Assembly: GCF_001179965.1 (NCBI RefSeq)
Contig: NZ_CVSH01000038.1
Span: forward strand, 1 to 64,000
DNA: 64,000 nucleotides
Origin: Candidatus Pelagibacter communis
GTDB taxonomy: Bacteria > Pseudomonadota > Alphaproteobacteria > Pelagibacterales > Pelagibacteraceae
Reading direction: 5' to 3'
Numbering within the stretch: the first letter of the stretch is position 1; each line of letters begins with the position of its first letter. The notes under the pieces are model-generated. The model was not told where the DNA came from. It worked only from the letters and a program-made list of their open reading frames with translations, and made no database searches. A program made the translations under genes and the position numbers. Shown piece by piece: positions 1 to 64,000 of the stretch.

Positions 1-336
1 ATCGCAAGATTTTATAAACATGAAAGTTGTGGGCAGTGTACTCCATGCAGAGAGGGGTCTGGCTGGATGTGGAGAATGCTTGAGAGAATGGCAAAAGGTG
101 AAGCCTCAAGAGAGGAAGTTGACATGCTTATGGACGTCACAAAACAAATTGAAGGACATACAATTTGTGCTTTTGGAGAGGGTTCATCATGGCCTGTTCA
201 AGGATTATTAAGACATTTCAAAAAAGAAATAGTAAAAAGAAATAATTTTAATCCACTTGTAAATAAAGATAATAAAATTCCGTACCTTGTAGATCAACAT
301 TTATTAGAGAATGACAATGCTGAAATTAAAAGTTAA
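1..336 (+). CDS. nuoF: NADH-quinone oxidoreductase subunit F, C-terminal part
   Basis: This is the 3' end of the complex I subunit that binds FMN, NADH and the N3 4Fe-4S cluster. The reading frame is open from base 1, so the start lies outside the window. The visible 111 residues hold the cluster motif [11 protein letters not shown] near the beginning and the fourth cysteine in [13 protein letters not shown], both diagnostic for NuoF. The stop falls 26 bases inside nuoG, which suggests translational coupling. An internal methionine at base 67 is not the true start, because the cluster motif lies before it. Confidence 0.95.
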
Positions 337-2344
337 TGACAAAGATATCGAGATAGAGGAAGGTTTAACCGTCTTACAGGCATGTGAACAAGCTGGTGTT
401 GAAATACCAAGATTCTGTTATCATGAAAAACTATCAATAGCAGGTAATTGTCGGATGTGTTTAGTAGAGATGGAAAAATCACCTAAACCGATTGCTTCTT
501 GTGCGATGCCCGCCGCAGAGGGAATGAATATTAGAACAAATACACCTCAAGTGGAAAAAGCAAGAAAAGGTGTAATGGAGTTTTTGTTAGCAAATCATCC
601 ATTAGACTGTCCAGTGTGTGATCAGGGCGGGGAGTGTGATCTACAAGATCAGTCAATGTATTATGGAATTGACAAGTCAAGATTTAAAGAAAATAAAAGA
701 TTTGTACCAGAGAAATATATGGGTCCTCTTATTAAGACACAAATGACTAGGTGTATTCATTGCACAAGATGTGTAAGGTTTGCTACAGAAGTTGCTGGTA
801 TTCCTGAACTTGGAGCAATAGGAAGAGGTGAAGATATGCAAATTACCACTTATCTTGAAAAAGCGATGGAATCTGAATTATCTGGAAATGTAATTGATCT
901 TTGTCCAGTTGGAGCACTAACATCTAAACCTTACGTATTTGAAGCTAGACCTTGGGAGTTAAAAAAAACTGAAACAATAGATGTGATGGATGCAGTAGGA
1001 TCGAACATCAGAGTAGACACTTATGGATGGGAAGTAAAAAGGGTTTTACCTAGAATAAATGAAGAAATAAATGAAGAATGGATTTCTGACAAAACACGTT
1101 ATGCATGCGATGGTTTAAAAAGTCAAAGATTAGATCACCCTTTAAAAAAAATTAATAACGAATTTAAAAAAATTTCTTGGAAAGAAGCTTATGAAACTAT
1201 CGCAGAAAAAATTAAAATTACTTCATCTGATAAAATAGCAGGATTTATTGGAGATCTAACCAATATGGAAACAATGTTTGTGACAAAAGAGTTTTTTGAA
1301 AAAACAATTAAATCAAAAAACTTAGAAGCAAGAGATGATAATACTTATATTAATACTGAAGATAGGACTAATTATTTATTTAATAGTAAAATTAATGGCA
1401 TTGAAGAAGCAGATTTTATTCTATTGATTGGAGTTAATCCAAGACTTGAAGCAACAATGTTAAACGCAAGAATTAGAAAAAATTATGTAGCAAACAAAAC
1501 AGAAATTTTTTCAATTGGTGATGTAGGAGATCAAACATATCCATATAAAAAACTTTCAGCAGAAACAAAAATTATTAAAGAAATATATGAAAATAAATCA
1601 GAAATAAGTAAGAAAATTTTAGACTCTAAAAAACCCTTGGTAATAATTGGAAACTCAGCTTTAAATTTAAAATCTGGAAAATTTATATTTGAAAATATTA
1701 AAAAATTTTTGGTTGATAATAAAAAAATCAGAGATGAATGGAATCCACTTAATATACTTCCAGTTAATGCATCATCTGTAGGTAGTTACGATCTAAATTT
1801 GGTTAACAATGAAGAAAATCTAACATTAAAAAAATTACAAGAAAATGATTTTGAAATAGTATTTTTGATAGGTCAAGATAACCTTAAATTTAAAAAAAAA
1901 GCTGAATTTATAGTTTACATTGGAAGTCATGGGGATAATGGTGCTGAAATTGCAGATGTAATTCTTCCAGGTGCTACTTATACAGAACAAGACGGATTTT
2001 TTACAAATTTAGAGGGGAAATTACAGAAAGCCTATAGAGCATCATTTCCGCCAGGGGAAGCAAAAGAGGATTATAAAATTTTAAATGAATTGTCTGAACT
2101 TTTGAAGAGAAAAAAACTATTTCAAAACAAGGACGATCTTATTGATAATCTTCTTAACTATTTAGATTTAAATCAAAAGAAAATACAATCAAAAATTTTT
2201 TCTCCTGTAGATTATATAGATGAAAAAATAATAATTAATCCAATAGATTACTATTATTCAAATGTTATAGCTAGAGCGTCAAAAACAATGTCAGAGTGTA
2301 GAAGTATTAAAACTGATCTAAAAAAAACAGGCACAGAAGGATAG
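311..2344 (+). CDS. nuoG: NADH-quinone oxidoreductase subunit G
   Basis: Peripheral-arm iron-sulfur subunit of complex I, carrying electrons from NuoF towards the quinone site. The N-terminus has a 2Fe-2S ferredoxin fold with Cys36, 47, 50 and 64. It is followed by the [14 protein letters not shown] segment (an HxxxCxxC-type N5 site) and [11 protein letters not shown] molybdopterin-oxidoreductase-like domain fills the C-terminal half. At 677 aa it is near the alphaproteobacterial norm. The start at 311 gives MTMLKLKV; an ATG two codons later (317) is equally plausible. It abuts nuoH with no gap. Confidence 0.97.
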
Positions 2345-3346
2345 ATGCAACATTATTTTATAATTTTAGCCTCTGAGATTTACAAAATTTTATTTTTATT
2401 GATTCCAGTTCTAGTTACCGTAGCAATGATTGTTTGGCTAGACAGAAGAGTGTGGGCATTTGTTCAAAAAAGAAGAGGTCCTAATGTAGTTGGTCCGTTT
2501 GGACTACTACAATCACTAGCAGATGCTCTTAAATATATATTTAAGGAAATAATAATACCTGCAAGCTCAAATAAAGTAATCTTCATATTAGCACCAATTG
2601 TTACAATGACGTTGGCACTTATAGCTTGGGCAGTAATACCTTTTAGTGATGAATTTGTTTTAGCCGATATTAATGTCGGAATATTATATATCTTTGCTGT
2701 TTCCTCACTTGGTGTTTATGGAATAATTATGGGAGGTTGGGCCTCAAATTCAAAGTATCCTTTTTTAGGCTCAATAAGATCAGCAGCCCAGATGGTATCT
2801 TATGAGGTATCGATTGGTGTTATAATAATTAATGTATTGTTATGTGTTGGGTCCCTAAATTTAAGCGACATTGTTTTAGCTCAAGAAAAAATTTGGTTTG
2901 TCATACCTTTATTTCCAATGTTTGTGATTTTTTTTATATCAGCACTTGCAGAAACAAATAGACCACCATTTGATTTACCTGAGGCTGAGGCGGAACTTGT
3001 AGCAGGTTATCAAACAGAATACTCCGGAATGATGTATGCAATGTTTTGGTTAGGGGAATATGCAAATATACTTTTAATGTGTGCATTAGGTTCTATATTA
3101 TTTTTGGGTGGATGGTTATCTCCAATAAATATGTACCCATTTGATATAGTGCCCAGTCCTTTATGGTTAATTCTCAAAATTCTCTTTTTATTTATATTAT
3201 TTGCACTAGTTAAAGCCATCGTACCAAGATATAGATATGATCAATTAATGAAGCTAGGTTGGAAAATATTCCTTCCATTTTCTTTAATTTGGGTGGTTTT
3301 AACTGCAGGGTATTTAATGTATTTTGATTTATTACCGATGGTTTAA
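2345..3346 (+). CDS. nuoH: NADH-quinone oxidoreductase subunit H
   Basis: Membrane subunit of complex I that helps form the quinone-binding chamber at the junction with the peripheral arm. The 333-aa protein has about eight hydrophobic segments. It carries the family signatures [19 protein letters not shown] near the N-terminus and [20 protein letters not shown] in the centre; the acidic cluster in the latter lines the quinone site. It begins directly after the nuoG stop and ends 2 bases before nuoI. Confidence 0.98.
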
Positions 3347-3348
3347 TT

Positions 3349-3834
3349 ATGAAATTACGAAGAATATTTAAAACAGTATTTATGGTAGACTTCATCACTG
3401 GTCTATCAATGGCTATTAAAGAACTATTTAAAGAGAAAAAAACAATTAATTATCCTTTTGAAAAAGGAAAGATCAGCCCAAGGTTCCGGGGGGAGCATGC
3501 CTTAAGAAGATATCCTAATGGTGAGGAAAGATGTATTGCTTGCAAATTATGCGAAGCAGTTTGTCCAGCTCAAGCCATAACTATCGAGTCAAACGAAAGA
3601 GCTGACGGCAGTAGAAAAACAACAAGGTATGATATTGACATGTTAAAATGTATTTATTGTGGTTTATGTGAAGAGTCGTGCCCTGTGGATGCAATTGTTC
3701 AAGGACCAAATTTTGAATTTGCTACAGAAACAAGAGAGGAATTATATTATAATAAGGAAAAATTGTTAGAAAACGGAGATCGTTGGGAGAGTGTATTAGC
3801 GGCAAACATTAAAGCTGATAATCCCTATAGATAA
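3349..3834 (+). CDS. nuoI: NADH-quinone oxidoreductase subunit I
   Basis: Ferredoxin-like subunit of complex I carrying clusters N6a and N6b. The 161-aa protein has two classical 4Fe-4S motifs, with cysteines at 62, 65, 68, 72 and 101, 104, 107, 111. The N-terminal segment ends in [17 protein letters not shown], typical of the family. The last base of its stop codon is the first base of the nuoJ start. Confidence 0.98.
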
Positions 3835-4463
3835 TGATAGCTCACGCAATTTTTTTTTATATATTTTCTTTTATAGCCGTTATCTCAGCAGTAATGGTAA
3901 CTGTTTCAAAAAATACAGTTCACTCAGTTTTTTTTTTAATTTTAGATTTTATTAGCATTTCATGTTTATTTATTATGATCGGTGCAGAGTTTTTGGGAAT
4001 GATTATGCTAATTGTATATGTTGGCGCTGTTGCAGTACTATTTTTATTTGTTGTTATGATGTTAAATGTAGCACATCAAAAAAATACATTTTTTAAATCA
4101 ACTCATGGATCAAGACACATACCTATTGGACTACTAGTAAGTCTAATTATTTTTTTTGAATTAGTAATAGTAGTTGGTGGCTGGAAATATAAACCTGATT
4201 TAATAAATAGTATTTCTTTAGAAATAAGCGAGGTCTCAAACACTCACTCAATAGGATATGTTCTATATACAGATTATATACATTTATTTCAGCTCTCTGG
4301 CATGATTCTTTTAGTTGCTATGATTGGAGCAATTATTTTAACTTATAGAAAAAGAGAAGGGTTAAAAAGGCAAAGTTATTTTAGTCAAATTTCAAGAGAA
4401 AAAGGTGATGGCGTAGATTTAGTAGATGTTGAGAAAAATAAAGGAGTAAAAATTGATGTTTGA
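3834..4463 (+). CDS. nuoJ: NADH-quinone oxidoreductase subunit J
   Basis: Small membrane subunit of the complex I proton-translocating arm. The 209-aa protein has about five hydrophobic helices. The conserved third-helix region [29 protein letters not shown], which contains the pi-bulge seen in structures of the family, is clear. The stop overlaps the start of nuoK by 8 bases. Confidence 0.96.
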
Positions 4464-4767
4464 AATTGGTCTTGGTCATTATTTAACACTCGGGGCAGTT
4501 ATATTTACCATTGGAGTAGTTGGAATTTTTTTAAATAGAAAAAATATTATTGTGATTTTAATGAGTATTGAACTAATTTTGTTATCAGTAAATATAAATC
4601 TAGTTTCATTCTCAATTTTTATTAATGATTTGAGTGGTCAGATATTTACATTATTTATCCTAACCGTTGCAGCAGCAGAAGCAGCAATAGGTCTTGCAAT
4701 AATAGTTGTATATTACAGAAATGCTGGAAGTATACGTGTAGAGGAAATAGACAAATTAAAAGGTTAA
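4456..4767 (+). CDS. nuoK: NADH-quinone oxidoreductase subunit K
   Basis: Small antiporter-like membrane subunit of complex I with three transmembrane helices. The membrane glutamate in [11 protein letters not shown] and a second one in [11 protein letters not shown] are both present; these acidic residues are needed for proton transfer in the family. I chose the ATG at 4456 ([10 protein letters not shown]) over the TTG one codon earlier. The length of 103 aa is standard. It overlaps the end of nuoJ by 8 bases. Confidence 0.96.
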
Positions 4768-4768
4768 A

Positions 4769-6682
4769 ATGGAATACCTAATATTATTTTTACCATTGAT
4801 AGGTGCAATCATATCTGGTTTTTTTGGAAATAAAATTGGAGATAGATCTTCAGAAATACTAACAAGCTTATTTACAACAACAGCGGCGATTTTATCTATA
4901 ATTATTTTTTATAATGTTATCTTTGAGGGGTATGAAAATAATATAGTATTATTTAAATGGATTTACTCTGGTACTCTAAATGTAAACTGGTCCATAAAAA
5001 TTGATGCTTTGTCATCAGTAATGTTGGTGGTTGTTACGTTTGTATCATCATTAGTTCATATTTATTCCGTTGGTTACATGTCTCATGACCCAAATAAACC
5101 AAGGTTTATGTGTTATTTATCCTTATTTACATTTTCAATGCTAGCCCTTGTTACTGCTGACAATTTTTTACAATTATTTTTTGGTTGGGAAGGAGTAGGT
5201 TTATGTTCTTATTTACTGATTGGATTTTGGTTTAAAAAAGAAACTGCGAATAATGCAGCAATAAAAGCTTTTTTAGTAAATAGAGTAGGTGATTTTGGTC
5301 TAGCTTTAGGTGTTTTCTTAATCTTTTATTATTTTGGAACTGTAAACTTTGATGTTGTATTTGAACAAATTCCACAAATTGACAAAAAGAGTATTAATTT
5401 TTTAGGAGTAAATTTTAATGCAGTAGATTTAATATGTTTGTTACTTTTCATTGGAGCAATGGGTAAATCTGCCCAAATTTTTTTACATACTTGGTTACCC
5501 GATGCCATGGAGGGGCCGACACCCGTATCTGCACTTATACATGCAGCTACAATGGTAACAGCTGGTGTATTTTTAGTTGTTAGATGTTCACCAATTTATG
5601 AATATTCAGAATTAATTTTGGCATTCATAACTATAATCGGTATGACAACTGCAATTTTTGCTGCAAGCATTGCTTTAGTTCAAGATGATATTAAAAAAAT
5701 AATTGCCTATTCGACCTGTAGTCAATTAGGTTATATGTTCTTTGCTGCTGGTGTTGGTGCATATAATGTTGCTATGTTTCACCTGTTTACACATGCTTTT
5801 TTTAAAGCTTTATTATTTCTAGGATCAGGTTCAGTTATTCATTCTTTTAAAGACGAACAAAATATAAACTTAATGGGAGGAGTCTGGAAAAAGCTACCTG
5901 CAACATATTCTTTAATGATCGTTGGTACATTAGCATTAACAGGATTTCCTTTTTTATCTGGATTTTATTCAAAAGATGCAATTATTGAGTTTGCTTATCT
6001 AAGTGGGAGTAATGTTGGATATTATGCAGCATCAATTGGAATATTCACAGCTTTATTAACATCTATTTACTCTTGGCGATTGATATTTAAAACATTTCAC
6101 GGAACTTATGAAAATAAAGATATAAAAATAGATGAGATGCATGAGTCGCCTTTAGTGATGATTGTGCCTTTATTTATTTTAGCTTTAGGTGCAATTGGTT
6201 CAGGTTACTTATTCAAAGAGCTTTTTATAGGCTATAATAGTTCGGCTAATTTTTGGGGAAACTCTATATTTTTTTTAGAGCCCTTAAGTCAAAATCATCC
6301 ACCCAAATGGTTCATTTTGCTTACACCAATATTAGTTGTTTTAACAATTCCGTTTTCATATATTTTATTTGTTAAAAATAAAGATTTTCTTATAAATTTT
6401 GTTTCAACGAACCGACCACTTTATCAATTTCTAAAAAATAAATGGTACTTTGATGAGCTATACGATTTTTTATTTGTAAGATTTTTTAAATTTATCGGAA
6501 AATTCTTTTGGAAAAAAATTGATGGAGCTGTAATAGATAAATTTGGACCTGATGGTATTTCAAATATAATAAAATTTTTATCAAATAAAGCTGTCAAATT
6601 TCAAACCGGTTATGTATATCAATATGCTTTTGTTATGCTAATAGGTTTTTCAATTTTATTAACAATTTTAATTGTAAAATAA
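4769..6682 (+). CDS. nuoL: NADH-quinone oxidoreductase subunit L
   Basis: Distal antiporter-like proton-pumping subunit of complex I, with the long lateral helix at its C-terminus. The 637-aa protein is almost entirely hydrophobic helices. Signatures include FFGWEGVGLCSYLLIGFW, with the key membrane glutamate, and HTWLPDAMEGPTPVSALIHAATMV, with the conserved histidines and prolines. It starts 1 base after nuoK and its final base is shared with the nuoM start. Confidence 0.98.
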   Translation: MEYLILFLPLIGAIISGFFGNKIGDRSSEILTSLFTTTAAILSIIIFYNVIFEGYENNIVLFKWIYSGTLNVNWSIKIDALSSVMLVVVTFVSSLVHIYSVGYMSHDPNKPRFMCYLSLFTFSMLALVTADNFLQLFFGWEGVGLCSYLLIGFWFKKETANNAAIKAFLVNRVGDFGLALGVFLIFYYFGTVNFDVVFEQIPQIDKKSINFLGVNFNAVDLICLLLFIGAMGKSAQIFLHTWLPDAMEGPTPVSALIHAATMVTAGVFLVVRCSPIYEYSELILAFITIIGMTTAIFAASIALVQDDIKKIIAYSTCSQLGYMFFAAGVGAYNVAMFHLFTHAFFKALLFLGSGSVIHSFKDEQNINLMGGVWKKLPATYSLMIVGTLALTGFPFLSGFYSKDAIIEFAYLSGSNVGYYAASIGIFTALLTSIYSWRLIFKTFHGTYENKDIKIDEMHESPLVMIVPLFILALGAIGSGYLFKELFIGYNSSANFWGNSIFFLEPLSQNHPPKWFILLTPILVVLTIPFSYILFVKNKDFLINFVSTNRPLYQFLKNKWYFDELYDFLFVRFFKFIGKFFWKKIDGAVIDKFGPDGISNIIKFLSNKAVKFQTGYVYQYAFVMLIGFSILLTILIVK

Positions 6683-8178
6683 TGAATATACCGATTTTAT
6701 CGTCTTTAATATTTCTACCTACAATTGGAGCAATATTTATCTTTTTTTCTAGATCTAAAAATGAAAAATATAATAGTAGCAAATATGTTGCATTATTTAT
6801 AACTATAGCAAATTTTTTTCTATCTATATATCTATGGTTAATTTTTGATCAATCAACATCAGATTTTCAATTTGTAGAAACTAGAGAATGGATCCCTGGT
6901 TTTATAAATTACAAAGTAGGTGTTGATGGTATTTCTATTTTATTTATTATTTTAACTACATTTATAACACCTATATGCGTTGTATCAGTCAATAAAACCA
7001 TTAAGTCACGTCTAAAAGATTTTTTAATATCGATTTTACTTCTTGAAACTTTAATGATTGGAGTTTTTTGTTCTCTTGACTTAGTAATTTTTTATTTATT
7101 CTTTGAAGGTGGCTTAATACCAATGTTTCTCATAATAGGTATTTGGGGTGGTGAGAGAAGAGTGTATTCTGCTTTTAAGTTTTTTTTGTTTACACTTTTA
7201 GGATCTGTTTTGATGTTAGTCGCAATAATATCTATTTATTGGCTAACAGGCACAACAGATGTTGTGAAACTTTATGAAATTGGTATTGATGCAAAATACC
7301 AAAATTTATTATGGCTTGCTTTTTTTAGTTCATTTGCCGTTAAAACTCCTATGTGGCCTGTGCACACATGGTTACCCGATGCCCATGTTGAAGCACCAAC
7401 AGCTGGGTCCGTTATATTAGCTGCAATTCTACTTAAAATGGCAGGCTATGGATTTTTAAGATTTTCAATTGGACTATTTCCAATTGGCTCAGAATATTTT
7501 GTACCATTAGTATATATCTTAAGTTTGATAGCTATAATTTATACATCATTGGTAGCTCTAATGCAGGAAGATATGAAAAAATTGATAGCTTATTCTTCAG
7601 TAGCACATATGGGTTTTGTCACATTAGGCATATTCACTCTTACTCAACAAGGTTTAGAAGGAAGTATTTTTCAAATGATAAGTCATGGATTAGTGTCAGC
7701 AGCTTTATTTCTTTGTGTAGGTGTAGTTTATGAAAGAATGCATACAAGATTGATAAAAGATTATGGTGGCTTAGTGTCAATAATGCCAAAATACGCAATT
7801 GTTTTTATGATATTTGCTTTAGGATCGTTAAGCCTTCCTGGTACAAGTGGCTTTATTGGTGAATTTTTAATCCTTATGGGAGCTTTTAAAAAAAACTTTT
7901 TAGTAGCAACAGTTGCAAGTGTTGGTGTAATTTTAGGCGCTGCATATATACTTTGGTTATATAAAAGAGTTATATTTGGAAAAATAAAAAATCAGGAAGT
8001 TACAAAAATGCTAGATTTAAATAAACATGAGATATTAATTCTTTGGAGTTTAGCAGTACCAATTATTTTTTTTGGTTTTTATCCTGAACCTTTAATTAAT
8101 ACCATGGAGGTCTCAATTAATAATTTAATTGATATGTATAATTCAAATTTATCAAATAATATTGTAATGAGTAAATGA
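6682..8178 (+). CDS. nuoM: NADH-quinone oxidoreductase subunit M
   Basis: Second antiporter-like proton channel of complex I. The 498-aa polytopic protein carries YLFFEGGLIPMFLIIGIWGG, holding the conserved membrane glutamate, and VHTWLPDAHVEAPTAGSVIL, the NuoM version of the discontinuous-helix motif. Length and order match the family. It overlaps nuoN by 4 bases. Confidence 0.98.
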   Translation: MNIPILSSLIFLPTIGAIFIFFSRSKNEKYNSSKYVALFITIANFFLSIYLWLIFDQSTSDFQFVETREWIPGFINYKVGVDGISILFIILTTFITPICVVSVNKTIKSRLKDFLISILLLETLMIGVFCSLDLVIFYLFFEGGLIPMFLIIGIWGGERRVYSAFKFFLFTLLGSVLMLVAIISIYWLTGTTDVVKLYEIGIDAKYQNLLWLAFFSSFAVKTPMWPVHTWLPDAHVEAPTAGSVILAAILLKMAGYGFLRFSIGLFPIGSEYFVPLVYILSLIAIIYTSLVALMQEDMKKLIAYSSVAHMGFVTLGIFTLTQQGLEGSIFQMISHGLVSAALFLCVGVVYERMHTRLIKDYGGLVSIMPKYAIVFMIFALGSLSLPGTSGFIGEFLILMGAFKKNFLVATVASVGVILGAAYILWLYKRVIFGKIKNQEVTKMLDLNKHEILILWSLAVPIIFFGFYPEPLINTMEVSINNLIDMYNSNLSNNIVMSK

Positions 8179-9593
8179 ATATTGATTTAAATCTCATATT
8201 TCCAGAAATATTCTTATCACTCTCAATAATGTCTTTATTAATGATTGGAGTTTTTAAAAAAAATAGTTCTAATCTTATATTTAATTTATCAATATTAACT
8301 TTATTTATTCTTGCAGCTTTAATTTTAAATTTATCCTCAGTCAATAAAATTTTAATTTTCAATAATAGTTATGTGATAGATGATGTTGCCAATTTTATGA
8401 AAATATTGACAGCTATATCTGCAATTTTTGTTTTATCTATTTCGACAGATTTTTTGAAGAGTTTAAAAATTTACCAAATTGAATATCCAATTTTAATTCT
8501 CTGCTCGATACTTGGTATGATGGTTATGATAAGCTCAAATGATTTGATTGTTTTTTATATTGGCCTGGAACTTCAGTCTCTTGCTCTATATGTTCTTGCT
8601 GCTTTTAATAGAGATAATGTTTTATCTTCTGAGTCGGGGTTAAAATATTTTGTATTAAGCGCGTTATCCTCTGGCTTATTACTTTATGGCTGCTCATTAA
8701 TATATGGTTTTACAGGTTCAACAAATTTTAATGAAATAGCGAACAACACAAACCAAGTTCCTTATGGTTTAACGTTTGGAATTGTTTTTATATTGGTTGG
8801 TTTAGCATTTAAAATTTCAGCCGTGCCATTTCATATGTGGGCACCTGACGTCTATCAAGGTTCACCAACATCAGTAACATTATTTTTTGCCTTAGTGCCA
8901 AAAATAGCAGCCACATGTGTATTTATAAGATTTTTATATGTACCCTTTGTTAATATGATTGAACAATGGCAAATGATAATAATATTTATTTCAATAGCCT
9001 CAATGATTTTTGGAGCCATAGCTGCAATTGGCCAAAAAAATTTGAAAAGACTTATAGCTTACAGTTCTATAGGGCATATGGGCTATTCACTTGCAGGGAT
9101 TGCCACAGGAAGTAGCGAAGGTGCACAAAGTACAATAATTTATATAACAATTTATGTAATCATGAATCTAGCACTGTTTTGCTGTTTATTTATGTTAAAA
9201 AGAAATAATGAATATTTCGAAAATATTGAAGATCTATCTGGTCTTTCTAAAAATCATCCAATTTTATCTCTATCTTTATTAATCATATTATTTTCATTAG
9301 CTGGAATTCCACCATTAGCAGGTTTTTTTGCAAAATTTTATATTTTTATGGCAGTTATAGAGCAATCAATGTTTTTTTTAGCAATAATCGGCTTACTATC
9401 AACAGTTGTCGCGGCTTTTTATTATTTGAGAATAATTAAAATTATATATTTTGATCCAAGCAAAGAAAAGTATGACTCCAATCATAGTTTAGGATTAAGA
9501 ATATCATTGATTGTGTCTACTATTTTTTTAGTTTTTTACTTCACATATCCAAATAGCCTTTTAGGAATAATCTCAAAAATTAATATCATTTAA
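8175..9593 (+). CDS. nuoN: NADH-quinone oxidoreductase subunit N
   Basis: Third antiporter-like subunit of complex I and last nuo gene of the cluster. The 472-aa polytopic protein has FYIGLELQSLALYVLAAF, FKISAVPFHMWAPDVYQGSP and AYSSIGHMGY, all standard for NuoN. The terminal TAATG shares one A with the birA start, so the nuo genes run straight into unrelated cofactor genes, as is common in Alphaproteobacteria. Confidence 0.98.
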   Translation: MNIDLNLIFPEIFLSLSIMSLLMIGVFKKNSSNLIFNLSILTLFILAALILNLSSVNKILIFNNSYVIDDVANFMKILTAISAIFVLSISTDFLKSLKIYQIEYPILILCSILGMMVMISSNDLIVFYIGLELQSLALYVLAAFNRDNVLSSESGLKYFVLSALSSGLLLYGCSLIYGFTGSTNFNEIANNTNQVPYGLTFGIVFILVGLAFKISAVPFHMWAPDVYQGSPTSVTLFFALVPKIAATCVFIRFLYVPFVNMIEQWQMIIIFISIASMIFGAIAAIGQKNLKRLIAYSSIGHMGYSLAGIATGSSEGAQSTIIYITIYVIMNLALFCCLFMLKRNNEYFENIEDLSGLSKNHPILSLSLLIILFSLAGIPPLAGFFAKFYIFMAVIEQSMFFLAIIGLLSTVVAAFYYLRIIKIIYFDPSKEKYDSNHSLGLRISLIVSTIFLVFYFTYPNSLLGIISKINII

Positions 9594-10120
9594 TGGTAAT
9601 TAAGAAATATTATTTTAAAAAAATTAAAAGTACTAACGATCAAGCAATTAAAATGATTAAAAGAGGCTATAATAAAGGCATTATAATTACTGAAGAACAG
9701 ACTGATGGCAGAGGACAGCATGGGAATAAATGGATTTCATTAAAGGGAAATTTGTTTATGACAATTTTTTTTGAAATCAACAAAAAAAGAAAAATTTCTG
9801 AATTTACCAAATTGAACTTAAAAATAATAAAAAGAGTAATACAAAAATATATAAAAAAAAAATTAACAATTAAGTACCCAAATGACATACTTGTTAATGA
9901 AAAAAAAATTTGTGGAATACTTCAAGAGGTTATTTTTTTTAAACTTAAAAAACTGATGATAGTTGGAATTGGAATAAATATAAAAAAATCTCCAAAAATC
10001 AATAAATATAAAACAACATTTTTAAATCAGCATACTATAAAAAAAATAGATAAAATGTCTGTAATAAAAAATCTACAAAAAATATTTGAAAAAAATATAA
10101 GGTTTTATAAATGTATTTAA
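9593..10120 (+). CDS. birA: Biotin-[acetyl-CoA-carboxylase] ligase, short form
   Basis: Attaches biotin to the carrier-protein lysine of acetyl-CoA carboxylase through biotinyl-5'-AMP. The biotin/ATP-binding loop GRGQHGNKW (about residues 39-47), KYPNDILVNEKKICGILQE with the catalytic lysine, and VGIGINI are present. There is no N-terminal DNA-binding domain, so it should not be a repressor. At 175 aa it also lacks most of the small C-terminal SH3-like domain found in typical enzymes of about 230-320 aa. Its frame is intact and very lysine-rich. It overlaps coaX by 10 bases. Confidence 0.88.
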   Translation: MVIKKYYFKKIKSTNDQAIKMIKRGYNKGIIITEEQTDGRGQHGNKWISLKGNLFMTIFFEINKKRKISEFTKLNLKIIKRVIQKYIKKKLTIKYPNDILVNEKKICGILQEVIFFKLKKLMIVGIGINIKKSPKINKYKTTFLNQHTIKKIDKMSVIKNLQKIFEKNIRFYKCI

Positions 10121-10863
10121 TTGGCGATATTGGAAATACTGAAACCAAAATCTTTTTGTTTGATCAAAATTTTAAAATTAAAAAAAAATGGAATCTTCCA
10201 TCAATTAAGATAAGTAAAAGATATCTCTATTTAAATATGCGATTTTTGATAAGTAAAAGATCGAAAGTCAAAAAAATTATATTTAGCAGTGTTGTTCCAA
10301 AATCATTTTTTTTAATTAAAGAATTTTTAAATAAAGAGATTAAAAAAGTAAGAGTTATCGAATTAAAACAGATTAATTTAAAAAATCTAATAAAATTAAG
10401 GGTAAACAGAAAACAAGTTGGATCTGATAGACTAGCAAATGCTATTGGTATTATGGAAAAAAATAAAAATTATATAGTAATAGATTTTGGAACTGCTACC
10501 ACTTTTGATGTCATAACTAATAATATTTATTTAGGAGGAATTATAGCCCCAGGTGTTAATCTTTCTTTAGAAAATTTAATAAACAAAGCTTCTTTGATCC
10601 CTAGAATAAAGTTAAATAAAACCTCTAATATCATTGGGAAAAATACGTCTGATGCTGTTAAATCAGGTTTTTTTTGGGGATACTCAGGTCTAATTGACAA
10701 TATAATTAAATTGATTAAAAAAAACACACAAAAACAATTTAGAGTAATTCTTACAGGTGGTTTATCACATCTTTTTAAAAATTCTTTAAAAGGCAAACCA
10801 TTAATTAAAAAAGATTTGACTATAAATGGTTTAAAAAAAGTAATTTTAAAATTAAAAATATGA
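10111..10863 (+). CDS. coaX: Type III pantothenate kinase
   Basis: Phosphorylates pantothenate in the first step of coenzyme A synthesis. The 250-aa protein shows the ASKHA-fold phosphate loop DIGNTETKIFLFD at the N-terminus, a VGSDRLANAIG segment with the family aspartate, DFGTATTFDVI, and GGIIAPGVNLSLENL. It sits between birA and rnj, its usual alphaproteobacterial neighbours, and overlaps each by a few bases. Confidence 0.93.
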   Translation: MYLIGDIGNTETKIFLFDQNFKIKKKWNLPSIKISKRYLYLNMRFLISKRSKVKKIIFSSVVPKSFFLIKEFLNKEIKKVRVIELKQINLKNLIKLRVNRKQVGSDRLANAIGIMEKNKNYIVIDFGTATTFDVITNNIYLGGIIAPGVNLSLENLINKASLIPRIKLNKTSNIIGKNTSDAVKSGFFWGYSGLIDNIIKLIKKNTQKQFRVILTGGLSHLFKNSLKGKPLIKKDLTINGLKKVILKLKI

Positions 10864-12518
10864 AAGAAGAGCTATTATTTTGTCCATTAGGAGGATCTGG
10901 GGAAATTGGTATGAATATGAACCTTTTTGCTTACGGAAAACCAGATAATCGAAAATGGATAATTGTTGATATTGGAGTTACATTTGCTGATGATAGTGTC
11001 CCAGGTATAGATTTAATTTATCCTGATCCAGGTTTTATTGTAGATAAAAAGGATGATTTGTTAGGAATTGTCTTAACACATGCACATGAAGATCATATTG
11101 GTGCAATCGCACATATTTGGCCAAAGCTAAAATGTAATATATATGCAACCCCATTTACAAGTGTTTTAATTTCAGAAAAATTTAAAGAAAAAAAAATAGA
11201 TATAAGTCCATTTTTAAAAATAAAAGAGCTTAATAGTACATTAGAGTTAAATCCATTTAAAATAGAGTTTATAACACTAACGCACTCAATTTTAGAACCA
11301 AATGGTTTAAGAATTGAAACTCCCGCAGGTAACATCTTACACACAGGAGATTGGAAGGTAGATCCTAATCCGTTGATTGGAGGAGATATAAATTCAAAAA
11401 GGTTAAAAGAAATTGGTGATGATGGAGTTTTAGCAATGATTTGCGACTCAACAAATGTTTTTAGCGTTGGAAAGTCAGGATCAGAAATGGATGTTAGAAA
11501 AAGCATTCTTAACATTATGCAAAGATTAAAAAAAAGAATAATAGTAACATCATTTGCTTCAAATGTAGCTCGTATGGAGACAATATTCTTTTGTGCTGAA
11601 AAAACGGGTAGGCAAATTTCATTAGTCGGAAGATCCATGCATAGAATTTATAAAGCTGCAAGAAAGTGTGGATATTTAGAAAATACCATTGAACCCATAG
11701 ACTCCAGAGATGCAAAAAATATATCTAGAGACAAAATTGTTTATTTGTGCACAGGAAGTCAAGGAGAGCCAATGGGAGCCATGACAAGAATATCAAATTA
11801 TACTCATCCAGATGTATTTATTGAAAAAGGAGATACAGTAATATTTTCATCAAAAATTATACCCGGAAATGAAAAAAAGCTTTATAAATTACATAATCAG
11901 CTAGTGAAAGAAGGCATTGAGGTAATCTCAGAAGATAATGAATTTGTTCATGTATCAGGTCATCCTAATAGAGAAGATTTAAAAGAAATGTATAGTTGGG
12001 TAAAACCAAAATGTGTAATCCCAGTTCATGGAGAACATCGTCATATGATAGAACATATTAATTTTGCTAAAGAAATGCAGGTTGCTTATCCGGTACAAGT
12101 AGAGAATGGAGATATAGTCAAACTTTCTCCGGGTACAGCTCCAGAAGTTTACGATAAGGCGCCAAGTGGAAAACTTTTTTTAGATGGAAAAATGAGTGTA
12201 GAGGAAGATTCGCAATCAATTAAAGAGAGAAAAAATTTATCTATTAACGGTTTTTTAGAGGTAACAATTCTCATTACACCAAAGGGAAATATTCATCAAA
12301 AGCCAATTCTTTCATATAAAGGTCTACCACTTAATGAAGATAGTGGATTTACATATGGTTTAGAGGAAGAAATTGAAAAAGTTACTAAAACTTTTTCCTT
12401 AAATAATACCAAACAAGAGGCAAATTTAATAGATACACTCAAAAGTATTTGTAAAAAATACTCAAGAGATAAAACAGGAAAAAAACCTTTAACAAATATT
12501 AATTTAGTGAGAATATAA
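10860..12518 (+). CDS. rnj: Ribonuclease J family protein
   Basis: Metallo-beta-lactamase/beta-CASP ribonuclease, expected to act in mRNA and rRNA processing as a 5'-3' exonuclease and endonuclease. The zinc motif HAHEDHIGA sits at residues 74-82. Downstream are HTGDWKVD, CDSTNVFSVGKSGSE and the beta-CASP segments GSQGEPMGAM and HVSGHPNREDL. The length of 552 aa is full. The following gene starts on the next base. This position after coaX is common in Alphaproteobacteria. Confidence 0.93.
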   Translation: MKEELLFCPLGGSGEIGMNMNLFAYGKPDNRKWIIVDIGVTFADDSVPGIDLIYPDPGFIVDKKDDLLGIVLTHAHEDHIGAIAHIWPKLKCNIYATPFTSVLISEKFKEKKIDISPFLKIKELNSTLELNPFKIEFITLTHSILEPNGLRIETPAGNILHTGDWKVDPNPLIGGDINSKRLKEIGDDGVLAMICDSTNVFSVGKSGSEMDVRKSILNIMQRLKKRIIVTSFASNVARMETIFFCAEKTGRQISLVGRSMHRIYKAARKCGYLENTIEPIDSRDAKNISRDKIVYLCTGSQGEPMGAMTRISNYTHPDVFIEKGDTVIFSSKIIPGNEKKLYKLHNQLVKEGIEVISEDNEFVHVSGHPNREDLKEMYSWVKPKCVIPVHGEHRHMIEHINFAKEMQVAYPVQVENGDIVKLSPGTAPEVYDKAPSGKLFLDGKMSVEEDSQSIKERKNLSINGFLEVTILITPKGNIHQKPILSYKGLPLNEDSGFTYGLEEEIEKVTKTFSLNNTKQEANLIDTLKSICKKYSRDKTGKKPLTNINLVRI

Positions 12519-12764
12519 TTGAGTTTAACAGGTTCCCTAATAATATATGTATTAATATGGTGGATAGTATTTTTTGCTTTACTACCAATAGATGTAAATA
12601 GAGAAAAAAAACAAAATATCATAGGAATTGACGCTGGAGCTCCAGAAAACCCCAAAATAATAAAAAAGTTTGTTTATTCTACTTTAATTACCTCTATAAT
12701 TTTTATAATTATATTTTTGTTAGTAAAATATGAATATTTAAATATAAGAAACCTAATAAGCTAA
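12519..12764 (+). CDS. DUF1467-family small membrane protein
   Basis: An 81-aa protein of unknown function with two hydrophobic helices (about residues 4-24 and 50-70) separated by a short polar loop. The pattern WWIVFFALLPIDV followed by a conserved GAPENP loop matches the DUF1467 family, which usually sits between rnj and proS in Alphaproteobacteria. The start is TTG, directly after the rnj stop; no in-frame ATG exists early enough. The last base is shared with the proS start. Confidence 0.8.
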   Translation: MSLTGSLIIYVLIWWIVFFALLPIDVNREKKQNIIGIDAGAPENPKIIKKFVYSTLITSIIFIIIFLLVKYEYLNIRNLIS

Positions 12765-14089
12765 TGTATTTTTCAAAATCACTGATACCAATTTTAAAAA
12801 ATAATCCAACAGAGGCTAAAATTAAATCGCATCAACTAATGTTACGTATTGGTATGATTAAGCAATCAGCTTCAGGAATATATTCTTGGCTACCATTAGG
12901 ATTTAAAGTGATGAAAAAAATTGAGCAAATTGTAAGAGAAGAACAGGATAATATTGGTGTACAAGAAATGCTAATGCCAACAATACAATCAAGTGAAATT
13001 TGGAAAGAAAGTGGAAGGTATGAGGATTACGGCGAAGAAATGTTAAGAATTACAGATAGACAAAATAGAGAAATGTTATATGGGCCAACAAACGAAGAAC
13101 TCATTACAGATATTTTTAGAAACTCAATAAAGTCGTATAAATCTTTGCCTCAACTTTTGTACCATATACAATGGAAATTTAGAGATGAATTAAGGCCACG
13201 ATTTGGAATTATGAGATGTAGAGAATTTTATATGAAAGATGCATACTCATTTGATATAAGTGACGAGGAAGCATTATTTTCGTATAATAAATTTTTTTTG
13301 TCTTATTTAAGAACCTTCAAAAGATTAGAATTATCAGCTATACCAATGGCTGCCGATACTGGACCAATAGGTGGAAATCTTTCCCACGAATTTATTATCC
13401 TTGCCGAAACAGGTGAAAGTAAAATTTATACAGACAAAAGAATCTTTGATGTTCAAAGTGATAATACAAAAATAAATAAAAAATCACTATCTGAATTAAG
13501 AGAAAAATTTGAAAAGTTTTATGCTGTTACAGATGAAAAATATAACAAAAAAGAATTTGATGACAAGGTTCCAGAAGAACATAGGTTAAATACCAAAGGA
13601 ATCGAAGTTGGTCATATATTTTATTTTGGTGACAAGTATTCAAAACCTATGAATGCATCTGTTGACTTACAAGGCAAGAAAGAATTTGTTAAAATGGGGT
13701 CATATGGTGTAGGTGTATCAAGATTGGTTGGCGCAATTATAGAAGCTAAATTTGACGACAAAAATGAAATTATGAAATGGCCAATTTCTGTTGCGCCATA
13801 TGAGTGTGCAATCTTACCTTTAATTAATAAAAATGATAAAAGTAATTTGGAAAAAGCAATTAATCTTTCAAATGAATTAAGCAAAAATAATATTGAATTC
13901 ATTATAGATGATACAGATGATAATTTTTCATCTAAAATAAAAAAATTCAATTTAATTGGAATTCCATTTCAAATTATGATTGGAAATAAAAATGATGGCA
14001 CAAACTTTGAATTTAGAGAAGTTGGTCAAGAGCCTAAAAGCTTACCAATTGATAAAATAATAGAACAAATTAAAATTAATAAGAAGTAA
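12764..14089 (+). CDS. proS: Proline--tRNA ligase (short, insertion-free form)
   Basis: Class II aminoacyl-tRNA synthetase charging tRNA-Pro. Class II motifs are visible in LPLGFKVMKKIEQIVREE, in the motif-2 loop QWKFRDELRPRFGIMRCREFYMKDAYSF, and in the motif-3 glycine-rich segment GSYGVGVSRLVGAIIE. The anticodon-binding domain follows to the C-terminus. At 441 aa it lacks the roughly 180-residue editing insertion of the E. coli enzyme, as is usual in Alphaproteobacteria. Confidence 0.95.
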   Translation: MYFSKSLIPILKNNPTEAKIKSHQLMLRIGMIKQSASGIYSWLPLGFKVMKKIEQIVREEQDNIGVQEMLMPTIQSSEIWKESGRYEDYGEEMLRITDRQNREMLYGPTNEELITDIFRNSIKSYKSLPQLLYHIQWKFRDELRPRFGIMRCREFYMKDAYSFDISDEEALFSYNKFFLSYLRTFKRLELSAIPMAADTGPIGGNLSHEFIILAETGESKIYTDKRIFDVQSDNTKINKKSLSELREKFEKFYAVTDEKYNKKEFDDKVPEEHRLNTKGIEVGHIFYFGDKYSKPMNASVDLQGKKEFVKMGSYGVGVSRLVGAIIEAKFDDKNEIMKWPISVAPYECAILPLINKNDKSNLEKAINLSNELSKNNIEFIIDDTDDNFSSKIKKFNLIGIPFQIMIGNKNDGTNFEFREVGQEPKSLPIDKIIEQIKINKK

Positions 14090-14090
14090 A

Positions 14091-15323
14091 TTGATATCAC
14101 AACTCGAAAGACAGATTGTTTTTAGATATTTAAAAACCAAAAAAAAAGACGGTTTTTTAAATATAATATCTATTTTTTCATTTATTGGTATATCCTTGGG
14201 TGTAGCAGTATTAATTATTGTAATGTCTGTTATGAATGGGTTTAGGGCAGAACTTGTTGATAAAATAGTTGGATTTAACTCACATATAATTATTCAAAGT
14301 AATGATATAGAAAATGATTTAAAACTTACAAATTCAAATAATATTAAAAATATTTCATCAAGTACTTTGGAATCGTCTATGGGTGAGGTTGTTTTAATTA
14401 ATAAAAATTTTACAAAAGGTCTCTCCTTAAGGGGCTATAAAGTAAACGATTTTAAAAAGTTAGAGATTTTTAAGAATATTGATTTTAGTAAAAATAATAA
14501 AATTTTTGATAAAAATAATATATCAATTGGTAAAGAACTCAGTTTTGATTTGGGACTTAATGTTGGAGACAATGTTCTTTTGATGTCACCAATTGGTGAG
14601 GATACAATTATAGGTAATTTACCAAAGCAAGAAGTTTATAAAATTTCATATATATTTGAGAGTGGCTTACTTGAATTTGATCAAAATGTTGCTTTTGTAA
14701 ATATTAACTCCTTAGCAAATTTACTTAATCAGGATACAACAAATCGTAATATAGAAGTTTATCTTAAATCACCTCTAGAAATTGAAAATGCAAAAATAGA
14801 ATTTCAAAAAGTATTTACTAAAAACTTTATTTATACTTGGGCAGACCTAAATAGGTCACTTTTTTCAGCTCTCAAAGTTGAAAGAAATGTCATGTTTATT
14901 ATACTTTCTTTAATAATAATTGTTGCGGCATTTAATATAATATCCGGTCTTACAATTTTAGTAAAAAATAAAACTAAGGATATCGCTATATTAAAATCTA
15001 TCGGTGTTTTAAATAAATCAATATATAAAATTTTTTTTTTAATTGGTTTTTATATTGGTTTAACCGCTACAATATTCGGAGTTATAATCGGAGTATTATT
15101 TTCAATATACATAGAGAATATAAGAACTTTTCTAAGCCAGATATTTAATATTTCTCTATTTCCAGAGGAAATTTATTTTTTAAGTAAAATGCCCTCCGAA
15201 ATAAATATTCAATCCATAATATTAATTTCCTTTTGCTCGATTTTAGCAACTACTATTGTATCAATATTTCCTGCAAAGAAAGCTTCAAAACTAGATCCAA
15301 TCAAGGCATTAAAGTATGAGTAG
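14091..15323 (+). CDS. lolC: Lipoprotein-releasing ABC transporter permease LolC/LolE
   Basis: Inner-membrane permease of the Lol system, which extracts lipoproteins for delivery to the outer membrane. The 410-aa protein has an N-terminal helix (ISIFSFIGISLGVAVLIIVMSVMNGFR), a large periplasmic domain, and three C-terminal helices with a FtsX-like fold ending in PAKKASKLDPIKALKYE. Only one permease gene is present, so a homodimer is likely. The start is TTG one base after proS; the first ATG would remove the first helix. It overlaps lolD by 8 bases. Confidence 0.9.
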   Translation: MISQLERQIVFRYLKTKKKDGFLNIISIFSFIGISLGVAVLIIVMSVMNGFRAELVDKIVGFNSHIIIQSNDIENDLKLTNSNNIKNISSSTLESSMGEVVLINKNFTKGLSLRGYKVNDFKKLEIFKNIDFSKNNKIFDKNNISIGKELSFDLGLNVGDNVLLMSPIGEDTIIGNLPKQEVYKISYIFESGLLEFDQNVAFVNINSLANLLNQDTTNRNIEVYLKSPLEIENAKIEFQKVFTKNFIYTWADLNRSLFSALKVERNVMFIILSLIIIVAAFNIISGLTILVKNKTKDIAILKSIGVLNKSIYKIFFLIGFYIGLTATIFGVIIGVLFSIYIENIRTFLSQIFNISLFPEEIYFLSKMPSEINIQSIILISFCSILATTIVSIFPAKKASKLDPIKALKYE

Positions 15324-15999
15324 TTTTATAAGATTAAAAAAAATAAACAAAATTTTTGATTTAAGAAATAAAGTTAGAGCACTTAAAAATATAAATCTTG
15401 AATTTAATCTTGGAAGAATTTATTCAATCGTTGGACCATCAGGATCAGGTAAATCAACTTTATTAAATATGTTATCTTTAATCGATAGCCCAACCTCAGG
15501 ACATATAAAAATTAATAATCAAAATATTATTATAGGAAATAACAATGAAAATGATAATTTAAGAGCGAGCTTAATTGGAATAATTTACCAAAATTATAAT
15601 CTTCTAAACGATTTTACTGCCATTGAAAATGTTACACTAGCAGGACTCGCTTTAAACAAAAATAGAAGACAGGTACTTTTAGACGCAAAAAAAATTATGA
15701 GCAATTTAGGACTATCAAAAAGATTTGATCATTTTCCATCAGAACTTTCTGGTGGAGAGAATCAAAGAGTTGCTATTGCAAGAGCATTGATAAATAAACC
15801 AAAAATAATATTAGCAGATGAACCAACCGGAAATTTAGATATTGCATCGGCTAAAAATGTTTTCAAAGTATTAATTAATTTAAAAAAATCAAATAGAATA
15901 ATTATATTTGCAACCCATAATAGAGAATTTGCAAACATGTCTGATTGTAAAATAGAAATGATTGATGGTAATATAAAATCAATCAATGGACAATTATAA
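15316..15999 (+). CDS. lolD: Lipoprotein-releasing ABC transporter ATP-binding protein
   Basis: ATPase driving lipoprotein release with the LolC-type permease. The 227-aa protein carries Walker A (GPSGSGKST), the ABC signature LSGGENQRVAIARAL, Walker B (IILADEPTGNLD) and the switch histidine in FATHNREF. Length and architecture match LolD. It overlaps lolC by 8 bases and dnaE by 14 bases, indicating one transcript. Confidence 0.93.
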   Translation: MSSFIRLKKINKIFDLRNKVRALKNINLEFNLGRIYSIVGPSGSGKSTLLNMLSLIDSPTSGHIKINNQNIIIGNNNENDNLRASLIGIIYQNYNLLNDFTAIENVTLAGLALNKNRRQVLLDAKKIMSNLGLSKRFDHFPSELSGGENQRVAIARALINKPKIILADEPTGNLDIASAKNVFKVLINLKKSNRIIIFATHNREFANMSDCKIEMIDGNIKSINGQL

Positions 16000-18900
16000 A
16001 AATTTCAATCACATAAAAATTCATACCCAATATTCAATTTGTGAAGGAGCATTAAAAATAAATGAATTAGCTGAATTTTGTAAAAAAAATAAAATTAAGG
16101 GTGCAGGTCTTTCAGACACATCAAATTTGTGTGGAGCGCTAGAATTTTCAGAAAACTTGTCCAAATCAGGTACCCAACCAATCATTGGAACCCAAATAAA
16201 TTTTAAATTTAAAGATATTATAGGTTTATTGCCTCTTATAGCAACTTCAGAGAAAGGTTATCAAAATATTATAGAATTTTCATCCAATTCATATTTGAAA
16301 AATAATGATAAAGACGAACCTCATTGTAATTTCAATGATGTTCTATCTACTGTTAATGATATTATAATCTTATCTGGTACTATAAATGGTTTAATTGGAA
16401 AATTGTTCGTTAAGGGTAGAATTGAAGAAATTGAGGAAATTTACTCAAACTTAAAAAAAAAATTCAAAAATAATTTTTATATAGAAATTCAAAGACATGG
16501 TGATGAAAATGAGAAAACTTTTGAACAATTTAATTTAAATCTTTCAAAAAAATTAGATATACCGATTATTGCTACAAATGAGGTTTTTTACATAAGCAAG
16601 GATATGCATGATGCTCATGATGCTTTAATTTGTATAGGAAATAAAACTTATCTGAACGAAAAAAATAGAGTTAAATATTCCAACAATCATTATTTAAAAT
16701 CAGATAATGAAATGGAAAAAATTTTTTCTGACCTTCCCGAAGCTTTAGAAAATAATTATAACTTAATATACAAATGTAATTTTAAGCCAAGTTTTTCAAA
16801 GCCGGTATTACCAAATATAAGTTCCGATAAAGGTGGAAATGCAGATGAAAATCTTATCGAGGATTCAAATTTGGGATTAAAAGAAAAATTTTTAAAAATA
16901 TTTAAAATTGATGAAAATAATCTTTTTCAAAATCAAGAATTTAAAAAATATAAACAAAGACTTGATCATGAAATTAAAATTATCATAGAAATGAAATACT
17001 CTAGTTATTTTCTTATCGTTGCAGATTACATTAAATGGGCTAAAAATAATGAAATTCCAGTTGGTCCGGGCAGAGGGTCTGGTGCTGGTTCTTTAGTTGC
17101 ATGGTGTCTTTCTATAACTGATGTTGATCCAATAAAATTTAATTTGATATTTGAGAGATTTTTAAACCCTGATAGAATATCCATGCCTGATTTTGATATA
17201 GACTTTTGTGAAGAAAAAAGAGATTTAGTTTTTAAGTACTTAAACTCAAAATATAAAGATAGCGTTGCACATATTGTTACTTTTGGAAAATTAAAAGCAA
17301 GAATGGTAATAAGAGACGTTGGCAGAGTTTTAGGTCTTTCTTATGGTTTTGTAGATAGTATATCTAAAATGATACCATTTGATCCCTCACGACCCCAAAC
17401 CTTAACGGAGTGCATTAACAATGAACCAAGACTAATTAAACTTATTAAAGAAGACACAAGAGTTAAAAAGTTGATCGATCTATCTTTGAAGCTAGAGGGT
17501 TTGAATAGAAACTTTGCTACTCATGCAGCAGGTGTTGTAATAGCAGATAAAAAACTTACTAACACTGTTCCTTTATACAAAGATATGTCTACCAATTTAC
17601 TTTTACCATCTACACAATTTGATATGTATTCAGCAGAAAATTCTGGTCTAATTAAATTTGATTTTTTAGGTCTTAAAACATTAACAGTAATCAATAGAAC
17701 TCAAAAATTAATAAATAAAAAATTAAAAGATTTTACAATTGAGAATATTGACTTCGAGGATCAAAAAGTTTTTGAAATGTTATCAACAGGCAATACCGTT
17801 GGATTATTTCAGCTTGAAAGTGCAGGGATGAGGGAGGCTTTAATAAAAATGAAACCTAACCATTTAGAGGATATCATCGCTCTTGTTGCACTATATAGAC
17901 CTGGACCAATGAGTAATATTCCAACCTACAATGATTGTAAACATGGCAAACAACAGCCCGATTATCTGCATCCACTATTGGAAGAAATATTAAAACCCAC
18001 TTACGGTGTAATAATATACCAAGAGCAAGTTATGCAAATAGCACAAAAGCTTTCAGGGTTTACTGCTGGTGAGGCAGATATATTAAGAAGAGCCATGGGA
18101 AAAAAAAAGAGAGCTGAATTAGAAAAACAAAAAATGAGATTTATTGATGGAGCTGTTAAAAATGGTATTAAAAAAGATGTTGCTGCGGGTATTTTTCTAA
18201 AAATAGAACCTTTCGCCGAATATGGTTTTAATAAAAGTCATGCCGCAGCTTATGCAATAATTGCTTATCAGACAGCTTTTTTAAAATGTTATTATCCAAA
18301 TGAATTTTTCTCTGCATCAATGACAATGGACATTTCAAGTCAATCAAAATTAGGAGAGTTTTATGAAGAGTTGAATAGGTTGGATATAAATGTTGTAAGA
18401 CCAAATATTAATAAATGTTACGCAGATTTTAGATCTGATAATGAGAATTTTTATTATGCATTAGGAGCTATAAAAAATGTAGGTTTTGAGGCAATCTCTA
18501 GTATAGTCGAGGAAAGAAAAAAAAATGGTAAATTTAAATCAATAAACAATTTTATTGAAAGAATTAATCCTAAAAATCTTAATAAACTTCAATTGGAAGG
18601 GTTAGTAAAAGCAGGAGCTTTTGATAATCTTGTAGATAACAGACAGTCTTTATATGACTCGATACCGAGTTTAATCCTAAAGTCAAAAAATATTTTTGAA
18701 AATAAATCGGTAAATCAATCTAATTTATTCGAAGAAGAAGGAATTATTGAGGAAGATTTATTAAAAAAAATTGAAGACTGGAAATTCGAGGATAGATTAT
18801 CTAAAGAATTTGAAGCTGTAGGATTTTTTATATCTGATCACCCATTAAATCAATTTAGAGATAGTTTTGAGGACTACAATATAATTAGTTACATAGATTT

Positions 18901-19393
18901 TAATAATAATGAAATTAAAGAGGCTAATATTGCAGCTACTATATTGAAGATTCAAGAAAAAAAAACTCAAAAGGGGAATTCTTATGCAATAGTTAAATTA
19001 ACAGATCTTGGATCAGTTTTTGAGCTTTTCCTTTTTTCTGATGTTTTAGAATCTAATAGAGATATACTAATTGAGGGTAATTCAATCATTTTAACTCTTA
19101 CGAAAAACAACTTAGAAGATGATAATCGTTTTAAACGTATTAATGTAAGAAAAGTTGCATCTTTAAAAAATCTCTATGAAAAACCAATAAACAACATAGA
19201 AATTCTTATTAAAGACCAGAAATACTTAAATGATGTTCAAAAAATATTAGAAAAAAATGGCCAAACCCAAGTCATCATTAAAATATTAGATCAGGATAAT
19301 AAGTTAGTATTTAATTTAAAAAATAGGAGGTTAGTTGATAGAAAAAACCTAAACCTGCTTAAAAACCAAGGTATTTCCACCAATATTTTTTAA
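15986..19393 (+). CDS. dnaE: DNA polymerase III subunit alpha
   Basis: Replicative DNA polymerase catalytic subunit. The 1135-aa protein begins with a PHP domain (HIKIHTQYSICEGAL). It continues with the polymerase core, including PVGPGRGSGAGSLVAW and the catalytic PDFDIDFCEEKRD. The fingers region has LYRPGPMSNIP and YQEQVMQIA, then FNKSHAAAYA. A helix-hairpin-helix and a C-terminal OB-fold region (TQKGNSYAIVKLTD) follow. Length is slightly below the alphaproteobacterial norm. It is the last gene of the tightly packed run that starts with nuo. Confidence 0.97.
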   Translation: MDNYKNFNHIKIHTQYSICEGALKINELAEFCKKNKIKGAGLSDTSNLCGALEFSENLSKSGTQPIIGTQINFKFKDIIGLLPLIATSEKGYQNIIEFSSNSYLKNNDKDEPHCNFNDVLSTVNDIIILSGTINGLIGKLFVKGRIEEIEEIYSNLKKKFKNNFYIEIQRHGDENEKTFEQFNLNLSKKLDIPIIATNEVFYISKDMHDAHDALICIGNKTYLNEKNRVKYSNNHYLKSDNEMEKIFSDLPEALENNYNLIYKCNFKPSFSKPVLPNISSDKGGNADENLIEDSNLGLKEKFLKIFKIDENNLFQNQEFKKYKQRLDHEIKIIIEMKYSSYFLIVADYIKWAKNNEIPVGPGRGSGAGSLVAWCLSITDVDPIKFNLIFERFLNPDRISMPDFDIDFCEEKRDLVFKYLNSKYKDSVAHIVTFGKLKARMVIRDVGRVLGLSYGFVDSISKMIPFDPSRPQTLTECINNEPRLIKLIKEDTRVKKLIDLSLKLEGLNRNFATHAAGVVIADKKLTNTVPLYKDMSTNLLLPSTQFDMYSAENSGLIKFDFLGLKTLTVINRTQKLINKKLKDFTIENIDFEDQKVFEMLSTGNTVGLFQLESAGMREALIKMKPNHLEDIIALVALYRPGPMSNIPTYNDCKHGKQQPDYLHPLLEEILKPTYGVIIYQEQVMQIAQKLSGFTAGEADILRRAMGKKKRAELEKQKMRFIDGAVKNGIKKDVAAGIFLKIEPFAEYGFNKSHAAAYAIIAYQTAFLKCYYPNEFFSASMTMDISSQSKLGEFYEELNRLDINVVRPNINKCYADFRSDNENFYYALGAIKNVGFEAISSIVEERKKNGKFKSINNFIERINPKNLNKLQLEGLVKAGAFDNLVDNRQSLYDSIPSLILKSKNIFENKSVNQSNLFEEEGIIEEDLLKKIEDWKFEDRLSKEFEAVGFFISDHPLNQFRDSFEDYNIISYIDFNNNEIKEANIAATILKIQEKKTQKGNSYAIVKLTDLGSVFELFLFSDVLESNRDILIEGNSIILTLTKNNLEDDNRFKRINVRKVASLKNLYEKPINNIEILIKDQKYLNDVQKILEKNGQTQVIIKILDQDNKLVFNLKNRRLVDRKNLNLLKNQGISTNIF

Positions 19394-19448
19394 AAAAATA
19401 CTTGTTAAATTTTAAATAAGATTGTAAACAAAGCCAAATTAACACGCA

Positions 19449-19511
19449 CACAGTTAGTGGTTGTAAAACCTCCGGTCCTTAAATGGAAATAACTGTGGAG
19501 GCATAACCGGG
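19449..19511 (+). promoter_or_regulatory. Pseudoknotted rpsB 5' leader (candidate S2 autoregulatory element)
   Basis: The 125-base gap before rpsB holds strong complementarity. CACAGTTA (19449-19456) pairs perfectly with TAACTGTG (19490-19497). Inside that loop, GGTT/AACC (19459-19470) forms a hairpin with a GTAA tetraloop of GNRA type. TCCGGT (19471-19476) can pair with ACCGGG (19506-19511), which lies outside the first stem, so the fold is a pseudoknot ending 7 bases before the ATG and covering the weak Shine-Dalgarno GGGA. An alternative pairing, CCTCC (19469-19473) with GGAGG (19497-19501), would exclude it. Feedback by ribosomal protein S2 is inferred from position only. Confidence 0.65.
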
Positions 19512-19518
19512 AAAAACT

Positions 19519-20295
19519 ATGAAATTACCTGAACTAAGTATACAACAATTATTAGACGCTGGTGTTCATCTTGGTCATAAAACCTTGAGATGGAACCCAA
19601 AAATGAAGAGATATATCTTTGGAAAAAGAGACTCAATTCATATTATTGATTTAACACAAACTTTAGAACTTACTAAAGTTGCTTTGGAAAAAATCTTTGA
19701 AGTAATTAAAAATAATGGAAAAATACTTTTTATCTCAACAAAAAAACAGGCATCTGAAGCAATTGCAGATTTGGCAAAAGAAACGAACCAATATTATGTT
19801 AATTACAGATGGCTTGGTGGAATGCTTACAAATTGGGGCACAATATCAAATTCAATTAAAAAATTACAAAAATTAAATACAGATTTAGTTGCAGAAAATA
19901 GAGGATTTACAAAAAAAGAGCTCTTAAAGATGAGTATACAGCGTGATAAGTTACAAAGATCACTTGGTGGTATATCTGACATGAAAAAAGTTCCAGATTT
20001 AGTATTTATTATTGATACCAATTATGAGTCATTGGCAATTAAAGAGTCTATTAAATTAAATATACCTATAATTGCTATATTAGACACAAATTCAGATCCA
20101 GACGGTATAAATTTCCCTATTCCTGGTAATGATGATGCAAGAAGATCAATTGATCTATATTGTAAACTAATAAAAGAAACAATTGAAAGTGCTAAACTTG
20201 AAGCCCCATCACCAGCCGAAGAAAAAAAATTAAAAGATCTAGAAACCCTTAAACAACCAGAAAATAAAGCGTCACTAAAACCAAAATCTAATTAA
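19519..20295 (+). CDS. rpsB: 30S ribosomal protein S2
   Basis: Small-subunit ribosomal protein. The N-terminal [25 protein letters not shown] and the central [16 protein letters not shown] and DLVFIIDTN segments are standard S2 signatures. At 258 aa it has a typical core plus a lysine-rich acidic tail. It is the first gene of a rpsB-tsf-frr unit and is preceded by a structured leader. One base separates it from tsf. Confidence 0.98.
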
Positions 20296-20296
20296 A

Positions 20297-21148
20297 ATGA
20301 GTGACATTGAGAAGATAAAGCAATTAAGACAATCTACAGGTGCAGGTTTTAAAGATTGTAATGCCGCAATACAAGAGTCGGGCGGAGATATTGATAAAGC
20401 AATAGAAATATTGAGAGTTAAAGGCGTTTCAAAAGCATCAAAAAAAATGTCCAGAGAGGCTAAAGAAGGAGTAGTTGCTTTGAGTGGTAATGAAAAAAAG
20501 TTCTCGATAATAGAGGTAAATTGTGAAACAGACTTTGTAGCAAAAAATGAAGATTTCATAAATTTTGTAAAAGAATTAAGTGAGATAAATTTATTGAACA
20601 ACTCAGATGTAGAAAAAATCAAAAAAGTTAAAATGAAAAATACAGATACGGTAGAAAATAATCTTGTATCAATTATTGCTAAAATCGGTGAAAAAATAAC
20701 TATAGGTCGGGCTAAAACAATATCGAATGAAAATTCATTAAATTTTAGTTACTTGCATTCAGTGGTTAAAGATAATTTATCAAAACTTGCGGTTGTAGTT
20801 TCCTTAAACACTAAAGAAAAAAATGAAAAAATTAATATTTTTGGAAAACAGCTTGCAATGCATATTGCAGCCTCTAGTCCTATAGCACTTGAGTCTAAAG
20901 ATATTCCTCAATCAATTATTGAAAAAGAACAAGAACTAGTAACTGAAGAACTAAAAAATTCTGGGAAACCTGATGAGATTGTAAAAAAAATTAGTTTAGG
21001 TAAAATAAATAAATTTAAAGAAGATAATAGTTTATTAAGCCAACCTTGGGTTATGGAACCAAAGAAAAAAGTAAAAGATATTTTAAAAGAGTTGAATATA
21101 TCAGATCTAAAAATTAATGACTTCTTCAGACTTAAAATTGGAGAATAG
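20297..21148 (+). CDS. tsf: Elongation factor Ts
   Basis: Guanine-nucleotide exchange factor for EF-Tu. The N-terminal UBA-like region has [30 protein letters not shown], and the core has [15 protein letters not shown], which contains the TDF contact with EF-Tu. Length is 283 aa. Its stop is followed immediately by the frr start. In most bacteria pyrH lies at that junction, but here it is absent. Confidence 0.97.
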
Positions 21149-21700
21149 ATGTTTAAAAAAGAAATTTATAATCAAAAAATGCAAAAGACACTAGATGTCT
21201 TTAATAAAGAACTTGGTGCTTTAAGAACAGGACGTGCTAATGCAAATATGTTGGATCTTATCAAAGTTGATGTCTATGGACAAAAGATGCCTATTAATCA
21301 ACTAGCTACAATAACAACACCAGAACCAAGGACAATAAATATTCAGGTTTGGGATCTAAATAATGTAAATTTAATTGACTCAGCAATAAAAAAATCTGAG
21401 CTAGGATTAAATCCTCAAATTGATGGACAGCTAATTAGACTACCTGTTCCAGATCTAAGTGAGGAGAGACGTAGCGAAATGAAAAAAATAATTAAATCAA
21501 TGGGTGAAAAATGTAAGATATCAATTAGAAATATTAGAAGAGAAGCAAATGATGATTTAAAAAATTTGCTAAAAAAAAAAGATATTTCTGAAGATGAGGA
21601 GAAAAAATATGAAAAAGATATACAAGTATTAACAGATAATCATATAAAAATTATTGACGATAAAGTTATAGCTAAAGAAAAAGAAATAATGACAATATGA
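21149..21700 (+). CDS. frr: Ribosome-recycling factor
   Basis: Splits post-termination ribosomes together with EF-G. The 183-aa protein shows LGALRTGRANANMLDLIKVDVYG, the PEPRTINIQVWD segment, and LPVPDLSEERRSEMKKIIKSMGE; these form the long three-helix arm and the small beta domain of the family. It begins on the base after tsf and overlaps uppS by 4 bases. Confidence 0.97.
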   Translation: MFKKEIYNQKMQKTLDVFNKELGALRTGRANANMLDLIKVDVYGQKMPINQLATITTPEPRTINIQVWDLNNVNLIDSAIKKSELGLNPQIDGQLIRLPVPDLSEERRSEMKKIIKSMGEKCKISIRNIRREANDDLKNLLKKKDISEDEEKKYEKDIQVLTDNHIKIIDDKVIAKEKEIMTI

Positions 21701-22371
21701 ACCCAATAAATCATGTGGCCATTATTATGGATGGTAATGGTAGATGGGGATTAAAGTATAAAAAATCTAGAAATGCAGGTCATAAAGCAGGACTAAATAC
21801 AGTCGAAAAAATAATAAGGGAGACCATAAAAAATAAAATTAAATATTTAACACTTTACGCTTTTTCCACAGAAAATTGGAAAAGACCAAAAAAAGAGATT
21901 AATTTTTTATTTAGTCTTCTTGAAAACTTTTTAGTTAATAAAATTGATGATTTACATAAAAAAAATATTAGATTAAAAATTATAGGTTTAAAAAGATTTA
22001 CCAAAAAATTAAACAATCTATTAATTGAATCGGAAAAAAAAACATCAAGAAATAAAAGATTACAAATTAATTTGGCTTTAAATTATGGCTCAAAATATGA
22101 ATTAATAAACGCTTTTAAGTCTCTCCAAAAAAATAATAAACAAATAAGTGAAAAAAATATATGCAAATATTTACTTACGAAAAACATACCAGATCCAGAC
22201 ATACTTATTAGAACAGGTAATACAAAAAGGCTGAGTAATTTCCTTTTGTGGCAGTTGGCCTATTCAGAGATATTTTTTGAAAAGAAATTATGGCCAGATT
22301 TTAATGAGAAAGACTATAATAAAATTATTAATAAATTTAAAAAAATTAAAAGAAATTACGGTAACATTTAA
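21697..22371 (+). CDS. uppS: Polyprenyl diphosphate synthase (undecaprenyl type)
   Basis: Cis-prenyltransferase making the polyprenyl carrier lipid used for peptidoglycan and O-glycan synthesis. The 224-aa protein has IIMDGNGRWG with the catalytic aspartate, AGHKAGLNTVEKI, LYAFSTENWKRP and the C-terminal DILIRTGNTKRLSNFLLWQLAYSE. Its context between frr and cdsA is the canonical one. Confidence 0.95.
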   Translation: MNPINHVAIIMDGNGRWGLKYKKSRNAGHKAGLNTVEKIIRETIKNKIKYLTLYAFSTENWKRPKKEINFLFSLLENFLVNKIDDLHKKNIRLKIIGLKRFTKKLNNLLIESEKKTSRNKRLQINLALNYGSKYELINAFKSLQKNNKQISEKNICKYLLTKNIPDPDILIRTGNTKRLSNFLLWQLAYSEIFFEKKLWPDFNEKDYNKIINKFKKIKRNYGNI

Positions 22372-23003
22372 TGTTTAATGAATTTGAAAAAAGATTATTT
22401 AGTTCAGCAATATTGATCCCGACAACATTTTTTTTTATAATACAAGGTTCCTTTTTATTTATTATTTTTTTAAGCTCAATTTTTTTATTAACAAGTTATG
22501 AATGGTTTAAAATGATCAAAAAAAATAACTTGCTTAAAATTTTAGGAATAACTTTTTTAATGTTTTCTTTTTATGCGGCATTCAAATTTAGAGAAGATAA
22601 TAATTTTAAAGATTTTTTATTTATCATAATAATCTGCGTCCTCACAGATGTAGGTGGTTATATTTTTGGAAAATTATTTAAGGGACCTAAATTAACTAAA
22701 ATTAGTCCAAAGAAAACATATGCAGGGGTTTTTGGTGGTTTCCTATTTTCTCTAATAGCAGGTTTGTTTGTTTACGAGTATAAGTATATTGATCTTTTTC
22801 TTTATAATGGTTTCTATTTTTTTATAATAATTTTATTCATCTCTTTAATAAGCCAAATAGGAGATTTGATAATTTCTTATTTTAAAAGAAAAGCAAAAAT
22901 AAAAGATACAGGAAAAATTTTACCAGGCCATGGTGGATTGCTTGATAGAATTGATGGAATGATTTTTGTATTTCCAATATGTTATTTAATCACAATATCA
23001 TGA
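22371..23003 (+). CDS. cdsA: Phosphatidate cytidylyltransferase, short form
   Basis: Makes CDP-diacylglycerol from phosphatidate and CTP at the inner membrane. The C-terminal family signature SQIGDLIISYFKRKAKIKDTGKILPGHGGLLDRIDG is intact in two successive blocks, and several hydrophobic helices precede it. At 210 aa it is shorter than typical CdsA of about 270 aa, having fewer N-terminal helices. It overlaps dxr by four bases (ATGA). Confidence 0.93.
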   Translation: MFNEFEKRLFSSAILIPTTFFFIIQGSFLFIIFLSSIFLLTSYEWFKMIKKNNLLKILGITFLMFSFYAAFKFREDNNFKDFLFIIIICVLTDVGGYIFGKLFKGPKLTKISPKKTYAGVFGGFLFSLIAGLFVYEYKYIDLFLYNGFYFFIIILFISLISQIGDLIISYFKRKAKIKDTGKILPGHGGLLDRIDGMIFVFPICYLITIS

Positions 23004-24175
23004 AAAAAAAAATTGCTATTCTTGGATCTACAGGCTCTATTGGAAAATCTACCCTTTCTATCATTTCAAAAAATATAAAAGATTTTGAGATAATACTTTT
23101 ATCAACAAATAAAAATATTAAAGAAATTGACAAACAATGTAAAAAATTTAAACCAAAATTTATTATAATAAACGATAGCGACAGTTACGAAAAATTTGTT
23201 AGAAATAAAAAGTATAACTTTCAAGTTTTTAATTCTTACAAAGGTATTTCAAGATTAAAAAAAAAAATTGATTATACAATTAGCGCAGTAAGTGGTTTTG
23301 ATGGTCTTGAACCAACGCTTAAAATACTACCCTTTTCAAAAACAGTAGCAATAGCGAATAAGGAGTCTTTAATATGTGGATGGAATTTGATAAAAAAAGA
23401 AATAATAAAACACAAAATAAATTTTATACCCATAGACTCAGAACACTTCTCTATTTGGTCTTTATTAAAGGGGACTTCCTCAAAAATTGAAACAATTTAT
23501 ATAACGGCTTCAGGTGGTCCTTTTTTCAAAAAAAAAATTAAACACATGAAAAATATAAAACCACATCAAGCTATCAAACATCCAAAATGGAATATGGGGA
23601 AAAAAATTTCGATAGATTCTGCTACACTGATTAATAAAGTTTTTGAATTAATTGAAGCAAAAAATATATTCAATATTGATTTAAGAAATCTTAAAATTTT
23701 AATACACCCTGACTCTTATGTTCACGCTATTGTAAAATTTCAAAATGGTATAACAAAACTTTTAATTCATGATACAGATATGAAAATACCTATATTTAAC
23801 TCAATTTATCAAAATGAAAAAAAAAAACTCAAATCAAATTCTTTAGATATCTCAAAACTAAATAATTTAAAGTTTGAAGCAGTAAAAATGAATCAGTTTC
23901 AGTCTGTTAGAATATTAAAGCTATTTAAAAATGTTAAAAATTCACTTTATGAAACCGTTCTAGTTAGTGCAAATGATGAGTTAGTGAATCTTTTTTTACA
24001 AAATAAAATAGGATTTTTAGAAATTACAAAAAAACTCATAATGATTATGAATTTAAAAGAATTTAAAAAAATGAAGCTTAGAAAGCCTAAAAACTTTGAT
24101 GAAATATCCAAACTTAATAAATATGTGAGATTGAAAACATATTCTTTATGTGTAAGATCCAGTCGAAATGGTTAA
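23000..24175 (+). CDS. dxr: 1-deoxy-D-xylulose-5-phosphate reductoisomerase
   Basis: Second enzyme of the MEP isoprenoid pathway, converting DXP to MEP with NADPH. The N-terminal Rossmann motif is ILGSTGSIGKSTL. NKESLICGW, PIDSEHFSIW, ITASGGPFF and HPKWNMGKKISIDSATLINKV are the conserved substrate and metal segments. I place the start at the ATG at 23000, overlapping the cdsA stop, rather than 21 bases upstream, because the upstream extension is not conserved in type. Length is 391 aa. It overlaps bamA by 8 bases; no rseP lies between. Confidence 0.95.
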   Translation: MKKKIAILGSTGSIGKSTLSIISKNIKDFEIILLSTNKNIKEIDKQCKKFKPKFIIINDSDSYEKFVRNKKYNFQVFNSYKGISRLKKKIDYTISAVSGFDGLEPTLKILPFSKTVAIANKESLICGWNLIKKEIIKHKINFIPIDSEHFSIWSLLKGTSSKIETIYITASGGPFFKKKIKHMKNIKPHQAIKHPKWNMGKKISIDSATLINKVFELIEAKNIFNIDLRNLKILIHPDSYVHAIVKFQNGITKLLIHDTDMKIPIFNSIYQNEKKKLKSNSLDISKLNNLKFEAVKMNQFQSVRILKLFKNVKNSLYETVLVSANDELVNLFLQNKIGFLEITKKLIMIMNLKEFKKMKLRKPKNFDEISKLNKYVRLKTYSLCVRSSRNG

Positions 24176-26396
24176 ATTAATATCATCAATAATCGTACTT
24201 TTTTTTTTAATATTACCTGTAAATTCTGAGGTAATTAAAGAGATTAAAGTAATTAATAATGATAGAATTTCAAAAGAAACTATTCAAATATTTTCTAGTA
24301 TTAAAGTAGGTGAAAATTACGACCAAAACGATCTTAACAGAATCCTGAAAGAGATCTATGATACTAATTTCTTTTCCAACGTATCATTAGAGATAAAAGA
24401 TGGTGTGTTAATAATAGATGTTGAAGAGAATAAAATAATCCAAAACATCACCGTAGAAGGGATTAAGCGTAAAGAGTTAGTTGAAGATTTAAAATCTAGA
24501 ATATCCTCAAAAGATAAAAATCCGTTTGTAGAAAATAATATAAAGAACGATGTATTATTAATTAAAAAACTTTTAAAATCTTCAGGTTATTATTTTTCTG
24601 AGGTTAAAACAAAAATTATTGAAAATAATAATAATACAATTGATATTATTTTTGATCTCGATCTTGGTGAAAAAGCATTTATACAAAAAATAGAATTTAT
24701 AGGTGAAAAATTTTACAAAGATAGATTACTTAGAAATATCATTGCAAGTGAGGAAAAAAGATTTTGGAAGTTTTTAACAAAAAAAAAATATATAAATGCT
24801 GAACTTATAAAACTCGATCAAAGGTTGCTGGAAAAATATTATTTAGATAGAGGTCATTATCAAATTGACATAAGAGGAAATTTTGTTGAATTTACTGAAG
24901 ATAATGGATTTAAATTAACTTATAATATTAATGCTGGACCCAAATTTCTTGTTAATTCGACCAAGCTTAAACTTCCTATAGATTACGAAGAAAATGATTT
25001 TAAAAAAATTAAAAAACTTTTATCTAAACTTGAGGGTAAGACATATTCTATTAATAAATTGAACAAAATTGCCAGAGAAGTAGAATATTTAACCCTCACA
25101 AATGATTATGAATTTATAGATGCTTCCTTTAAAGAGACGATTGTAGACACAAATAAAATTGATCTTGAATTTGTAATAAAAGAATTTGAAAAAGAATATT
25201 TATCTAAAGTGAACGTATTTGGTAACAATATAACAGAGGAAAAGGTAATAAGAGATAACTTAGAAGTAGATGAAGGTGATCCTTTTAATAAAATTTTGCT
25301 CGCCAAGTCTATTAACAATCTTAAAGCTTTAAATATATTTGGTAAAGTTGAATACGATTTAGTTCCCACAGATAATAATAAGAAAATATTAAATATTACA
25401 ATTGAGGAAAAACCAACTGGTGAAATAAGTGCAGCAGCAGGTACAGGTACTTCCGGAGGTACATTTGGTTTTGGAATTAAAGAAAATAACTTTTTAGGTA
25501 AAAATATATCTTTAGACTCTAATTTAAGAGTAGATGAGGAAACCGTTAGAGGAAAATTTTCAGTTGTAAACCCTAATTGGAACTATTCAGACAGAGCGTT
25601 AATTGCCTCAATTGAGAGTAGTGTTACGGATAGAATGGGAGATTATGGATATGAAACCTCGCAAACCGGATTTTCATTTGGATCTAATTGGGAACAATAT
25701 GATGATCTTTTTTTTAGTCCTAAAATTTCCTTGTTTCATGAAAAATTAGATACAAATCAAACAGCATCTGATAAATTAAAAAAGCAAGAAGGAGAATACA
25801 CTGATGCAGATTTTGCTTATGGTTTAGTTTTAGATAAGAGAGATAGAAGATATCAAACAACCGATGGTTACTTAAGTAGATTTAACCAAAGAATTCCATT
25901 TATTTCAGAGGATTATTCATTATTTAATAGTTATGAATTTACAACATTTAATCAAATTAAGGAAATTGTTACAAAACTTTCCATTCAAGCACGGGCAATT
26001 AATTCTATAACAGATGAAGATGTTAGAGTTTCAAAAAGATTATACGTCGCGAGTAAAAGATTAAGAGGCTTTGAGCCAGGAAAAATAGGACCAGTAGATG
26101 GAGGAGATTTTATTGGTGGAAATTATACAACAGTATTAAATGCTGCAACAACACTGCCCGAATTTGGTGCGAATCTTGAAAATATTGATTTTCAATTATT
26201 TTTAGATGCTGCAAATGTATTTGGTGTAGATTATGATAGTTCTTTAGATAGTTCAAAATTAAGATCCTCTGTAGGTTTTGGTGTTGACTGGTTCACTGTA
26301 ATAGGACCATTAAACTTTTCTATAGCCCAACCAATTACAAAAGCTGATACTGATAAAACTGAGAGTTTTAGATTTAATATTGGAACTACTTTTTAA
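24168..26396 (+). CDS. bamA: Outer membrane protein assembly factor BamA
   Basis: Central component of the machinery that folds beta-barrel proteins into the outer membrane. A hydrophobic signal peptide of about 20 residues is followed by five POTRA-like repeats to about residue 420. A C-terminal beta-barrel follows, with the family motifs GTFGFGIKENNFLGKN, VLDKRDRRYQTTDGY, KRLRGFEPGKIGP (VRGF-type loop) and a terminal strand ending in TTF with aromatic C-terminus. The length is 742 aa. The context dxr-bamA-skp is standard apart from the missing protease gene. Confidence 0.95.
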   Translation: MVKLISSIIVLFFLILPVNSEVIKEIKVINNDRISKETIQIFSSIKVGENYDQNDLNRILKEIYDTNFFSNVSLEIKDGVLIIDVEENKIIQNITVEGIKRKELVEDLKSRISSKDKNPFVENNIKNDVLLIKKLLKSSGYYFSEVKTKIIENNNNTIDIIFDLDLGEKAFIQKIEFIGEKFYKDRLLRNIIASEEKRFWKFLTKKKYINAELIKLDQRLLEKYYLDRGHYQIDIRGNFVEFTEDNGFKLTYNINAGPKFLVNSTKLKLPIDYEENDFKKIKKLLSKLEGKTYSINKLNKIAREVEYLTLTNDYEFIDASFKETIVDTNKIDLEFVIKEFEKEYLSKVNVFGNNITEEKVIRDNLEVDEGDPFNKILLAKSINNLKALNIFGKVEYDLVPTDNNKKILNITIEEKPTGEISAAAGTGTSGGTFGFGIKENNFLGKNISLDSNLRVDEETVRGKFSVVNPNWNYSDRALIASIESSVTDRMGDYGYETSQTGFSFGSNWEQYDDLFFSPKISLFHEKLDTNQTASDKLKKQEGEYTDADFAYGLVLDKRDRRYQTTDGYLSRFNQRIPFISEDYSLFNSYEFTTFNQIKEIVTKLSIQARAINSITDEDVRVSKRLYVASKRLRGFEPGKIGPVDGGDFIGGNYTTVLNAATTLPEFGANLENIDFQLFLDAANVFGVDYDSSLDSSKLRSSVGFGVDWFTVIGPLNFSIAQPITKADTDKTESFRFNIGTTF

Positions 26397-26399
26397 TTG

Positions 26400-26930
26400 A
26401 TGAAAAAAACAAAATATTTATTATCATTTGTTCTAATTCTTTTTTTTTCAGTGAATATCTCTTTAGCGTTTGCAGAAAAGATTGTTTATATTGACATGGA
26501 AAAAATAATGCAGATTTCAAAAGCTGGAAAAAATGCAATTTCCAAAATTAATGATCAAAAGAAAAAAGATGTGAGTAAATTTCAAAAAATTGAGAAAGAA
26601 TTAAAGTCAAGAGAACAGGACTTAATTACAAAAAAAAATGTTATCAGCGCCGAAGAATTTAATAAAAAATTAGAAACTTTGACAAAAGAAATAAATAATT
26701 ACAGAATACTTCGCCAGGAGGCAATTGATTTATCTACAAAGTCACGTTTAAATGCTAGCGCTGATTTTGCTGAAAAAATAAAACCTATATTAGCGGATTA
26801 TGCATCAGAAAATAACATAGATATGATTATACAAAAAAAAAATATAATAATGGGAAAAAGAGATCTTGATATTACTGATGTGATTTTAAAAATTGTTGAT
26901 AAAAAAATTAATAAACTAAAAGTTAATTAA
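26400..26930 (+). CDS. skp: OmpH/Skp family periplasmic chaperone
   Basis: Periplasmic holdase that escorts unfolded outer membrane proteins to BamA. The start region shows an N-terminal signal peptide ending near FAEK. A long lysine/glutamate-rich helical stretch follows, typical of the Skp tentacles, with KIVYIDMEKIM at the start of the mature protein. I chose the ATG at 26400; a TTG at 26397 is one codon upstream. It follows bamA by 3 bases, as in most Proteobacteria. Confidence 0.88.
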   Translation: MKKTKYLLSFVLILFFSVNISLAFAEKIVYIDMEKIMQISKAGKNAISKINDQKKKDVSKFQKIEKELKSREQDLITKKNVISAEEFNKKLETLTKEINNYRILRQEAIDLSTKSRLNASADFAEKIKPILADYASENNIDMIIQKKNIIMGKRDLDITDVILKIVDKKINKLKVN

Positions 26931-27380
26931 GTGTCTAATAGTCTTACAAAAGAAGATATAATAAAATTACTTCCACATAGGGAACCAATGCTTTTAATCG
27001 ATGAATTAAAAAATATAAAAAAACTTCATTCAGCAACCGCAATAGTTAATGTAAAAAAAAATAGTTTTTATGTACAAGGTCATTTTCCAGATCAACCTGT
27101 AATGCCTGGAGTACTTATAGTTGAGGCATTTGGACAAGCTGCTGCTGCTTTAACAGCTCATGGCATAGACAAATCGACATATGAAAATAAATTAGTTTTT
27201 TTGATGAGTGTTGAGAAAGCCAGATTTAGAAATCCAGTTATACCTGATTGCAAACTTGAATTAAATATTGAAGCAATTAGATCCCACGGTAGAGTTTGGA
27301 AATATAAAGGGGAAGCTTTTGTAGACTCAAAAAAAATGGCTGATGCCCAATGGTCTGCTACTATTGTTGATAGAAAATAA
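26931..27380 (+). CDS. fabZ: 3-hydroxyacyl-[acyl-carrier-protein] dehydratase
   Basis: Dehydrates beta-hydroxyacyl-ACP in fatty acid elongation. The 149-aa hot-dog fold protein has LLPHREPMLLIDEL, and GHFPDQPVMPGVLIVEAFGQAAA containing the catalytic histidine and glutamate. The start is GTG immediately after the skp stop. The usual order in this cluster is skp-lpxD-fabZ-lpxA; here fabZ comes before lpxD. Confidence 0.96.
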   Translation: MSNSLTKEDIIKLLPHREPMLLIDELKNIKKLHSATAIVNVKKNSFYVQGHFPDQPVMPGVLIVEAFGQAAAALTAHGIDKSTYENKLVFLMSVEKARFRNPVIPDCKLELNIEAIRSHGRVWKYKGEAFVDSKKMADAQWSATIVDRK

Positions 27381-27402
27381 TCAGTAATATTTGTTGATTA
27401 AA

Positions 27403-27430
27403 AGAATATCAAATTTTTGATAGATATTCT
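27403..27430 (+). promoter_or_regulatory. Inverted repeat just upstream of lpxD
   Basis: AGAATATC (27403-27410) pairs with GATATTCT (27423-27430), an 8-bp stem ending 3 bases before the lpxD ATG at 27434. It fills most of the only real gap (53 bases) between skp and lpxB. No T-run follows, so it is not a typical terminator. It could shape lpxD translation initiation or be chance in A+T-rich DNA. Confidence 0.3.
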
Positions 27431-27433
27431 ATT

Positions 27434-28414
27434 ATGTTAAATCCATTTTTTAAAAATACTGGACCACATAGTATAGAAAAACTATTAAATAAAATTGACA
27501 TACAAAATAAAGAAAATTTTAAAAAAGATAAAATCTATGATGTTAAAGATCTCTCATCAGCTAGTAAAAGAGATTTAACATTTTTCCACTCAAAGAATTA
27601 TTCTTCTCTGGCATCAAATACAAAAGCTTTTTATTGCGTTACAACTGACAGACTATCTCAATTCCTACCTAATTCATGTAAAAAAATTATTGTAAAAAAT
27701 GTCCTATTAACGATGGCAAAAATTACAGAGGTATTTTATCCTAAATCTATTGTTGATGATTTTGATGAAACAGCCAAAGATATTTTAAAAACACCTTTTA
27801 ATAAAAAAGTAAAACATGGCAGAAATATTTTAATTGGTAAAAATGTAATAATTGGAAAAAATTGTCTAATTGGCCACAATACAATTATTGAAAAAAATGT
27901 AATTATTGGTTCAAATTGTTCTATTGGCTCCAATGTCATTATTAGAAATACAATTATTAAAGATAATGTGAGCATTTTAGATGGATGTGTTATTGGAAAA
28001 AAAGGTTTTGGTTTTTTTCCCAACCAAAAGAGTAATATAAGATACCCTCATATTGGCATAGTCATAATAAATGATAACTGTGAAATAGGTTGTGGTTCAA
28101 CAATTGACAGAGGTTCTTTATCAAATACTGTAATTGGCAAAAATACTTATTTGGACAATCAAGTACATGTTGCTCACAATAATAAAATTGGTAATAACTG
28201 TATAATTGCAGGTCAAGTTGGTTTTGCTGGTAGTTCCTCCTTAGGAAATAATGTTATGATTGGTGGACAGGCTGGTATTTCAGGACATTTAAAGATAGGA
28301 AACAATGTTCATATCGGTGGTGGTAGTGGTGTTATTAACGATATTTCTGATAATACTAAAGTTATGGGGTATCCCGCAAAAAATTTAAGGGAATTTATAA
28401 AAAACAACAGATGA
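27434..28414 (+). CDS. lpxD: UDP-3-O-(3-hydroxyacyl)glucosamine N-acyltransferase
   Basis: Third step of lipid A synthesis. The 326-aa protein has an N-terminal LpxD-type domain (SSASKRDLTFFHSKNY). A long left-handed beta-helix of hexapeptide repeats ([IV]GxNxxIG pattern) runs from about residue 125, with HVAHNNKIGNNCIIAGQVGFAG containing the catalytic histidine region. The C-terminal YPAKNLREFIK is typical. It overlaps lpxA by 4 bases. Confidence 0.94.
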   Translation: MLNPFFKNTGPHSIEKLLNKIDIQNKENFKKDKIYDVKDLSSASKRDLTFFHSKNYSSLASNTKAFYCVTTDRLSQFLPNSCKKIIVKNVLLTMAKITEVFYPKSIVDDFDETAKDILKTPFNKKVKHGRNILIGKNVIIGKNCLIGHNTIIEKNVIIGSNCSIGSNVIIRNTIIKDNVSILDGCVIGKKGFGFFPNQKSNIRYPHIGIVIINDNCEIGCGSTIDRGSLSNTVIGKNTYLDNQVHVAHNNKIGNNCIIAGQVGFAGSSSLGNNVMIGGQAGISGHLKIGNNVHIGGGSGVINDISDNTKVMGYPAKNLREFIKNNR

Positions 28415-29187
28415 TAGATAAAACTGCAATAATAGATTCAAAAGCAAAATTAAGCACAAATGTTAAAGTAGGCCCTTATTGTGTAATTGGTCCAAACGTA
28501 GAAATTGGAGAGAACACTATAATTCATTCTCATGTTAATATTTCTGGAAATACCAAAATTGGTAAAAGCAATAAAATATATCCTTTTGTATCAATTAACG
28601 ATCCACAAGATCTAAAATATAATGGTGAGCCAACAAATTTAGTGATTGGAGATAATAATAAAATAAGAGAATATGTAACTATTAATCCGGGGACAGTTGG
28701 TGGTGGTGGTAAAACAATTATTGGAAATAATTGTTTATTTATGATTTCCTCTCATATCGCTCACGATTGCCAGGTAGGAAATAATGTAATAATTGCTAAC
28801 AATGTGCCATTAGGAGGTCATGCGATTATTGAAGATAATGTCGTTATAGGTGGTAATTCTGCAGTTCAACAATTTACAAGAATTGGAAAAATGGCAATGA
28901 TCGGTGGAATGACAGGAGTACTACATGATGTAATTCCCTATGGATTGTCAACAGGAAATAGAAATTCATTGCAAGGATTGAACTTAATAGGTTTAAGAAG
29001 GGCTAAGTTCGAAAATAAGGACATTCTAGGTTTAAGCGAAGCTTATAAAAAGATTTTTGCTTCAAAGAATCTTAATGAAAATATAAGTAAATTAAACGGC
29101 TCTTTTAAAGAAAATCCATTAGTCAAAAATGTAATTGACTTTATAACAAAAGATAAAAAAAGATCTATTTGTACACCGTTTTCGTAA
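28411..29187 (+). CDS. lpxA: UDP-N-acetylglucosamine acyltransferase
   Basis: First step of lipid A synthesis. The 258-aa hexapeptide-repeat protein shows DPQDLKYNGEPTNLVIGDNN, REYVTINPGT, the catalytic histidine region SSHIAHDCQVGNNV, and NLIGLRRAKF at the start of the C-terminal helical domain. These distinguish it from LpxD. One base separates it from the lpxI reading frame. Confidence 0.95.
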   Translation: MIDKTAIIDSKAKLSTNVKVGPYCVIGPNVEIGENTIIHSHVNISGNTKIGKSNKIYPFVSINDPQDLKYNGEPTNLVIGDNNKIREYVTINPGTVGGGGKTIIGNNCLFMISSHIAHDCQVGNNVIIANNVPLGGHAIIEDNVVIGGNSAVQQFTRIGKMAMIGGMTGVLHDVIPYGLSTGNRNSLQGLNLIGLRRAKFENKDILGLSEAYKKIFASKNLNENISKLNGSFKENPLVKNVIDFITKDKKRSICTPFS

Positions 29188-29188
29188 A

Positions 29189-29982
29189 ATGATAGGATTA
29201 ATTTTTGGTGATACAGACTTTCCAAAGGAAATTCTTAAAACTATCAAAAAAAGGAAAATAAGATATTTGATAATAGATTTATCAAAATCAAAAAAATTTA
29301 ATAAAGATGACAAATCTCACTCAGTATCCATAGGCCAATTTGGTAAAATTTTAAATATTCTTAAAGAGAATAACTGTAAAAGGTTTTGTTCGCTGGAAAA
29401 GTAAATAAACCAAACTTTTCTAAACTAAAATTAGATTTTAAAGGTATTTATTATATTCCAAGAATAATCAAAGCATCTAAGCTTGGAGATGCAGCTATAC
29501 TTAAAGAAATTATTAAAATATTAGCACAAAACAAAATTAAAACCGAAAATTCATTAAAATTTAATCCTGAACTATCATTAAAAAAAGGTACATATTCAAA
29601 GATAAAACCGAATAAACAAGACCAATTAGATATTATTAAAGCAATTAAAACACTAAATAATTTAAGACAATATAATTTTAGCCAAGGGGTTGTTGTTAGA
29701 AATAAAAAAATAATTTCTATAGAAGGTAAGGGTGGGACTAAAAAAATGCTTGAAAAAAGCAGAAGTAAAAAATTTAGAAATAATGGTGTTTTAGTTAAGT
29801 TTCCAAAAAAGAAACAAGATTTAAGAGTAGATCTTCCAACAATTGGGTTGAAAACGATTAAACAAAGTAAAGCTGCTGGATTGAAAGGAATTGTAATTAA
29901 AAACAAACACCATGTCTTTTTAGATAAAAGCAAATGTATTAAATTTGTTGATAAAAATAAGATGTTCATCTCTGTTAAATGA
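29189..29982 (+). pseudogene. lpxI: UDP-2,3-diacylglucosamine diphosphatase LpxI, frameshifted
   Basis: LpxI hydrolyses UDP-2,3-diacylglucosamine in lipid A synthesis. Here it is split by one lost base. Residues 1 to about 64 (MIGLIFGDTDFPKEI through NNCKR) are in one frame. The rest (LFAGKVNKPNF, DFKGIYYIPRI, DAAILKEI, LPTIGLKTIKQSKAAGLKGI) is in the next frame, from about 29383. Restoring one base near 29381-29383 (AAAAGG before GTTTTG) gives a continuous protein of about 264 aa, the family's usual size. Both halves look well conserved, so this is a sequencing error or a very recent mutation. It lies between lpxA and lpxB as in other Alphaproteobacteria. Confidence 0.88.
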
Positions 29983-31115
29983 AAAAGATTTTTATATTAA
30001 CTGGCGAACTTTCAGGAGATAAACTTGCCTCTAAAGTTATATCCAAACTTAAAAAAGATAATCCTAATATTAAATATTCATGTGTTGGCGGAACACACTT
30101 AAATTCATTAGGAATAAAATCTATTTTTGATCTTAAAGAAATTACCTACATTGGTTTCACAAGCGTTTTATTTAATATTTTTAAAATTAGGAACAAAATA
30201 AATAAAACTGTCGAGGAGATAATAAAATTTGATCCAGATATTTTATTTAGTGTAGATAGCCCCGATTTCACATTAAGAGTTGCTGAAAACGTTAAAAAAA
30301 TAAACAGTAAGATCAAGACCGTTCATTATGTAGCTCCGCAAGTATGGGTATGGAGAGAGGGTAGAGTAAAAAAGTTTAAAAAATTTTTAGATCATATTTT
30401 ATTATTATTTGATTTTGAAAAAAAATATTTTGATAAGGAAGATATTCCTAATACTTTTGTAGGTCATCCATTATTAGAAAAAGTATCAAAATACAAAATA
30501 GACCTGTCTAATATTATATCAAATGATAAAAAAATTATCTCTCTTTTTTCTGGTAGTAGATCATCCGAAGTAAATTTACTTTTGCCTATTTTAATTGATT
30601 TCATTAATATGATGAATAAAAAATTTGACAATTTCTCGTTTGTTTTTCATGCCACTGATGAGAATAAAAGTTTAATAAATGAAAAAATTAATAACTCAAA
30701 TTTAGAAAATGTATCAGTTATTTCTGATGAAAAAATAAAAGATCATATACTTAATAAATCTATATTTGCGGTTTCTAAATCCGGAACTGTTTCACTTGAA
30801 ATTTGTAATGCAAAAGTTCCCTCTATAATTATCTATAAAATGAATTTTTTAAACTTTTTAATTGTTAAAATGTTGGTAAAAATAAAATTTGCTAACATCA
30901 TTAACATTATCAATAATAAAGAAATCATTCCCGAATTAATCCAGAAAGAGTGTAATTCTAAAGAAATTTATAATTCAGTTATCTATTTTTTAAAAAATCC
31001 AGAATTAATGAAAAAACAAATTAATGATTGTGAGGAAACTTTAGCTAAAATCAGATCAAAAACTTCATCTACTGATGAAGCTTCTTCAGTATTAACTAAT
31101 TTTCTTACTAGTTAA
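29979..31115 (+). CDS. lpxB: Lipid-A-disaccharide synthase
   Basis: Glycosyltransferase joining UDP-diacylglucosamine and lipid X. The 378-aa protein has the N-terminal LTGELSGDKLASKVI, the SVDSPDFTLRVAENVKK segment, HYVAPQVWVWREGRVKKF, GHPLLEKV, SLFSGSRSSEVN and SKSGTVSLEI. It overlaps the lpxI frame by 4 bases. Its last 24 bases overlap the end of gltX, which is read from the other strand. Confidence 0.96.
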   Translation: MKKIFILTGELSGDKLASKVISKLKKDNPNIKYSCVGGTHLNSLGIKSIFDLKEITYIGFTSVLFNIFKIRNKINKTVEEIIKFDPDILFSVDSPDFTLRVAENVKKINSKIKTVHYVAPQVWVWREGRVKKFKKFLDHILLLFDFEKKYFDKEDIPNTFVGHPLLEKVSKYKIDLSNIISNDKKIISLFSGSRSSEVNLLLPILIDFINMMNKKFDNFSFVFHATDENKSLINEKINNSNLENVSVISDEKIKDHILNKSIFAVSKSGTVSLEICNAKVPSIIIYKMNFLNFLIVKMLVKIKFANIINIINNKEIIPELIQKECNSKEIYNSVIYFLKNPELMKKQINDCEETLAKIRSKTSSTDEASSVLTNFLTS

Positions 31116-32492
31116 TCTTTTTCTTACTTCATCTTTTCCAAGAGAAATAATTATGTCATATATGCCAGGGCCAAATTTAGAACCTGTTAAAGCTATTCTT
31201 AAAGGCTGCCCAACACCTTTAAAATTCGTATCATTTGATTTAATCAATTCATTTACTATTGGTTCTAATGTTTCTTTGTTAAGTTTATCAACACTACCTA
31301 ATTGTGCATTGAAATCAGAAATGACTTTTTTGGCCTTGTCATCAATTAACTTAATATCATCTTGATTAAAATTAACCTCATCTACCATTATATATTGACC
31401 ATTATTAAATATATCTTCCAAGGTTTTAGCTTTATTTTTAAGGAAGATCAGGGACTCTTTAATCTTGTCTTTTTTATCAGATTGAATTTCACTTTTATAT
31501 AATTTGCAATACTCGGTAAGTTGATCAAACAAATCATTTTCGTCAATATTCTTAATATAATGTTCATTCATTGATAAAATTCTGTTCATATCTAGTTTTG
31601 AAGGAGATTTACCAATTCCTTCTAGATTGAAAAGTTTAATACTTTCGTCTAGAGTAAATATTTCCTTGTCTTTATAAGACCATCCTAATCTCAAAAGATA
31701 ATTTCTTAAAGCATCTGGCATGATACCAATTTTAGAATAATCATCTAATGTTGAGGCCTTATCTCTTTTTGAGAGTTTCTTTCCTTCAATTGTATGAATT
31801 AAAGGTATATGTGCAAATGAAGGCATCTCCCATTTCATTGCTTGATAAATTTGTATTTGTTTAAAGGTATTTATTTTATGGTCATCACCTCTAATTATAT
31901 GTGTCACATTCATATGATGGTCATCTACAGATGCAGATAAGTTATATGTTGGAGTCCCATCATTTCTTAAAATGATAAAATCTTCTATAGTATTGTTATC
32001 AATCTCAACATCGCCTTGAACTAAATCTTTTAATAAAGACGTACCATCTATCTTACTTTTAAATCTTATAACTGGTTGAATATTCTTTGGAGCATTTGCT
32101 TCACTCTTATCTCTCCATTTTCTATCATAGATATAAGGGATTTTTTTTTGCTTAGCTCTTTTTTTTTGCTCCTCTATTTCTTCGCTTGAACAATAACATT
32201 TATACGCTTGACCATTCTTAAGTAATTCATTTGCAATTTTTACGTGGTCCTTAATTTTATTTGATTGTATATATTCTTTTTCATCATAGTTGATGCCAAT
32301 CCATTTGAGCGATTTTATTATTTGGTTTTTATACTCTTCTTTTGATCTTTCTTTATCTGTATCCTCAACTCTTAAATAGAATTTACCATTTTGATTTTTG
32401 GAATATAACCAATTAAATAGCGCAGTTCTAACCCCACCTATATGCAAAGGCCCAGTAGGAGAGGGAGCAAATCTAGTTGCTACTTTTTTCAT
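31092..32492 (-). CDS. gltX: Glutamate--tRNA ligase
   Basis: Class I aminoacyl-tRNA synthetase. The 466-aa protein has the HIGH-type motif FAPSPTGPLHIGG at residues 8-20, LRVEDTDKERS, IIRGDDH, and the KMSKS-type motif KKLSKRDKAS near residue 240. A helical anticodon-binding domain follows. It is the terminal gene of the minus-strand trp-lexA-gltX group and runs tail-to-tail into lpxB. Confidence 0.96.
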   Translation of the reverse strand: MKKVATRFAPSPTGPLHIGGVRTALFNWLYSKNQNGKFYLRVEDTDKERSKEEYKNQIIKSLKWIGINYDEKEYIQSNKIKDHVKIANELLKNGQAYKCYCSSEEIEEQKKRAKQKKIPYIYDRKWRDKSEANAPKNIQPVIRFKSKIDGTSLLKDLVQGDVEIDNNTIEDFIILRNDGTPTYNLSASVDDHHMNVTHIIRGDDHKINTFKQIQIYQAMKWEMPSFAHIPLIHTIEGKKLSKRDKASTLDDYSKIGIMPDALRNYLLRLGWSYKDKEIFTLDESIKLFNLEGIGKSPSKLDMNRILSMNEHYIKNIDENDLFDQLTEYCKLYKSEIQSDKKDKIKESLIFLKNKAKTLEDIFNNGQYIMVDEVNFNQDDIKLIDDKAKKVISDFNAQLGSVDKLNKETLEPIVNELIKSNDTNFKGVGQPLRIALTGSKFGPGIYDIIISLGKDEVRKRLTSKKIS

Positions 32493-32514
32493 TATAATTG
32501 TTTATTATATTTAA

Positions 32515-33189
32515 TTAGAAACTTCTATATAAAGATACTAGAACACCTTGAACTTTTACTCTATCAGGTCCGAAAATTTTAGTTTCGTAATTTTTATTAG
32601 CACTTTCAAGCGCTACAGTTTTACCTTTTTTTCGAATTCTTTTTAACATTGCCTCATGATCATCAATAAGAGCAACAACTATTTTTCCATTATCAGCTGT
32701 ATCGGTCTTTTTAATAACAACCGTATCTCCATCATTAATACCTGCTTCAATCATAGAGTCACCTTGAACTTTTAATCCAAAATATTCACCTTTTTTTTCA
32801 ATATTTTCAGGAAGTGGAATTCTAGAAACCTCATTTTGTATCGCTTCTACAGGAGTTCCAGCAGCAATTTTACCTAATACAGGTATTTCTACTCCATCAA
32901 TTTCCTGCTCACTGTCTAAGCCACCTTTTATTACACTTGGTGAGAAGCTATTATAAATATCATTAGCAGAAGCTGTTTCAGGTAATTTTATTACTTCTAA
33001 AGCTCTTGCTTTATGGGCCAGTCTTTTGATAAATCCTCTTTCCTCTAAAGCACTAATTAGTCTATGAATTCCAGATTTGGATTTAAGATTAAGTGAAGCT
33101 TTCATTTCTTCATAAGAAGGAGATACACCAGAGCTTCTCAACTTCTTGTTGATAAATAAAAGCAAGTTTTTTTGTTTTTTCGTTAGCAT
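32515..33189 (-). CDS. lexA: LexA repressor
   Basis: SOS repressor that self-cleaves on contact with RecA filaments. The 224-aa protein has an N-terminal winged helix (SPSYEEMKASLNLKSKSGIHRLI). The cleavage site is Ala110-Gly111 in GKIAAGTP, with catalytic Ser145 in GDSMIEAG and Lys183 in AMLKRIRKKG, all in the expected order. The protein is complete and should be active. A GTTC-N7-GTTC box sits about 25-40 bases upstream of its start, consistent with autoregulation. Confidence 0.95.
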   Translation of the reverse strand: MLTKKQKNLLLFINKKLRSSGVSPSYEEMKASLNLKSKSGIHRLISALEERGFIKRLAHKARALEVIKLPETASANDIYNSFSPSVIKGGLDSEQEIDGVEIPVLGKIAAGTPVEAIQNEVSRIPLPENIEKKGEYFGLKVQGDSMIEAGINDGDTVVIKKTDTADNGKIVVALIDDHEAMLKRIRKKGKTVALESANKNYETKIFGPDRVKVQGVLVSLYRSF

Positions 33190-33213
33190 AAGAACAAATA
33201 TCGTACAGAATCT

Positions 33214-33228
33214 GTTCTACAAAAGTTC
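33214..33228 (-). promoter_or_regulatory. SOS (LexA) box upstream of lexA
   Basis: Read on the + strand, the site is GTTC (33214-33217), seven bases, then GTTC (33225-33228). This is exactly the direct-repeat operator known for alphaproteobacterial LexA. It lies in the 88-base gap between the lexA start (33189) and the trpC stop (33278). A further GAAC at 33192-33195, with a degenerate partner GTAC at 33203-33206, may be a weaker second site. Placement at the promoter implies LexA autoregulation. Confidence 0.75.
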
Positions 33229-33277
33229 TCTATAATTAACAATAGTAAAAAAAGTAACAAAAATGGGGATTAATTGA

Positions 33278-34069
33278 CTAAAGAACTGAAAAAATAGAAT
33301 TATTATTTAAATTTTTTAAAAGTGATTCACCGATTAAAAAAGTTTTGATAGAGGTCTTTTTCGACAAATCCAAAAGCTCATCTTTTGTTTTAATTCCACT
33401 TTCAGAAATTAGTGGGCCTGGGTGACCTTTGAGAACATTATGAATATCAAAAGTTGTATTTATGTCAGTTTTTAAAGTTTTTAGATTTCTATTATTGATT
33501 CCTATTAAAGCATTTTTAAATTTTAGAGCCTCTTTAGCTTCATCGACAGTATGAACCTCAACTATAACTGACATATTTAATTTAGATGCCTCTTCATACA
33601 ATTCATTTGCAAGGTTTTCACTTACTCCAGCTAATATAATTAATATTGCATCTGCACCAAAACTTTTGGATAATGGCACTTGAAATTTATCCACAAAAAA
33701 ATCCTTACAAAGAATTGGTAGGTTTATTTTTTCTTTGATTTTTTTTATGTGAGTCAGGTTTCCTAAAAAAAAATCTTCTTCAGTTAAAACTGATAAACAT
33801 GTAGCTTTATTTTCATTATATATATTGGCTATTTTAACAGGATCATAGTCTTTTATAAGTATACCAGCTGAGGGGCTGGCTTTTTTGATTTCAGCAATAA
33901 TAGAAATTTTATTGTTTTTAATATTATTTTCAATTTTTTCTTTAAAATTAATAAAAGTTTTATTTGATGATATTAATTCCTTCAACGATTCTAAAGAAAT
34001 AGTTTCTTTTAAACTTTCTATTTTTTCTTTTTTTTTTTTAATTATTTTTTCAAGAACGTTATCAGGCAT
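33278..34069 (-). CDS. trpC: Indole-3-glycerol phosphate synthase
   Basis: Ring-closing step of tryptophan synthesis. The 263-aa TIM-barrel protein has ISIIAEIKKASPSAGIL (catalytic lysines and glutamate), LSVLTEEDFFLGNL, PILCKDFFVDKFQV, VEVHTVDEAKEAL, IGINNRNLKTLKTD and SESGIKTKDEL. It is monofunctional, without a trpF fusion. It overlaps trpD by 8 bases and is the last trp gene before lexA. Confidence 0.96.
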   Translation of the reverse strand: MPDNVLEKIIKKKKEKIESLKETISLESLKELISSNKTFINFKEKIENNIKNNKISIIAEIKKASPSAGILIKDYDPVKIANIYNENKATCLSVLTEEDFFLGNLTHIKKIKEKINLPILCKDFFVDKFQVPLSKSFGADAILIILAGVSENLANELYEEASKLNMSVIVEVHTVDEAKEALKFKNALIGINNRNLKTLKTDINTTFDIHNVLKGHPGPLISESGIKTKDELLDLSKKTSIKTFLIGESLLKNLNNNSIFSVL

Positions 34070-35054
34070 TTTGAATTTTTTCTAAATGTTTAATAACTTT
34101 TTTTGATAAAATATGTTCTCGTGAATGATTATATGCATCAGCAAAACTTTGATAGGTCTCATTTACAATTGCACCCGCAGCAGCATTTAAACATACAGCT
34201 TTAGAAAAATCATTATCCTCTCCTTTAAATATATTAATCATTTTATCTGCATTAAATTTAGCATCATCACCAATAAGATTTTCAAACTTATGTGCATTTA
34301 TACCTAGTTCTTTTGGATCAATAATAATTTCAGAAATTTCACTGTTTTTAAGTTGAATTACATTTGTTTTAGCATATGGTGAAATTTCATCTAAACCATC
34401 TTCACTATTAACAATCCATGCAAATTTAATATCTAAATTATTTAAAGCATTTGCAAATATCTTTAAAAGTTTTTTATCAAAAACACCAACAACCTGCCTT
34501 TTCACTAGGGCAGGACTACTTAAAGGCCCAATCATATTAAATATAGTTCTTTTTCCAATTTTTTTTCTGATTGGACCAACAAATCTCATAGCACTATGAT
34601 AGTTAGGCGCAAACATAAAACCAAAATTATTTTTTTTTATTTGATCTTCAATATCATTCGGTTCTAAATTTATTTTGATATTCAAAGCCTCTAACACATC
34701 ACCAGATCCACATTTTGATGAGACAGCTTTATTGCCGTGTTTTGCAACTTTTATACCCATGCTTGCTAGTAACAAAGCAGAGGCAGTGGATATATTTAGC
34801 GTGTTCATACCATCTCCACCAGTTCCACATGTATCAACACAACCTTCTACAGTTACCCTTTTGGACTTATTTCTAAGCACAAAAACTCCACCGGCTATTT
34901 CGTCTGAAGACTCACCTTTCTCAGATAATGATGTTAAAAAATCAAATATTTCCTGATCATTTGCTTTTCCTTCCATTAATATCTCAAAAGCAGCTTTACT
35001 TTCATCAAAGGTCAGACTTTGTTTCTTTTTAATTTTATCGATATATTTTTTCAC
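34062..35054 (-). CDS. trpD: Anthranilate phosphoribosyltransferase
   Basis: Transfers phosphoribose from PRPP to anthranilate. The 330-aa protein has the PRPP-binding glycine-rich loop VDTCGTGGDGMNTLNIST, KHGNKAVSSKCGSGDVLEAL, and MFAPNYHSAMRFVGPIRKKIGKRTIFNMIGPLSSP. It shares one base with trpG upstream. Confidence 0.96.
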   Translation of the reverse strand: MKKYIDKIKKKQSLTFDESKAAFEILMEGKANDQEIFDFLTSLSEKGESSDEIAGGVFVLRNKSKRVTVEGCVDTCGTGGDGMNTLNISTASALLLASMGIKVAKHGNKAVSSKCGSGDVLEALNIKINLEPNDIEDQIKKNNFGFMFAPNYHSAMRFVGPIRKKIGKRTIFNMIGPLSSPALVKRQVVGVFDKKLLKIFANALNNLDIKFAWIVNSEDGLDEISPYAKTNVIQLKNSEISEIIIDPKELGINAHKFENLIGDDAKFNADKMINIFKGEDNDFSKAVCLNAAAGAIVNETYQSFADAYNHSREHILSKKVIKHLEKIQNA

Positions 35055-35626
35055 TAATTTTTATATTTTATAAAGTTTTTTAAAATTTTTAATCCTAATT
35101 TAGTTTTAATACTTTCAGGGTGAAATTGCACTCCATGAACGTTATATTTTTTATGCTGAATTCCCATAATTAATCCATCCGTGGTTTGAGCAGTAATTTC
35201 AAGGTCTTTTGAAAGTGTTTTTTTATCAATTATTAAACTATGATATCTTGTTGCCTCAAAATTTTTTGGTAAGTTTTTTAATATTCCTGTTTTTTTTGAA
35301 ATAATTTTACTTGTTTTACCATGCATTAATTTTTTTGCTTGAACTACTTTTGAACCGAACACTTGTCCAATTATTTGATGACCTAAACAAACGCCTAAAA
35401 TAGGAACTTTTTTATGAAGTGATTTAACAATATTTAGACAATTTCCAGATTGATTGGGGTTTCCTGGTCCTGGTGATATTACAATTTTATTGTATTTTTT
35501 ATTTAAAATTTGCTTTGAGGTAATCTTGTCATTTCTAATTACATCAACGTTTATTTTAAAAGATGATAAATAATGAAACAAATTAAAAGTAAAACTATCG
35601 TAATTATCTATTAATACAATTTTCAT
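35054..35626 (-). CDS. trpG: Anthranilate synthase glutamine amidotransferase component
   Basis: Supplies ammonia from glutamine to TrpE. The 190-aa class I amidotransferase has IDNYDSFTFNL, ISPGPGNPNQSG, the catalytic cysteine in ILGVCLGHQIIGQ, and the histidine-glutamate pair in GVQFHPESIKT. The separate TrpG and TrpE differ from the fused form of some rhizobia. It could also serve para-aminobenzoate synthesis, as in other bacteria with one shared amidotransferase. Confidence 0.94.
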   Translation of the reverse strand: MKIVLIDNYDSFTFNLFHYLSSFKINVDVIRNDKITSKQILNKKYNKIVISPGPGNPNQSGNCLNIVKSLHKKVPILGVCLGHQIIGQVFGSKVVQAKKLMHGKTSKIISKKTGILKNLPKNFEATRYHSLIIDKKTLSKDLEITAQTTDGLIMGIQHKKYNVHGVQFHPESIKTKLGLKILKNFIKYKN

Positions 35627-37077
35627 TATCTTAAAGCATTAATTAGGGCTTTAGCTTTATTTACAGTTTCCTCATATTCTTTTAAAGGCACACTGTCTGC
35701 TACTATCCCAGCGCCAGCTTGAACGTAAAACTTTTTATTTTTTACCATTGCAGTCCTAAGTGCTATACAAGTATCAAATTCTCCATTAGCAGAAAAATAA
35801 CCTATACCTCCAGCATAAACTTTTCGTTTTGTTTTTTCTAGCTGATCAATAATTTCCATGGCTCTTATTTTTGGTGCACCCGAAACTGTTCCAGCAGGAA
35901 ATCCAGCCAATAATGATTTAAACTTAGAATATTTGTTATTATATACGCCCGTTACATTAGAAACTATATGCATAACATGTGAATATCTCTCAATAGTAAA
36001 GCTCTCTGTGACCTTTACAGTGTTAATTTTTGAAACTTTACCTGCATCATTTCTTCCTAAATCTAATAACATTAAATGTTCTGAAAGTTCCTTTTTATCA
36101 TTTAGTAAATCTTTTTCATAAAATTTGTCCTGAATATAATTTTTTCCCCTTGGTCTAGTTCCAGCTATGGGCCTTACAGTTATTTTATTGTCTCTTAGTC
36201 TGACTAGAATTTCAGGGCTCGCACCGATAATTTGAAAGTCAGGAAAATTAAAAAAAAACATGAAAGGCGAAGGGTTTGTGACCCTTAATTTTTTATATAT
36301 ATCTATGGGATCTTTTGATAATTTGGCTTCAAATCTTTGACTTAAAACAACCTGAAAAATATCACCTATTTTTATAAAGTTTTTAGCTTTCTTCACCATA
36401 TTTAGAAAACTGCTTTTTGAAGTATTCGATTTTATATTTATTATTGAGCTACTTTTTTTTATATTATTTTTCTTTTTAATATTAAAATTATTATTGTATA
36501 GACTATTTAATTCATTTTGAACTTGAGTATATTTTTTTGAAAAATTTGTTATTTTTTCGTCATTAAAAACATTAATAATATAAAATATTTTTTTTTTTAA
36601 ATTATCATAAATAATCAAAGTTCTTGGTCTTATCAGTCTAACGTCTGGCAATTTTAAATCGTCTTTACAAGTATTAGGTATTTTTTCAATATATCTAATT
36701 GAATCATAAGAAAAATATCCTGAAATTAAAGATGATATTGGTGGCAAATTTGAGGGAGTTTTAAATTTAAAATCTTCTATTATTTTCTCTATTATTTTTT
36801 CAGGATTTCCTTTAATTTTAATTTTTTTTTTATCCTTTATCAAATAACTAGCATTATTATTGAACTCCCAAATTTTATCAGGGTTCCTACCAAATATTGT
36901 ATATCTGCCTTTTATTCTTCCTTTTTCAACTGACTCAAATATAAAACTATTTTTTTCTACCAAAAAATCGTCAATTAATTTAATAATCTCATGATCATTT
37001 TTTACTTTTTTAATTTTATATAATACTTGATTTTTTTTAGCACTATAATCCCGCTTAAATTTTGAATAGCTTTGCAT
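35626..37077 (-). CDS. trpE: Anthranilate synthase component I
   Basis: Chorismate-using component that forms anthranilate. The C-terminal chorismate-binding domain has GDIFQVVLSQRFEA, NPSPFMFFFNF, RPIAGTRPRGK, LLDLGRNDAGKVS, FPAGTVSGAPKIRAMEIID and RKVYAGGIGYFSANGEFDTCIALRT. Length is 483 aa. It lies 4 bases after the PpiD-like gene, so the trp genes probably share its transcript. Confidence 0.96.
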   Translation of the reverse strand: MQSYSKFKRDYSAKKNQVLYKIKKVKNDHEIIKLIDDFLVEKNSFIFESVEKGRIKGRYTIFGRNPDKIWEFNNNASYLIKDKKKIKIKGNPEKIIEKIIEDFKFKTPSNLPPISSLISGYFSYDSIRYIEKIPNTCKDDLKLPDVRLIRPRTLIIYDNLKKKIFYIINVFNDEKITNFSKKYTQVQNELNSLYNNNFNIKKKNNIKKSSSIINIKSNTSKSSFLNMVKKAKNFIKIGDIFQVVLSQRFEAKLSKDPIDIYKKLRVTNPSPFMFFFNFPDFQIIGASPEILVRLRDNKITVRPIAGTRPRGKNYIQDKFYEKDLLNDKKELSEHLMLLDLGRNDAGKVSKINTVKVTESFTIERYSHVMHIVSNVTGVYNNKYSKFKSLLAGFPAGTVSGAPKIRAMEIIDQLEKTKRKVYAGGIGYFSANGEFDTCIALRTAMVKNKKFYVQAGAGIVADSVPLKEYEETVNKAKALINALR

Positions 37078-37081
37078 TATT

Positions 37082-38512
37082 TTATCTAAAATAATTTTTT
37101 ACTCTTTCTAATGTTTGCTCATTTATTTTAATTTTGTACTTTTCATTTAAATAAAAATCATAAGCAGTTAGAATTTCCTTATTTATGTTGCTAGCAGATA
37201 ATTTTTGATAATCGTTAATTTTATCACCTGAAAATGATGAGTTATCAATTATCTCTCTTAAAATTTTAACTAAATATATATTTTTATCTTCATCCGATGC
37301 CATAGTAAAACTTTTGATTGGCATGTTATAAATGATTTTAATTGAGTCAATTTGGAATGTTTTATTATCTCTCGATGAATTCAATAATAATTTTTTGATT
37401 TTTGATTTATCTGAATTTACAATTTTATTAAAGTCAGCATCTGTGAATTTTTTTTCATTAATTTTTTGTAGTAATTCAATATTGTGATTAATTCTTTTTT
37501 CTTGATATATTTTATCCTTAACGGTCTTAATAAAACTATCATTATTTCTATCTGGTAATTTTTTGACTATATTTTCTATCTCATAAAGCAAATAGAACTC
37601 ATTCATATCAATAATATCAATTTGGCTCTTACTTGATAAATCTAATATTTTATTATCAATATTTGTTAATTCACTACTAATATTTACATTTTCTTTACTC
37701 TTTTTTTCTAGTTTATATTCTAAAACAATCTGATTTAATGAATTTCCAGTTAATATTTTATTCTCTATTTCATCAATTTTATCAAAAAATATTTGGTTGT
37801 ATTCTTCAGAGCCTATTAAATCTGCAGGTGTTAATTTTACATAAGAATAATTAATAAATTCTTGCTTTAAATTATTTTCATTTTTATCAATATATTTATT
37901 TACATCATTATTTTTTATACTATCTTTTGATCCATATATTTCTTTTAGGTCAATATATTCAATCTCAATTTTTTTTGTTTCATTTTCGTAAAGTTTCTTT
38001 GTTAAAAATAATGGTGAGTAAATACCACCAGAAATAAAATTAAATAAATTATTTTGTAATTCTCTCTCTTTAAGTCTTCTTTCAAAAGTAGGAGCATCAA
38101 TTTGATTTGTTAAAAGAAATTTTTCATATTTTAGTCTAGAAAAATTATTATTTTCATCAAAAAAGTTAGGATTTTTTTTTATTATATTAGCTAAATTTTT
38201 TTCAGTAATATTTATATCTAACTCATTGATTTGAATTTCCAAAATTTTTTTAGATATTAATTCTGACAATAACTCCTCAACTATTTCATTATCTAAATTT
38301 TCTCTAATTGCCTCTTGATTTATATTTAAATTATTAATGTGTTCGATAAATTCTTGAGTAGATATATTGATGTTATCAATTTTAGCTAAAGAATTCGTAT
38401 TTCCACTGCTAAATACACCTCCCATGCCCCAAAAAACAAAAGGGATTATAACTATAAATAATAATATTTTTGCAAATATTGTTTTTGAAAAATTTCTAAT
38501 ACTGTTAAGCAT
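37082..38512 (-). CDS. PpiD/SurA_N-type periplasmic folding factor, no visible parvulin domain
   Basis: A 476-aa protein anchored by one N-terminal transmembrane helix (about residues 13-34, LFIVIIPFVFWGMGGVF), followed by a SurA_N-like region (IDNINISTQEFIEHINNLN) as in PpiD. PpiD-type genes commonly sit directly upstream of trpE in Alphaproteobacteria. The protein is shorter than usual PpiD of about 620-640 aa. I cannot see the parvulin signatures (an arHIL strand and a GGDLG loop) in the expected central region. It is probably a membrane-anchored chaperone rather than an active prolyl isomerase. The sequence is extremely Lys/Asn/Ile-rich. Confidence 0.75.
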   Translation of the reverse strand: MLNSIRNFSKTIFAKILLFIVIIPFVFWGMGGVFSSGNTNSLAKIDNINISTQEFIEHINNLNINQEAIRENLDNEIVEELLSELISKKILEIQINELDINITEKNLANIIKKNPNFFDENNNFSRLKYEKFLLTNQIDAPTFERRLKERELQNNLFNFISGGIYSPLFLTKKLYENETKKIEIEYIDLKEIYGSKDSIKNNDVNKYIDKNENNLKQEFINYSYVKLTPADLIGSEEYNQIFFDKIDEIENKILTGNSLNQIVLEYKLEKKSKENVNISSELTNIDNKILDLSSKSQIDIIDMNEFYLLYEIENIVKKLPDRNNDSFIKTVKDKIYQEKRINHNIELLQKINEKKFTDADFNKIVNSDKSKIKKLLLNSSRDNKTFQIDSIKIIYNMPIKSFTMASDEDKNIYLVKILREIIDNSSFSGDKINDYQKLSASNINKEILTAYDFYLNEKYKIKINEQTLERVKNYFR

Positions 38513-38527
38513 AATTTTTTTAATTTA

Positions 38528-38556
38528 TTGAACTATAAAAGACAAAGCTATAGATT
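38528..38556 (+). promoter_or_regulatory. Possible tpiA promoter in divergent ppiD-tpiA gap
   Basis: The 56-base divergent gap holds TTGAAC (38528-38533), a 17-base spacer and TAGATT (38551-38556), which match the -35/-10 consensus at four positions each. A start point near 38563 would leave a very short leader before the tpiA ATG at 38569. In DNA this A+T-rich such matches are frequent, so confidence is low. Confidence 0.25.
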
Positions 38557-38568
38557 ATAAGTATCAAT

Positions 38569-39294
38569 ATGACAAATAAAATAAGATATTTTATAGCAAA
38601 CTGGAAAATGTATGGCGATTTAGGTTCATTAAAAAGTATTAAAAACGTTATAAAATTTTCAAGGCTTAGTAAAAGTAAAAAATTTAAGATTATTTATTGT
38701 CCTCCATACACACTCTTGAGTGATTTTGTTGATACTTTAAAAAAATCCTCAATAGAAACTGGAGCTCAAAATATTCATGAGAATTATGATTTTGGAGCTC
38801 ATACAGGCTTTATTAATTCAAAAATGTTAAAAAATTTAGGTGTAAAATATGTAATTATAGGACATTCAGAAAATAGAACATTAGGCGAGGACCATAAGCA
38901 AATAAATAAAAAAATCTTATCAGCAATTAAAAGTAAATTGAACGTAATATTCTGTATTGGTGAAACATCCTTTCAAAGAAAAAATAAAAAAACAAATATA
39001 ATCTTAAAAAAGCAAATTATGAATGGCTTAAAAGGTATTGGTAAAAAATGTAAGATTATAGTTGCTTATGAACCAGTATGGTCAATAGGGACAGGTGTTG
39101 TACCAAATAACCTTGAACTAGAAAAAAATATTAAATTTATTAAATCAATAATAAGTAAAAAATTTAATAATTATAAAATTTTATATGGTGGATCGGTGAG
39201 TCCAAATAATATTAAAAAATTAAATATGATTGATTTATTAGATGGATATTTAATTGGTGGTGCATCCCAAAGCTCAAAAAACTTATTGATATAA
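38569..39294 (+). CDS. tpiA: Triosephosphate isomerase
   Basis: Interconverts dihydroxyacetone phosphate and glyceraldehyde 3-phosphate. The 241-aa protein has Lys13 in ANWKMYG, catalytic His99 in IIGHSENR, Glu168 in VAYEPVWSIGTG, and the phosphate loop LYGGSVSPNNI. It is divergent from the ppiD-trp group and begins a plus-strand run ending at the COQ10-like gene. Confidence 0.95.
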   Translation: MTNKIRYFIANWKMYGDLGSLKSIKNVIKFSRLSKSKKFKIIYCPPYTLLSDFVDTLKKSSIETGAQNIHENYDFGAHTGFINSKMLKNLGVKYVIIGHSENRTLGEDHKQINKKILSAIKSKLNVIFCIGETSFQRKNKKTNIILKKQIMNGLKGIGKKCKIIVAYEPVWSIGTGVVPNNLELEKNIKFIKSIISKKFNNYKILYGGSVSPNNIKKLNMIDLLDGYLIGGASQSSKNLLI

Positions 39295-39319
39295 TAAAAA
39301 AAACCTTTAATTAGTCATC

Positions 39320-39619
39320 ATGGAAAATATTTTGTTAATACTAAATATAATCTTAGCAATTATATTAGTAATCTTAGTTTTGTTTCAAAAATCAGAAGGT
39401 GGTGCTCTTGGTATTGGAGTTTCTCAAGATAATTTTATGTTTTCAAGAACCGCAGGGGATTTTCTAACAAAAGCTACAGGAATCGTTGCAACGTTATTTA
39501 TTATATGCAGCTTAAGTTTGACCATAGTATCAAGAGGGGATTTGATATCAGAAACTTCAGTAATTGATGCTGTAGAAGAAACTGAAGATACCCCTAAAAT
39601 TCCAGATAATAACAATTAA
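39320..39619 (+). CDS. secG: Protein translocase subunit SecG
   Basis: Accessory membrane subunit of the SecYEG protein-export channel. The 99-aa protein has two hydrophobic helices (about residues 3-22 and 51-71) separated by the family loop LFQKSEGGALGIGVSQDNFMF. An acidic tail of about 25 residues follows. Its place between tpiA and pyrG is the usual alphaproteobacterial one. Confidence 0.92.
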   Translation: MENILLILNIILAIILVILVLFQKSEGGALGIGVSQDNFMFSRTAGDFLTKATGIVATLFIICSLSLTIVSRGDLISETSVIDAVEETEDTPKIPDNNN

Positions 39620-39659
39620 TCCTTTTCATTTATTGATTTAGTCGCTATAAGATACTTCC

Positions 39660-41285
39660 ATGGCGCGATATATATTTGTCACTGGCGGCGTGGTCTCATC
39701 ACTTGGTAAAGGATTATCATCAGCTTCGCTAGCTTATTTACTTCAGTCAAGAGGTTATAAAGTAAGATTACGAAAGTTAGACCCCTATCTAAATGTAGAT
39801 CCTGGCACAATGAGTCCGTTTCAACATGGGGAAGTTTTTGTAACTGATGATGGTGCAGAAACAGATCTTGATTTGGGTCATTACGAAAGATTCACAGGTA
39901 TATCGGCAAAACAATCTGATAATATAACCACTGGAAGAATTTATAGTGATATTATTCAAAGAGAAAGAAAAGGTGGTTATTTAGGTAAGACTGTACAAGT
40001 AATACCACATGTCACTGATAGAATAAAAGAATTTATAAAGAAAGATGTTAGCTCTGAAGATTTTATAATCTGCGAGATAGGAGGTACAGTAGGTGACATT
40101 GAAAGCTTACCATTTTTGGAAGCAATAAGACAATTTTCAAATGACCATGGAAAAAAAAATACACTGTTCATCCACTTAACTTTAGTACCATATATGAGAG
40201 CTTCAGATGAAATTAAAACAAAACCAACGCAACATTCTGTCAAAGAACTAAGAACAATTGGTATTCAGCCTGATATAATTATTTGTAGATCAGAACAGCC
40301 TTTACCATTTGATCAAAGAAAAAAAATATCATTATTTTGTAATGTTCCTTTTGAAAATGTTATTGAGACAGTCGATGTTAAAACGATTTATGAAGCTCCC
40401 ATAAGTTTTAATAAAGAGAAACTTGATAAAATTGTTCTTAAATACTTTAAATTAAAATCAAAGAAAAATGTAAACCTCAATCCATGGAAAAAAATTACTA
40501 ATGTTGTTTTGAAAACAAAACCTAAAGTAAATATTGGTTTAATAGGTAAATATGTAAATCTTAAGGATGCTTATAAATCACTTGATGAGGCTTTGATACA
40601 TGGTGGAATAGATAATAACGTGAAGGTGAATTTAATACGAATTGAATCTGATAAATTAAAACCTAATGAAATAAAAGAAAAATTAAAAAATATATCAGGT
40701 ATACTTATACCAGGTGGTTTTGGGAAAAGAGGCACTGAGGGTAAAATTGAGGCTATAAAATATGCAAGACAAAATAAAATACCATTTTTAGGTATCTGTT
40801 ATGGAATGCAGATGGCCGTCATCGAATATGCAAGAAATGTATTGAAAATAAAGAAAGCTACATCTAGTGAATTTAGCAAGACAGGAGTGAATGTAATAGG
40901 ATTAATACATGAATGGAATAGAGATGGTAAAATTTTCAAAGGTTCTAAAAAAGAGCTTGGTGGTACAATGCGACTTGGTCTTTATGAGGCTAAATTAAAA
41001 AAAAATTCTCTTATTCAAAAAATTTATAGATCTAATAGTATAAATGAGAGACATAGACATAGATATGAGGTAAATATTGATTATAAAGACAAATTTGAAG
41101 ATAAAGGTCTAATTTTTTCTGGAATGTCACCGGATCACAAATTACCTGAGATTATAGAGCTAAAAAATCATCCTTGGTTTATTGGTGTTCAATTTCATCC
41201 AGAATTTAAATCTAGACCTTTAAACCCACATCCATTATTCTCATCATTTATCAAGGCAGTAAAAATCAAAAATGCAAAATATTAA
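39660..41285 (+). CDS. pyrG: CTP synthase
   Basis: Makes CTP from UTP, ATP and glutamine. The N-terminal amidoligase domain begins with [24 protein letters not shown] and has [38 protein letters not shown] in successive conserved blocks. The C-terminal class I glutaminase has [14 protein letters not shown], the catalytic cysteine in [14 protein letters not shown], and [12 protein letters not shown]. Length of 541 aa is standard. It overlaps kdsA by 14 bases. Confidence 0.98.
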
Positions 41286-42096
41286 AGTTAAATGTAATCA
41301 AATAGAAATTTCAAATTCTAATAGATTTTGTTTAATAGCAGGACCATGTCAGCTGGAAACAGAACAACATGCATTAGACATGGCAGGTAAAATACAGGAA
41401 ATCACAAAAAAATTTAACTTAGGATTCATTTATAAAACATCCTTTGATAAAGCCAACAGAACCAGCCTAAAAGGAAAAAGGGGAGCTGGTTTAGAAAAAT
41501 CATTGCCCGTATTTGATAAAATAAAAAAAGAAATAAACGTGCCTGTTCTCACTGATATTCATAACGAAGAACAATGTAAAATAGTTTCAAATCACATCGA
41601 TGTTTTGCAAATTCCAGCTTTTTTGTGTAGGCAGACTGACTTGCTCATTGCAGCTGCAAAAACAAATAAAATTATTAATGTTAAAAAAGGACAATTTCTA
41701 GCACCTTGGGATATGGTCAATGTAACAAAAAAAATATCAGATTCAGGTAATAATAATATTTTAGTAACCGAAAGAGGAGCAAGTTTTGGATACAATACTT
41801 TGGTTTCTGATATGAGATCAATACCTATAATGGCAAAAAATGGTTACCCGGTGATATTTGATGCAACACATTCTGTTCAACAACCAGGTGGAATGGGAGA
41901 AAAAAGTGGTGGACAAAGAGAGTTTGTAGAACATCTATCCCGAGCGGCAATTGCAGTTGGTGTAGCAGGTGTTTTTATAGAAACACACCAAGATCCTGAC
42001 AATGCACCATCTGATGGTCCCAATATGCTTCCACTTAACAAATTAGAAAATCTTATTTCTCAACTTTGTGAAATTGATAATTTAATTAAAAAATAA
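41272..42096 (+). CDS. kdsA: 2-dehydro-3-deoxyphosphooctonate aldolase (KDO-8-P synthase)
   Basis: Condenses PEP and arabinose 5-phosphate to KDO 8-phosphate for lipopolysaccharide. The 274-aa protein has [54 protein letters not shown], and [24 protein letters not shown]. Its presence together with lpx genes indicates a real lipopolysaccharide core. It shares one base with eno. Confidence 0.96.
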
Positions 42097-43352
42097 TGAG
42101 TAAGATTTCAAAAATTGTTGCAAGACAGGTTTTTGATAGCAGAGGAAATCCAACAATAGAGGCAGAGATATTTTCTGGTAAAAGTAGCGCATCAGCAATT
42201 TGCCCCTCTGGCGCATCTACTGGAACATACGAAGCTTTTGAAAAAAGAGATAAGTCCAACAAAAAGTATTTAGGCAAAAGTGTTTTTAAGGCGATAGATT
42301 TAATAAATAAAAAAATTTCAAAAAAACTCAAAGGTCAAAATGTTCATAATCAAGAAAGAATTGATAGCATAATGATCAATTTAGATGGTACTAAACAAAA
42401 AATTAAAATTGGAGCAAATGCAATTCTAGCAGTATCAATGGCTAACAAAAAATTGTCAGCAAAAATTAAAAATAAACCACTTTACGAGTGTTTTTTAAAA
42501 AATAAAAATTTTAGACTTCCATATCCTTTAATGAATATTATTAATGGCGGGGCTCATTCGAATAATGGTTTAAGGATTCAAGAATTTATGATTAGACCAG
42601 ATGGAGCAAAAAATTTTTCTGATGCAGTAAGAATGTGCTATTTGGTTATACAAAATCTAAAAAAAATAATTAATTCAAAAGGTTTATCTACATCTGTTGG
42701 AGACGAGGGTGGATTTGCTCCAATGATAAATAAAAACGAAAATGCTTTAACTTTAATAGTTAATGCTATAAAAAAATCTGGTTTTATCAATGGTAAGCAT
42801 ATTTCAATTTGTTTGGATGTTGCTGCAAATGAATTATATAAAAAAGGTAAGTATTCTATTCACTCGACAAAATTCATTTCTACTAATGAATCTATCAAAA
42901 AATATCTACAATTAATCAAAAGGTTTAAAATCAAATCTATAGAAGATCCATTTTCTGAGAATGATTGGTCTTCATGGAATAAAATGATTAAAGCATCAAA
43001 AAAAACTCAAATAGTTGGCGATGATTTATACGTAACTAATCTAGAAAGATTAAAAATGGGATTTTTAAATAATTCTTCAAATTCGATACTTGTTAAACTT
43101 AATCAAATTGGAACAGTAACTGAAACTTTAGAAGTTATAAAATTTGCAAAAATAATAGGATTTAGCACAATTATTTCTCATCGATCTGGCGATAGTGAAG
43201 ACACATTTATTGCAGATCTAGCAGTTGGCACCGACTCAAATCAGATAAAGACAGGGTCTTTGTCCCGGTCAGAAAGAGTTGCTAAATATAATCAATTAAT
43301 TCGAATAGAAGAAAATCTAGGAAAAAAGGCAAAAATGAATAAAATTCATTAA
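42096..43352 (+). CDS. eno: Enolase
   Basis: Converts 2-phosphoglycerate to phosphoenolpyruvate. Signatures are ARQVFDSRGNPTIEAEI, SGASTGTYEAFEKRD, MNIINGGAHSNNGLRIQEFMI, SVGDEGGFAPM, SIEDPFSENDW, VGDDLYVTN, ILVKLNQIGTVTETLE, SHRSGDSEDTFIADLAVG and IKTGSLSRSERVAKYNQL. The catalytic lysine and metal ligands are present. Length of 418 aa is near normal. Together with tpiA it gives two glycolytic enzymes in this run. Confidence 0.98.
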   Translation: MSKISKIVARQVFDSRGNPTIEAEIFSGKSSASAICPSGASTGTYEAFEKRDKSNKKYLGKSVFKAIDLINKKISKKLKGQNVHNQERIDSIMINLDGTKQKIKIGANAILAVSMANKKLSAKIKNKPLYECFLKNKNFRLPYPLMNIINGGAHSNNGLRIQEFMIRPDGAKNFSDAVRMCYLVIQNLKKIINSKGLSTSVGDEGGFAPMINKNENALTLIVNAIKKSGFINGKHISICLDVAANELYKKGKYSIHSTKFISTNESIKKYLQLIKRFKIKSIEDPFSENDWSSWNKMIKASKKTQIVGDDLYVTNLERLKMGFLNNSSNSILVKLNQIGTVTETLEVIKFAKIIGFSTIISHRSGDSEDTFIADLAVGTDSNQIKTGSLSRSERVAKYNQLIRIEENLGKKAKMNKIH

Positions 43353-43654
43353 TGCTAACAAAAATAAAAAAAAATTACTTTGAAATAATTTCTTTTTTTT
43401 TAATAATTTATTTTTTAATTAACTTGTTAGGTGGTCAGAGGGGTCTATTCTCATATTTCGAAAAAAAGGAAACTTTAAAAAAGCTTACAAATGAAGAAAC
43501 TGTTAAATTATCAAAAATAAAAAGATTAGAATTAGAAAACTCCCTATTAACTGATAATATCGACAAGGATTTTGTCGATCAATTAATACGAGACAAATTA
43601 ATGCTTGGTAAAAAAGGCGAGAGTACCTATATAATAGTTAACAATGACAATTAG
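43352..43654 (+). CDS. ftsB: FtsB/DivIC-type septum formation initiator
   Basis: Small bitopic division protein expected to work with FtsL and FtsQ at the septum. The 100-aa protein has a short cytoplasmic start, one transmembrane helix (about residues 10-28), and a coiled-coil-like region rich in Lys/Glu/Leu. A C-terminal [21 protein letters not shown] follows; this dlieE-type end with a hydrophobic strand is characteristic. It lies directly after eno as in other Proteobacteria. Confidence 0.85.
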
Positions 43655-44579
43655 ACATCCAGAAAAAGTAAATAAACCTATAAATCCTATTAAAAAAAAA
43701 CCAAATTGGATAAGGTCTAAGTTATTAAATAGTAAAGAATTTTTTATTACTAAAAGCGTTATAAATCAAAATAATCTAGTAACTGTATGCCAAGAGGCTA
43801 ATTGTCCAAATATTACCGAGTGCTGGAGTAAAAGACATGCAACATTTATGATTATGGGTGACACTTGCACGAGGGCTTGTGGATTTTGTGATGTTAAAAC
43901 AGGCAAGCCAGATAAACTAGATCCTTTTGAGCCCTATAAAATATCCAATGCTGTTAAAAAATTAAATCTCAAACATGTTGTGATTACATCAGTTGATAGG
44001 GATGATTTACCTGACGGAGGCTCACAACACTTTTTTGAAGTGATTAAAACAACTCAAAAAAATAATCCAAATACCTCTATAGAAGTTTTAACACCAGACT
44101 TTCTTAGAAAAGGAGAGGCCTATAAAAAGGTTCTTGAGGCAAACCCTGATGTTTTTAATCATAATATTGAAACAGTTCCTAGTCTCTATAGAAAAGTTAG
44201 ACCTGGAGCAAGATATTTTGGCTCACTTGAACTTTTAAAAAATTCAAAACAAATAAACAAAAATGTTTTCACCAAATCTGGTTTAATGGTTGGCTTAGGA
44301 GAAACAAAAGATGAAATTTTACAAGTCATGGATGATTTAATTTCAGCTGATGTAGATTTTTTAACCATAGGTCAATATTTACAACCATCACCAAAACATT
44401 TTCCTTTAGTTAGATATTATCATCCAGATGAATTTAATGAGTTAGATCAACAGGCTAAAGCAAAAGGATTTTTATTGGTATCTTCTTCACCAATGACTAG
44501 ATCTTCATACCACGCAGATGAGGATTTTAAAGTTTTGCAAAAAAATAGACTCAGAACAAATGCCTCAAGCCTCAGTTAA
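43644..44579 (+). CDS. lipA: Lipoyl synthase
   Basis: Radical-SAM enzyme that inserts two sulfurs into octanoyl groups on lipoyl domains. The 311-aa protein has the auxiliary-cluster cysteines 49, 54 and 60 ([14 protein letters not shown]) and the radical-SAM cysteines 75, 79 and 82 (CTRACGFC). [15 protein letters not shown] and [13 protein letters not shown] also match the family. The C-terminal [13 protein letters not shown] supplies the auxiliary-cluster serine. It directly follows ftsB; the pdh genes often found here are absent. Confidence 0.97.
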
Positions 44580-45009
44580 AAGAATTATTAACTGTAATAA
44601 GAAAGATTTGATCGAACTTGTTTTGGATATTGAAAAATATCCTAATTTTATTCCTTATTGTTTAGGTTCAAAAGTATATAGTAAAGAGGATAAGAGTAAC
44701 GAAATATTAATCGTAGCTGATTTAACTATTGGAAAAGGTCCTTTTAAAGATACATATAAAAGTGATGTAAAGTATTATAAAGATAAAGATTTAATTTTTG
44801 TAACTAATATTGATGGTCCTCTTAAACATCTCGAAAATAAATGGAATTTTAAAGAATTTAAAGGACAAACTGAAGTTTCATTTGATGTAGATTTTGAGTT
44901 AAAAAATCGTTTTTTAAATATTATTATGACAAAATCTTTTCAATATGGATTAAATAAAATTGCAGACGCATTTGAAAAACAAGCAAATAAAATCTTAGAT
45001 AATTCCTAA
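44560..45009 (+). CDS. COQ10/RatA-type START-domain protein
   Basis: A 149-aa polyketide-cyclase/START-fold protein. In Alphaproteobacteria the gene after lipA is a COQ10-like protein thought to bind ubiquinone and assist respiration; E. coli RatA is a homologue. Family features are [20 protein letters not shown], a central [16 protein letters not shown] and a C-terminal amphipathic helix. I place the start at the ATG at 44560 (MPQASVKRI), overlapping lipA by 20 bases; an upstream ATG at 44518 would add 14 unconserved-looking residues. Its end overlaps the convergent pncC gene by 15 bases. Confidence 0.82.
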
Positions 45010-45462
45010 TATTAACTCAAAAGCTTTTTTTACCGTAGCTCTTTGAAAAGATTTCCGATTTTTATTCTTAAAAACATACCTATTAATCTTAATTTTATTA
45101 CCTTTTTTGATACCTATATATACTAACCCTACAGGTTTTTGCTTAGTTCCACCGTTTGGTCCTGCAACTCCAGTTACTGAAATATTAATATTAGCATTAG
45201 AAATTTTTGATAAATTGTTCACCATTGAGATACAACACTGATGACTCACTGCACCATATTTTTTAATTATATTTTTATTAACTTTTAAAATTTTAATTTT
45301 TGCTTGATTGGAGTATGTCACAATACCTAAATTGAATATTTTTGATGCACCACTAACTGAAGTAATTGAACTAGCTAAAAGTCCACCAGTACATGATTCA
45401 GCACACGAAATTTTAATTTTCTTTCTTTTTAAGGTGCGAATTAAATTATTAATATTATTCAT
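44995..45462 (-). CDS. pncC: CinA C-terminal-type nicotinamide-nucleotide amidohydrolase
   Basis: Stand-alone CinA C-terminal domain protein of 155 aa, expected to deamidate nicotinamide mononucleotide. SCAESCTGGLLASSITSVSGASKIF near the N-terminus, GVVTYS-like GIVTYSNQAK, and ISVTGVAGPNGGTKQKPVGLVYIGI are clear family blocks. The N-terminal molybdopterin-like domain of full CinA is absent, as is usual for the short form. It overlaps pgpA by 4 bases. Confidence 0.9.
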   Translation of the reverse strand: MNNINNLIRTLKRKKIKISCAESCTGGLLASSITSVSGASKIFNLGIVTYSNQAKIKILKVNKNIIKKYGAVSHQCCISMVNNLSKISNANINISVTGVAGPNGGTKQKPVGLVYIGIKKGNKIKINRYVFKNKNRKSFQRATVKKAFELILGII

Positions 45463-45965
45463 ATAGTAAAATATATTTTTATTGTCATAAAAAATATTAA
45501 AAATAACACAACATATAAACCTGCAACAATGTCATCCATAATCACTCCAAAACTATTTTTAAAATTTTTATCAAAATAACTAACAGGAAAGGGTTTAATT
45601 ATATCAAAAACTCTAAATGTCATGAACATAATTAAATAAAAATAAAAGGAATCTTCGAAATTTTTTTCTGTTCCATGCGAAATTTCATAAAGATATATTG
45701 GTATAGATTGACCAATGAATTCATCAATAACAACTTCTTTTGGATCTTTATTGTTTTTTGATTTTATATAATTTGCAACAGCAATAAACGCATAAATTGT
45801 AACAATTATCAAAAAAAATAGGAAAAAGTCTTTAGGAAAATTAAATATATGGAAGTAAAGAAAAAGTATTACTGTTGTTGTAAAAGATGCAATAGTACCA
45901 GGAATTTTTTTAAACTTGCCCAATCCAAACATCGTAACGAAGTATTTATTTATTTTTTCAATCAT
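45459..45965 (-). CDS. pgpA: Phosphatidylglycerophosphatase A
   Basis: Membrane enzyme that dephosphorylates phosphatidylglycerol phosphate. The 168-aa protein has GLGKFKKIPGTIASF, VVIDEFIGQSIPIYL with the acidic metal-binding residues, and FRVFDIIKPFPVSYFDKNFKNSFGVIMDDIVAGLY. Several hydrophobic helices are present. Position between ispDF and the CinA-type gene is the common alphaproteobacterial order. Confidence 0.93.
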   Translation of the reverse strand: MIEKINKYFVTMFGLGKFKKIPGTIASFTTTVILFLYFHIFNFPKDFFLFFLIIVTIYAFIAVANYIKSKNNKDPKEVVIDEFIGQSIPIYLYEISHGTEKNFEDSFYFYLIMFMTFRVFDIIKPFPVSYFDKNFKNSFGVIMDDIVAGLYVVLFLIFFMTIKIYFTI

Positions 45966-47061
45966 ATTTTGCTATCGAAACTATTACCTCACAAGCTATT
46001 GCTTGTTCTTTTCCAATTAAACCTAATTTTTCAACAGTTTTACCTTTTAGATTAATTAAATCTCTATTTAAATTCATTAGTCTAGATATAGACTCAACAA
46101 TTCTGTTCCTATATTTTGAAACTCTCGGTTTTTGACATATTAAATTAATATCCAAATTATTTATGTAAAAATTTGCTTGATCGAGCATTTCTAAAATTGG
46201 TTTTAACAACTTTGTAGATCTTATATTTTTATATTTCTTTGTATTTGGAAAATAAGCACCTATATCTTTTTTTCTAATAGAACCTAAAATTGCATCTATA
46301 ATTGAGTGTAAAATAACATCGCCATCTGAATGACCTGCAAGACCTGAATGATGTGGAATTTTGATACCTCCCAAATAAAGTTTTTTTTTTCTAACTAGTC
46401 TATGTATATCAAAACCTAAACCATAAAATATTTTTTGCTCATTTAAATCGTCAACATACGTAATTTTATTATTCTTATTTTCACCAGGAATAAATTTTAC
46501 TTTATAATTTTGATTTATAAACAAAGTAGCTTCATCGTTAACTTTACTTTTATTATTTTCTGATAATTTTAAAATATTTTTTAACCTAAATGCTTGAGGT
46601 GTTTGAGTTTTTAAAATATTTTTTCTTTTTAAATTAAAATAACCTAATTTATTTTTGTATTTAATAGAGTCGGAAGAATTAATAAAAGGTACAACTGCCT
46701 GATTTTTTTTTAAGCTTTTAGAAATATTTTTTAACAAATTGATAGAAAAATTTGGTCTTGCAGCATCGTGAATAAATACGTTTTTGGCACCTAATTTTTT
46801 AGCGTACTTAATTCCTAAAAATGACGAGTCACTTCTTTCTTTTCCACCCTTTATAATTTTTACCTTATTTTTGAATTTTTTGACGTCAATCATCTTCTTA
46901 TTTGTTACTAATATAATTTTTTTAAACAATTTTGATTCTATAGCTTTAATAATTGAATGTTCGTATAATGGTTTGTTTTTATAAGAAATAAATTGCTTAT
47001 GTTTTGAGGATTTAAACCTTTTGCTTTGTCCAGCTGCTAGTAATATAAAACAGTTATTCAT
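45958..47061 (-). CDS. ispDF: Bifunctional IspD/IspF
   Basis: Fusion of two MEP-pathway enzymes: 2-C-methyl-D-erythritol 4-phosphate cytidylyltransferase (N-terminal, about residues 1-210) and 2-C-methyl-D-erythritol 2,4-cyclodiphosphate synthase (C-terminal, about 215-367). The IspD part has LLAAGQSKRF, VFIHDAARPN and QTPQAFRL. The IspF part has GLGFDIHRLV, GLAGHSDGDVILHSIIDAILG and DIGAYFPNT. The intermediate enzyme IspE is not in the window. With dxr at 23000, three pathway steps are covered here. Confidence 0.96.
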   Translation of the reverse strand: MNNCFILLAAGQSKRFKSSKHKQFISYKNKPLYEHSIIKAIESKLFKKIILVTNKKMIDVKKFKNKVKIIKGGKERSDSSFLGIKYAKKLGAKNVFIHDAARPNFSINLLKNISKSLKKNQAVVPFINSSDSIKYKNKLGYFNLKRKNILKTQTPQAFRLKNILKLSENNKSKVNDEATLFINQNYKVKFIPGENKNNKITYVDDLNEQKIFYGLGFDIHRLVRKKKLYLGGIKIPHHSGLAGHSDGDVILHSIIDAILGSIRKKDIGAYFPNTKKYKNIRSTKLLKPILEMLDQANFYINNLDINLICQKPRVSKYRNRIVESISRLMNLNRDLINLKGKTVEKLGLIGKEQAIACEVIVSIAKYD

Positions 47062-47087
47062 AATATATAAAGTAAACTTATTGCATA

Positions 47088-48875
47088 ATGATTAATTTTA
47101 TCAAAAAAAATATTTTTGTGATTGCTATTTTCACAGTGACTTTATTTGTTGGTTTTTTAACATTTCTAACATTTATTGATAAAAGTTTTATACAACTTAA
47201 CAACCAAAATCTTCAATATTTATTATTAACCAACATATTTCTTTTAATATTCTTCTTTTTTTCTATTTATTCTGAAATTAAAAAATCAATAAAAAATGAT
47301 ATCGATGCTGAGGGATCCAAATCAAATAAAAAGTATATAACTTTTTTTTCATTGTTTACAATTATTCCCTCAATATTAATTTCAGTTTTTTCCCTATTTC
47401 TCTTTTCTTTTGCATTGGAGAAATATTTTGATAAAAAAATTACAACTGTTGTTGATAATTCATATGAACTTGCAAAAAATTATGTTGATGAAGTTAGAGA
47501 TAAAATTCAATCTGAAGCAGTTTTAATAGCATTTGATGTGAATAAGAGTGCTAAATATCTTTCTACCAACCCAAAAGAATTCAAAAGATTTTTAGCAACA
47601 CAAAAAATGATAAGAGGTGTTGATGAAATACATATTATTAATAACGAAAGAAAAATAATTTTATCAACTTTAGAAGATTTAAATAGATATAAGCCACCAG
47701 CAAATCAAGCACTTAAGCTAGTTTTGGAAGATGATCGGCCTTTAAAAATTATTAATGCTTTTGAAAATAAATCTGCTGCAATAATGAGACTTACTAATTT
47801 TGAGGATACTTTTTTATATGTTGTTAAATTTCTTGATGGTGAGATATCAAAATATTTGACTGAGTCTCAAGAAGCAATAAATTTTTATTACACAGTTGAG
47901 GAAAAGAGATCTGGAATTCAAATTTCATTTATAATAATTTACATCATAATAGTTTCACTGTTACTGTTTTTATCTGTTAGTATTGCAATTAAGTTTTCAT
48001 CAAGATTTTTTAGATCAATTAATAACCTGATTACAGCATCTCAAAGTATTGGAGGTGGAAATTTTGACGTAAAAGTTCCTGAAGTTAAAACTGATAAAGA
48101 TCTTGAGCAGTTAAATAAAAACTTTAACCTTATGACAGAAAGGCTAAAAAACCAACAAGACAAACTACTTCTCAATGAGAGACACGAAGCATGGGAAAAT
48201 GTAGCTCGAAAATTAGCTCATGAAATCAAAAATCCTTTGACACCTATTCAATTAATAATTGATAGATTGAATTCTAAATTTACAAAATTTTTAGATAGTA
48301 AGACCGATAAAAATGAATTTGATAATAACCTTTTAACTATAAATAAACAGATTAAACAAATTGAAAATTTAGTTAATGAATTCTCAGATTTTGCCAGAAT
48401 GCCAAAACCTATATTTAAAAAAACAGATCTAATTTTAATAATTAATGAAAATATCAATCTAATGAAAGAGCTTGATGAAACGTTAAAAATTAATTTTAAC
48501 CCAGCAAATCAAAAAGCTAACATCATGTGTGATGCTGAGCAAATAAATAGAGTCTTTATTAATCTTCTAAAAAATTCAATTGAAAGCATTAATGAAAAAA
48601 GGTTAAAAAACCCAGATATTATTAAAAAAATTGATATAGAAATTTATGAAAAAGATGATTATATAGAAATTACAATAACAGATAATGGCGTTGGGTTTGA
48701 TAATAAAAACTTAAAAGATATTTTAAAACCATATTTTACTACAAAAAAAAATGGAACTGGGCTTGGACTACCAATAGTTAATAAAATTATAAATGATCAT
48801 AACGGAATATTTAATATTCAATCAAATAAAAATGGAGCAAAAATAAATTTAAATATACCCAAAAATGTCAACTGA
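47088..48875 (+). CDS. ntrY: NtrY-type sensor histidine kinase, no PAS domain seen
   Basis: Membrane sensor kinase paired with NtrX. The 595-aa protein has transmembrane segments near residues 9-31, 43-61, 84-109 and 283-306 with a sensory region between the last two. It then has a HAMP domain (about 300-355), the H-box HEIKNPLTPIQ with phospho-acceptor His378, and an ATPase domain (NLLKNSIESI, ITDNGVGFD, GTGLGLPIV). Typical NtrY has a PAS domain between HAMP and the kinase core and is over 700 aa; here HAMP leads almost directly into the kinase. Only 26 bases separate its start from the divergent ispDF. Confidence 0.93.
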   Translation: MINFIKKNIFVIAIFTVTLFVGFLTFLTFIDKSFIQLNNQNLQYLLLTNIFLLIFFFFSIYSEIKKSIKNDIDAEGSKSNKKYITFFSLFTIIPSILISVFSLFLFSFALEKYFDKKITTVVDNSYELAKNYVDEVRDKIQSEAVLIAFDVNKSAKYLSTNPKEFKRFLATQKMIRGVDEIHIINNERKIILSTLEDLNRYKPPANQALKLVLEDDRPLKIINAFENKSAAIMRLTNFEDTFLYVVKFLDGEISKYLTESQEAINFYYTVEEKRSGIQISFIIIYIIIVSLLLFLSVSIAIKFSSRFFRSINNLITASQSIGGGNFDVKVPEVKTDKDLEQLNKNFNLMTERLKNQQDKLLLNERHEAWENVARKLAHEIKNPLTPIQLIIDRLNSKFTKFLDSKTDKNEFDNNLLTINKQIKQIENLVNEFSDFARMPKPIFKKTDLILIINENINLMKELDETLKINFNPANQKANIMCDAEQINRVFINLLKNSIESINEKRLKNPDIIKKIDIEIYEKDDYIEITITDNGVGFDNKNLKDILKPYFTTKKNGTGLGLPIVNKIINDHNGIFNIQSNKNGAKINLNIPKNVN

Positions 48876-50220
48876 AATTTTAATTATAGACGATAATCCT
48901 GATATAAGAAATATATTAAACGATTTAATTAAAGATGCTGGTTATAAAACAAGAGTTGCTGCTAATTATAATCAGGCACTAATTGAGATTGATAAAAAAT
49001 TACCAGATGTTGCTATTATAGACGTAAAACTTGATAAGGGTGACAATGATGGAATTGAACTTTTATCACATATTAAAAAAAAGAATAAAGATATACCAGT
49101 TATAATTATCTCGGGACATGCTAATATTGAGATGGCAATAAAATCTCTTAAATCTGGCGCTTTTGAATTTATTCAAAAACCTTTTGATCAGGAGAGATTA
49201 TTAAATTTTGTCAAAAGAGCTGTAGAAAATTATGATCTTAAAAAAGAAAATCAAGAATTGCAGACAAAATTATTTCACTCCTTTGACTTAGTTGGATCTA
49301 GCCAGAATATAACAAAAATTAATGAACAAATTAAAAAACTTGCTCTTACCGATAGTAGAATATTTATAAATGGTCCTACTGGATCCGGAAAAGAACTTAT
49401 CGCTAGAAAAATTCATAAACAATCCAAAAGACGCAATGGTCCTTTTATAATTCTGAATGGTGCTTTATTAGATGTAAAAAAATATGAGCAGGAATTATTT
49501 GGTGAAGAAAGAAACGATGGTTCTATTTTGTATGGAGCATTAGAAAAAGCTACCGGTGGTTTATTACTTATAGATGAGGTATCGGAAATACCATTGGAAA
49601 CTCAATCAAAAATTTTAAGGGTTCTTACCGACCAAAAATTTAAAAGGATCAATGGTAATCATGATATTAAGGTAGATGTTAGAATAATTTGTTCCTCGGC
49701 CAAAGATATCAAAATGGAGATTAACAACGGTAATTTTAGAGAAGATTTATTTCACAGATTAAATGTTTTTCAAATTGACATAGAGCCGTTAAACAAAAGG
49801 GTACAAGATATTCCATTATTAGTTGAGTATTTTTCAAAAAAAATATCAAATATTTATAATTTGAAAGAATTTCATATCAATCCTGATAATCATTACTTAA
49901 TTGATTATTCATGGCCAGGCAATGTGCGAGAATTAAGAAATTTGATTGAGAGAATTGCTATATTGGCTCCAGATACATCAGAGAAGGTTTCAAACATTAT
50001 AAAAGAGTCGCTAAAGGTTCAGTCATACGAAATAGCTAAACCTGAAAAGACTTTGTCGATACCATTAAAAGAGGCGAGGGAAAATTTTGAAAAAGAGTAT
50101 TTAACAACACAGTTAAAAAAATTTGGTGGAAATGTATCAAAAATGGCTAAGTTTATTGGTATGGAAAGGTCAGCACTCCATAGAAAACTTAAAGGCCTAA
50201 ATATCAAAGACCTTAATTAA
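48865..50220 (+). CDS. ntrX: NtrX-type response regulator
   Basis: Response regulator for NtrY. The receiver domain has phospho-acceptor Asp53 (IIDVKLD). An AAA+ domain follows with Walker A GPTGSGKE (170-177), Walker B LLLIDE (233-238) and a Fis-type DNA-binding helix-turn-helix at the C-terminus (FGGNVSKMAKFIGMERSALHRKLKGL). In the loop after ELFGEE the GAFTGA motif needed to contact sigma-54 is replaced by RNDGSILYGAL, so it should act without sigma-54, as proposed for other alphaproteobacterial NtrX. It overlaps ntrY by 11 bases. Confidence 0.94.
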   Translation: MSTEILIIDDNPDIRNILNDLIKDAGYKTRVAANYNQALIEIDKKLPDVAIIDVKLDKGDNDGIELLSHIKKKNKDIPVIIISGHANIEMAIKSLKSGAFEFIQKPFDQERLLNFVKRAVENYDLKKENQELQTKLFHSFDLVGSSQNITKINEQIKKLALTDSRIFINGPTGSGKELIARKIHKQSKRRNGPFIILNGALLDVKKYEQELFGEERNDGSILYGALEKATGGLLLIDEVSEIPLETQSKILRVLTDQKFKRINGNHDIKVDVRIICSSAKDIKMEINNGNFREDLFHRLNVFQIDIEPLNKRVQDIPLLVEYFSKKISNIYNLKEFHINPDNHYLIDYSWPGNVRELRNLIERIAILAPDTSEKVSNIIKESLKVQSYEIAKPEKTLSIPLKEARENFEKEYLTTQLKKFGGNVSKMAKFIGMERSALHRKLKGLNIKDLN

Positions 50221-51593
50221 TGAATATAATAATTTGTGGCGCTGGAAGAGTGGGTTTTACTATTGCTAAATTATTGAGTGAGCAAAAACATTCAATAACT
50301 GTTATTGATCAATCGAGCGAGGATATAGAAAAAATCAAGGATAGTCTTGATGTAAACGCCATAGTTGGAAAAGCTACTTATCCATCAATTCTAGAAAAAG
50401 CAAATGCTTCAGATGCAGATATGATAATTGCAGTAACAAGAAATGACGAAATCAATATGTTAATATGTCAAATTGCTTATACAGTATTTAAAATAAATAA
50501 AAAAATCGCAAGAATTAGATCACAATACTATTTAGACCCCAAATTTTCGAAAATATATAGTAAAGAAAATTTGCCAATCGATGTGATCATTTCCCCAGAA
50601 CTTGAAATTGCAAAATCCCTGCAAAGAAAACTAGAGGCACCAGGCGCACTAGATAATATTCCATTTGCAGAAAATAAGATAAGACTTTTAGAAATATTAA
50701 TAAATACAGATTGCCCAATTCAAGGTATTAAACTCAACGAATTGACTAAAAAATTTCCCGATTTAGAGGCAAATATCTTAGGTGTCATTAGAAATAACAA
50801 GTTTGTTATTTTAAAAAAAAATGATGTTATGCAAATAAATGACAAGGCTTATGTAATAATAAACTCGTCTCAAATGGCAAAAACATTAATTGCTTTTGGT
50901 CATAACGAAAAAATTTCAAATAAAATATTAATAATCGGTGGAGGTAATATAGGATTTAATCTAGCCAAAAATATAGAAAAATCGTTTGAGTCTGCTCGAA
51001 TAAAAATTATAGAAAAAGATAAAACTCGAGCTGAATTTATAGCAAATGAATTAAACAACACAATTATAATTAATGGTAATGGTTTGGATGAAGATGTTTT
51101 ATCAGAAGCTAATCTTGAAGAAGTCGAAACTGTTTTAGCTCTTACAAATGACGATGAGGATAATTTAATGGTAAGTGTTCTTGTTGAGAAATTTGCTAAA
51201 GAAAAAAGAACAATGGCTTTAATAAATAAACCTAATTATACGTTATTACAATCGTCTTTAAAAATAAATGACCTTGTAGATCCAAGGATGAGTACGGTTT
51301 CAAGTATTTTAAAACATGTTCATAAAGGTACCATAGAGACAGCATACAGTATTCTAAATGGTGAATATGAAGTTATAGAAGCTGAGATTATTGAAACTTC
51401 AGAGTTAATAAATAAAGAACTTAAAAATGCAAATCTTCCAGAAGAAATTAGAATAGGAGCTATACTAAGAGGTAAAGATATTATTATACCAAGATCAAAC
51501 TTTATTTTTCAAAAGGATGATACAGTAGTTTTTTTAGCAAAAAATGATCAAATACAAACAGTAGAAAACATGTTTCGTATCAGTGCAATTTAA
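50220..51593 (+). CDS. trkA: Trk potassium uptake regulatory protein TrkA
   Basis: Cytoplasmic NAD-binding subunit gating the Trk potassium channel. The 457-aa protein contains two RCK units. The first starts with IICGAGRVGFTIAKLL and the second with LIIGGGNIGFNLAKNI near residue 238. Each is followed by a TrkA_C-type subdomain (GVIRNNKFVI and GAILRGKDIIIP). It is adjacent to ntrX, as in many Alphaproteobacteria, and to trkH. Confidence 0.96.
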   Translation: MNIIICGAGRVGFTIAKLLSEQKHSITVIDQSSEDIEKIKDSLDVNAIVGKATYPSILEKANASDADMIIAVTRNDEINMLICQIAYTVFKINKKIARIRSQYYLDPKFSKIYSKENLPIDVIISPELEIAKSLQRKLEAPGALDNIPFAENKIRLLEILINTDCPIQGIKLNELTKKFPDLEANILGVIRNNKFVILKKNDVMQINDKAYVIINSSQMAKTLIAFGHNEKISNKILIIGGGNIGFNLAKNIEKSFESARIKIIEKDKTRAEFIANELNNTIIINGNGLDEDVLSEANLEEVETVLALTNDDEDNLMVSVLVEKFAKEKRTMALINKPNYTLLQSSLKINDLVDPRMSTVSSILKHVHKGTIETAYSILNGEYEVIEAEIIETSELINKELKNANLPEEIRIGAILRGKDIIIPRSNFIFQKDDTVVFLAKNDQIQTVENMFRISAI

Positions 51594-51599
51594 ATACTG

Positions 51600-53006
51600 A
51601 TGTATCAATTCAATATTTATTACTTAAGATTTTTTACAACAATAATTTCTATATTATGTTTTTTTAATATTTTATATTCTTATTATTTTAATTTATATCT
51701 TAATATAGATGCATATTTTTATACTTTTTTAATCTCTTTAATACCATTACTGAGCTTTTTGATAAAATCCTCTGATGTAAAAAAAGTATCTATATATTAT
51801 AAAATACAAACAGTAATTTTGGGTTATTTTACATTACCAGTTATAATTGCACTTCCATACTACCTAAGTATTTACAACATATCTTTTATAGACGCATATT
51901 TTGAGTCAATCTCAGGTTTTACTTCTACTGGATTTACAATTTTTGAAAATATAAAACATCTTGATGAAAGTATTATAATATGGAGATCATCTTCACAATG
52001 GATTGGTGGGTTATATTTTCTTTTTTCCATACTTTTGTTAATTGATATATTTGATGATAATTTAAAAAAAACTATTACAAATTTTTTATCTTTTAACTCA
52101 TCTGAAATTTTTAAACAATTTTCTAAAATACTTATATTCTATATTTTACTGACTTTAATTATTTTTTTTATATATAATATTTTTGAATTTAGGTCCTTCA
52201 TTTCACTAAATCTTGCATTATCAGTAATTTCTTCAGGCGGTTTTTTACCAACTAATAATCTCTCTTCAATTCTAAATAATGAACTAAAAATTAATTTATT
52301 TTCTTTAACTTTGTTAATATCTTTTTTTGGATTGTTTTTTTTGTATAATGTTTTTTTAATAAAAAATAAGGGCTTAAAATCGATACAAGAAGATCTTTAC
52401 CTGTTATTTTATTTATTATTTGTTTACTCAATTTTCTTTATTTTTTCAGATAAAAATATTGACTTTAATTATCTTTTTTTAGCCATATCAAGTAGTGTTT
52501 CAAATGTAGGTATTTCTCTTGAAAAAACTCCACAAAAATTTGCATTTATATTTTTGTTATTAATAATAGTTGGAGGATCCTTTTTTTCAACTAGCTCTGG
52601 ATTAAGATTTGTTAAAATATATTCTCTTATAAAATTTTCCATTAACGAGCTTATTTCTCATTCAAAACCTAAAAATATATTTCTAAATAAATTAGCTTTT
52701 AGTGATAAAAATATGAATTTAGATGACTTTTATAAATACTTTTTAACAATTATAATTTTTATAATCTCGCTTATTATTCTTTCTAGCATACTTTCAATTA
52801 TGGGCCTTTCTATTGACGAGGCATTTAAATTATCAATTTTAACCCTCATGAATACAGTCAATTCTACTATGACAGGCTTGCCAAATTTTAATTTTCAAGA
52901 AATAAACCATATTTCAAAATATAGTCTTATTTTATTTATGATTATCGGCAGGGTTGAATTAATTACAATACTAATTCTTTGCAAAAAATTCTTCTTTAAA
53001 AACTAA
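51600..53006 (+). CDS. trkH: Trk potassium uptake protein TrkH
   Basis: Pore-forming subunit for potassium uptake. The 468-aa polytopic protein has the four pore-loop repeats typical of Trk/Ktr channels, including SGFTSTGFTIF, ISSGGFLPTNN, SSVSNVGIS and NSTMTGLPNF. It also has WRSSSQWIGGLYFLF and GGSFFSTSSGLRFVKIY. It is 6 bases downstream of trkA. Nothing but a short A+T-rich gap separates it from tRNA-Arg. Confidence 0.94.
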   Translation: MYQFNIYYLRFFTTIISILCFFNILYSYYFNLYLNIDAYFYTFLISLIPLLSFLIKSSDVKKVSIYYKIQTVILGYFTLPVIIALPYYLSIYNISFIDAYFESISGFTSTGFTIFENIKHLDESIIIWRSSSQWIGGLYFLFSILLLIDIFDDNLKKTITNFLSFNSSEIFKQFSKILIFYILLTLIIFFIYNIFEFRSFISLNLALSVISSGGFLPTNNLSSILNNELKINLFSLTLLISFFGLFFLYNVFLIKNKGLKSIQEDLYLLFYLLFVYSIFFIFSDKNIDFNYLFLAISSSVSNVGISLEKTPQKFAFIFLLLIIVGGSFFSTSSGLRFVKIYSLIKFSINELISHSKPKNIFLNKLAFSDKNMNLDDFYKYFLTIIIFIISLIILSSILSIMGLSIDEAFKLSILTLMNTVNSTMTGLPNFNFQEINHISKYSLILFMIIGRVELITILILCKKFFFKN

Positions 53007-53035
53007 TTTAATAATATAAGTAAACATATAAAAAT

Positions 53036-53112
53036 GCGCCCTTAGCTCAGCTGGATAGAGCAACGGTTTTCTAAACCGTGGGTCGGAGGTTCGAATCCTT
53101 CAGGGCGCGCCA
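53036..53112 (+). tRNA. tRNA-Arg (anticodon TCT)
   Basis: A 77-base cloverleaf with CCA encoded. The acceptor stem GCGCCCT pairs with AGGGCGC. The anticodon stem ACGGT/ACCGT (53065-53069, 53077-53081) encloses loop TTTCTAA, giving anticodon TCT at 53072-53074. The T arm has GGTTCGAATCC. It reads AGA and AGG codons, the dominant arginine codons in this window. No clear terminator follows; AGATTTTAATCT plus a T-run at about 53150-53170 is a weak candidate. Confidence 0.97.
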
Positions 53113-53171
53113 TATTGAGCCATATTCATCAAAAATATTATAAAATTTGAGATTTTAATCTAAGTTTTTTA

Positions 53172-53200
53172 TTGATGAGATTTCTAGATCGTGCTTAAAT
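53172..53200 (+). promoter_or_regulatory. Candidate aapJ promoter
   Basis: TTGATG (53172-53177), a 17-base spacer and TTAAAT (53195-53200) match a sigma-70 type promoter reasonably well. A transcript starting near 53207 would carry a leader of roughly 60 bases. Its position in the 153-base gap between tRNA-Arg and aapJ makes it the most likely promoter for the importer, but A+T richness means chance matches are common. Confidence 0.35.
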
Positions 53201-53244
53201 ATTACTTATTCAAAAGTAATTTTGAATTATTTGTTAACAAATAA
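53201..53244 (+). promoter_or_regulatory. Tandem inverted repeats in the aapJ leader
   Basis: Two inverted repeats precede aapJ. ATTACTT (53201-53207) pairs with AAGTAAT (53214-53220), a 7-bp stem with a 6-base loop. Next, TTATTTGTTAACAAATAA (53227-53244) is a perfect 18-bp palindrome ending 21 bases before the ATG at 53266, just ahead of the Shine-Dalgarno AAAGGAAG. They could be a protein operator, RNA stems that stabilise the messenger, or a translation control element; sequence alone does not decide. Confidence 0.45.
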
Positions 53245-53265
53245 ACTTAAAACAAAAGGAAGAAT

Positions 53266-54303
53266 ATGTTTAAAGTAATAAAAAAATTGACTTCTTTCGT
53301 AGCAATGGTTGCAGTGCTTTTTGCATTTACAACAGAAGCTATGGCAAAGAAATCAAAAACACTTAAAAACACACAGAAGAAAGGTTTTGTTAGATGTGGT
53401 GTTTCTCAAGGTCTTCCAGGATTTTCAAATGCTGATGCATCTGGAAACTGGACTGGTATTGACGTTGATGTATGTAGAGCGGTAGCTGCTGCAGTACTAG
53501 GTGATGCAAACAAAGTTAAGTTTACACCATTAAGTGCTAAAGAAAGATTTACAGCTTTAACATCTGGTGAGATTGATATCTTATCAAGAAATACTACTTG
53601 GACACTTTCTAGAGATGCTGACATTGGTCTTACTTTCGTAGGTGTAAACTTTTACGATGGTCAAGGTTTCATGGTTAGAAAAAGCTCAGGAATAACTTCT
53701 ACGAGCCAATTCAAAAACGGTATCTCAGCTTGTACAAACATTGGTACAACAACAGAGCTTAATATGAGAGACTTCTTTAATTCAAGAGGAATTTCTTACG
53801 AGCCAGTAGCTTTTGAAAAAGCTGACGAGGTTGTTGCAGCTTATGATGCAGGAAGATGTGATACTTATACAACTGATAAATCAGGTTTAGCAGCTCAAAG
53901 AACTAAGATGAAAAACCCAGATGAACACATTGTATTACCAGAAACTATTTCTAAAGAACCTTTAGGACCAGTTGTAAGACAAGGTGATTCTGTTTGGGAA
54001 GACATTGTAAGATGGTCTTTGAACACTATGATAGAAGCAGAGGAGTATGGAATTACTTCTGCAAATGCTGATTCTATGAAAACTTCTGATAACCCAGCAA
54101 TTAAGAGACTTGTTGGCGCAGAAGGTGAAATGGGTGCTGCATTTGGCTTAGATAATGAGTGGAACCTAAGAATTATCAAGCAAGTTGGTAACTATGGTGA
54201 AAGCTATAAAAGAAATATAGCTGATACTGGTATTTTACCTGACAGAGGTCCAAACCAATTATGGACTAAAGGCGGAATACTTTACGTACCACCATCAAGA
54301 TAA
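53266..54303 (+). CDS. aapJ: General L-amino acid ABC transporter substrate-binding protein
   Basis: Periplasmic binding protein for a broad-range amino-acid importer of the Aap/YhdW type. A signal peptide (about residues 1-27, ending MAVL...EAMA) precedes the mature domain. GFVRCGVSQGLPGFSNADASGNWTG and DVDVCRAVAAAVLGD are family blocks; LTSGEIDILSRNTTWTLSRD and DNEWNLRIIKQVGNYGE are others. Length is 345 aa. The codons look less A+T-biased than neighbours and the Shine-Dalgarno is strong, suggesting high expression. A strong terminator follows before the permease genes. Confidence 0.96.
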   Translation: MFKVIKKLTSFVAMVAVLFAFTTEAMAKKSKTLKNTQKKGFVRCGVSQGLPGFSNADASGNWTGIDVDVCRAVAAAVLGDANKVKFTPLSAKERFTALTSGEIDILSRNTTWTLSRDADIGLTFVGVNFYDGQGFMVRKSSGITSTSQFKNGISACTNIGTTTELNMRDFFNSRGISYEPVAFEKADEVVAAYDAGRCDTYTTDKSGLAAQRTKMKNPDEHIVLPETISKEPLGPVVRQGDSVWEDIVRWSLNTMIEAEEYGITSANADSMKTSDNPAIKRLVGAEGEMGAAFGLDNEWNLRIIKQVGNYGESYKRNIADTGILPDRGPNQLWTKGGILYVPPSR

Positions 54304-54322
54304 TCGTTATCTTATATGATTT

Positions 54323-54355
54323 AAAAAGGGCTAGATTTATCTAGCCCTTTTTTTT
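54323..54355 (+). terminator. Intrinsic terminator between aapJ and aapQ
   Basis: AAAAAGGGCTAGA (54323-54335) pairs fully with TCTAGCCCTTTTT (54340-54352), giving a 13-bp stem with a TTTA loop, and the 3' arm runs into a continuous T tract. It lies 20 bases after the aapJ stop and ahead of aapQ at 54368. It probably ends most transcripts after aapJ, leaving a smaller amount of permease and ATPase mRNA. It may also protect the aapJ messenger from 3' decay. Confidence 0.9.
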
Positions 54356-54367
54356 ATATTCCCCAAA

Positions 54368-55519
54368 ATGAATAATAAAATTAAACGTATTATACCTCAA
54401 TTACTCACAATCCTTTTTGTTGTCTTTGTATTTGGTTTTTTCACATTTAATGCACAAGTTAACATGGATAATCGAGGCATTGATTTTGGCTTTGGTTTTT
54501 TGAAACAAGAAGCCTCATTTGATATGCAATTTACGCTGCTTGATTATGATGGGCAGGACTCTTATCTTTGGGCTTACGTTGTTGCTTTATTAAATACTTT
54601 ATTAGTTTCATTTTTAGGAATAATTTTTTGTACAATTTTGGGTGTGATCATAGGTGTTGCAAGGCTATCTAGTAATTATCTAATAAGAAACTCTGCTGCA
54701 TGGTATGTAGAATTTTTTAGAAATATACCTTTATTATTACAAATCTTTTTTTGGTATTACGCTGCTTTAAGAGCATTACCTTTACCAGAAGGTGCTGAAC
54801 CTTGGTTTGGTGTCACTTATATGACAATAAAAGGATACTACATTCCTGCAATGATATGGCAAAATTTAAATATATTTATGTATTGTCTAATTGCTGCAGT
54901 CGTATCAATAGTATTCATAAGAATATATGCAAAAAAACTACAAGAAAAAGAGGGAAAACAATTACCTCTTATATATATAAGTTTAGCAATTTTAATTATT
55001 TTACCTGGCTTATCTTTTTTAGTTGGAGGAGTGACTTTAAATTTTGAAATACCTGTTTTAAAACAACTTGCAACAACATCTTATATTTATGAAGGTGGTG
55101 TTAGATTGCCACCAGAACTTATCGCTTTGGTCTTAGCTCTTTCATTATACACTTCAACATTTGTTGCTGAGTGTGTAAGAGCAGGAATTCAGGGTATAAG
55201 CAAAGGTCAAAAAGAAGCAGCGGCCTCAGTAGGATTAACACCTAATCAAATATTAAAACTAATTATAATGCCTCAAGCATTAAGAATTATAATTCCGCCA
55301 ACAACCAATCAGTATTTAAATTTAACTAAAAATTCATCATTAGCAGCTGCAATCGCATATCCAGACTTAGTACTAGTATTTGCTGGAACTGCATTAATGC
55401 AAACAGGTAAAGCAATTGAAATTGTTGGAATTACAATGCTTACTTATCTTTCCATTAGTCTTGCAATAGCCGCACTAATGAACTGGTATAACAAAAAAAT
55501 TGAGATTAAGGAAAAATAA
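54368..55519 (+). CDS. aapQ: General L-amino acid ABC transporter permease AapQ
   Basis: Inner-membrane permease of the Aap importer. The 383-aa polytopic protein has the N-terminal Aap-type extension, the paired segment VEFFRNIPLLLQIFFWY, and the EAA-loop region AECVRAGIQGISKGQKEAAASVGLTPNQILKLIIMPQALRIIIPP in consecutive blocks. It follows the terminator after aapJ and shares one base with aapM. Confidence 0.94.
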   Translation: MNNKIKRIIPQLLTILFVVFVFGFFTFNAQVNMDNRGIDFGFGFLKQEASFDMQFTLLDYDGQDSYLWAYVVALLNTLLVSFLGIIFCTILGVIIGVARLSSNYLIRNSAAWYVEFFRNIPLLLQIFFWYYAALRALPLPEGAEPWFGVTYMTIKGYYIPAMIWQNLNIFMYCLIAAVVSIVFIRIYAKKLQEKEGKQLPLIYISLAILIILPGLSFLVGGVTLNFEIPVLKQLATTSYIYEGGVRLPPELIALVLALSLYTSTFVAECVRAGIQGISKGQKEAAASVGLTPNQILKLIIMPQALRIIIPPTTNQYLNLTKNSSLAAAIAYPDLVLVFAGTALMQTGKAIEIVGITMLTYLSISLAIAALMNWYNKKIEIKEK

Positions 55520-56790
55520 TGAGAAGTATTAGTTTCAATCAAATTCAAAGCAAAAATCCTCTTACAAATATGTATTTAGGATCTTTTCTATTAGCGATAA
55601 GTATTTTTGATGTATTAATATATGCATTCTTTAACACAAATATTTTATCTTTCTTACCTTCAAAACTTAGTACTTTTTTACCGTTAGTTTTAGGTTTTAT
55701 TGGATTAGGCATTATTAGAATGGAATATAGCGGTATAGCTATATTAGATAAATTAAATAAAAACATAAATACAAATAATTTTAATGCATTACTCACTCTT
55801 TTAATAATTTTTGCATTCATTAAAGCTACACCACCATCTTTAAGTTGGATGATATTTGATGCAAACATATCTGGTGATACTAAAGAAGCTTGTACCGGGA
55901 CTGGAGCATGCTGGACATACATTAAAGTATGGTTCAAAAGATTTATGTATGGAATGTATCCCAACGACCTTCATTGGAGAATTAATAGTGCCTTTATATT
56001 AGTTATTGCTCTAGGCTTTGTCGGGTATTTTTTCAAAGAAAACATGAAAAAATACTTAGCTCTATATTACGTTATAATTTATCCAATAATCGCTTTTTTA
56101 ATTATTTATTATTTGATTTCAGGAGGTTCTTTCGGTTTAGTTTGGGTTGAAACTGGGGCTTGGGGAGGCTTATCACTAACATTTATAGTTTCTTTCTTCT
56201 GCTTAATTTTTTGTTTTCCTCTTGGAATGATCTTAGCTCTTGGTAGAAGATCCAATTTGCCAGCTGTTAGATATATCTCCGTTGGTTATATCGAATTTTG
56301 GAGAGGAGTTCCTTTAATTACAGTTCTATTTATGTCCTCAGTAATGTTCCCAATGTTTTTACCAGAAGATTTCTTTATGGATAAACTTGTTAGAGTAATT
56401 ATCGCAATTACTTTATTCGAGGCTGCATATTGTGCTGAAGTTATTAGAGGTGGTTTACAAGCATTGCCAAGAGGCCAGTATGATGCAGCAAAATCCTTAG
56501 GAATGGGATATTGGAAAATGCATATTTTTGTAATATTACCACAAGCTTTAAAATTAGTTATTCCAGGAATAGCGAACACCTTTTTAGCTTTGGTAAAAGA
56601 TACACCATTAATTTTCGTAGTTGGTTTAGCAGAAATTGCAGGTATGCTCGCACTCGCTAAAACAAATCCAAAATGGCTTGGATTTGCAATGGAGGGTTAT
56701 ATATTTGCTGCTATAATTTTCTGGATTATCTGTTATGCTATGAGTAAATATAGTTACAATTTAGAAAATAAATATAAAACTGAAAGATAA
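55519..56790 (+). CDS. aapM: General L-amino acid ABC transporter permease AapM
   Basis: Second permease of the Aap importer. The 423-aa polytopic protein has [20 protein letters not shown] and the EAA region [46 protein letters not shown] in successive blocks. The long N-terminal half with extra helices is characteristic of AapM/YhdY rather than simple polar amino-acid permeases. It starts on the last base of aapQ. Confidence 0.94.
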
Positions 56791-56791
56791 T

Positions 56792-57526
56792 ATGTCTGAT
56801 CCAATCATAAAAATTGAAAATATGAACAAATGGTTTGGTGATTTTCAAGTTTTAAAAAATATTGATTTATCAGTTGAGAAAAATAAAAAAATTGTTGTAT
56901 GCGGTCCATCAGGGTCTGGAAAATCTACTTTGATAAGATGCATTAATAGATTAGAGGAGCATCAAGAAGGAACAATTACTGTCGATGGAACTGAACTTTC
57001 AGAAAATACAAAAAATATTGAAGCAATAAGAGCAGAAGTTGGAATGGTTTTTCAGCAATTTAATTTATTTCCACACTTATCCATATTAGATAATTGCACA
57101 CTTGCGCCTATTTGGGTTAAAAAAATGCCTAAAGCTAAAGCAGAAGAACTAGCACTAGAGCATTTAAATAGAGTACAAATTAGCGATCAGGCACAAAAGT
57201 TTCCTGGACAATTATCTGGAGGCCAACAACAACGTGCTGCAATTGCTAGAGCATTATGCATGGAGCCAAAAATAATGCTATTTGATGAACCTACATCAGC
57301 TTTGGATCCAGAAATGATAAAAGAAGTCTTAGATGCAATGGTAAACCTTGCAAAAGCTGGTATGACCATGATTGTAGTTACTCATGAAATGGGATTTGCT
57401 AAAGAAGTTGCAGATGAAGTAATTTTTATGGATGAAGGAATGATTGTTGAAAAAGCTGAGACCAAAGAATTTTTTGCAAATCCAAAAAACGATAGAACCA
57501 AATTATTTTTAAGTCAGATTTTATAA
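56792..57526 (+). CDS. aapP: General L-amino acid ABC transporter ATP-binding protein AapP
   Basis: ATPase of the Aap importer. The 244-aa protein has Walker [10 protein letters not shown] (residues 38-46), the Q-loop [12 protein letters not shown], signature [15 protein letters not shown], Walker [16 protein letters not shown] and the H-loop VVTHEMGFA. Length is standard for polar amino-acid transport ATPases. It is the last gene of the importer. Confidence 0.97.
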
Positions 57527-57677
57527 CCTTTCTAAATTAGAAAAACCCATAATTTATAAATTTTGATCAGGGTTTTAGGCCCAGAGTCAATAGCAAAAAG
57601 AGCTAAAAAATAATTTTTTTTATACTTGCAATAAGTTTCAGGATAGAGTTCAATTAGCCTTTTTAAGAGGGGTCTTA
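57527..57677 (+). other. Intergenic region between aapP and the XRE regulator
   Basis: The 151-base gap holds TTTCT/AGAAA (57529-57543) and a wider pairing of AAAACCC (57542-57548) with GGGTTTT (57570-57576). A short TAGC/GCTA hairpin followed by an A/T tract may act as a weak aapP terminator. I could not place a convincing promoter. A good Shine-Dalgarno, AGAGGGG, lies at about 57666-57672, six bases before the XRE start. Confidence 0.35.
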
Positions 57678-58049
57678 ATGGAAGATAATTTTAATAAACA
57701 CTTAGGTAATAAACTTAAGCTAAGAAGATTGGCTTTAGGATTAACACAAACAAAAGTCGCAAAAGCAATAAACGTAACATTTCAACAAATTCAAAAATAT
57801 GAAAAAGGTACTAACGGAGTAAGTTCTATAAGATTACTTCAGTTATCTAACTATCTAAAGGTGCCAATCAATTATTTTTTTGAGGATTTCTCAGAATACG
57901 CAATTAATTCTGAAAGAGTTAAAGAAAGTCATTTAACTGTGAACTATAACTTTTTAGTTAAGCTATATTCTGAGCTTACACCAGATCAAAAAATAAAGTT
58001 TGGTAAAAATTTACAAGTATCACAAGTCGGAATTTCAAAGACTGGTTAA
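57678..58049 (+). CDS. XRE-family helix-turn-helix transcriptional regulator
   Basis: A 123-aa single-domain regulator. Residues about 10-68 form a Cro/CI-type helix-turn-helix (LKLRRLALGLTQTKVAKAI, then VTFQQIQKYEKGTNGVSSIRLLQLSNYLKVPINYFF). The remaining 50 residues show no recognised ligand domain. The form resembles the small alphaproteobacterial XRE regulators of about 130 aa. Targets are unknown; the adjacent aap operon is a possibility. It has its own strong ribosome-binding site and precedes two minus-strand tRNA genes. Confidence 0.88.
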   Translation: MEDNFNKHLGNKLKLRRLALGLTQTKVAKAINVTFQQIQKYEKGTNGVSSIRLLQLSNYLKVPINYFFEDFSEYAINSERVKESHLTVNYNFLVKLYSELTPDQKIKFGKNLQVSQVGISKTG

Positions 58050-58053
58050 TTTT

Positions 58054-58129
58054 TGGCTCCTCGGGCAGGACTCGAACCTGCGACCAATTGATTAACAGTC
58101 AACTGCTCTACCAACTGAGCTACCGAGGA
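58054..58129 (-). tRNA. tRNA-Asn (anticodon GTT)
   Basis: On the minus strand a 76-base cloverleaf with encoded CCA. The acceptor TCCTCGG pairs with CCGAGGA, with discriminator G. The D arm is GCTCAGTTGGTAGAGC, the anticodon stem encloses CTGTTAA (anticodon GTT), and the T arm is GCAGGTTCGAGTCCTGC. Its 3' end is 4 bases from the convergent XRE gene stop. Confidence 0.97.
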
Positions 58130-58179
58130 ATGTAAAAATCAAAACTTACTTTTTTTTAGGACTAAAACAACTCTTTTTT

Positions 58180-58253
58180 TGGAGGTAACGCCCGGAATCG
58201 AACCGGGATACAAGGATTTGCAATCCTCTGCGTAACCATTCCGCCACGTTACC
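58180..58253 (-). tRNA. tRNA-Cys (anticodon GCA)
   Basis: On the minus strand a 74-base cloverleaf with encoded CCA. The acceptor GGTAACG pairs with CGTTACC, followed by discriminator T, the identity base for cysteine. The anticodon stem GGATT/AATCC-type encloses TTGCAAA (anticodon GCA), and the T arm is CCCGGTTCGATTCCGGG. It lies 50 bases upstream of tRNA-Asn on the same strand, so the two may be co-transcribed. Confidence 0.97.
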
Positions 58254-58380
58254 GTTTAAAAGGATAATAAATCAATTTAATACAAGTTTATATAATTGAT
58301 TTTTACAATTAGTCTATAAATTTCCACTTAAAATTGATTATTGTTTATTCGAATGATTAATTTATAAACAAAAAAGGGAT

Positions 58381-61005
58381 ATGAGTTCAGATAAATATAA
58401 TCATAATGAAGTAGAAAATCGTATTTATTCATATTGGGTGAAAAATGAGTTGTTTAAACCCAAAAAAAATAAGAAAAAATTTTCAATCGTAATACCACCA
58501 CCAAATGTAACCGGCAGTTTGCATATGGGTCATGCTTTAAATAATTCAATTCAAGATCTTTTAACTAGATATCATCGAATGAATAGTTATGAAACTTTAT
58601 GGCAACCCGGAACTGATCATGCAGGAATTGCCACTCAGGCATTAGTGGAAAAAAAATTAGAGAACGAAGGAATAGCAAAAAATGATCTAGGACGAGAAAA
58701 TTTCATAAAGAAAGTTTGGGAATGGAAAAATCAATATGGTGACATTATCCTTAATCAGTTAAAAAAATTGGGTTGTTCATGTGATTGGTCAAGGAATGCC
58801 TTTACTATGGATGACAATCTATCCGACAGTGTTATTCGAGTTTTTGTAGAACTACATAAAAAAAAAATCATATATAAATCCAAAAAATTAGTAAATTGGG
58901 ATACCGTTTTAAAAACTGCTATTTCTGATCTAGAGGTTGATCAAAGAGAGGTAAATTCAAAATTATATTATATTAAATATCCGATTGATGGCACAAATGA
59001 ATTTATAACCATAGCAACAACAAGACCCGAAACTATGCTTGGAGATACTGCGGTAGCGGTAAATCCTAAAGATAAAAGGTTCAAAAAGTATAAAAATAAG
59101 GATGTAAATTTACCTTTAGTAGGGAGAAAAATAAAAATTATTTTCGATGATTATGCTGATCCAGAACAAGGAACTGGTGCTGTTAAAATAACACCCGCAC
59201 ATGATTTTAATGATTATGATGTTGGTCAAAGAAATAAACTTAAGATAATAAATATTTTTACCGATGATGGAAAAATTAATGAAAATTGTCCTGGAAAATA
59301 TCAGGGTCTAGATAGATTTGAAGCAAGAAAAATTATTTTAGAGGATTTAAAAAATCTTAATTTATTTGTTAAAGAAGAAAATATAAAAAATAAAGTTCCA
59401 TATGGTGATAGATCTAACTCTGTAATTGAACCTTACCTCACAGAACAATGGTTTGCTGATGCAAAAAAACTTTCGATAAAAGCAAAAAAAATTGTTAAAT
59501 CAAAGAAAACAAATTTTTTTCCAGGAAATTGGTCAAAGACATATTTTCAATGGATGAACAATATTGAGCCTTGGTGTATTTCAAGACAGTTATGGTGGGG
59601 ACACCAAATACCAGCATGGTATGGACCTGATAAAAAAATCTTTGTTGCACTTGATGAAAAAGAAGCAAAACAAAATGCTAAAAAATTTTACAAAAAAGAA
59701 GTTGAATTAGAACGAGATCCTGATGTTTTAGATACTTGGTTTTCATCTGGTTTATGGCCATTTGCAACATTAGGTTGGAATACAAAAGATCCTTATCTTA
59801 AAAAATTTTACCCAACATCTGTTCTAGTTACTGGTTTTGACATCATCTTTTTTTGGGTTGCTAGAATGATTATGTTTGGAATGGAATTTATTAAAAAAGA
59901 ACCTTTTAAAGATATTTATGTACATGCACTAGTTAGGGATGAGAAGGGTCAAAAAATGTCAAAATCAAAAGGTAATGTAATTGATCCTTTGGACTTAATA
60001 GAAAAGTACAGTGCAGATGCATTAAGATTTACTCTTTTATCAATGGCATCACCAGGAAGAGACGTAAAGTTATCTGAGGATAGAGTAAAAGGTAACAGAA
60101 ACTTTCTTAACAAATTATGGAATGTAAATAATTTTTTAATTCATAATAAATGTGACATCAAAAATACTAAAAAATCACCCAAAGCAAAGATTAATATTAA
60201 TAAATGGATATATTCTGAGCTTGTACAAACAAAAATTGTTGTTGAAAACAATATTAAAGACTATCGGTTTGATGAAGCAGCCCGTAATGTATATCAGTTT
60301 GTATGGCACTCTTATTGTGATTGGTATTTAGAATTAAGCAAAACCATTCTAAGTTCAAATAATAAAAAAGATATTAAGGAAACTAAAGAAATCGCTAGTT
60401 ATGTGTTTAAAGAAATTTTAGTTTTACTACACCCATTCATACCTTTTATTACTGAGGAGATATGGCTTAAAAATAAGTTAGATAACTCAAATAAAGATTA
60501 TTTGATGTATTCGAATTGGGTCTCTGACAAGCCTAAAAAAGAAAAATTTGCTGATGTTGAGAATATGATAGATTTTATTACTGAGATCAGATCATTTAAG
60601 AATGAACTCAGTATTAGCCCAGGTTCTTATGTTGATATTTCACTAAGTGGTATTAACAAAAAAGATAAGTCCTTTTTTACAAATAATGAAACGGTAATTA
60701 AAAGGCTGGGAAGAATAACAAATTTTATTGATAAAGATAAAAATAAGCCATCGGCATCTTTAGTAATAAAAGGTAGTGTTTTTAAACTTTATTTTGAGGA
60801 AAACGTTGATTTAAATTTAATTAAAGAAAATCTTTTAAGCAAACAGTCAAAATATCAAGCTGAAATGGATAAAATTTCCTCAAGGTTAAACAATAAAGAT
60901 TTTGTAAAGCGGGCACCAAAACATATTGTTGACCAAGAAAAAAGTAATTATAATAACTTAGGAAATGATATAAAAAAAATATCAGCTACAGTAAAGAATT
61001 TATAA
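58381..61005 (+). CDS. valS: Valine--tRNA ligase
   Basis: Class I synthetase charging tRNA-Val, with an editing domain. The 874-aa protein has the HIGH-type motif PPPNVTGSLHMGHALNNS, WQPGTDHAGIATQ, the editing segment ATTRPETMLGDTAVAVNP, and the KMSKS motif GQKMSKSKGNVIDP. The C-terminal anticodon domain and a coiled-coil tail (KQSKYQAEMDKISSRLNN) follow. The 127-base gap upstream, after tRNA-Cys, must hold its promoter but no clear consensus was seen. It shares one base with ilvD. Confidence 0.97.
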   Translation: MSSDKYNHNEVENRIYSYWVKNELFKPKKNKKKFSIVIPPPNVTGSLHMGHALNNSIQDLLTRYHRMNSYETLWQPGTDHAGIATQALVEKKLENEGIAKNDLGRENFIKKVWEWKNQYGDIILNQLKKLGCSCDWSRNAFTMDDNLSDSVIRVFVELHKKKIIYKSKKLVNWDTVLKTAISDLEVDQREVNSKLYYIKYPIDGTNEFITIATTRPETMLGDTAVAVNPKDKRFKKYKNKDVNLPLVGRKIKIIFDDYADPEQGTGAVKITPAHDFNDYDVGQRNKLKIINIFTDDGKINENCPGKYQGLDRFEARKIILEDLKNLNLFVKEENIKNKVPYGDRSNSVIEPYLTEQWFADAKKLSIKAKKIVKSKKTNFFPGNWSKTYFQWMNNIEPWCISRQLWWGHQIPAWYGPDKKIFVALDEKEAKQNAKKFYKKEVELERDPDVLDTWFSSGLWPFATLGWNTKDPYLKKFYPTSVLVTGFDIIFFWVARMIMFGMEFIKKEPFKDIYVHALVRDEKGQKMSKSKGNVIDPLDLIEKYSADALRFTLLSMASPGRDVKLSEDRVKGNRNFLNKLWNVNNFLIHNKCDIKNTKKSPKAKININKWIYSELVQTKIVVENNIKDYRFDEAARNVYQFVWHSYCDWYLELSKTILSSNNKKDIKETKEIASYVFKEILVLLHPFIPFITEEIWLKNKLDNSNKDYLMYSNWVSDKPKKEKFADVENMIDFITEIRSFKNELSISPGSYVDISLSGINKKDKSFFTNNETVIKRLGRITNFIDKDKNKPSASLVIKGSVFKLYFEENVDLNLIKENLLSKQSKYQAEMDKISSRLNNKDFVKRAPKHIVDQEKSNYNNLGNDIKKISATVKNL

Positions 61006-62724
61006 TGCCAAAATTTAATAAAAAAAAGTTACCAAGTAGACATACATCGTTAGGTCCTGATAAAGCACCTCAAAGATCCTTCTATTATGCAATGGATCTT
61101 ACAGAAAAAGATGTAGCAAAACCGTTTGTGGGTGTAGTTTCAACCTGGAATGAGGCTGCTCCTTGTAATATTGCTCTTATGAGACAAGCTCAATCGGTTA
61201 AAAAAGGAGTTCATCAAGCAGGAGGAACACCAAGAGAGTTTTGTACCATTACAGTTACAGATGGAATAGCAATGGGCCATGAAGGCATGAAGTCATCTTT
61301 AATATCAAGAGATGTTATTGCAGATTCAACTGAATTAACAGTTAGAGGACACTGTTACGATGCATTAGTTGGTGTAGCTGGTTGTGATAAATCGTTACCA
61401 GGTTTAATGATGGCAATGGTTAGATTAAATGTTCCAAGTGTTTTTATTTATGGTGGATCAATTTTACCTGGAAGATTTAATGGAAAAGATGTGACTGTAG
61501 TAGATGTTTTTGAAGGTGTTGGAAAATATACATCTGGGAAAATGTCGGCAAACGCTTTGAGAAAATTAGAATTAAAAGCATGCCCAAGTGCGGGTGCATG
61601 TGGAGGACAGTTTACAGCAAATACCATGGCATGTGTGTCTGAAGCAATTGGTTTAGCTTTACCTTATTCAGCAGGAACTCCAGCACCTTATACACAAAGA
61701 GATTCTTATGCGTTAAAAAGTGGTAAAGCAGTTATGAATTTATTACAAAAAAGAATTAGACCAAGAGATATTGTAACAAAAAAAATCATTAGAAAATGCT
61801 GCAACGATTGTTGCTGCAACAGGAGGTTCTACAAACGCTGCATTACATTTACCAGCACTTGCAAATGAAGCTGGAATAAAATTTGATTTAATGGATGTTG
61901 CGAGAATTTTTAAGAAAACACCATACCTTGCAGATTTAAAACCAGGTGGAAAATATGTTGCAAAAGATATGTGGAAAGCTGGAGGTGTTCCTATGCTTTT
62001 AAAAACTTTGTTAGATGGTGGTTACATACATGGTGATTGTATGACGGTTACAGGAAAAACAATGAGACAAAATTTGAAAAATATTAAGTTTAATAAAAAT
62101 CAAAAAGTAATGAGGACCTATAATCAACCGCTATCTCCAGATGGTGGTGTTGTTGGTTTAAAAGGAAACTTAGCGCCTGATGGAGCAATTGTTAAAATAG
62201 CAGGATTAAAAAAATTACAATTCACTGGTAAAGCTAGATGTTTTGATACCGAAGAAGCAGCTTACAAAGCAGTTAAAAATAAAAAATATAAAGACGGTGA
62301 TATTATTATAATTAGATATGAAGGTCCAAAAGGTGGACCTGGAATGAGAGAAATGCTTCAAACAACAGGAGCAATTTACGGACAAGGTAAAGGTGAAAAA
62401 GTTGCGTTGATTACTGATGGAAGATTTTCAGGAGCAACACGTGGTTTTTGTATAGGCCATGTTGGACCAGAAGCATCTGTAGGTGGTCCAATAGCATTAC
62501 TTAAAAATGGAGATATTATTGATTTAGATGCAAAGAAGGGGACAATAAACGTTCGATTGTCTAGAAAAGAATTAGCAAAGAGACGAAAAAAATGGAAACC
62601 AAAGAAAATCAATTTTGGTAATGGAACTCTTTGGAAGTATGCACAAACAGTTGGACCAGCTTATCTTGGGGCACCTACACATCCTGGTGCAAAAGAAGAG
62701 GTTAGAACTTACGCTGATATTTAA
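61005..62724 (+). pseudogene. ilvD: Dihydroxy-acid dehydratase, frameshifted
   Basis: Iron-sulfur dehydratase of branched-chain amino-acid synthesis. The N-terminal half (to about residue 259) has GCDKSLPGLMMAM, FIYGGSILPGRFNGKDVTV and CPSAGACGGQFTANTMACVSEAIG in one frame. The C-terminal half ([21 protein letters not shown] onwards, then [20 protein letters not shown] and [14 protein letters not shown]) is in another. The switch is at a run of eight A (61778-61785); seven A restore a continuous 572-aa enzyme, the normal length. Both halves are conserved, so this is a homopolymer sequencing error, a very recent mutation, or a site rescued by slippage. Confidence 0.9.
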
Positions 62725-63929
62725 TGAAAATTAGACCAGTTATTCTATGTGGTGGAGCAGGTACGAGACTGTGGCCTAAAAAGTCAAAACATCAAGCAAA
62801 GCAGTTTATTGATTTTGGCGGTTGGACATTAATTAATAAAACATTCGATAGAATTAAAAGTAATGTTTTTGATTATCCGATCATCAGCACTAATTCAAAA
62901 TATATTAAGGATGTTAAAAAGGCTTTAAAAAAAAGTAGAATTAGTAAATATAAAATAGTTTTGGAACCAGCAAAAAAGAATACTGCCCCAGCAATTTTAG
63001 CATCAGCATTAATTAAAGAAATTCCAAATAATCAACCGCTGATGTATTTTACTGCTGATCATTTAATTGAAAAACCCAATAAGCTCGTTAGTGCAATAAA
63101 TAAAAATAAATCTAATTTAGATGATAAAAATGTATTTATATTTGGGATTAAACCAACTAATCCGTCAAGTGAATATGGTTACTTCTTAAGTAAAAATATA
63201 AAAAATATTAATAAAGTAACTAGATTTATTGAGAAACCAAAACAAGCTAAAGCAAAAGAGGTTATTAAGCAAAAAGGATATTGGAATTCGGGTATGTTTT
63301 TTTTGAGAAAAGACTCAATTATTAATAATTTTAAGAAATATCAGCCTAATATTTTTCGAAACTGTAGCAAAGCTGTAACAAAAGCAAAATATAAAAATAA
63401 TGTGTATTATTTAAATAAACAAGCATTTAGTAAAGCAACAGCCAAGTCTTTTGATTACGCGATACTAGAGAAAACTAAAAATATCAATGCAATCAAGCTT
63501 GATATTCCATGGTCAGATCTAGGCAGCTGGAAAGAAATTTGTAAAATGTATGGCAAAAACAAAAATAAGTACTTTAAAAAGAAAAATGTATTTTACCGAC
63601 CTTGGGGCAGTTATGTTAACTTGTTTAATGGTAAAGAATTTTTAATCAAAGAGCTATATGTCAAACCTAAGGGCATATTAAGTCTTCAGAAACATCATCA
63701 TAGAGCAGAGCATTGGGTGGTAACACATGGAATGCCAAAAATTACATTAAATAAGAATAAATTTGTAAAAAAACCTGGTGAGACTATTTATATTCCCCTA
63801 GGAGCAATACATAGAATTGAAAACCCTTATAAAAAACCTGTTAAAATTATTGAAGCTCAAATAGGCTCAATCTTAAAAGAAACAGATATTGTTAGATATC
63901 AGGATGTATATGGGAGAGTTAAAAATTAG
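62724..63929 (+). CDS. manC: Mannose-1-phosphate guanylyltransferase / mannose-6-phosphate isomerase
   Basis: Forms GDP-mannose for surface polysaccharide. The nucleotidyltransferase domain has CGGAGTRLWPKKSKHQAKQF, NSEYGYF-like PSSEYGYFL, FIEKPKQAKA, WNSGMFFLRKD and IPWSDLGSWKE. A C-terminal cupin (type II phosphomannose isomerase) has RPWGSYVNLF, LQKHHHRAEHWVV and GETIYIPLGAIHRIENP. At 401 aa it is shorter than the usual 460-480 aa, mostly in loops of the first domain and the linker. It starts on the last base of ilvD and its end overlaps the minus-strand gene by 4 bases. Confidence 0.92.
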   Translation: MKIRPVILCGGAGTRLWPKKSKHQAKQFIDFGGWTLINKTFDRIKSNVFDYPIISTNSKYIKDVKKALKKSRISKYKIVLEPAKKNTAPAILASALIKEIPNNQPLMYFTADHLIEKPNKLVSAINKNKSNLDDKNVFIFGIKPTNPSSEYGYFLSKNIKNINKVTRFIEKPKQAKAKEVIKQKGYWNSGMFFLRKDSIINNFKKYQPNIFRNCSKAVTKAKYKNNVYYLNKQAFSKATAKSFDYAILEKTKNINAIKLDIPWSDLGSWKEICKMYGKNKNKYFKKKNVFYRPWGSYVNLFNGKEFLIKELYVKPKGILSLQKHHHRAEHWVVTHGMPKITLNKNKFVKKPGETIYIPLGAIHRIENPYKKPVKIIEAQIGSILKETDIVRYQDVYGRVKN

Positions 63930-64000
63930 TCTAAAAGCGACTCTACGTATTCCCAATTAATTAATTTTTCTACAAAGTTATTTAAGTACTCGGGTCTTCT
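63926..64000 (-). CDS. sodB: Superoxide dismutase (Fe/Mn), C-terminal fragment
   Basis: The last 24 codons of a minus-strand gene that continues beyond the window. The peptide RRPEYLNNFVEKLINWEYVE matches the C-terminal end of iron/manganese superoxide dismutases (RPDYL..F....NWEFV pattern). It would be a cytoplasmic enzyme removing superoxide. The stop codon overlaps the manC stop region by 4 bases. Identity rests on this short motif only. Confidence 0.72.
   Translation of the reverse strand, partial: RRPEYLNNFVEKLINWEYVESLLD

Follow-up and report, generated by a model that had tools for sequence, protein, structure and literature searches.

An S2 (rpsB) leader motif in a Pelagibacteraceae genome, with its pseudoknot close to the start codon

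What kind of RNA is made from the bases between dnaE and rpsB in this genome, and what may it do to the gene that follows? A sequence-only reading of the locus described a pseudoknotted leader that could exist in two states, and supposed that ribosomal protein S2 feeds back on its own synthesis through it. To see how much of this picture stands, the leader has to be placed among known RNA elements, its pairings have to be compared among relatives, and the short stretch between its pseudoknot and the start codon has to be considered by itself.

The leader and its neighborhood

The features discussed below are as follows, in the numbering of the window, which means the whole stretch of 64,000 nucleotides that was analyzed.

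15986-19393, forward strand: dnaE, upstream of the leader (NF004226, 1295 bits)
19402-19429, forward strand: predicted rpsB promoter; -35 TTGTTA at 19402-19407, 16-nt spacer, -10-like GTAAAC at 19424-19429
19445-19456, forward strand: 5′ strand of P1; the core is 19449-19456, and the lower part, 19445-19447, contains a G.A mismatch
19449-19456 with 19490-19497, forward strand: P1 core, CACAGTTA with TAACTGTG, 8 Watson-Crick pairs
19459-19470, forward strand: P2 hairpin GGTT-GTAA-AACC, 19459-19462 pairing with 19467-19470
19471-19476, forward strand: pseudoknot 5′ strand (J2/3), UCCGGU, with a conserved core and compensated variants
19477-19486, forward strand: possible P3, two base pairs, 19477-19478 with 19485-19486
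19490-19500, forward strand: P1, 3′ strand, covarying with the 5′ strand and overlapping GGAGG at 19497-19501
19506-19511, forward strand: pseudoknot 3′ strand, ACCGGG, with 7 nt between it and the start codon
19519-20295, forward strand: rpsB, ribosomal protein S2 (uS2) (TIGR01011, 309 bits, cut-off 76.3)
20297-21148, forward strand: tsf, elongation factor Ts, next downstream (TIGR00116, 251 bits, cut-off 104)

Direct reading of the window bears out the perfect 8-bp stem 19449-19456/19490-19497, the hairpin and the pseudoknot that had been described, all at the positions given for them. To the stem can be added C19447-G19498 and C19445-G19500, flanking a mismatch, G19446.A19499, at the base of P1, where 91 of 110 distinct SAR11 rows have G.U instead. 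The pseudoknot strands TCCGGT and ACCGGG make five Watson-Crick pairs and one terminal U.G, and 7 bases separate 19511 from the ATG at 19519. The P2 loop is GTAA, so that the GNRA cap that had been pointed out does exist in the window; P2 loops differ in sequence and length among relatives in the SAR11 leader alignment, however, and thus the cap is incidental rather than a conserved feature. Likewise, the pseudoknot stands while its description as a plain H-type does not, for the overall fold is a junction of P1, P2, and P3 in which J2/3 takes part in the pseudoknot.

The promoter-like element at 19402-19429 places the predicted start upstream of P1, probably near 19436. A corresponding pattern, TTGnnn-N15..18-[TG]TAnAn, a descriptive one chosen after the sequences had been viewed, occurs upstream of P1 in 90 of 170 SAR11 leaders, whereas 50 shuffles gave 20.6 on average and 29 at most; ten further leaders, of 180 in all, lacked a P1 start or 70 upstream bases. 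A generic consensus promoter scan did not list 19402-19429 and gave only a minus-strand site.

A separate observation concerns the genes further downstream. In many bacteria pyrH is encoded between tsf and frr. At 21148-21149, the tsf/frr junction of the window, there is no pyrH (UMP kinase, TIGR02075) between the two genes, and of the 80 named loci (defined below), 74 gave both tsf and frr, and in every one of these frr begins within 5 bases of the end of tsf. No PyrH over the TIGR02075 cut-off was found in 46 genomes of the genus or in 58 of the family, two overlapping sets that include single-contig genomes, while 10 of 14 control genomes gave one. Weaker matches fall in open frames of mostly about 370 and 410 codons, and judging from this length they are probably other amino-acid kinases. 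Among substitutes looked for in five genomes, Cmk matches were present in all and over the cut-off in two; UMP/CMP-kinase-family matches were also present in all five, none over the cut-off, and these may be adenylate kinase. Where UDP comes from in these cells is thus a question worth asking.

Identity of the element

Is this a new element? The kind of element is already known, and it is already known in the SAR11 group. Meyer et al. (2009; PMC2704228) discovered the rpsB motif in Candidatus Pelagibacter ubique, in the dnaE-rpsB intergenic region 873155-873283, and the passages of their paper on this motif give it P1, a P2 of three pairs, a P3 of two pairs and a pseudoknot of five pairs, stated there to be previously unidentified, that joins J2/3 to the strand after P1. 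The same passages call the motif a likely control element for S2 production and assign it to most Alphaproteobacteria except most Rickettsiaceae, and to most Gammaproteobacteria. As far as that description goes, the window agrees with it in the gene, in the dnaE-rpsB intergenic region, in P1, in the short P2 and two-pair P3, and in the five pseudoknot pairs by which J2/3 joins the strand 3′ of P1; P2 has four pairs here where three are given for P. ubique, which is no difference in kind. The features that define the motif were all found: a position directly upstream of rpsB, a long covarying P1, a short P2 and P3 at the junction, and a J2/3 that forms a pseudoknot with the strand 3′ of P1. We thus have here, almost certainly, a further Pelagibacteraceae genome that carries the S2 (rpsB) leader motif described by Meyer et al. 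(2009). That a related alphaproteobacterial S2 leader might already be catalogued had been guessed from the letters, and, given this motif and its match in Rfam, correctly so.

How such an element is filed in a database is a somewhat different matter. RF01815 (rpsB) appears, by its name and by the match, to be the Rfam form of the motif. It matches the window at 19445-19527 over all 132 model positions with 38.6 bits (E = 4.9e-6), short of its gathering score of 40 bits, and RF00127 (t44) gives 26.1 bits against a gathering score of 44; accordingly, a scan of the whole window with Rfam at gathering scores returned three tRNAs only, the leader being absent. At E <= 0.001 the leader alone is matched by RF01815 in its source genome, whose assembly is 68% complete. 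We searched 147 SAR11-family genomes, 115 of which show an rpsB match and 32 none: RF01815 has matches at E <= 1 in 86 of the 147 (Infernal, with stricter filters), and its 40-bit cut-off is reached in none of them. A leader from elsewhere in the class (L161) passes the cut-off with 44.6 bits. It is to be noted that one genome of the family, G026, has its rpsB start at 873284, fitting the published HTCC1062 intergenic region 873155-873283. From these coordinates, G026 is very probably HTCC1062 and its leader the founding P. ubique sequence. This leader, which has the same base as that of the window in 82 of 95 aligned columns, scores 33.3 bits and stays under the cut-off as well. Since the cut-off is failed by G026 and by all 147 genomes of the family, it does not define the motif of Meyer et al., and the element of the window is filed under that motif and not under RF01815 or t44. 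Routine annotation with the RF01815 cut-off would miss the motif in the very group in which it was discovered.

Comparative evidence for the fold

The family sample was drawn from 113 of the 115 genomes with rpsB and, with one second copy added, comprises 112 distinct leaders; a fragment without the gene start (G136) and G023 were left out. Covariation was counted on 110 distinct rows from the alignment of the 112. From the class, where 285 genomes had a match, 99 leaders were taken outside the family, namely 26 returned loci and 73 selected manually among the best matches listed, in most cases one for each genus, so that this sample leans to genomes whose S2 resembles the query; three of them (L067, L068, and L072) were dropped as no start was found, leaving 96. 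A named set consists of the 80 records with the nearest S2 that are titled Pelagibacteraceae, Pelagibacterales or Candidatus Pelagibacter. ACCGG lies within 14 nt of the start in 78 of these 80 loci (the exceptions are L269 and L270), and 68 named leaders were selected by having it at most 14 nt before the start.

One genome in the family sample, G060, carries two rpsB copies, L153 (G060:C18) and L114 (G060:C5), with leaders of different types, one resembling genus g4 and the other g9. Its listed contamination is 6%, and it is probably a mixed assembly.

Folding of the single sequence is unremarkable. The fold of 19430-19540 contains P1, P2, and P3, yet it is no more stable than that of shuffled sequence (z = +0.29). 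The unconstrained minimum-energy fold of 19440-19530, at -16.4 kcal/mol, lacks P1 and has the pseudoknot helix as a nested stem, while -14.2 kcal/mol is obtained if P1 is forced and the pseudoknot strands are left free. Therefore, the case for the structure rests on comparison.

Among SAR11 leaders (110 rows), P1 shows changes on both sides at 7 of its 11 pairs with 89.7% of cells paired, and P2 at 3 of its 4 pairs; P3 is weak, with such a change at one of its two pairs and 72.7% of cells paired. The compensatory changes for which comparison had been recommended are thus present in P1 and P2. Taken as a whole, the structure has 210 cells changed on both sides against a mean of 102.1 in shuffles, none of 500 shuffles being as high, and its percentage paired and covariation score also lie above all 500. 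Two other counts do not rise above the shuffles: the number of pairs with a both-side change (11) is reached in 102 of 500, and the number of pair types (29) in 481 of 500. If the structure is slid along the alignment, at most 52.9% of cells pair, versus 87.4% in the true register, with at most 94 cells changed on both sides and a far lower covariation score, although one slid structure reaches 30 pair types, no fewer than the true register. RNAalifold, unaided, finds P2 and the helix of the pseudoknot in the SAR11 alignment, with two pairs more; P1 is missing from its result, since no nested structure can hold both it and the pseudoknot.

A model built from the SAR11 leaders was then run against the 99 upstream regions of the class and gave 73 matches at E <= 1, of which two, both in L078, are not rpsB leaders; thus 71 of 99 class leaders are matched. 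The class alignment A2 has 73 rows, those two being kept in the counts, and in it both-side changes are seen at 9 of 11 pairs in P1, all 4 in P2 and both in P3, in an alignment fitted to the structure, which favors the structure in such counts. As the 5′ strand of the pseudoknot is misaligned in many of its rows, A2 was not used for the pseudoknot.

How, then, can the pseudoknot be judged? Its canonical form CCGGU/ACCGG occurs in 111 of 112 leaders of the family and 82 of 96 of the class, and the five core pairs are invariant in SAR11 apart from single cells. Such near-invariance means that data from the family alone say nothing for the pairing, and we have to look at the exceptions. A regular-expression search for the 3′ strand was dropped, having missed 8 leaders and been ambiguous in 45 of 200, and the 15 non-canonical leaders were read by eye instead. 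One of them (L177) has only its 5′ strand changed. Among the 14 with a changed 3′ strand, an exact Watson-Crick partner is present in six, each of these partners being rare among the 193 canonical leaders used as a control (2 to 8 of them); seven have wobble-tolerant partners only, for which the control (47 to 193 of 193) is uninformative, and one, L146, has no partner and is the single broken pseudoknot of SAR11. Three of the six compensated leaders come from family f25 and the others from f99, f80, and f137, f99 and f80 sharing the same change, so they would represent at least three independent events, not six. Compensation in the third stem, for which the earlier suggestion of a pseudoknot had called, is therefore seen outside SAR11, in these six leaders and in the E. 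coli pair GGGGU/ACCCC described below. With covariation in P1 and P2, compensated changes in the pseudoknot and the Rfam match as evidence, we take the fold of the leader to be real. Comparison over a much larger number of SAR11 genomes thus backs the S2 leader as published, including its pseudoknot.

The same comparison tells on the idea that the leader is a two-state switch, in which J2/3 would pair either with ACCGG, as the pseudoknot, or with GGAGG, the two being mutually exclusive. The alternative pairing itself is there in the window: CCTCC at 19469-19473 and GGAGG at 19497-19501 make 5 perfect pairs, with a predicted duplex of -7.0 kcal/mol, and a nested fold of 19440-19530 with this pairing forced reaches -16.0 kcal/mol, so close to the unconstrained value that energies alone are not decisive. 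In each of the 110 distinct SAR11 rows, moreover, the four outer pairs are standard if G.U is counted as such. Two of these four never vary, however; the other two change on a single side (C to U, in 3 and 26 rows), and the same bases also take part in P1, P2, and the pseudoknot. At the central position, 73 of 109 SAR11 rows have no pair, and pairing is as good or better in 450 of 500 shuffles. When the base before CCGGT is counted jointly with the N of GGNGG, standard pairs number 36 in the family where 40.9 are expected (n = 111), 2 in the named loci versus 2.9 (n = 68), and 36 in the class versus 36.4 (n = 68 of 96), numbers close to what independent bases would give. GGUGG is the form met most often in SAR11, and it weakens the duplex to -2.6 kcal/mol. 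On pair counts, joint base counts and duplex energy, a conserved two-state switch is rejected, and we regard it as highly improbable; the pairing noticed in the window stands, without covariation and with its central pair mostly unpaired among relatives, and it might still form in this one genome. The comparison thereby removes an alternative pairing proposed for the S2 leader.

From the pseudoknot to the start codon

What would the fold do? For E. coli, a review (PMC10931766, 2024, citing Aseev 2008) states in its part on S2 that excess uS2 represses translation of rpsB-tsf, that repression in vivo has been published, and that effective repression needs bS1. The leader of E. coli (L309; T44/tff, RF00127) also precedes rpsB and, according to that review, belongs to a gene with known S2 autorepression. 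It shares with the window P1 and a run of 14 identical bases, GTGGAGGCATAACC, which starts at 19495 in the window; the E. coli stretch ends in ACCCC where the window has ACCGG. In our assignment, the E. coli pseudoknot is GGGGU/ACCCC, at the equivalent place and of different sequence; GGGGU occurs twice in the junction and is mostly unpaired in the t44 structure of Rfam. The E. coli leader differs from the window in having a long hairpin in its junction, and also in the distance from the pseudoknot strand to the start, which is 24 nt with an SD-like GAGG in E. coli and 7-8 nt with no SD-like 4-mer in the window.

This last difference extends to the whole group. The gap between ACCGG and the start has a median of 8 in the family (111 of 112 leaders) and of 17 in the class (85 of 96), and in 107 of 111 SAR11 leaders 6-10 nt separate the end of the pseudoknot strand from the start codon. 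An SD-like 4-mer 3′ of ACCGG is found in 5 of 111 family leaders versus 78 of 85 in the class. The named Pelagibacteraceae loci agree, with a median gap of 8 and no SD-like 4-mer in 68, a shortness that is partly by construction as these were selected for a gap of at most 14 nt. For energies, we used what we take to be the anti-SD sequence. SD-like 4-mers are scarce in the window at large, being present in only 9 of its 55 long ORFs, so that their lack at rpsB fits the genome. The pseudoknot had been said to cover a weak Shine-Dalgarno, and what holds of this is that its strand occupies the position of one; an SD-like sequence itself follows in very few leaders of the family. The peculiarity of the SAR11 leader is its shorter gap from pseudoknot to start, and not the missing SD.

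By analogy with E. coli, feedback by S2 is likely in SAR11 too, rpsB being the presumed regulated gene and its product uS2 the presumed repressor. Transcription would start about 10 nt upstream of P1, as predicted, and the 5′ UTR would fold into P1 and the small P2/P3 junction, with J2/3 pairing with the strand just downstream of P1; comparison supports a pseudoknot lying beside the start codon. If the E. coli case is a guide, uS2 in excess over 30S subunits would bind and stabilize this fold, probably with bS1, and bound uS2 would block initiation on rpsB, lowering S2 and, via the operon, EF-Ts. Since the pseudoknot strand in SAR11 sits where an SD would be, steric blocking of the ribosome may be the simplest step of inhibition.

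Might the fold instead serve translation without any feedback? A pseudoknot that recruits bS1 or the 30S subunit would be a constitutive enhancer in SAR11, and it is true that bS1 binds pseudoknots with high affinity (review PMC10931766) and that another recruitment device would be useful where SD-like sequences after the pseudoknot are so rare. However, the motif is kept in class leaders that do have an SD-like 4-mer, most class leaders in the sample have it ahead of rpsB, whether counted by pseudoknot or by model match, and its relative in E. coli responds to S2 according to the same review; we consider such an enhancer unlikely. A stand-alone small RNA is highly improbable, in spite of the Rfam type of both the rpsB and t44 families, 'Gene; sRNA', and of the E. 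coli annotation 'putative small RNA T44' (tff), which ends 26 nt before rpsB: no terminator-like site was found in 19300-19530, and the constant short distance of the pseudoknot strand from the start codon is what is expected of a 5′ UTR element. A known S2 leader, with a pseudoknot and with translational autorepression by uS2, is very probably the best explanation of the whole.

Within this explanation, we suggest tentatively, and with more doubt than conviction, that the S2 leader of SAR11 is a compacted form: its pseudoknot strand would have moved to the SD position, with an SD seldom coming after it, so that forming the pseudoknot alone would mask the landing site of the ribosome. In a literature search that covered titles and the openings of abstracts, the short distance from pseudoknot to start in SAR11 was absent, which is weak evidence that the feature is new. 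The review's part on the E. coli operator reports that it excludes the ribosome binding site and calls the mechanistic details unclear (PMC10931766). If the suggestion is true, SAR11 would use direct occlusion, unlike E. coli. The short distance from pseudoknot to start in SAR11 offers a handle on the mechanism by which S2 represses its own synthesis.
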